A stretch of 23,151 bases of DNA from IMG/VR virus record IMGVR_UViG_3300046318_000397, positions 1-23,151 of that record, one strand, 5' to 3'. Shown one piece after another: positions 1 through 23,151 of the stretch (positions within the stretch are counted from its first letter, which is position 1; each line of letters opens with the position of its first letter). The notes under the pieces were generated by a model. The model was not told the origin of the DNA. It saw only the letters and a program-made list of their open reading frames with translations, and searched no databases. The stretch comes from a virus. Both the position numbers and the translations under genes were made by a program.

Positions 1-3000
1 ATGTTTGCGTCTGCAACAGCACGATAGGCGGCGGAGGCCTCAGTACGGAGGTCGGCAAGTCTGGCCTGCTGGTTCTTGAACCACGTAGCACTACCACCTT
101 GCCCTTTGGGGGCTGTCATGGTCTGGGCAGCCAGGTAGGCGTCCCATGCTTTTGAAGCCTTGCTCTCAAGGTCATCAATAGCTTTAACGCCGGCACTCTT
201 AACTTCGCCGCCCCTAACCTTTGCCTCAGCCTCTGCCAAGGTGAGGCCCGTGCGTCGTAGTTCGTTCAACTTCTCCAAACGTGCAGCTTCATCGTTCAGA
301 GCTTTGATGACGTTGGTGTTATACAGGTCTGTGGCAGTCTGGGCTGTGTCGCTAGACTTGGACCTCCACCAGTCGTAACCTATCCACGCAACAGTAGCCA
401 AACCTACTGCCACGTTCAGGCCGGGGATTAGGCGGGCAAGTCCGAGCATGCCTGCAGCTTTGCCTGCTGTCGCTGCGTTTCCTGCAACGGTCGCTGCAGC
501 CTCTGCCGTTATAGCCGCAGTGTTGCGTACCGTCGCGGCGGTGTAGAGAGCCTTAGCTCCAACCAACACCTCCAAAACAGCTGCAGAACCCATCTGCACA
601 ACCTTCAAGGTTGTGTAGGCAGCGGCTGCGTAGCCAATTGCGGTGAGGTTTTGGCTCAGGACCATGCCCAAGCGGGCAACGCCTTCCACCATAACACTCA
701 AGCCCTGAATAAACTCAGGAGAGGCGAACGTGCGGCGCATGGAGTCCATTGTCACTAGCAAGGCGGGCTCCATCTCGCGGAAGGCCTCGTTCATGCTGGA
801 GCTGATGGTTGCCTTCAGGCTCTTGAACTGGTTTTCTGAAGTCTGCGCCAACTTAGCCGCGCTGATGGACGAAAAACCGTAGTAGTCAGACAACTCAGAC
901 TGCATCTGGGCCAACGCGTTGCCCATAGATTTTCCGGTACGGTCTACTTGAGTGTTGACCATATCCAGCAACTCGATAATGCCCTTGGCACCGCGTTCCG
1001 ACAAAACGGCTTGTAGGAAGTCCTTGCGAGCGGCACCGGTCATTGGGGCCATTTTTTCGTTCAAGTCCGATACAACCTGTATCAGGGGTTTGAAGTTTCC
1101 GTTGACATCCCGGGCCTCAATTCCTACAGATTTAAGGGCCTTAGCCACTGCTTGAGTTCTACCAGACAAGTCCGCATAGGCATTACGCAAGGCCGTACCT
1201 GCTGCTGAACCTTCAATACCTAACTGAGACATTGCAGCAATAGCAGTCGCTGTGTCTTCTAAGGACACCCCATACTGCTTGTGAATTACGGAGGCGGTTT
1301 TCATAGCCTCTGAGAAAGACTCTACGCTAGTGAGAGACATGGCAGACGCCTTAGACACTACGTCCGAGACTTTAGCAAAACCTTCAGCCCCCATACCGAA
1401 CGCCGTCGATACCGTCATCAACGTCTTTGCAGCGGTCTCAATATCTGTCGTACCTGCTACAGAGAAGTCAAGAACTGTCTTAGTCACAGCCAAGATTTCG
1501 TTTGCCTTCAGACCAGCCAAGGACAGGGACTTCATGGCGTTGGCGATTTCTATGGGACCGAACGGCCCCGACTTGCCCATGCGGTCAAGCTCGGCGCTGA
1601 GTCGAGACATCTCCTCAGCAGTGTTGCCGCCCAAGACCTTGATGACTTCCAAGGTGTGCGCTACCTGCATGCCTGTCTTAGCTGTCTGTACGAACCCGTT
1701 GGAGATAGCAGCACCAATGAACAGGGGTCCGAGGTTACCCCATGTCAACCACAGGGCGTTGAAGCCGGAGGCCAGACCGCGAACACCTGAATGCAGGTCG
1801 TTGGCACTGTCATTGGCCCGTCGGAACCCGTCAGACAGTTGCTTGAGGTCGTTCGGTGTAGGCTTAGTCGGGCCTGCTGGTGCTGCTGGAGCCTTAATCG
1901 GTGTCGCCCGCAGTGCGTTGTACGGTGTGTAGGAGCCGACGACTTCGTTGCCCGCGAGACGTTGGCCGGTGGTGCCGGTGTTTGCTCTGCGGGCCTGCTC
2001 GTTGGAAAGCCCCTCTTGCATTTGAGACTTTATCTGGGCTGCCAGAGTCTTCATCTCGTTTCGGTCTGGGACGCCAAGCAGCTTCCGGGTCTCGTCCAGA
2101 TTCATCTTTGTGGCGGAAGAAGCCCGGAGCTTCTCTTTGGAAAGCCCCTCTTGCATTTGAGACTTTATCTGGGCTGCCAGAGTCTTCATCTCGTTTCGGT
2201 CTGGGACGCCAAGCAGCATCCGGGTCTCGTCCAGATTCATCCTTGTCGCGGAGGCAGTGCGGGCGTTGGCAGTAGCCTCGATACGGGCCTGCTCCACCTT
2301 CTTGGCGGCCAGCTTGATAGCCTCAGCCTCTTTAGTGGCCATAGCCCCTATAAGTGCGATTCTGGTCTCGTCGGAGCCGGCCAGCACCTGTCCGCTGCCC
2401 TGTATGCCTTGGCGTACGGTGCCAACGAAGTCTGAGCCATATTTCTTAGTTGCCAGTTTTTCGGCGTCGGCTGACCCGCCCTCCAGCATCCGCCGAATAC
2501 TCTCGGAGCGTTTTTGGATATTCGCCAGCATGCGGCTGGAACCTTGGTCGCTGACCTGTTGCAACGCTGTGTTGGTGTCTGTCGCGTACTTGACATTCAA
2601 CAGCATATCGCGCTCAGATTCAGTCATGCTTTTGCGGCGTGCAGACAAGGCCTCTCGCTCAGCTTGTCTCTTTAGGCCCTCAGCTCTTTGGAATTCCTTT
2701 AGTTGGGCGGCTTGGAACCCTCCAATACCCACCTCCAAGTCTTTCCAGATTTTCAGCTCCTTTGCACTCATCTGACCTATTTTTGCCAACCGATGCTCAT
2801 AAGCATTTTTAAGGGCAGTGGTCTGAGCTCGTACCAGGTTCAGGCTCAGGCCTTCACCGTTAATCTGCTCTTGTAGCAGTTGTTTTTGAGCATCTTTGAA
2901 AGTTCCAGCTATACCCGTATCCCCAATACCCTTCATGGCTTCAGCCATGCGCCCCAAACTCGCTTTAGAGGTCTTGCCCAGACTTGCAAGGTTTGTGTCA

Positions 3001-3245
3001 AACTGGTCCGCGGACTTTATAAAGGTTCCAAACGCCTGCTCGGACGCCTGCACACCCTTCACTAAGGTCGGGGACGCAAAGGTCTTGGCAATGTCCACGC
3101 CTGCCGGTGCGGCAGCTTTCAGCAGGCCTGCGGCCTTAGTGGCGGCTGTGCCTAGCCCCTCGATTGCGGTCGCGCCCCGCTCAAGTGCCTGAATATCTTT
3201 CTCAGGGAAACTGGCATGAAATTCTAGGGTGTTGTCATCACTCAT
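1..3245 (-). CDS. Tape measure protein (3' end beyond the window)
   Basis: This reading frame stays open from an ATG at 3245 to the left edge, giving about 1081 residues with no stop seen. The start has AGGAG seven bases upstream. Tape measure proteins set tail length and line the tail tube. Residues about 1-480 are charged and helical. Residues about 490-770 match the TP901/PhageMin_Tail core, with features such as EIANAMKSLSLAGLKANEIL and GIEGSAAGTALRNAYADLSG. A hydrophobic stretch near residues 936-960 (ARLIPGLNVAVGLATVAWIG) is a likely membrane-active segment. Two 45-codon-period repeats lie around residues 332-414. The gene follows the frameshifted tail chaperones, the standard siphovirus position. 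Family assignment is firm; the C-terminal end is not visible. Confidence 0.93.
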   Translation of the reverse strand, partial: MSDDNTLEFHASFPEKDIQALERGATAIEGLGTAATKAAGLLKAAAPAGVDIAKTFASPTLVKGVQASEQAFGTFIKSADQFDTNLASLGKTSKASLGRMAEAMKGIGDTGIAGTFKDAQKQLLQEQINGEGLSLNLVRAQTTALKNAYEHRLAKIGQMSAKELKIWKDLEVGIGGFQAAQLKEFQRAEGLKRQAEREALSARRKSMTESERDMLLNVKYATDTNTALQQVSDQGSSRMLANIQKRSESIRRMLEGGSADAEKLATKKYGSDFVGTVRQGIQGSGQVLAGSDETRIALIGAMATKEAEAIKLAAKKVEQARIEATANARTASATRMNLDETRMLLGVPDRNEMKTLAAQIKSQMQEGLSKEKLRASSATKMNLDETRKLLGVPDRNEMKTLAAQIKSQMQEGLSNEQARRANTGTTGQRLAGNEVVGSYTPYNALRATPIKAPAAPAGPTKPTPNDLKQLSDGFRRANDSANDLHSGVRGLASGFNALWLTWGNLGPLFIGAAISNGFVQTAKTGMQVAHTLEVIKVLGGNTAEEMSRLSAELDRMGKSGPFGPIEIANAMKSLSLAGLKANEILAVTKTVLDFSVAGTTDIETAAKTLMTVSTAFGMGAEGFAKVSDVVSKASAMSLTSVESFSEAMKTASVIHKQYGVSLEDTATAIAAMSQLGIEGSAAGTALRNAYADLSGRTQAVAKALKSVGIEARDVNGNFKPLIQVVSDLNEKMAPMTGAARKDFLQAVLSERGAKGIIELLDMVNTQVDRTGKSMGNALAQMQSELSDYYGFSSISAAKLAQTSENQFKSLKATISSSMNEAFREMEPALLVTMDSMRRTFASPEFIQGLSVMVEGVARLGMVLSQNLTAIGYAAAAYTTLKVVQMGSAAVLEVLVGAKALYTAATVRNTAAITAEAAATVAGNAATAGKAAGMLGLARLIPGLNVAVGLATVAWIGYDWWRSKSSDTAQTATDLYNTNVIKALNDEAARLEKLNELRRTGLTLAEAEAKVRGGEVKSAGVKAIDDLESKASKAWDAYLAAQTMTAPKGQGGSATWFKNQQARLADLRTEASAAYRAVADAN
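2002..2117 (-). repeat. Tandem repeat copy 2 inside the tape measure gene
   Basis: This 116-base segment is repeated at 2137-2252 with three mismatches that I can count (in the cagctt/cagcat, catctt/catcct and tgtgg/tgtcg contexts). The period is 135 bases, exactly 45 codons, so the reading frame is kept. It encodes NLDETRKLLGVPDRNEMKTL and the residues that follow. Confidence 0.97.
2137..2252 (-). repeat. Tandem repeat copy 1 inside the tape measure gene
   Basis: This is the upstream copy in transcription order of the 135-base-period repeat. It encodes NLDETRMLLGVPDRNEMKTL and the residues that follow, about residues 332-369 of the tape measure protein. The near identity at DNA level, including silent positions, points to a recent duplication. 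Confidence 0.97.
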
Positions 3246-3270
3246 CGGGGGGCTCCTATGGAGCCCCGAT
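3244..3270 (-). promoter_or_regulatory. Hairpin covering the tape measure ribosome binding site
   Basis: The arms ggggctcc (3249-3256) and ggagcccc (3260-3267) form an 8-bp stem with a 3-base loop. An alternative pairing of atcgggg (3244-3250) with ccccgat (3264-3270) plus the inner ctcc/ggag extends it and takes in part of the start codon. On the minus-strand mRNA the AGGAG of the tape measure gene lies inside the stem. No U-tract follows, so it does not look like an intrinsic terminator; translational control is inferred. Confidence 0.7.
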
Positions 3271-3300
3271 TGTAGCGCGAATAGCTGGCGCAAAGGCCAG

Positions 3301-4025
3301 CTATTTGGTTTTTTCTGCTTTGAAATTCCTGTACGCCCTGTCCAGTACCTGTACGCCCCACCACAGGTCTTGTGCATCGTAATGCTCGATGCGGTGGTGT
3401 GCGCGGTAGGCGTTGAACTCAACAAGGGTTAGGCTGTTGACCTTTGCCATTGCCGATTGCCTTGTCTCTGACAACTCCCAGAACACCTGCAGCGTGTGCT
3501 GCAAGTAGGTTCTAACCCTAGGCCTGCGCTGCAGGGCGGCGGGACGTATGCCTGAATCTTCCTCGAACTTGAGGAGCTGGTCCAGTGATGGCCCCCACTC
3601 AAGCTCCCAGACCAGGCATTCCTCTAGTTTTTTGCGTCTTCGGCCTCTTGCTCGGCTTTGAAGGACTCAAAGTCTTCGCTCACGGACGAGATGTAACGGC
3701 GGAAATCTTTGACAGCCAACAGGCGTTTGGCGTTCTCTACGCTGTACTCAAGTTTCACGCCCTTGAGTGCTACATTGCCCTTCCAGCCCAAAAGGATTGT
3801 CTTGGCCATGACTTCACCCATCAGACTCTCATTCAAGGCTTCTGCAGCCTCGCCCTTGGCCTCCAGAGCTACCTTGTTGCGCTTGTACATACTAGCTAGC
3901 AAGCGGCTGTACTTGGGGTTACCTGAGCGAGCTACCAAGAAGCTGACGCCATTGCCGTACTCGACCCAGCGGCCTTCTTGTTCGGCTTTTTCATCGACAG
4001 CGAAAGTGGAAAAAATATCTAACAT
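3301..4025 (-). CDS. Tail assembly chaperone, -1 frameshift fusion (G-GT type)
   Basis: This is the predicted long product of the chaperone gene, complement(join(3301..3630,3630..4025)), 241 residues. Ribosomes slipping back one base on A AAA AAC (3633-3627) bypass the TAG at 3626-3624 and continue with LEECLVWELEWGPSLDQLL through to a stop at 3301-3303. The -1 frame is open throughout and adds 108 residues, which include HTLQVFWELSETRQSAM and end in a Lys-rich tail. In lambda, gpG and gpGT are made the same way and chaperone the tape measure during tail assembly. The position directly before the tape measure gene fits. The downstream part has no good independent ATG and ribosome binding site at its beginning, which supports fusion over a separate gene. 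Confidence 0.88.
3568..3615 (-). promoter_or_regulatory. Candidate frameshift-stimulating pseudoknot
   Basis: This lies 11 bases after the slippery site. Stem 1 pairs 3615-3610 with 3582-3577 (6 bp) and stem 2 pairs 3603-3598 with 3573-3568 (6 bp), in H-type order. A competing simple hairpin pairs GGAGCT (3607-3602) with AGCTCC (3578-3573). The spacer is a little longer than usual. The pairings were found by eye and no folding energy was computed. Confidence 0.5.
3624..4025 (-). CDS. Tail assembly chaperone, short form (G type)
   Basis: This is a 133-residue protein starting MLDIFSTFAVDEKAEQEG and ending EAEDAKN at TAG. I place the start at 4025 because AAGGA lies a few bases upstream in the spacing expected for a ribosome binding site; an in-frame ATG at 4076 has no such site and lies just after the terminator. 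The protein is charged and mostly helical, with the size of lambda gpG (about 14 kDa). It lies between the tail tube and tape measure genes, the diagnostic slot for siphovirus tail chaperones. Its last sense codons form the slippery sequence. Function is from position, size and the frameshift signal, not from a conserved motif. Confidence 0.85.
   Translation of the reverse strand: MLDIFSTFAVDEKAEQEGRWVEYGNGVSFLVARSGNPKYSRLLASMYKRNKVALEAKGEAAEALNESLMGEVMAKTILLGWKGNVALKGVKLEYSVENAKRLLAVKDFRRYISSVSEDFESFKAEQEAEDAKN
3627..3633 (-). other. Slippery heptamer A AAA AAC for -1 frameshifting
   Basis: In the zero frame the codons are GCA AAA AAC TAG, so the heptamer A AAA AAC fits X XXY YYZ exactly, one codon before the stop. 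Both decoding tRNAs can re-pair after a one-base backward slip. Downstream, minus-strand arms CTGGTC (3615-3610) and GACCAG (3582-3577) can form stem 1, while CTTGAG (3603-3598) and CTCAAG (3573-3568) can form stem 2 of an H-type pseudoknot. Confidence 0.88.
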
Positions 4026-4077
4026 AGGATTCCTTGTGGTGGTGGTTGGTTGATTCCGGTGCAGAGTATATCGCAAA

Positions 4078-4112
4078 TTAAAAAGGCTCCGAGAAATTTC
4101 TTTCCCGGAGCC
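4078..4112 (-). terminator. Intrinsic terminator after the tail tube gene
   Basis: On the minus strand GGCTCCG (4112-4106) and CGGAGCC (4091-4085) form a 7-bp GC-rich stem followed directly by TTTTTAATTT. It lies 34 bases after the tail tube stop and before the chaperone gene, so it should reduce transcription of the downstream tail genes relative to the abundant tube protein. Confidence 0.85.
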
Positions 4113-4145
4113 AAAAGGTTGGTACCACCCAACCCACCACGAAAT

Positions 4146-5360
4146 TTAGACTGCTGCCGCGCCAAAAGCGTCGATAAAGACTACCTTCTGCAAGGTAGCG
4201 TCTGCATTAGCAGCATCCCGTAGAGCGGTGAACTGTACGTCAGCCATCATGTCAGCATCCTTGCCTCCGGCGGTAATCTGGTAAGAAGAAATATTGACCA
4301 CAGGCAAGGAGAACACGTAGCCATTACCTGCACCGTCCATGGTAGAGAACGCCAACGATGTGTTGGTGTTAGCCACAAACTTGTCGAACAAGGTCTTGTC
4401 AGCAAAGTAGATGGACATGGAGCCGGTCAAAGAGATGGTGCCGCTACCGATGCCTACGCTACCCAGAGTGCAAAGGGCATCTTGCTCGCGCAGGGCGTTG
4501 TCATAGTCCAAGCTCAAGGACTTGACGAAAGTGCTGGACAGCGGTGTGCCGCCTTCCCACACTTGGCAGGAGCTGCCGGTCACGCCGGACTGGATGTCAA
4601 ACGAGTAGCTCGCCGTAGGGGTGCCGGGCAGGGCAGTCGCTGTGGTCATTGCAGCAGCCTTACCCATGAACGAGAAGTTGATGGTAGACAGGTTTCCAGA
4701 CTGGATGGAGATAGCCATCTTGCTAGGTGTCATACCTGTGAACGCCTCAAACACGCCCACGTCAGTCATGTTCTTCTCAATGGTGTAAGAAGTCTGGGTA
4801 ATGCCATGGCTCAAGCGGCGAGTCTGCACGGAGCAGGTTGCTACAGCACTGCCGACGGTTGCGGGAGTCCCGGCATCCAAGGTGATGACCGTGGAGGTGG
4901 GGGCCACGGTAGAGCTAACACGGAACAGCTTGCCGTTGTTGCCGCCGCCGGTAGTCAAACGGAACCACTGGCCGCGCTTCAAGTTTGTGAAGGCGCTGGT
5001 CGTGGTGGGGGCCACAGACGCGGTGATAGTCGTTGCAGTGAAGTCAGCAGTGAAGGTTGTACCGACGCCAGCAGTACCGTACACCGCGAAGGTGCTTTGC
5101 AGTGTGGACTCCATGAAGCGGTCATACTCGCGGTACTGCATTTCGCCGTTGAGGTCGCCAGAGGCTTTAGCGCCTGTGGGAATCATCGAAGAGATAGTGC
5201 GAGTGGAGTTGATTTCGGTAGACATCGCCTTGGTGATGTCGTAGTTCAGGCTCTCGCCAGTAATACGGACTTCGAGAGGGTTACCCGCGACAGGGGTTAC
5301 GCCGAAGGTTACTTCGGGGATATAGCGTACTTGTACAGCACTGGAACTTGCGAGAGGCAT
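4146..5360 (-). CDS. Major tail (tube) protein
   Basis: This 404-residue protein polymerises into the tail tube. The N-terminus (VRYIPEVTFGVTP, then EVRITGESLNYD and STEINSTRTI) is the typical opening of siphovirus tube proteins, with a matching beta-rich C-terminal half (LSLDYDNALREQDAL, ADVQFTALRDA). The usual size is about 150-300 residues; here a Thr/Val-rich stretch at about residues 90-185 (containing LKRGQWFRLTTGGGNNGKLF) looks like an inserted beta domain. AGGAG precedes the ATG at 5360. The gene has a candidate promoter upstream and a strong terminator downstream, so it may be made at its own level. Confidence 0.88.
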   Translation of the reverse strand: MPLASSSAVQVRYIPEVTFGVTPVAGNPLEVRITGESLNYDITKAMSTEINSTRTISSMIPTGAKASGDLNGEMQYREYDRFMESTLQSTFAVYGTAGVGTTFTADFTATTITASVAPTTTSAFTNLKRGQWFRLTTGGGNNGKLFRVSSTVAPTSTVITLDAGTPATVGSAVATCSVQTRRLSHGITQTSYTIEKNMTDVGVFEAFTGMTPSKMAISIQSGNLSTINFSFMGKAAAMTTATALPGTPTASYSFDIQSGVTGSSCQVWEGGTPLSSTFVKSLSLDYDNALREQDALCTLGSVGIGSGTISLTGSMSIYFADKTLFDKFVANTNTSLAFSTMDGAGNGYVFSLPVVNISSYQITAGGKDADMMADVQFTALRDAANADATLQKVVFIDAFGAAAV

Positions 5361-5396
5361 ATTGGACTCCTAGTAAAAGATGCTGAAGTTTGCCTC

Positions 5397-5425
5397 TTTA
5401 TCCGGAGCCTGTACCCCGTTTGCAA
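5397..5425 (-). promoter_or_regulatory. Candidate promoter for the tail tube gene
   Basis: On the minus strand TTGCAA (5425-5420) and GATAAA (5402-5397) are separated by 17 bases, each matching the sigma-70 hexamers at four of six positions. It sits in the 108-base gap before the tube gene. This is weak on sequence alone; the isolated gene with a strong terminator makes it more plausible. Confidence 0.25.
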
Positions 5426-5468
5426 CTGAGTGTGCTGCTCCTGTCACTACATGACTGACGACATACCT

Positions 5469-5882
5469 TTAGTTGTCATCTGCCCAGAACGGCACAAGCG
5501 CAGGATAGTAGACCCAGCCCTTGAACGGCTGCTCTCTGGCAAAGGATGCCATGCGGGTGCGTACGCCGCCAAACTGCGACTGTTGCAGGGCTCGGTAGAA
5601 GTGCTCAATCAAGGTGTAGGCCTTGGCAGTGCCTGAGCCCTCTTTGACGGCGGCTTGAAGGTGAATCTGGCCAATCTTGCGGTGAATTGGGTTCGTGCTC
5701 AAGTCAGCTTGTGCGCCGTCCAAGAACCGGATGTTCACCACCAAGAACGGGTCAAGCTGTGTGGAGGTATCGACAATAATCCGGTTGTCGTATTCAATCA
5801 CAAGCGGGTAGTCTGTAAAGCTGGCCTTGGCCGCTTCTACAGCAGTAACTATACTTTGACGGTGTTGTTCGAGTGTAGCCAT
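5469..5882 (-). CDS. Tail terminator-like protein
   Basis: This is a 137-residue protein starting MATLEQHRQSIVTAVEAAK. The ATG at 5882 overlaps the previous stop by one base (TGATG), so translation is probably coupled; a GTG one codon earlier is a less likely start. The N-terminal helix followed by YPLVIEYDNRIIVDTSTQ and VVNIRFLDGAQADL is typical of the small alpha/beta proteins that cap siphovirus tail tubes (lambda gpU role). It lies between the gp10-like completion protein and the tail tube gene, the usual slot for the tail terminator. The assignment rests on size, pattern and position. Confidence 0.68.
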   Translation of the reverse strand: MATLEQHRQSIVTAVEAAKASFTDYPLVIEYDNRIIVDTSTQLDPFLVVNIRFLDGAQADLSTNPIHRKIGQIHLQAAVKEGSGTAKAYTLIEHFYRALQQSQFGGVRTRMASFAREQPFKGWVYYPALVPFWADDN

Positions 5883-6412
5883 CACTTAATCCAGTTGTAT
5901 TTGTACTTCTGTATGATGTAGTCTACAAAAGCACGATTCTCTAAATGCCTGTGAACAGGCCTGTAATTGGGGTCCATGTCTCCGGTCTTGATGCTGCCGG
6001 AAATTGGGGAGGAGTTGACAAGTGTAACCTTGGTGTTGTACTTTATCGTGCTGATAACGGCCAGCCCACTTGCCAAGGGTTCCTGAATTGCTTCTGGGTG
6101 GCCAGCGTAACGCACTTTGTCATAGTAGGACTTAATCTGCTTCGGGTCCTTGATGTCCATGTTCTGATACTCAGTATCGAGCAGATTCTTGTACCAGTCC
6201 TTGGTGTAGCCTGTGTGCGGGTTGTTTGCTGTTACTACTTGCCAATTAGAAACGAAGTCTCCAGAATACTGTGGAGACTCCTTCAGAACTGCCTTCAAGA
6301 TTTGAGTTACTTTTCTCTTGACGAACTCGGTCGGCCTACTCTTGATGAGGGCTCTTTGGGCTTTAGTCTTGCTCAGAAACGAGTTTAAGTTCTTTACTTC
6401 AATTCCGGCCAT
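5882..6412 (-). CDS. HK97 gp10-like tail completion protein
   Basis: This is a 176-residue protein starting MAGIEVKNLNSFLSKTKAQR. I chose the ATG at 6412 because GAGG lies at good spacing and the ATG follows the upstream TGA by two bases; a start at 6442 would overlap the upstream gene more. The sequence has a basic helical N-terminus, then PQYSGDFVSNWQV, a pattern common to gp10-like/minor capsid proteins that join tail to head, and a C-terminal VTLVNSSPISGSI with a Pro/Arg/His-rich turn. Its position between the stopper-like and terminator-like genes agrees. Family assignment is likely but from pattern only. Confidence 0.68.
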   Translation of the reverse strand: MAGIEVKNLNSFLSKTKAQRALIKSRPTEFVKRKVTQILKAVLKESPQYSGDFVSNWQVVTANNPHTGYTKDWYKNLLDTEYQNMDIKDPKQIKSYYDKVRYAGHPEAIQEPLASGLAVISTIKYNTKVTLVNSSPISGSIKTGDMDPNYRPVHRHLENRAFVDYIIQKYKYNWIK

Positions 6413-6414
6413 GC

Positions 6415-7248
6415 TCAACCTCGACGGATGTGCAGGCTCCAAGCATCTTGGTCAGAGACTATGGCGACAATTCTCCAACTCTCAGAATTAACCACTACGT
6501 TTTGACCGACTACTGGGCTAACTGACGATTTAGCAACAACCAACGCCATGTCACCTGCCAAGTTGCTTGGGCTCGCTTGCGTACGAAACTCATAGACCTT
6601 GTAATAGTCCAAGAGGATTGACGGCACTGTCACGCTGGCTGCGCTGTAAGTGTCGAGCACGGGATTGTACACGCCAGTGCTGGTGAATGTGGAAGAAATT
6701 ACGCCGTAATCAATTTCGTCGCACTGGGCGGTCTTGAACCCCTCCAAAGACAAGTGGACGGTGCGCACCCTGTAGAGTGCCGGCCCTTGCTTGACGATGG
6801 TGCCCTTGGCGATGACTGCGTTCTTGCTGAAGTGGAACAGCCAGAACGGGTCATACTGGGCGTCAGTGACTCCGTTTACAGTGTCCTTGAGGTAGTCTCG
6901 TTGGCCGTGCTGCGCGGTGACTGCGGTACCCAAGCATGCTTGGCCAGGTGTCACAAGGCTGAACAGCCCGCTACTTGCCTTCATCCAGTGTGAGGCGCGG
7001 ATTGCTCCGCCGCGCCACTCGTCCAGTATCCCATCACCCACAACCCACATTTCATTCAGTATGTTGATTGCGGAATGCGTGGGAGAGGTGATGGAAGGGT
7101 CGATGCTCAACACCCGACGTTTAGCAGTGCTACCGTCGGGCGAGGCCTCTAGAAAGGTTGATACTTGGGCCTTGAACAGCAAGGCGTTGCTGTACGCATC
7201 GTAGACCGGGCAGGTATCGAATTTACGGGCTACGGTCTTCAGCTTCAT
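6415..7248 (-). CDS. Probable head-tail stopper/joining protein
   Basis: This is a 277-residue protein whose ATG at 7248 overlaps the end of the connector gene by four bases (7245-7248), indicating translational coupling. The C-terminal part (MALVVAKSSVSPVVGQNVVV, then WRIVAIVSDQDAWSLHIRRG) resembles the small beta-barrel domain of head-closure/stopper proteins, where a short ...V.G..v...g..w.I... pattern is common. The first about 170 residues (SIDPSITSPTHSAINILNEM, WLFHFSKNAVIAKGTIV) are unrecognised and make it longer than the usual 100-130 residue stopper. Role is inferred mainly from order: connector, this gene, gp10-like, terminator-like, tube. Confidence 0.55.
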   Translation of the reverse strand: MKLKTVARKFDTCPVYDAYSNALLFKAQVSTFLEASPDGSTAKRRVLSIDPSITSPTHSAINILNEMWVVGDGILDEWRGGAIRASHWMKASSGLFSLVTPGQACLGTAVTAQHGQRDYLKDTVNGVTDAQYDPFWLFHFSKNAVIAKGTIVKQGPALYRVRTVHLSLEGFKTAQCDEIDYGVISSTFTSTGVYNPVLDTYSAASVTVPSILLDYYKVYEFRTQASPSNLAGDMALVVAKSSVSPVVGQNVVVNSESWRIVAIVSDQDAWSLHIRRG

Positions 7249-7733
7249 GCGGTCACCGGGTCTACGGCCAAAGGTGCGGCTATGGTAAAAATCGGGGTAA
7301 TGGCTGCTGGAGGCGTGTAGCCGCTCAACAAGGTTAGGGCTGTTTGCAGACGAGCCCGGATGCTGACGTAACCTGCGTTCACGCCGTTGCGCACAGCCTC
7401 GAATGGGTCGGCAAAGCGCTCGAACTCCGCTCGTCCATCCGTCAGCTTCCTGGGGGTAAACAGGGGCAGGCTTGTGAGGAGGGTCTTCGCTACTGCGTAG
7501 GCTGAAAACATATTGGCCACGGTGAACACCTTGGTCTGCGCGGCGGTGCGGGACAGGACAGGCGTAGCGAGGATGAGGTCCAAGAGTGCTGGCAAGGTTG
7601 AATCTATGTCCGACAGCTCAAGTTCCAGTTGGTCAGTGAAGACCTTTAAGTCAAGTGTAGCGTCTTCGAGTTCTTCGTCGGAAACTCCAAGAACTGCTCG
7701 AACTTCGTCTGCGGTGGTGCGTGTTAGTGCCAT
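7245..7733 (-). CDS. Head-tail connector (adaptor) protein, gp6/gp15-like
   Basis: This is a 162-residue, mainly helical protein starting MALTRTTADEVRAVLGVSDE. Adaptor proteins dock under the portal ring and begin with a short helical segment typical of TADEVRAVLGVSDEELED. Helices around residues 60-95 (TAAQTKVFTVANMFSAYAV) are followed by an acidic/basic stretch and FEAVRNGVNAGYVSIRARLQ. The C-terminal about 20 residues are Ala/Pro-rich and probably disordered. It is the first gene after the capsid block and the HNH/AP2 insertion and overlaps the next gene. No strong ribosome binding site is seen before the ATG. Confidence 0.62.
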   Translation of the reverse strand: MALTRTTADEVRAVLGVSDEELEDATLDLKVFTDQLELELSDIDSTLPALLDLILATPVLSRTAAQTKVFTVANMFSAYAVAKTLLTSLPLFTPRKLTDGRAEFERFADPFEAVRNGVNAGYVSIRARLQTALTLLSGYTPPAAITPIFTIAAPLAVDPVTA

Positions 7734-7806
7734 GCGTCGATTATGGCTGGGGTCTGGGGTTTTGGGTGCTTAGGGGTGTACAATTGGCAGTTTTTGGGGC
7801 TTAAAC

Positions 7807-8301
7807 ATGGAAAAACGAAAGATCAGAATCGAAGGCGAAATTGCATATGTACCACTACCTGACGGTACAGAGGCAACCATAGACGCTGAGGATGCGGAAT
7901 CAGTAGGACAGCATAATTGGTGCCTTGGCAATGGCTACGTAGTGACATTCCTGCCTCGCGTAAACGGCAAACAAAAGACGCTCAGACTGCACAGACTTGT
8001 CATGGGCGAGCCGGAAGGAAAGATGGTAGACCATCGAAATGGCAATCCACTTGAGAATCGTAAAGCCTTTTTGAGACCGGCGACGAATGCGCAGAACCAA
8101 TACAACCAAGGAATTCCAAGCCACAACACATCAGGCCATAAAGGCGTAGGCTGGAACAAAGCCTGCAAGAAATGGCAAGCCCGAATCAAGCACGAAGGCA
8201 AGCAAATACACCTAGGACTCTTCACAGACCTCGAAGAAGCTTCTAAAGCGTATCGAGAAGCTGCCCTAAAGTACCACGGCGAATTCGCCAGAACAGAATA
8301 G
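7807..8301 (+). CDS. HNH/AP2 homing endonuclease-like protein, opposite strand
   Basis: This 164-residue protein is the only gene recognised on the plus strand. Residues about 58-100 form an HNH_3-type nuclease motif: LHRLVMG, VDHRNGNP (D75, H76) and NAQN (N97). Residues about 108-160 form an AP2 DNA-binding domain (SGHKGVGWNKACKKWQARI, then HLGLFTDLEEASKAYREAA). This combination is typical of free-standing phage mobile endonucleases that nick DNA and spread themselves. The Asn expected 12 residues after H76 is Phe88 here, so activity is doubtful. TACAAT at 7779-7784 could be a -10 element but no convincing -35 is seen and the ribosome binding site is weak. It converges with a minus-strand gene on a shared terminator. 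Confidence 0.9.
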   Translation: MEKRKIRIEGEIAYVPLPDGTEATIDAEDAESVGQHNWCLGNGYVVTFLPRVNGKQKTLRLHRLVMGEPEGKMVDHRNGNPLENRKAFLRPATNAQNQYNQGIPSHNTSGHKGVGWNKACKKWQARIKHEGKQIHLGLFTDLEEASKAYREAALKYHGEFARTE

Positions 8302-8302
8302 A

Positions 8303-8324
8303 AAATGGCCCTGACGGGCCATTT
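8303..8324. terminator. Bidirectional terminator between convergent genes
   Basis: aaatggccc (8303-8311) and gggccattt (8316-8324) form a perfect 9-bp stem with a 4-base loop. It begins two bases after the HNH/AP2 stop and ends exactly before the stop codon of the minus-strand 67-residue gene at 8325. T-containing sequence follows in both directions, so it can end transcripts from both sides. Confidence 0.8.
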
Positions 8325-8528
8325 CTACTTCTTCGCCGCTGCCGGCTTGATTTCGTCGGGGTCTACCCATCGCTGGATGACTGACTGGCCTTTGACCCAA
8401 TCTGTCTCTTTGGCCTTAGTTGGTACTCGGGGCTCGAAGCGGCAACCGCTCTCTGGGCACACAAACGGAAAGACCGCTGTGTTAATTAACCAGATACCTG
8501 TCTTGTCGTGGATTTGTTGTTTTTCCAT
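8325..8528 (-). CDS. Small protein of unknown function downstream of the capsid gene
   Basis: This is a 67-residue protein starting MEKQQIHDKTGIWLINTA. It contains two cysteines in FVCPESGCRFEP, a Trp-rich middle (DWVKGQSVIQRWVDPDEI) and a Lys/Ala tail. I do not recognise a family. It lies 40 bases after the major capsid stop in the same direction and ends at the bidirectional terminator. The CPESGC pair is too little for a zinc site in one chain, but a site shared between subunits is possible. An upstream hairpin (8536-8559) separates it from the capsid gene and no clear ribosome binding site precedes it. Similar short genes in this slot often belong to head completion, but that is a guess. 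Confidence 0.68.
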   Translation of the reverse strand: MEKQQIHDKTGIWLINTAVFPFVCPESGCRFEPRVPTKAKETDWVKGQSVIQRWVDPDEIKPAAAKK

Positions 8529-8535
8529 AAGTATT

Positions 8536-8559
8536 CAGGGGAGACTTTCGCCTCCCCTG
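8536..8559. terminator. Hairpin between major capsid gene and 67-residue gene
   Basis: caggggag (8536-8543) and ctcccctg (8552-8559) form a perfect 8-bp stem with an 8-base loop. On the minus strand it is followed by AATACTTATGG, without a U-run, so it is more likely an mRNA-processing, stabilising or weak attenuating structure for the capsid transcript. In the plus direction it is followed by ttcttttcatt and would be a better terminator. Confidence 0.55.
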
Positions 8560-8568
8560 TTCTTTTCA

Positions 8569-9777
8569 TTAGCTGATTGTCAGCACATCAAAAGGGCGCA
8601 GGTCAGTGTCCAAGCTACGGAACACATCTTCGCTCCAGTCTAAACGCATAGCTGTACTGCGCTTCATTGCGTACTCTTCAACAGCGCTGTAAGCAGCAGC
8701 TGTATTGGTAACACGAGAGATAGCTACAGACGCATCTAAAGCATAGAGTGTGTTGTCAGGCACTGGGCCGCCATCAGCAGCGGAGTCAACCAAGAAAAAC
8801 TTGACATCGTTGCCAAAACCTGCATTCATCATACCAGCTTGTGGGTCGATACGAGTCAATGTAGGGTCATAGTTATTAGAACCAGGACGACCTGTGCGAC
8901 CCTCTACCTTAAGGTAGGTCGAGAGGGAGCCAATGACGTGAGTTACACGTCTCTGCTTGCGGTTCCTCGCCAAGAACCCCAAGTAGGCTTTGTGGGTAAG
9001 TACACCGCCTGTAGCTGCTGCATCCAAAGATGTAGAAGTAACTGCAGGAACTGCACCCATATTCAAATCACCGTCACCGTTGTACAACGAGTTGATATAG
9101 CGATACACACGCTCATCACGCTCGACTTGCAGGTAGTGAGCCATAGTACGAGACACGTAGTCTATAGTTGTATTCTTCAGGGCTTGGTCGGTCCACTGCA
9201 TACCGATTGACCAAGCGCCGATACGACGAATGCGGTCACTGGTCTTGAAGAACATCATCTTAGCTGGCTCAGCGCCTTGAGCAACGCGACCGGCTTTAGC
9301 CTCTTCAGGGCCGCCAACAGTCTTGTAGTCCACCACTGGCTGCTCAAAAACATCAGAGTCAACGCTGATGTTGTTGGCAATCATGCCTTCAAACATGGTG
9401 GAGTCAGTTGTGCGGTCCTTTTGCAGTTCAGACATCACCTCACCGATGACGGCGATGTTGGTGAAGGCGCGAGAAGCGGTGCCGAAAGTTCCAGAGTTCT
9501 GCTGAGTGTTAGCTGAGAATCCGTTAGCCGCCGAACCATCCAGCAAAGCGCCGATTTTTGTGGCGCGGAAGCCGAAAGGGTTGTTGCTGCCGGGGCGGAC
9601 CAAGCCGATGGAGGCTTTGAACTGGTCAAAAGCGGTACCAACGGACAGGTCTGCGTCAGCAAACTTGCGGTTCATCTCAGCGATAGGGTCGCCAGAACGG
9701 ACCATCGCTACCAGCTCTTCTGCGCTGGGCTCCCACTGTTGTGTTCCGCCGGAGCGGTCGATGTATGCTACTTGCAT
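8569..9777 (-). CDS. Major capsid protein (HK97 fold, gpE-like)
   Basis: This is a 402-residue protein starting MQVAYIDRSGGTQQWEPSAEE. The start at 9777 has AAGGAA upstream at good spacing; an in-frame ATG at 9873 would run into the decoration gene and encodes an unlikely Cys-rich leader. Recognisable parts are the extended N-terminal arm, AVIGEVMSELQKDRTTDSTM, the MMFFKTSDRIRRIGAWSIGM segment, a spine-helix-like RTMAHYLQVERDERVYRYI and a C-terminal domain with RSLDTDLRPFDVLTIS. Length and position after protease, scaffold and decoration genes are those of lambda-type capsid genes. It builds the shell around the packaged DNA. Divergent family member; identity is secure by context. Confidence 0.86.
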   Translation of the reverse strand: MQVAYIDRSGGTQQWEPSAEELVAMVRSGDPIAEMNRKFADADLSVGTAFDQFKASIGLVRPGSNNPFGFRATKIGALLDGSAANGFSANTQQNSGTFGTASRAFTNIAVIGEVMSELQKDRTTDSTMFEGMIANNISVDSDVFEQPVVDYKTVGGPEEAKAGRVAQGAEPAKMMFFKTSDRIRRIGAWSIGMQWTDQALKNTTIDYVSRTMAHYLQVERDERVYRYINSLYNGDGDLNMGAVPAVTSTSLDAAATGGVLTHKAYLGFLARNRKQRRVTHVIGSLSTYLKVEGRTGRPGSNNYDPTLTRIDPQAGMMNAGFGNDVKFFLVDSAADGGPVPDNTLYALDASVAISRVTNTAAAYSAVEEYAMKRSTAMRLDWSEDVFRSLDTDLRPFDVLTIS

Positions 9778-9800
9778 GATTTTGATTCCTTGAAAATGGT

Positions 9801-10277
9801 TTAGACGCGAGCGATAACGCCCACAGTGCCTACTGCTCCGGTGCCAACAGCACCCAAGCTCACAACACGCCACAAGCTCTTTTGTGTACCCTGAGAAGTT
9901 GCTTTGCAGACTTTGAGGTAAGAGGTGAGGGCGGTGCCTTTAGCGGTAACGCTACCAGCAACAACGTAGTCGCCTACAGCAACAACGCCGGTACCGGGGG
10001 TGGCTTGCAAGCCATCAAAGACTACACGAGCGCGGCCTGAGCTGTACACGGAGCCAATGCTGAAACCGTTTTGTGGTGCCAGCTCTACAGCGTAGATGAT
10101 GGCTTCAATGTCATCGCCGGCCACAGCCAGGTCATAACGGGACTCACCTGCGAGCTTGACAATCTTGCCTTGCTCTTTGGTGTCTACTTGGTTGCTAGTC
10201 CCTGAGCCAGCACCCAAGCGGACAGCCATAGCTGGTGCTTCAGGTACGGTAGGGGAAATGAAATGGTCGAGAGCCAT
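9801..10277 (-). CDS. Head decoration protein (gpD-like)
   Basis: This is a 158-residue protein starting MALDHFISPTVPEAPAMAVR, with AAGGAA upstream of the ATG at 10277. The centre (VKLAGESRYDLAVAGDDIEA, then VYSSGRARVVFDG and VAVGDYVVAG) is a compact, Gly- and Val-rich beta pattern typical of capsid-stabilising decoration proteins. It is positioned between scaffold/protease and the major capsid protein, as lambda gpD is. The C-terminus is rich in Val, Gly and Ala. It probably binds the expanded capsid; the exact oligomeric state cannot be told. Confidence 0.76.
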   Translation of the reverse strand: MALDHFISPTVPEAPAMAVRLGAGSGTSNQVDTKEQGKIVKLAGESRYDLAVAGDDIEAIIYAVELAPQNGFSIGSVYSSGRARVVFDGLQATPGTGVVAVGDYVVAGSVTAKGTALTSYLKVCKATSQGTQKSLWRVVSLGAVGTGAVGTVGVIARV

Positions 10278-10290
10278 GATTCAGGTTCCT

Positions 10291-10776
10291 TTACTTTGAT
10301 TGAGAAGATTTCACCGCATGCACAAACAATGGGTTCACCAGTGCTGCTACGGGTTTAGCCGGGGCATCTTCTGGTTTGGCTGCGGTAACACCACCCACCT
10401 TAAATTTCGATTTGAACAACTCACTTACCCGGCTGTGCTCAGCCAAGACTTCAGAGTCTGCCACTGCTGCGGCTTCGATGTTCAGAGGTACGCTCATCGC
10501 TTTGATGCTGTTGCGAGCAAAAGCCAAGATTCCGACTTGAGAGGCTTCCAGTGCTTCCACTTGAGCTTTAAGAGTCGAAGCCTCAGCTACTGCAGCGTCA
10601 GCGGCGACTTTGGCAGACACGAGTTCTGCTTGCAGACTTTCAATGGTCGGCTCAACCACAGCAGCGGGTGCTGGGGCTTCGATAGCGGGGGCTGCGGCTG
10701 CAGGTTCTGCAACAGCTTCTAGGTCAATACCTGCAGCCAGTGCTGCTAAGTATTCTGGGGTAATCGGTTTAGGCAT
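10291..10776 (-). CDS. Nested scaffold protein (Nu3-like), internal start in the protease gene
   Basis: An in-frame ATG at 10776 (Met287 of the protease) has a full AAGGAG (10787-10782) five bases upstream. It would give 161 residues starting MPKPITPEYLAALAAGIDLE: a short head, a Pro/Ala linker, a coiled coil (ESLQAELVSAKVAADAAVAE, continuing to about residue 85) and a basic tail (FVHAVKSSQSK). In lambda, scaffold Nu3 is made in the same way from within gene C and assembles the prohead. The ribosome binding site is as good as those of the surrounding genes. Function is by analogy; expression is inferred. Confidence 0.82.
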   Translation of the reverse strand: MPKPITPEYLAALAAGIDLEAVAEPAAAAPAIEAPAPAAVVEPTIESLQAELVSAKVAADAAVAEASTLKAQVEALEASQVGILAFARNSIKAMSVPLNIEAAAVADSEVLAEHSRVSELFKSKFKVGGVTAAKPEDAPAKPVAALVNPLFVHAVKSSQSK

Positions 10777-11634
10777 AGTTGCTCCTTCTTGCGCCTGATT
10801 ATCGTCCTGTACTTCAGCAGTAGCCTCACCCTTAGTGCGAACTGCGGGTTTATTGGCAGAAGATTGCAGGGATTTGGCGTACATGAAGGCGTCAGTCAGT
10901 GAGCCGACCTCATCAATCAGGCCTGCTTTGACCGCTTGCTTGCCCACAAACTCCCGGCCTTGGCCGAACGCTGCGTCGGCAGTCGTCAAGCTCATGCCAC
11001 GGCTGTCAGCCACATGGGACAGAAATACGTCGTACAAGGCGTCTGCTTTGGACTGGGCATCTTCCAAGGCCTTGTCTGTCAGGTCCTCGTAAGGGTTCAT
11101 TAGGGCCTTGTCTTTGCCGGCACGAATCACAGTGACCTTTATGCCGTCATTCTCAAGTTGGCGAGCCCGACTGGCGTGTACCATTAGAACTCCAAGAGAG
11201 CCTGTAATGGCTGTCTCGCTGCTGTACATCTTGCTGGCGCTGGACCCAAGCCATAGAGCTGCAGAGGCCATCATGCCACCGGTGTACGTCACCACAGGCT
11301 TCACTTTGTTCACTTCAGCGACCAACTTGCTGGCGTCGTTGACACCTGCCACCGCGCCGCCGCCCGAGTCGATGTTCAGCAGGATACTCTTGGCCGACTT
11401 GTCCGCCACTGCTTGCAGGAGAGCGTCCTGAATGTCAGCGTAGCCTACTACACCGAACATGCGCATGTAGCCAGAAGAGCCAGAGACGAGGCTGCCCTGA
11501 ATCGTAATCACGGCCACGCCGTCTTGCATGTCCACCATGGAAGGCAGACCGTAAGAGTCAACTTTGGGCTCTTTTTTAGCGGCCTCGAAGACTTCATAAG
11601 AAGTCTGCGTGCCTAACCATACATTTTCAAACAT
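10291..11634 (-). CDS. S49 (SppA/ClpP-type) head maturation protease with C-terminal scaffold domain
   Basis: This 447-residue protein corresponds to lambda gpC. Residues about 35-250 form the S49 peptidase: AVITIQGSLV, ILLNIDSGGGAVAG, the nucleophile Ser124 in TGGMMASAALWLGS, and ITGSLGVLMVHASRARQLEN. A catalytic Lys, probably Lys176, lies in AGKDKALMNPYEDL. The protease cleaves scaffold and head proteins during prohead maturation. Residues about 287-447 form an Ala/Pro-rich, then coiled-coil tail that is also made separately from an internal start. AAGGA lies before the ATG at 11634. It is followed 13 bases later by the decoration gene. Confidence 0.92.
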   Translation of the reverse strand: MFENVWLGTQTSYEVFEAAKKEPKVDSYGLPSMVDMQDGVAVITIQGSLVSGSSGYMRMFGVVGYADIQDALLQAVADKSAKSILLNIDSGGGAVAGVNDASKLVAEVNKVKPVVTYTGGMMASAALWLGSSASKMYSSETAITGSLGVLMVHASRARQLENDGIKVTVIRAGKDKALMNPYEDLTDKALEDAQSKADALYDVFLSHVADSRGMSLTTADAAFGQGREFVGKQAVKAGLIDEVGSLTDAFMYAKSLQSSANKPAVRTKGEATAEVQDDNQAQEGATMPKPITPEYLAALAAGIDLEAVAEPAAAAPAIEAPAPAAVVEPTIESLQAELVSAKVAADAAVAEASTLKAQVEALEASQVGILAFARNSIKAMSVPLNIEAAAVADSEVLAEHSRVSELFKSKFKVGGVTAAKPEDAPAKPVAALVNPLFVHAVKSSQSK

Positions 11635-11644
11635 AGTTTTCCTT

Positions 11645-12187
11645 TTAGCTCAGCTTGTTCCAAGCGATAGTGCTCTTGTGCGCTGTGGTGCTCAGCAGGC
11701 TCATAAACCCTGAAGTCGCACCGTTACTGATGCGCAGCTTATAAGTTGCGGTTGAAGCCAAGGTCACATGGAGCGTGCGGCTTAGGACTTGGGCTGCGGT
11801 GCTGCTGCCAGGCCTTGAGGTTTGGGAGCCCTCAACGATGGTGTTGGAGCTATCCGTCACCACGGCCTGGGCTACGTTTGGCGAGGGGCCAGTCGAATGG
11901 TCCGTAGCCAAGGAGTAGGAGATTTGCCATGTGCCGGGTGTCAGGACCATTGTTGCCCCTGGGACATCGACGTAGGCCTCGGTGCCTGCTACCAAAATCT
12001 GCGAGGCAGCATTGAAAAACCCGAACTCTTGGGCTACCCATGTTCCGCCGCCGATGAGCCGGTAATTTTGCTGGCCGGCTGCTGCGGCGGGCACAAGTCC
12101 GGCTACGCCTGAAGACCCGGCTGTGGCCCCCGCCATAGGGGTAGAGCCGGCACTGCCGCCCCCGTTAACGCTGGTATTGACTGGCAT
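11645..12187 (-). CDS. Fibre/appendage protein with C-terminal jelly-roll-like domain
   Basis: This is a 180-residue protein starting MPVNTSVNGGGSAGSTPMAG. Residues 1-45 are Gly/Ala/Ser-rich and end in the motif GLVPAAAAGQQNYRLIGGGTW, which is common in phage fibre proteins just before a globular tip. Residues about 60-180 are beta-rich (GTWQISYSLATDHS, ATYKLRISNGATSG, STIAWNKLS), resembling C1q/TNF-like tip domains. GAGG precedes the ATG at 12187. It is the last gene of the appendage block and ends 10 bases before the protease start. It is probably a surface-exposed receptor-binding or glycan-binding tip, but the target is not readable. Confidence 0.68.
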   Translation of the reverse strand: MPVNTSVNGGGSAGSTPMAGATAGSSGVAGLVPAAAAGQQNYRLIGGGTWVAQEFGFFNAASQILVAGTEAYVDVPGATMVLTPGTWQISYSLATDHSTGPSPNVAQAVVTDSSNTIVEGSQTSRPGSSTAAQVLSRTLHVTLASTATYKLRISNGATSGFMSLLSTTAHKSTIAWNKLS

Positions 12188-12188
12188 C

Positions 12189-12500
12189 TTAGAACCTCAC
12201 GCTCAGTTTTGCAACGCCTGTCCCAGTCAAACGAACAGCAGATGCCCCAACTAGCAGGCTGCTGGACTTGACGCCTGCTGCGATTGCCCCGCTCGACCAC
12301 GAAAAAGCCACAGCAGTGACTGCAGCCACCTCCGACGGAGAAGCCGCAGTCTGCTCGACTGTGGCGGTGCCACTGGTGACGGACAGGTCAAGTCCCACGT
12401 TGTCTGTTGGGATTAGCACCCACGGCGAGGTGTCGGCGCTGATTGTGATGGTAGCCACTTGGCCGCCACGGGGGTGAGACTCATAACTTACTGCTGCCAT
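12189..12500 (-). CDS. Small beta-rich virion protein, unknown role
   Basis: This is a 103-residue protein starting MAAVSYESHPRGGQVATITIS, with AGGAG upstream at good spacing. The sequence is Ser/Thr/Val/Ala-rich with alternating beta pattern (WVLIPTDNVGLDLSVTSGTA, VRLTGTGVAKLSVRF), like small phage virion or fibre-accessory proteins. It ends one base before the start of the jelly-roll-like gene, so the two are probably translated together. I do not recognise a named family. It could be a capsid decoration or fibre-attachment protein. Confidence 0.6.
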   Translation of the reverse strand: MAAVSYESHPRGGQVATITISADTSPWVLIPTDNVGLDLSVTSGTATVEQTAASPSEVAAVTAVAFSWSSGAIAAGVKSSSLLVGASAVRLTGTGVAKLSVRF

Positions 12501-12529
12501 CGTGAACTCCTGGTTGAGCGGATTGTATC

Positions 12530-15500
12530 CTAAGCAGAGACCGCGAAGGCGTTACTGGCTGCCGTTTTTGCTGCCAAAAGTTCTGACTCGGCTGGGTTTC
12601 CTGTGGACAAAGTGTAGGCCCACACTGCGGCGGCTACGTCAGCCGACGTAAGGTTGCCACCGCTTGTGCTGTAGGTACGCACCGCTTTAGCGCGAATGTC
12701 CACCGAGCCGTTCACCTCGTCGTCGGGGCTGGCTGTGGTCATACCGTCTACGACTACAGCAGCATCAATACCTGCACTTGTGTAGGCGGCGAGGGCTCGG
12801 CGTAGTCGCCAAGACCCAACCAGTAGCATGTCACGACCGTCAAACCTAAGAGCCTCTGGGTAACGCATGCCTGTGGTAGTTGCCTGCCACGCAGCAACTA
12901 CGTCATACACATCCTCAGCCGCACAAAGTTCGTTGCCAATGTCAATCCGCAGGGCTGGGCCATCAGGCGTAACGAATGCGTCAGTAGCCCCTTGCCCTCG
13001 CCCATAAATGGCAACACCGAAGCCGTCTTTATTCTCCTGCAGAGCCACGGGGATAGTCACAGAGATTGCGTTGGTGTAGGGCAGGTCGATTGGGTCGTAC
13101 CCGGCTTTGCGTACCCGCAACGTGTAGGTTGGCACCAGTGGGTCATAGGGGTAGCCAATGCTGAAGGTTGACGACGAGCCCGAACTTGTAGCGATTGGCA
13201 GCTCCCCCGGTGCTGGGACGGCGCTTGCAAATACAGCAACAGAAGCCCCCAGTGTCACCCCTTGGAGGTTGAGGGTCGCGTAGTCCATTGGGTAGAGCGC
13301 CGCATTCTGCAGGGCCAAGGTGGTGGTCCCGTTAAAACTAACAGCGTCTAGCCGATTGGTGCTTCCAGTAATCGAGCAGGTGATGCGAATTTTTGGGGTA
13401 AATCCGACCGTAGGACTGATGCCTGTCTCAGCCGCCAAGTTTGTGTTGTTGAGGGTCTTCCATGTCCCGCTGAACCCGGCACCGGCCTTGTCCAAATCGT
13501 ACTCGTAGGTGTGGTTTGCGGTGTTGGTGCCTTGGGATGCCATAGTGGTCAAGCCCGTCCAACCCAAGATGCGCCAAGGCCACGTCCACACCACTTGGTC
13601 TCCTGCCGTGCGCATGACGACCGCGCCTTGTGCAGAAAATAGCGGTGTGCCGGCGGTGACTTGGTATAGGTCTGGGTAGTACGCCGATTTCTCAGCGAAC
13701 GCCAAGGCTGCCCGCGCCGTGGTGTCCCCGGTAAAGGAGTCCCACATGCAGGTGCCGTAGACCGCAATGTAGCTGGTTGGGATAGAGCCGCCGTTGTTGC
13801 GGTTGCCTCGGTGAGTCGCATTCAACTGTTGTGGTCCGACAGTCTTACTGGCGTCAACCATGTAGTTGTTCTCAGCTCTCCAACGCAGCGAGGTGTTGGT
13901 ACCGCTGCAGGTCCCAAGCCTCAAGCCCGTGGTCCAGTTACGTTGAATTTTGATGTCTTCAGTATTTCCGCCATCCGATGCGATGTAGCCCATCAAGTTG
14001 ACGGTGCCTCCGTTAAACGGGGCCGCAGGGGTGCCGCAGTACCTCAGGGAGGCGCGTTTCATCGTGTTAGCGAAGAAGATACCGCTGTAGGGGTGGCAGT
14101 TGGCCACCCCCGGCCAGTTTTGAACGTCAGTCACCTCTACGTCTGCACCCTGTGACATGCACTCAATCGTGTGAGTAGCCACGGTGGCAGGGGTAGTGCC
14201 TGTACAGCTGTCGGCGTAGTAGACCTTCTTTATCTTGACTCGGTTACAGGCTGAGATCAGTTGTCGCTTGGTGAAGGACCATATCTCGTCTACAACAATG
14301 TCGTCGCAGGTGTTGTATATCACGGACCCACTAATCGCCGCTGCTACCCCTGTCTGACCTGTGCGTATTTTTGTAAAACTAAAAGTTCCGTACAGGTTGG
14401 TCAGGCTTAGGGCGTACCCGCTGGTCACGGTAGCCTCGGCGCGTAGGCCGGAGATGGAGCCCATGTCGCCGCCCCCGTAGCATTGCTGCATCACAAGCCA
14501 GTTACTGGCAAACGGTGTAGTCGCATAGTTGGACAGGCCTACATACAGCCTGTCCGAGTCGATGCGGGTGGCGACCTCTTGGATTACTACTTGGTCGCAG
14601 GCATGCAGGTCGCGCAGGTATAGGCTGTAAGGTTGCACCAGGTTCCAGTACCATGCTCCTGTACTTATGCTGTGGGTCAGTCGCCCAGCGTTGGACAGGC
14701 CTGCCTCGTAGCGGGTGCCCATCGTGCCCCAAGGTTGGACGGTCAAGTTGGTGTTGGTGAGGGCACAGTTTTGCAGGATGATGTTGGGCACTCGGATGTT
14801 GCAGCCTGCCACCGGCAGGTCGCCTGCCGCAATACTGTTGCGACCCATCCCAATAGTGACGACCGCTACGTCAGTGATACCGACGAATTGCGAGCGACTG
14901 TCTGTGCTGATCTCGGTGCTGACGAACTTGTTGGCCGCGTTCGGCCACCAGTGGTAAACGCCGGAGCCGGGGGCGGTTTCTATTTCAACGCCGGGGTAGG
15001 CCGTCACTGTGTCTTGGGTGAAGTGTGGCAATTGAATTGTCTGGCCGCGAACACCGCTGGTGGTGCCTACGTTGAACCAGCGACCGTTCACATCCATCGA
15101 CCCTAGGCGGGGGATGGAGAATGTGCGGTCCTGCGCCCCTACCACCACAATCCAGCCTGTCTCGTCCGGCCCTGTGGCGGAAGCCACTACACCGCCTGTG
15201 AAAGCGCCGGCGGCGAAAGAGCCAACGACGGTGCGCACCTTGAACCACCCAGAGGCGGGCATGGCCGCGCCTGCTGCGGTGACTGTGCCACCGGTGCGAC
15301 CAGACATGACACAAAGCAGCTCGCAGGTGGCGGCCCCTTGGGTCAGGGTCAGGCCGGACGCAGGCACAGAGCCTGACGCAGAATTGAACGGGATGAGGCG
15401 AACGCCGGATGCGTTGATATTGAAGGCTCCGCCGAGTGTGGCGCTGACGGTGACGTTGCCCATAGGGCCCGTCGTGGTCGTGCAGTTTGGGCCGAAGCGC

Positions 15501-15610
15501 GAGTCGCTGTCAATCGTTAGCGTACCGGCATTGACAGAATAGGTGTCAAGACCCGTCTTCGGGGTTAGCGAGGACATTTTGACGTTGGTGGTAATGGTAA
15601 AAGCAGTCAT
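12530..15610 (-). CDS. Very large beta-rich virion appendage protein
   Basis: This 1026-residue protein is the largest complete gene here. It is rich in Thr, Ser, Gly, Ala and Asn with long alternating beta stretches. Residues about 1-200 form repeated small beta units (GPMGNVTVSATLGGAFNINA). The centre (about 250-640, for example DRLYVGLSNYATTPFASNWL and VIYNTCDDIVVDEIWSF) has the turn-rich look of a parallel beta-helix. A module near residues 815-845 (PTYTLRVRKAGYDPIDLPY) is Ig/carboxypeptidase-like. The C-terminus (LTSADVAAAVWAYTLSTGNP) is a recurrent phage virion linker. It starts eight bases after the zinc-ribbon gene. It is probably a fibre or spike; whether it sits on the capsid or tail is unknown. 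Confidence 0.72.
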   Translation of the reverse strand: MTAFTITTNVKMSSLTPKTGLDTYSVNAGTLTIDSDSRFGPNCTTTTGPMGNVTVSATLGGAFNINASGVRLIPFNSASGSVPASGLTLTQGAATCELLCVMSGRTGGTVTAAGAAMPASGWFKVRTVVGSFAAGAFTGGVVASATGPDETGWIVVVGAQDRTFSIPRLGSMDVNGRWFNVGTTSGVRGQTIQLPHFTQDTVTAYPGVEIETAPGSGVYHWWPNAANKFVSTEISTDSRSQFVGITDVAVVTIGMGRNSIAAGDLPVAGCNIRVPNIILQNCALTNTNLTVQPWGTMGTRYEAGLSNAGRLTHSISTGAWYWNLVQPYSLYLRDLHACDQVVIQEVATRIDSDRLYVGLSNYATTPFASNWLVMQQCYGGGDMGSISGLRAEATVTSGYALSLTNLYGTFSFTKIRTGQTGVAAAISGSVIYNTCDDIVVDEIWSFTKRQLISACNRVKIKKVYYADSCTGTTPATVATHTIECMSQGADVEVTDVQNWPGVANCHPYSGIFFANTMKRASLRYCGTPAAPFNGGTVNLMGYIASDGGNTEDIKIQRNWTTGLRLGTCSGTNTSLRWRAENNYMVDASKTVGPQQLNATHRGNRNNGGSIPTSYIAVYGTCMWDSFTGDTTARAALAFAEKSAYYPDLYQVTAGTPLFSAQGAVVMRTAGDQVVWTWPWRILGWTGLTTMASQGTNTANHTYEYDLDKAGAGFSGTWKTLNNTNLAAETGISPTVGFTPKIRITCSITGSTNRLDAVSFNGTTTLALQNAALYPMDYATLNLQGVTLGASVAVFASAVPAPGELPIATSSGSSSTFSIGYPYDPLVPTYTLRVRKAGYDPIDLPYTNAISVTIPVALQENKDGFGVAIYGRGQGATDAFVTPDGPALRIDIGNELCAAEDVYDVVAAWQATTTGMRYPEALRFDGRDMLLVGSWRLRRALAAYTSAGIDAAVVVDGMTTASPDDEVNGSVDIRAKAVRTYSTSGGNLTSADVAAAVWAYTLSTGNPAESELLAAKTAASNAFAVSA

Positions 15611-15617
15611 TGGTACC

Positions 15618-15797
15618 CTATAACTTAGGCCACTTGTCTGTGGGACACTTTGCGAGTATCAGCACAACTTTTCCTCCAAGTGGGCACTTGCACTTGGAGC
15701 AAACGTCCATTCCGAGATGCACCACCTTAAACTCGCAGTTATTGCAAGTTTCACGCCTTGCGGCCTGTTGTGCTGGTGATGCAATCACGATGGACAT
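15618..15797 (-). CDS. Small zinc-ribbon protein (59 residues)
   Basis: The minus strand from ATG at 15797 to TAG at 15618 encodes MSIVIASPAQQAARRETCNN, then CEFKVVHLGMDVCSKCKCPL, then GGKVVLILAKCPTDKWPKL. The pattern CNNC...CSKCKC...KCP.DKWP matches short cysteine-rich phage proteins (DUF6171-like as I recall them) found among structural genes, and implies one zinc site. An in-frame TGA 9 bases upstream limits the start. It ends 8 bases before the large appendage gene and follows the hairpin at 15803-15828. Role is unknown; it may help folding or assembly of the fibre genes or be a small virion component. Confidence 0.8.
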   Translation of the reverse strand: MSIVIASPAQQAARRETCNNCEFKVVHLGMDVCSKCKCPLGGKVVLILAKCPTDKWPKL

Positions 15798-15802
15798 GGC
15801 TG

Positions 15803-15828
15803 ATCAGCAGGGCGAGAGCCCTGCTGAT
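15803..15828 (-). promoter_or_regulatory. Strong hairpin between coiled-coil and zinc-ribbon genes
   Basis: atcagcagggc (15803-15813) and gccctgctgat (15818-15828) form a perfect 11-bp stem with a 4-base loop. It lies between the stop of the coiled-coil gene and the zinc-ribbon start, which is five bases past the stem. No U-run follows on the minus strand, so simple intrinsic termination is unlikely; RNase protection of the upstream message or blocking of the downstream start is more likely. Confidence 0.75.
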
Positions 15829-15833
15829 TCAGA

Positions 15834-16715
15834 TTAGCCGTTGTTGCCGGAGCCGTTGCTCTGACCCAAAGCCAAGCCCATCTTTCCGCGTAACACGTTG
15901 CGGAAAGTCACGCCGTGGTCGGCGCAGTTCACGTTACCAATTTCGACCTTCGTGATGAAGGTGTTGTTGATTACGGCTTGTCCGGCAGCGTTAGCTGCAA
16001 CGACAGCTTCAAGTGCATCGACTTCTGCTTGGGCAGTTGCGGCGGCAGCGGCTGCGGTAGCTGCAGCTTGAGCAGCTGCAGCGGCGGCGGCTTGAGCTGC
16101 AGCGGCAGAGGCTTGAGCAGCAGTGATGCCAGCAGCGTCCACAGCCAGAGCTTCAACAGCAGCTTGCAGGGCTGCAATTTGTGCTGCCTGTGCTGCATCA
16201 ATCCCTGTAAGATTTGCAATTTCAGTGGAATGCGCTGCGATAGCTGCAGTCAGGGCTGCACAGTCACAGGCTTCGCCGGTACCTGCGCTCAGAATGGAAA
16301 CAATTGAAGCTTGCAAGCTGTCAATGGCAGTCTGCTGAGCGTCGATGGAGGCTTGCAGAGCTGCGTCGCCAGCTTCACGAGCAGTAACTTCAGCAGCCAG
16401 AGCGGCGGCCAAGGAGCCTACAGAAGTTTGCAGACCAGCTACCACAGGCACCAAAGCTTCCACGCTGTCAAGGCGGCTGTCCAGAGCGCCGAGTTGAGCC
16501 AGGATGGATTGGGCGGTCAGTTGGTCACCTTCGGTGTTGCCAGCCAAAGCTGCATTCAAAGCGGCAATCGAAGCCTGCAGAGCGTTGATGTCAACACCTT
16601 GCAGGTTAATCAGGTCGGCCAGTTTGTCGTTAATTGCTTCGCCTGTGGTGTCGGCAATGCTCGTGACCAGACAGTCAATAAGGATGTCTAAGGGTGCGTT
16701 GGAAGAGGTAGTCAT
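15834..16715 (-). CDS. Ala-rich coiled-coil fibre protein
   Basis: This is a 293-residue protein starting MTTSSNAPLDILIDCLVTSI, with AAGGAA upstream. Residues about 35-240 are almost continuous heptad-like sequence, for example DINALQASIAALNAALAGN and QIAALQAAVEALAVDAAG, with an extreme poly-Ala/Gln part near residues 195-235 (ASAAAAQAAAAAAAQAAATA). The last about 45 residues form a different, probably globular tip (FITKVEIGNVNCADHGVTF, GKMGLALGQSNGSGNN). This looks like a rod of parallel, perhaps trimeric, helices with a knob. It belongs to the appendage block. The repetitive GC-rich codons could favour length changes between relatives. Confidence 0.72.
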   Translation of the reverse strand: MTTSSNAPLDILIDCLVTSIADTTGEAINDKLADLINLQGVDINALQASIAALNAALAGNTEGDQLTAQSILAQLGALDSRLDSVEALVPVVAGLQTSVGSLAAALAAEVTAREAGDAALQASIDAQQTAIDSLQASIVSILSAGTGEACDCAALTAAIAAHSTEIANLTGIDAAQAAQIAALQAAVEALAVDAAGITAAQASAAAAQAAAAAAAQAAATAAAAAATAQAEVDALEAVVAANAAGQAVINNTFITKVEIGNVNCADHGVTFRNVLRGKMGLALGQSNGSGNNG

Positions 16716-16774
16716 GGAGATTCCTTGAGATGGGTAGGGAAATAGGTTACTGGCCGGGTGCCAGCGTGTGGATT

Positions 16775-16972
16775 TTACACGTTTACGTTATCACAGGTGC
16801 TGCCAGAAAGCAACAGCTCCAGACCTTTTAGCTGAAGCATCTGCAACTCTATCTCTTTTTGCTTAATCGCCATCTGCTGTTCGACAATACAGCGCACGAT
16901 AGCCCCAAGTTCTTCAGCTATCACGGAGGCCAAGCAACTGAACTTCTCATCCAAAATATTCTCTGGTGTCAT
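16775..16972 (-). CDS. Small helical protein, unknown role
   Basis: This is a 65-residue protein starting MTPENILDEKFSCLASVIAEE. It is predicted by eye to be one or two amphipathic helices (AIVRCIVEQQMAIKQKEIEL) with a polar C-terminus. Its ATG at 16972 overlaps the stop of the upstream gene by four bases (16969-16972), the main evidence that it is real. It has no recognisable family. The helix is long enough to pack on the neighbouring coiled coil, so a role in assembling the fibre is possible. Confidence 0.6.
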   Translation of the reverse strand: MTPENILDEKFSCLASVIAEELGAIVRCIVEQQMAIKQKEIELQMLQLKGLELLLSGSTCDNVNV

Positions 16973-17322
16973 AGTATTGTCTCAGTCACTGAAGATAAAA
17001 CGCCGCCAGCGTATGCAAAGGTTTTACGGGTGGTTACGCCGCCGCGCAGTTGGTCAATTTGCATCAACTGCCCGCCAGTGTAGCTCAGAACTTTCGTCGT
17101 GCCGTCTGCGTAGGTGATGCCTGTTAGCAGCCCCGTTGTGTACGTCATAACAGGGGATTTCAGTGGGTCATCGGTGTTGTTGATTTTGTGGGCAATCAAC
17201 CCTGTGTTGTCACTGATGTGCAGGTCAAACCCAACGCCACGCCGCACCGCATAAATGGTGTTAGGCGTCAGGGTCGCCGGCAGCGCGGCGACCTCCTTGC
17301 GGACGTATAGGTTGATTGCCAT
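16969..17322 (-). CDS. Small fibre-like protein with attachment motif and YD-like repeats
   Basis: This is a 117-residue protein starting MAINLYVRKEVAALPATLTP. Residues about 1-30 share the pattern LPxTLxxNxxYAV with the upstream 189-residue protein (ALPATLTPNTIYAV against ALPGTLEANAVYAV), then HISDNTGLIAHKIN. The second half has short beta repeats (YTTGLLTGITYADGTTKVL, SYTGGQLMQIDQL) like those in phage fibres and YD-repeat shafts. It lies three bases after the upstream gene and overlaps the next gene by four bases. A common N-terminal docking domain for two different tips is the simplest reading. Confidence 0.66.
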   Translation of the reverse strand: MAINLYVRKEVAALPATLTPNTIYAVRRGVGFDLHISDNTGLIAHKINNTDDPLKSPVMTYTTGLLTGITYADGTTKVLSYTGGQLMQIDQLRGGVTTRKTFAYAGGVLSSVTETIL

Positions 17323-17325
17323 AAA

Positions 17326-17895
17326 TTACCAAGCGGCGTTGGCCCAGTTCGCACCGACAGCCGCGCCGTTGTAAGTCATGGAGCCTCCGGCGTCCTCGCC
17401 AATCTTGGCCAACTGGGCTGAATTTGCATGGGTGTGGCGGCGGGCCACTGCGTCATCAATGTCAGCTACCGCACTTGTTGGGCGACCGGTAATGCTGGAC
17501 CACTGCAGAACGATGTCCATACTCTCGGACTCGGATGCCTTCACCCAAGAGGTGGTGCCCGGGTTGTAGAGGTAGGTCGCGCCGCCGGCAGTAACAGTAG
17601 TGTCTCCGGTGGCGTTGATGACGTAGACCCACTTGGCCGAGGTCAGGGGCAGCAAGGCATCGCGGGCTGTGATGTCAGCCACGATGGTCAACTGATTACC
17701 GCCGCTCATAGCAGACGCAATCATGCTGGCTACGTCAGCCTCGCCAAGTACGTGCCGTGCCGCAGAGCCTGCGGCGTTGACGATGAACATCTCCACTAGG
17801 TTGGGGTTGCCGGACACTGGCACGGCGTAGACCGCGTTAGCTTCCAGCGTCCCGGGCAGAGCCGTTACTTTGTAAAAATTGAGTGTTGTTGCCAT
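17326..17895 (-). CDS. Head-fibre-like appendage protein
   Basis: This is a 189-residue protein starting MATTLNFYKVTALPGTLEAN. The N-terminal ALPGTLEANAVYAV motif is shared with the 117-residue neighbour. The middle (VADITARDALLPLTSAKWVY, then GGATYLYNPGTTSWVK) is a common module in phage fibre proteins. The C-terminus has SSITGRPTSAVADIDDAVAR, RHTHANSAQLAKIGEDA and TYNGAAV, a motif I associate with proteins often annotated as head fibres in other phages. It is 9 bases downstream of the collagen-like gene. A surface fibre role is likely; head rather than tail location is inferred from its place among the head genes. Confidence 0.7.
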   Translation of the reverse strand: MATTLNFYKVTALPGTLEANAVYAVPVSGNPNLVEMFIVNAAGSAARHVLGEADVASMIASAMSGGNQLTIVADITARDALLPLTSAKWVYVINATGDTTVTAGGATYLYNPGTTSWVKASESESMDIVLQWSSITGRPTSAVADIDDAVARRHTHANSAQLAKIGEDAGGSMTYNGAAVGANWANAAW

Positions 17896-17904
17896 GATAT
17901 TCCC

Positions 17905-18126
17905 TTACCAGTCAGGTGTGTTGGCCCACATTGTATGGGCATAAAAGCCGCCATCAGTGCCTAAAACAAGCTGATTTCCTGCGTCGATACTAAGTGGCGT
18001 TGTGTTAGGTGGCCCCATTGGGCCTTGTGGTCCTTGCATGACAATCTCAACAAGTGTGGTCACAGGTGCTGAGATTTCGAGCACCTCTACCGCCGGTACG
18101 ATGATCTCTACGACTTCTGCTGTCAT
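17905..18126 (-). CDS. Collagen-like mini-protein
   Basis: This is a 73-residue protein starting MTAEVVEIIVPAVEVLEISA. The N-terminal half is hydrophobic with alternating beta pattern, followed by a short collagen-like G-x-y run (QGPQGPMGPP) and a C-terminal LVLGTDGGFYAHTMWANTPD tip typical of phage fibre proteins. The ATG at 18126 overlaps the stop of the upstream gene by four bases (18123-18126), so they are translated together. Collagen-like runs in phage proteins usually mark trimeric fibre shafts; this one is too short to be more than a linker. Confidence 0.68.
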   Translation of the reverse strand: MTAEVVEIIVPAVEVLEISAPVTTLVEIVMQGPQGPMGPPNTTPLSIDAGNQLVLGTDGGFYAHTMWANTPDW

Positions 18127-18458
18127 AGGGTGGCATCACGAACGATGTTGAGGGTGCTGGAGTCGTAAGTCTTTACCCTGCCCACGCCTCCGGGGCTGGC
18201 AGGGTAAGTCACCTGCAAGTCGAACCGGTGTGGGCCTATCGGTAGGCCCATCACGGAGGCAGGTGCGAGCAGGTCGATACGCCCTGCAAGCGGTGTCAGT
18301 GTGCAATAGGCGGACAGGTCTACTTCGAGACTGCCGTTGGGGTCTCGAATTTGAAAAGCAACTGTGGCCCCTGTCAAGTCGAGCGGCACCAGCGCAGCAT
18401 CTTTCAGGATGTAACTGCGCTCAAAGGTGTCGCCGCGAGTGTGTGAAACTATGCTCAT
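18123..18458 (-). CDS. Ig-like / BppU N-domain-like virion protein
   Basis: This is a 111-residue protein starting MSIVSHTRGDTFERSYILKD. The pattern GDTFERSY...PLDLTGATVAFQIRDPNG, followed by IDLLAPASVMGLPIGPHRFDLQVTY and a C-terminal VKTYDSSTLNIVRD, is that of small beta-sandwich virion proteins and the N-terminal domain of baseplate upper proteins. In such proteins it binds other virion components, so it may anchor the appendage to the virion. It is the first gene of the appendage block, 42 bases after the portal stop, with only a weak ribosome binding site. Confidence 0.7.
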   Translation of the reverse strand: MSIVSHTRGDTFERSYILKDAALVPLDLTGATVAFQIRDPNGSLEVDLSAYCTLTPLAGRIDLLAPASVMGLPIGPHRFDLQVTYPASPGGVGRVKTYDSSTLNIVRDATL

Positions 18459-18500
18459 TGTGCGATTCTATCGGTTTGCCTGAGTTTCGGGGTGCCAATT

Positions 18501-19958
18501 TTACGGCTTTTTGGCTGGACCCTTTGGCTGCTGAGGTGTTGTGGGGTCCATAGTAGAAGTCCCGCTGGCCGGATTTGCAATCGGTGCTTGTGCCTGCGTA
18601 CTGCGGAACATGGTGCCGCTCTTGGGTGTGTAACCTGCTGGAGGCAACTGGCCGGTGAGTTTTAGGGATGCTTCGTTATCGTCCAGTAGGCCTAGAGACA
18701 ACAGGTCAAGGATGCGTGACTGCTCCATACTCTTGAAGGCCTCAAGTTCCTTGGCTGGGCGCAGGTCAAGTTCCTCGTAAGCGAATTCGACGTAGCCGTC
18801 TACGCCCATGATACGGATGGCCACTGTCAAGGCTCGGCTGTAGACCTCGTTCAATTTCCGGCGCAGCATGTCCGCTGACTTGAGGTACAGCAAGGACTCT
18901 GTTGAGCTGGCATTGGCAGAGCTGCCGAAGCCAAGTGCCACTGGCAAGGTCTTCACGCCCGACGCTAACTTTGCGTTCAAGACCTTCTGTACTTGTTCTA
19001 GGATGTCGCCAGGGCTGTGGCCTCCGTCTAAGTAGGTGTATGACACCATATCGAATGACACTAAAGCGTCTTCTGGATTTAGACCGTTAACTACGCTCTG
19101 TACTGCAGAAATAACAGTGTTCTGGTATGTTGCCCATTTCTCGGGGTCTGCTAGAATCTCTGGCGGGGTGAGTCTCTTGAGCTTCTCGGAGTCTATGCTG
19201 GCAGACAATCGTGGCAAGATGGCCCGCTTTAACACCCTAGACATGTCTTGGTTAAAATCTATATCAGCGATAATCGCTTTAATGCTGGATTCTAACGGGC
19301 TAGTCGGGTGTAACTGGCTGGATGACTGATCTATGCTGGTATAAATTACAGTGGCGAGGTCCAGAGAGATTTCATCTCCACCTACTTTCTGGGCTAGTCT
19401 GAACGAATTATCTTCCTCGTAAAATACCAGGGTTGGGGGCGCAATCACGTTCAAGCTGGCTGGAATGCGGGCCTTGTCGAGGGCCACCTCAAGACAAGCC
19501 GCACCTTCTAGGAGTAAGTCTCTGGCCAAGGTTTCGCTGAGCGACTGGAGCCCTTGTTGAGGGCCGAATGAGCCGTCAGCTGCGCCGAGGTAGGTCAAGC
19601 GGCGTAGGAGTTCGTGCGCAAGCGCTGTGGCGTTTGCGTCTACTTTTCCGTCAAGGTCACGGCCTATCACGGTGAAACGTTCGGGAATGCCTGTGCGGAT
19701 TGCCAGGTAAATGGCTGCGGACAGCTCTGCGCTTTGAACTGAGGCTTCCCGCAAGACTTGGGACGTGGTTGAGCGGCTGCGTAAGTCTGTTAGTCGGTCG
19801 AGAGACTTCAGGTTACGCTCTGTGCGGGTCTTAGCGCTAGCACTAGGAGTTACGTTGGTGCGATACCCTCCGTAGGATACCGGTGCGTTCGGGGCCTTTG
19901 GGAGAGGCGGGGGCGTGAGGGTTGCGGCTTGGAAGAGATTTTTTAGGGATTCAAACAT
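18501..19958 (-). CDS. Portal protein
   Basis: This is a 485-residue protein starting MFESLKNLFQAATLTPPPLP. I chose the ATG at 19958 because GGAG lies at good spacing; an in-frame ATG at 20093 would give a basic, proline-rich leader inside the HNH gene. Portal proteins form the 12-fold ring through which DNA enters and leaves the head. Recognisable parts are SAAIYLAIRTGIPERFTVI, LARDLLLEGAACLEVALDK, IAPPTLVFYEEDNSFRLAQK, SPLESSIKAIIADIDFNQDM (a typical wing/stem segment) and LRRKLNEVYSRALTVAIRIM. The C-terminus (about 40 residues) is Pro/Thr/Lys-rich. Its first codons overlap the end of the HNH gene by 16 bases. Confidence 0.86.
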   Translation of the reverse strand: MFESLKNLFQAATLTPPPLPKAPNAPVSYGGYRTNVTPSASAKTRTERNLKSLDRLTDLRSRSTTSQVLREASVQSAELSAAIYLAIRTGIPERFTVIGRDLDGKVDANATALAHELLRRLTYLGAADGSFGPQQGLQSLSETLARDLLLEGAACLEVALDKARIPASLNVIAPPTLVFYEEDNSFRLAQKVGGDEISLDLATVIYTSIDQSSSQLHPTSPLESSIKAIIADIDFNQDMSRVLKRAILPRLSASIDSEKLKRLTPPEILADPEKWATYQNTVISAVQSVVNGLNPEDALVSFDMVSYTYLDGGHSPGDILEQVQKVLNAKLASGVKTLPVALGFGSSANASSTESLLYLKSADMLRRKLNEVYSRALTVAIRIMGVDGYVEFAYEELDLRPAKELEAFKSMEQSRILDLLSLGLLDDNEASLKLTGQLPPAGYTPKSGTMFRSTQAQAPIANPASGTSTMDPTTPQQPKGPAKKP

Positions 19959-20656
19959 GGGGGCTCCGGGGTTTGGGGCGATTCTAGCAGAGGTTCTTGA
20001 AAATCGGTGGATTCGAGGGCGCGTGGGATGGACCAGCCGTAACCGTGGATACGCTGGTGGACTCGTTTGTAATTGAGGCCCGTTAGCTCGCACGCCTCGG
20101 CAAGACTTACGTTGCGTCCTTGGTACGCGATTAGGCGGTTTCTGCGCGTGTTGCGGTTTTGTTCTGTTCGGGTCGCCCAGACACAGTTAGCAGGCGAGTA
20201 GCCTAAGTTGTTGTCCTCCCTCTCTAAACTAAGTTCCGGACTATAAGTTGGGTACATGTCTTCAACAAAATTCTCGACTGAGTGCCATCGCTCACAAACG
20301 GTTATGCCTCGACCACCCCAATCGGCAAACCTCTCGGATTTTTGGTCGTAGCAGCGCCGCATCATTTGGTAGTGTATATTGTATAGTGGATGCCCGTGCC
20401 ACCCATGCGTAGCGTTTGCCCGCCCGTTTGCGGCTGCAGCCTCTCGCCGGTAACACCCGCAGCTGATGCTATTGCCGTTGCGCAGGCTGCTCAACCTCAC
20501 CTGCCGCACCTCCCCGCAGTCGCAGCGGACCACCCACCTAGAACGCCCCTGCCCCGCCACCTCCTCCACAAGGGTCAGCCTGCCGTACCGGTCGCCCGGC
20601 AAGTTGGGGTCGCGCCCTGTAGGGGGAATACGGAATGGAAAATTAGCGTTAAACAT
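19943..20656 (-). CDS. HNH-type homing endonuclease-like protein between terminase and portal
   Basis: This is a 237-residue protein starting MFNANFPFRIPPTGRDPNLP. Residues about 20-70 hold a zinc-finger-like region GDRYGRLTLVEEV...VVRCDCGEV...SCGCYRRE (C45, C47, C66, C68). Residues about 90-125 hold PLYNIHYQMMRRCYD and WGGRGITVCERW. Residues about 142-170 hold SLEREDNNLGYSPANCVWAT and EQNRN, the common HNH-like phage motif. Residues about 175-213 resemble a DNA-binding repeat (SLAEACELTGLNYKRVHQRI). In this family the usual catalytic His appears as Arg (LERED), so nuclease activity is uncertain. Such genes move between phages. It has AAGG near the start, its own candidate promoter and leader hairpin. 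Confidence 0.85.
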   Translation of the reverse strand: MFNANFPFRIPPTGRDPNLPGDRYGRLTLVEEVAGQGRSRWVVRCDCGEVRQVRLSSLRNGNSISCGCYRREAAAANGRANATHGWHGHPLYNIHYQMMRRCYDQKSERFADWGGRGITVCERWHSVENFVEDMYPTYSPELSLEREDNNLGYSPANCVWATRTEQNRNTRRNRLIAYQGRNVSLAEACELTGLNYKRVHQRIHGYGWSIPRALESTDFQEPLLESPQTPEPPCLNP

Positions 20657-20670
20657 AGGTTGCCTTGAAA

Positions 20671-20732
20671 AAGTGCTGCCACCAATCAGGTGAAAGTTAG
20701 CAGCTGGGGTTGCTTCTGAGGGGGCAGCACTT
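20671..20732 (-). terminator. Leader hairpin / terminator-like structure before the HNH gene
   Basis: aagtgctgcc (20671-20680) and ggcagcactt (20723-20732) are perfect 10-base inverted repeats around a 42-base loop; two more A-T pairs form past one mismatch. On the minus strand the 3' arm is followed by TTTTC, then AAGGCAACCT and the ATG at 20656. It therefore resembles a terminator or attenuator placed just before the ribosome binding site, and lies between terminase and HNH gene. Confidence 0.68.
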
Positions 20733-20783
20733 ATTCAAGAAACCTACTCCCCAGTCCTTTAGGCCTTTCACAGCCATGCAGTA

Positions 20784-20811
20784 ATTCTAGCACACTACTT
20801 CCGCACCGCAA
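20784..20811 (-). promoter_or_regulatory. Candidate extended -10 promoter upstream of the HNH gene
   Basis: On the minus strand TTGCGG (20811-20806), a 16-base spacer and TGC TAGAAT (20792-20784) make an extended -10 promoter with five of six matches in the -10 hexamer. It overlaps the end of the terminase gene and would produce a leader of about 120 bases that holds the hairpin at 20671-20732. Confidence 0.38.
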
Positions 20812-22468
20812 AACTCGTCACAAGTGGCACTGCCCCAAGGTTTGTCCAGCTTCCGGCGGTCCCGCGCAAAAGACAAGCAGTCAGCAAGTACACAAGCGAA
20901 AAGTGGTAGTGATCTTCGTGGTTGGTTTTTTTCCAGACGTACGTTAGCTCATCTCTAACGAACTCTTGCGCACGTTTTAGCGATAGCATCTGTGATGTAA
21001 ACTTTGCATCGTCGCCGGCCTTGTGAATTACTATTTTTCGCTCCTTAAAGAGTGAAAGTACCTTATCAAGCATCGCCGTGCGGGCAATCTTTACCATGCG
21101 TAAATTCAGCTTCCCTTCTTCCTTGTCCGCTTCCTTTTGGTGGCTGGTGAACAACTCAGGGTTCTTAGAACTGGAGAACATAGCACCCCATGCGCGTGGG
21201 TCGTAATCTGTGATCTTAGTTATCAAGTGTGTTTCCGGTTGTGTATCATGCACACTCACCACCACCTTGAACTGAGCACACAATTCTCGCCTACGCATCT
21301 CAAATGTAGAGAGTGGTACAGCCTCTCGGTGTACCGTTAGCAGTGTGCCGTCCGCTGTCAACCTGCCGATAGTCACATGACATAGTTGACCCATGTCGGC
21401 TCCAAGACAGTGTATATCAGTTGAATCTAGCGGGCTATCTACAAGAGCAGCCTCCACGTCCTTCAAAGTAATCTGCTCGTTCTCCTCCTCTGCCACTTCT
21501 CCCAAGCACTGGTTTAGGAATTCTGAGCGCTTAGTAAACTCCGTGCTTACCCTCACAAAATAGCTCGGTTTTAGCACTTCACAGGCTGTTGCGGGGCTGA
21601 TGTAGTAAGTGTGCGCCTCGTAATTATCATTATCATTTTCACAAACCCACTCCATGCTGGTCTCTCGCAAAACAGGGTCTCTGCCGCACTCTGGACAGTT
21701 CCACCGAGCCTTTTGCCAAGCAATGTCCTTGATGGAGGTGGCAGTGATGTCAGTCATATCCCCAAGAAATCCGGGAATCACGATGTCAGTGTGAAAGCTT
21801 GGCATCCACAAGTGGCTGCAGCAGCCACACTTCGCCATGTGCCGGTAGCGTTTAGAAGTTTCTGCTTCCTTGCTGATACCAAGCCCTCCTATTGTCGGGG
21901 TAGAGAACTGCTTGACAATTTGGAGTTGGGATGCCTGTAGGCGAGACCGAAACTGTTTTACAGTATCAGCGTCGCACCTGTCTAATTCATCTAAAACAAG
22001 GCAGTCAGCACTGATGGACAAGGCTGCGGTCTCACTCTTGGTGCCGCGTGTAAATAGGAAATTTTTTCCTATTTTCTTGAGTTCTACGCTATCTACGTCA
22101 CGGTCTACCATCCTACGCAATGCAGGCGACTCGTTTATAAGTGGATTGACTTTTGTAGTGGTGAGTTTACTTGCATCCCCAGAACTAGGCAGGCCGTAGA
22201 TTACATTAAACTTTGGCTGAGTGGCCATTCCGGCCAAGAAATAGGCGATAGTTGAGGTTGTAGCCCCGATTTGAGCCAGTTTTACAATGTTTGTCGCCCT
22301 ACTTGTGTCGTTTACGATGGCTTTTTGGAACTGATAGCCGTTCTTGAAGGACATGCGGCGACCTTCCAAGTAGATGTTTTTCTCGATGTAATCTGACAAA
22401 TTGTGCAGGTGATACCTGTTGGACACATCATCCACAAGCCTTTGGAAGTGTTCTGTGGCCAAGGTCAT
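20795..22468 (-). CDS. Terminase large subunit, GpA family
   Basis: This 557-residue packaging ATPase/nuclease docks on the portal, pumps DNA and cuts it. The ATPase part has a deviant Walker A, KLAQIGATTSTIAY (63-76), with the Lys at the front as in lambda gpA, and Walker B LVLDELDRCD (157-166). A Cys cluster (C214, C216, C217; C258, C261) suggests a zinc ribbon. The nuclease part has LGADMGQ (D358), VSVHDTQPET (D408) and NHEDHYHFSLVYL (D519) as likely metal ligands. The ATG at 22468 overlaps the previous gene by four bases (22465-22468). The gpW-like joining protein usually next in lambda-type phages is not seen; the HNH gene occupies that slot. Confidence 0.93.
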   Translation of the reverse strand: MTLATEHFQRLVDDVSNRYHLHNLSDYIEKNIYLEGRRMSFKNGYQFQKAIVNDTSRATNIVKLAQIGATTSTIAYFLAGMATQPKFNVIYGLPSSGDASKLTTTKVNPLINESPALRRMVDRDVDSVELKKIGKNFLFTRGTKSETAALSISADCLVLDELDRCDADTVKQFRSRLQASQLQIVKQFSTPTIGGLGISKEAETSKRYRHMAKCGCCSHLWMPSFHTDIVIPGFLGDMTDITATSIKDIAWQKARWNCPECGRDPVLRETSMEWVCENDNDNYEAHTYYISPATACEVLKPSYFVRVSTEFTKRSEFLNQCLGEVAEEENEQITLKDVEAALVDSPLDSTDIHCLGADMGQLCHVTIGRLTADGTLLTVHREAVPLSTFEMRRRELCAQFKVVVSVHDTQPETHLITKITDYDPRAWGAMFSSSKNPELFTSHQKEADKEEGKLNLRMVKIARTAMLDKVLSLFKERKIVIHKAGDDAKFTSQMLSLKRAQEFVRDELTYVWKKTNHEDHYHFSLVYLLTACLLRGTAGSWTNLGAVPLVTSFAVRK

Positions 22469-22806
22469 AGCTTCAACGCCCCCTTGTACGTGTCAAAAAA
22501 CTCTTGCTGCAGTTCTGGGAACTGTTTTAAGCTGTGGCTAAGTGCCATTTCTACACGTTTTATCTCTTCCAGCGTGTGTAAATCACTCTGCAACTTCACA
22601 AGTTGGGAGATGACTGACCCGATAGCATTCAAGGCTTGTACCCTGTAATTCAAGGGCTCGTCTGAAATTTCTGCATCCTGCAGCATGTCCTTGGCCTTTT
22701 GGTACTGGAGCAGAAGCTCAGCATGCAGGTCAAGTGGGCCGTCTTTGGTCTCTGGTGGGGGAGGTGCGGCCTTCTTTTGCGCGTAGATTTCGTCAAGACT
22801 GGCCAT
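22465..22806 (-). CDS. Small helical protein, candidate terminase small subunit
   Basis: This is a 113-residue protein starting MASLDEIYAQKKAAPPPPET. A Pro/Lys-rich head of about 25 residues is followed by continuous helix (LDLHAELLLQYQKAKDMLQD, then VISQLVKLQSDLHTLEEIKR), ending FFDTYKGALKL. There is no DNA-binding motif I can see, but the helical hairpin pattern and the position directly before the terminase large subunit, with a four-base stop/start overlap, suggest the oligomerisation part of a small terminase. It overlaps the upstream helix-turn-helix gene by 14 bases. A different packaging or regulatory role is possible. Confidence 0.62.
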   Translation of the reverse strand: MASLDEIYAQKKAAPPPPETKDGPLDLHAELLLQYQKAKDMLQDAEISDEPLNYRVQALNAIGSVISQLVKLQSDLHTLEEIKRVEMALSHSLKQFPELQQEFFDTYKGALKL

Positions 22807-23101
22807 TTTTGTAATCTTTCAAGCGTCGGAAGAAGGTTCTGGGGCTGGTGAAGGACAGGGCTGCGGCCTGCTTCGCTGAAATCCCCTGTGACAAATACTG
22901 TGCCACGATTTGATTTTGGAACTCGATGCGCGTTTTGCGTAGGAGTTTGGGGTCCCGTCTGGGTGCGCGGGCGGGCAAGCTCTTGCCTACCCATGATTCC
23001 GAGTAACCGAGGTCCTTGGCGAGCTGGCGCACGGTCAAGGTTCGATGGTACAGCGCGTCTAGCTGTTCGGGTGTGACGAGTTGGGCGAGGGTCTTACGCA
23101 T
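22793..23101 (-). CDS. Small helix-turn-helix protein
   Basis: This is a 102-residue, very basic protein starting MRKTLAQLVTPEQLDALYHR. It shows two helix-turn-helix-like segments, residues about 22-40 (LTVRQLAKDLGYSESWVGKS) and about 74-94 (ISAKQAAALSFTSPRTFFRR). The basic linker is ARAPRRDPKLLRKTR. It may recognise the packaging site as the DNA-binding part of a small terminase, or regulate the late genes. The ribosome binding site is not evident. TACAAT on the minus strand at 23139-23134 could be a -10 element, but the matching -35 would be outside the window. Confidence 0.66.
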   Translation of the reverse strand: MRKTLAQLVTPEQLDALYHRTLTVRQLAKDLGYSESWVGKSLPARAPRRDPKLLRKTRIEFQNQIVAQYLSQGISAKQAAALSFTSPRTFFRRLKDYKNGQS

Positions 23102-23151
23102 GTTGGGGTTCTTGTTGGTGTCGTTGTGGCAGCATTGTACAGGGTTTGGGG

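Follow-up and report, generated by a model that had tools for sequence, protein, structure and literature searches.

Analysis of a 23,151-base virus record (the window, i.e., the whole stretch of DNA that was analysed) points with high confidence to a siphovirus-like phage whose tail assembly chaperone gene uses a programmed −1 ribosomal frameshift of the lambda G/GT type; this reading is directly supported by the frames, the heptamer and its conservation, selection, synteny, and family membership. The window, a fragment, encodes terminase, portal, protease, head, connector, and tail proteins, mostly from the minus strand, where the features of the site also lie. The short chaperone frame (3624–4025, minus strand, 133 aa), with a putative role like that of lambda gpG, runs from an ATG at 4025–4023, preceded by a good ribosome-binding sequence (AAGGA), to a TAG at 3626–3624, and its 3′ end reads GCA AAA AAC TAG. 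The slippery heptamer A AAA AAC (3627–3633, minus strand, read from 3633 to 3627) thus adjoins the 0-frame stop and has the canonical X XXY YYZ phase. The lambda T-like extension in the −1 frame (3301–3627, minus strand) begins with CTA at 3627 and continues for 108 codons without a stop to a TAG at 3303–3301; joined to the chaperone, it gives a product of about 241 aa. These positions agreed throughout with those given in a preliminary description of the DNA. Since the earliest ATG, GTG, or TTG of the extension is a TTG at codon 42, a plain ORF list begins the extension at 3504. In the 6,592 codons of the window’s main minus-strand genes, seven in-frame XXXYYYZ heptamers (Y being A or T) were counted, one of them AAAAAAC, which sits at the chaperone end. 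As a chance control, 74 AAAAAACTAR matches in IMG/VR (chance matches; the family search pattern was offset by 2 nt) were inspected, and none had both an upstream ORF of at least 80 aa ending there and a −1 extension of at least 50 codons.

Both frames were assigned to tail chaperone families. The short frame matched PHROG 313 (tail assembly chaperone, E = 6.6e-19) and PHROG 8233 (E = 8.8e-14), and its homologues carry the annotation tail assembly chaperone. Within the 271 positions of PHROG 8233, the chaperone aligned to 4–139 and the extension to 139–250, so that the match was contiguous over both halves. The extension additionally matched PHROG 3817 (tail chaperonin) and, above the cut-off, Pfam PF23812 (Phage_TAC_18). 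It was modelled by AlphaFold2 as an all-helical domain with confident scores (pLDDT 87.6), and the chaperone with moderate ones (79.0). Among viral structures, the fold of the extension was matched best by the 262-aa fused chaperone of Loki (TM 0.75 by query), and further viral matches included the chaperones of Seurat and CcrColossus, at modest E-values (0.008 and above); the Loki, Seurat (268 aa), and CcrColossus chaperones are each deposited as one long protein. Fold searches of the PDB with the chaperone and extension models, as well as a PDB sequence search, returned no significant match. On the 3′ side lies the tail tape measure gene (1–3245, minus strand; ATG 3245, running off the window; PHROG 1533, E = 8.7e-49; Pfam PhageMin_Tail, E = 1.9e-41). 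The gene directly upstream (4146–5360, minus strand; PHROG 290, E = 1.9e-54) is labelled minor tail protein by PHROGs, and its position, as in relatives, marks its product as the major tail (tube) protein. The order tube, chaperone pair, tape measure is the V – G/GT – H order of lambda.

Several other elements were recorded in this neighbourhood. A hairpin with a T-run resembling an intrinsic terminator (4112–4085, minus strand) lies between the tail tube and chaperone genes and may govern how much tube protein is made relative to chaperone and tape measure; shuffled sequences gave such sites no less often. An inverted repeat (3307–3278) directly follows the extension stop ahead of the tape measure start, and a GCCAG..CTGGC hairpin with a T-rich tail was seen at the corresponding position in L002, L004, L006, and L112. 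The tape measure gene holds an in-frame 135-nt tandem duplication of 45 codons (1990–2259, 92% identical), possibly a recent change of tail length. A homing endonuclease-like gene (HNH_3 and AP2-like; 7807–8301, plus strand) is oriented opposite to the structural genes. Between terminase and portal, a 237-aa ORF (19943–20656, minus strand) overlaps the listed start of the portal frame; by eye it resembles an HNH-type protein, and a Pfam search with it was without match.

For comparison, relatives were collected, beginning with eight IMG/VR loci (53–92% identity), then L014, then L111 and L112. A AAA AAC stands directly ahead of the stop in all of L002–L009, L014, L111, and L112, the stop varying among TAG, TAA, and TGA, and the heptamer is invariant among relatives at 45–92% identity. 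The comparison was extended to cultured phages at about 30% identity. Among these, A AAA AAC was found in NP1, VPv62, DoCa3, and AH03; G GGA AAC in R5C, Bajun, RcThunderbird, Xp15, Mwe-JY26, and RpAliso; the lambda heptamer G GGA AAG in the Vibrio phages 264E42.1 and K120; and A AAA AAA in SHOU24 and phivp505. Every phage with one of these four heptamers has, past the site, a stretch of more than 100 codons without a stop in the −1 frame. The homologue in the distant phage Lana also has an open −1 frame; no canonical heptamer was recognised in it. Codon-level conservation, proposed earlier as a check, was accordingly seen as retention of the heptamer among the closer sequences and its exchange for other canonical heptamers farther out. 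A scan of genome contigs for relatives found none, and a tblastn search against phages with the extension alone gave no match. Dissimilar-looking gene pairs ending in A AAA AAC TAA, with a −1 frame that continues for more than 100 codons, were also noticed in L106 (near 3652), L110 (minus strand), and L108 (near 1666); two of them have CxxC motifs, and they are possible further frameshift pairs.

These relatives also bear on explanations other than ribosomal slippage. The record is a metagenomic contig whose break falls at a homopolymer, which would suit a sequencing error or a decayed gene; the break is, however, shared with at least seven other contigs carrying many synonymous substitutions and with cultured phages, and by the relatives that keep it this explanation is refuted, its probability being negligible. 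Slippage of RNA polymerase on the A6 run, adding an A, would make the fusion without ribosomal frameshifting. The junction does have six adenines, a run that is short for polymerase slippage, and homologous junctions read G_GGA_AAC or G_GGA_AAG, without an A run of that length. The codon phase of the heptamer is, moreover, strictly conserved, and even though transcriptional slippage is employed by some bacterial genes (PMC5009743), it is an improbable source of the fusion here.

A second frame expressed as a gene of its own, by reinitiation or coupling past the TAG, would agree with the deposits of several relatives, in which it is listed as a separate, late-starting ORF. Against this, the window's frame has no ATG, GTG, or TTG before codon 42, and in the relatives the first one falls at varying codons from 15 to 46, whereas conserved sequence starts at the heptamer. 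Furthermore, the halves are joined in PHROG 8233 and in the Loki and Seurat chaperones, and a separate gene is considered very unlikely. Joined genes have been deposited for AH03 and RcThunderbird. In the deposits of NP1, Lana, and Xp15, the second frame is misannotated as a late-starting orphan, which is the short, mid-domain annotation that the preliminary description had predicted. Relatives with no slippery site and with separate good starts, which that description had named as evidence against its own reading, were looked for; no consistent start was seen, and Lana alone lacked a recognised canonical heptamer.

Selection was assessed on five distinct close sequences, with dN/dS taken only where dS could be estimated. 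The ratio was 0.05–0.20 for the extension and 0.02–0.13 for the chaperone, and the extension region contained no stops in the frame of the extension and two to nine in the other frames. These substitution patterns show that purifying selection acts strongly on the −1 frame. Synonymous changes fell to 0.32 of expectation around codon 130 at the chaperone end (z = −4.5, 11 codons considered together), and their rate recovered over roughly the first ten codons of the extension; a dip of this kind at the junction is what a cis-acting recoding signal should produce. The core of the earlier claim, a lambda G/GT-like −1 frameshift joining two chaperone frames, is hence upheld by the family matches over both halves, synteny, purifying selection, and heptamers that are kept or swapped.

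A nested two-stem hairpin (3549–3618, minus strand), beginning 8 nt past the heptamer, was predicted as 3′ stimulator from folding and from pairing in relatives. In the window, its outer stem pairs 3618–3609 with 3559–3549 (UGCCUGGUCU/AGAUUCAGGCA) and its inner stem 3606–3598 with 3573–3565 (GAGCUUGAG/CUCAAGUUC). Downstream folding exceeded that of synonymous-codon shuffles in the window (p = 0.020) as well as in L002, L004, L006, L007, and L009; measured against plain dinucleotide shuffles, the window reached a z of only −1.67. Across the window’s clade, 94.5% of the cells of the nested hairpin were paired, compared with 17–46% for slid versions. Among the five close sequences, there were no double compensatory changes in the hairpin, changes occurring on one side only. 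L009 and L014 form an outer stem of 10–11 bp from the same codons with other letters, in a register shifted by 3 nt. A covariation count over seven sequences looked better and was set aside, L009 and L014 pairing in another register. An Rfam search gave no match.

The preliminary description had proposed that the downstream arms can form an H-type pseudoknot. Such a fold can be drawn in the window (stem 1, CTGGTCTGG/CTGGACCAG; stem 2, GAGCTTGAG/CTCAAGTTC), and to that extent the proposal stood; it was rejected on stem 1, which is not kept in relatives. In close relatives, stem 1 was paired in 57.8% of cells and stem 2, which the nested hairpin has as its inner stem, in 100%; the full stem 1 exists in the window alone, and the loops of 0, 12, and 3 nt look strained. 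Of the two predicted stimulators, the nested hairpin is therefore the better-supported one, and the predicted hairpin of the window’s clade is what is slightly new here.

A Shine-Dalgarno-like GAGG (3644–3647, minus strand), separated from the heptamer by 10 nt, was considered as a possible 5′ stimulator. It occupies the identical position in 12 of 12 sequences of the window’s A_AAA_AAC group, and its distance falls inside the 9–14 nt at which such elements lie upstream of −1 sites (PMC5009743). Because the gene has comparable motifs in other places, its role as a stimulator is suggestive only. Taken by itself, A_AAA_AAC shifts far less readily in E. coli than A_AAA_AAG does (PMC5009743), and the window’s heptamer would for this reason lean on the predicted stimulators. 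It is conceivable, if slightly doubtful, that the weak A_AAA_AAC is tuned by a dnaX-like pair, in which an internal Shine-Dalgarno sequence lies 10 nt ahead of it and the re-registered nested hairpin 8 nt past it; the hairpin would then shift by one codon in register between lineages while the encoded protein is kept. The E. coli dnaX cassette combines A_AAA_AAG with an upstream Shine-Dalgarno-like element and a downstream stem-loop, works at about 50% efficiency, and yields a shortened product. The A-rich heptamer and the predicted stem-loop are common to dnaX and the window, the GAGG may be a counterpart of the upstream element, and the two belong to separate families. A stable stem-loop a few nucleotides downstream is found in the window as a prediction, by the synonymous-shuffle null and by the paired cells.

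Under the ribosomal frameshift reading, the majority of ribosomes would stop at the TAG and release the 133-aa chaperone, and a minority would slip one base back on A_AAA_AAC to make the fusion, aided by the hairpin and perhaps also by the GAGG. By analogy with lambda gpGT, the all-helical C-terminal domain of the fusion would link the complex of tape measure and chaperone to the tail tube protein. We infer here the slippage itself, its efficiency, and the stimulator roles, as well as, by homology with lambda G/GT, the protein function. The junction peptide would be NLEECLVWELEWGPSLDQLLK (Asn) after tandem slippage and LEECLVWELEWGPSLDQLLK (after Lys) after P-site slippage, so that Asn or Lys at the junction would distinguish the two.

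The programmed −1 frameshift of phage lambda G/GT was reportedly described by Levin in 1993 and by Xu, Hendrix and Duda in 2004, and PMC5009743 reviews it. Lambda makes gpG and gpGT at about 30:1, and the mechanism is widely conserved in long-tailed phages (PMC5009743); efficiencies of 6–7% were measured at HK97-like chaperone sites (PMC3711429). The window differs from lambda in its A_AAA_AAC in place of GGGAAAG, in the predicted 3′ hairpin, and in its chaperone family. The preliminary description had drawn the first of these contrasts, which holds no novelty, as A_AAA_AAC has been published at the tail chaperone gene of several phages. The pre-tape measure chaperones of the phiCbK group use AAAAAAC and that of Colossus GGGAAAC (PMC3556154), i.e., the heptamer lies at the corresponding gene and is exchanged with GGGAAAC between relatives, as in the window’s family; these are, however, giant Caulobacter phages with only distant protein similarity. 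In Acinetobacter phage Loki, AAAAAAC adjoins the stop of gp12/gp13 (PMC5313236), as it does in the window, and the Loki chaperone, best viral fold match of the extension, is about 15% identical to it in the fold alignment. Erwinia phage AH03 (gp45/gp46) has a 28% identical chaperone that reads GCA AAA AAC TAA and is deposited joined; unlike the window, it is without a strong Shine-Dalgarno-like GAGG and without a significant downstream fold. A_AAA_AAC has also been reported at the tail chaperone gene of HCTV-2 (PMC5009743) and possibly in the Dragolir chaperone (PMC6003738).

The finding is true and ordinary, because the mechanism is textbook and the slip site is already known at the tail chaperone gene, and the understanding of phage tail assembly is unchanged by it. 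What it corrects is annotation, since gene prediction programs would overlook the 241-aa fusion or list a truncated orphan. It also contributes a clade for comparing a predicted hairpin stimulator and the exchange of canonical heptamers.
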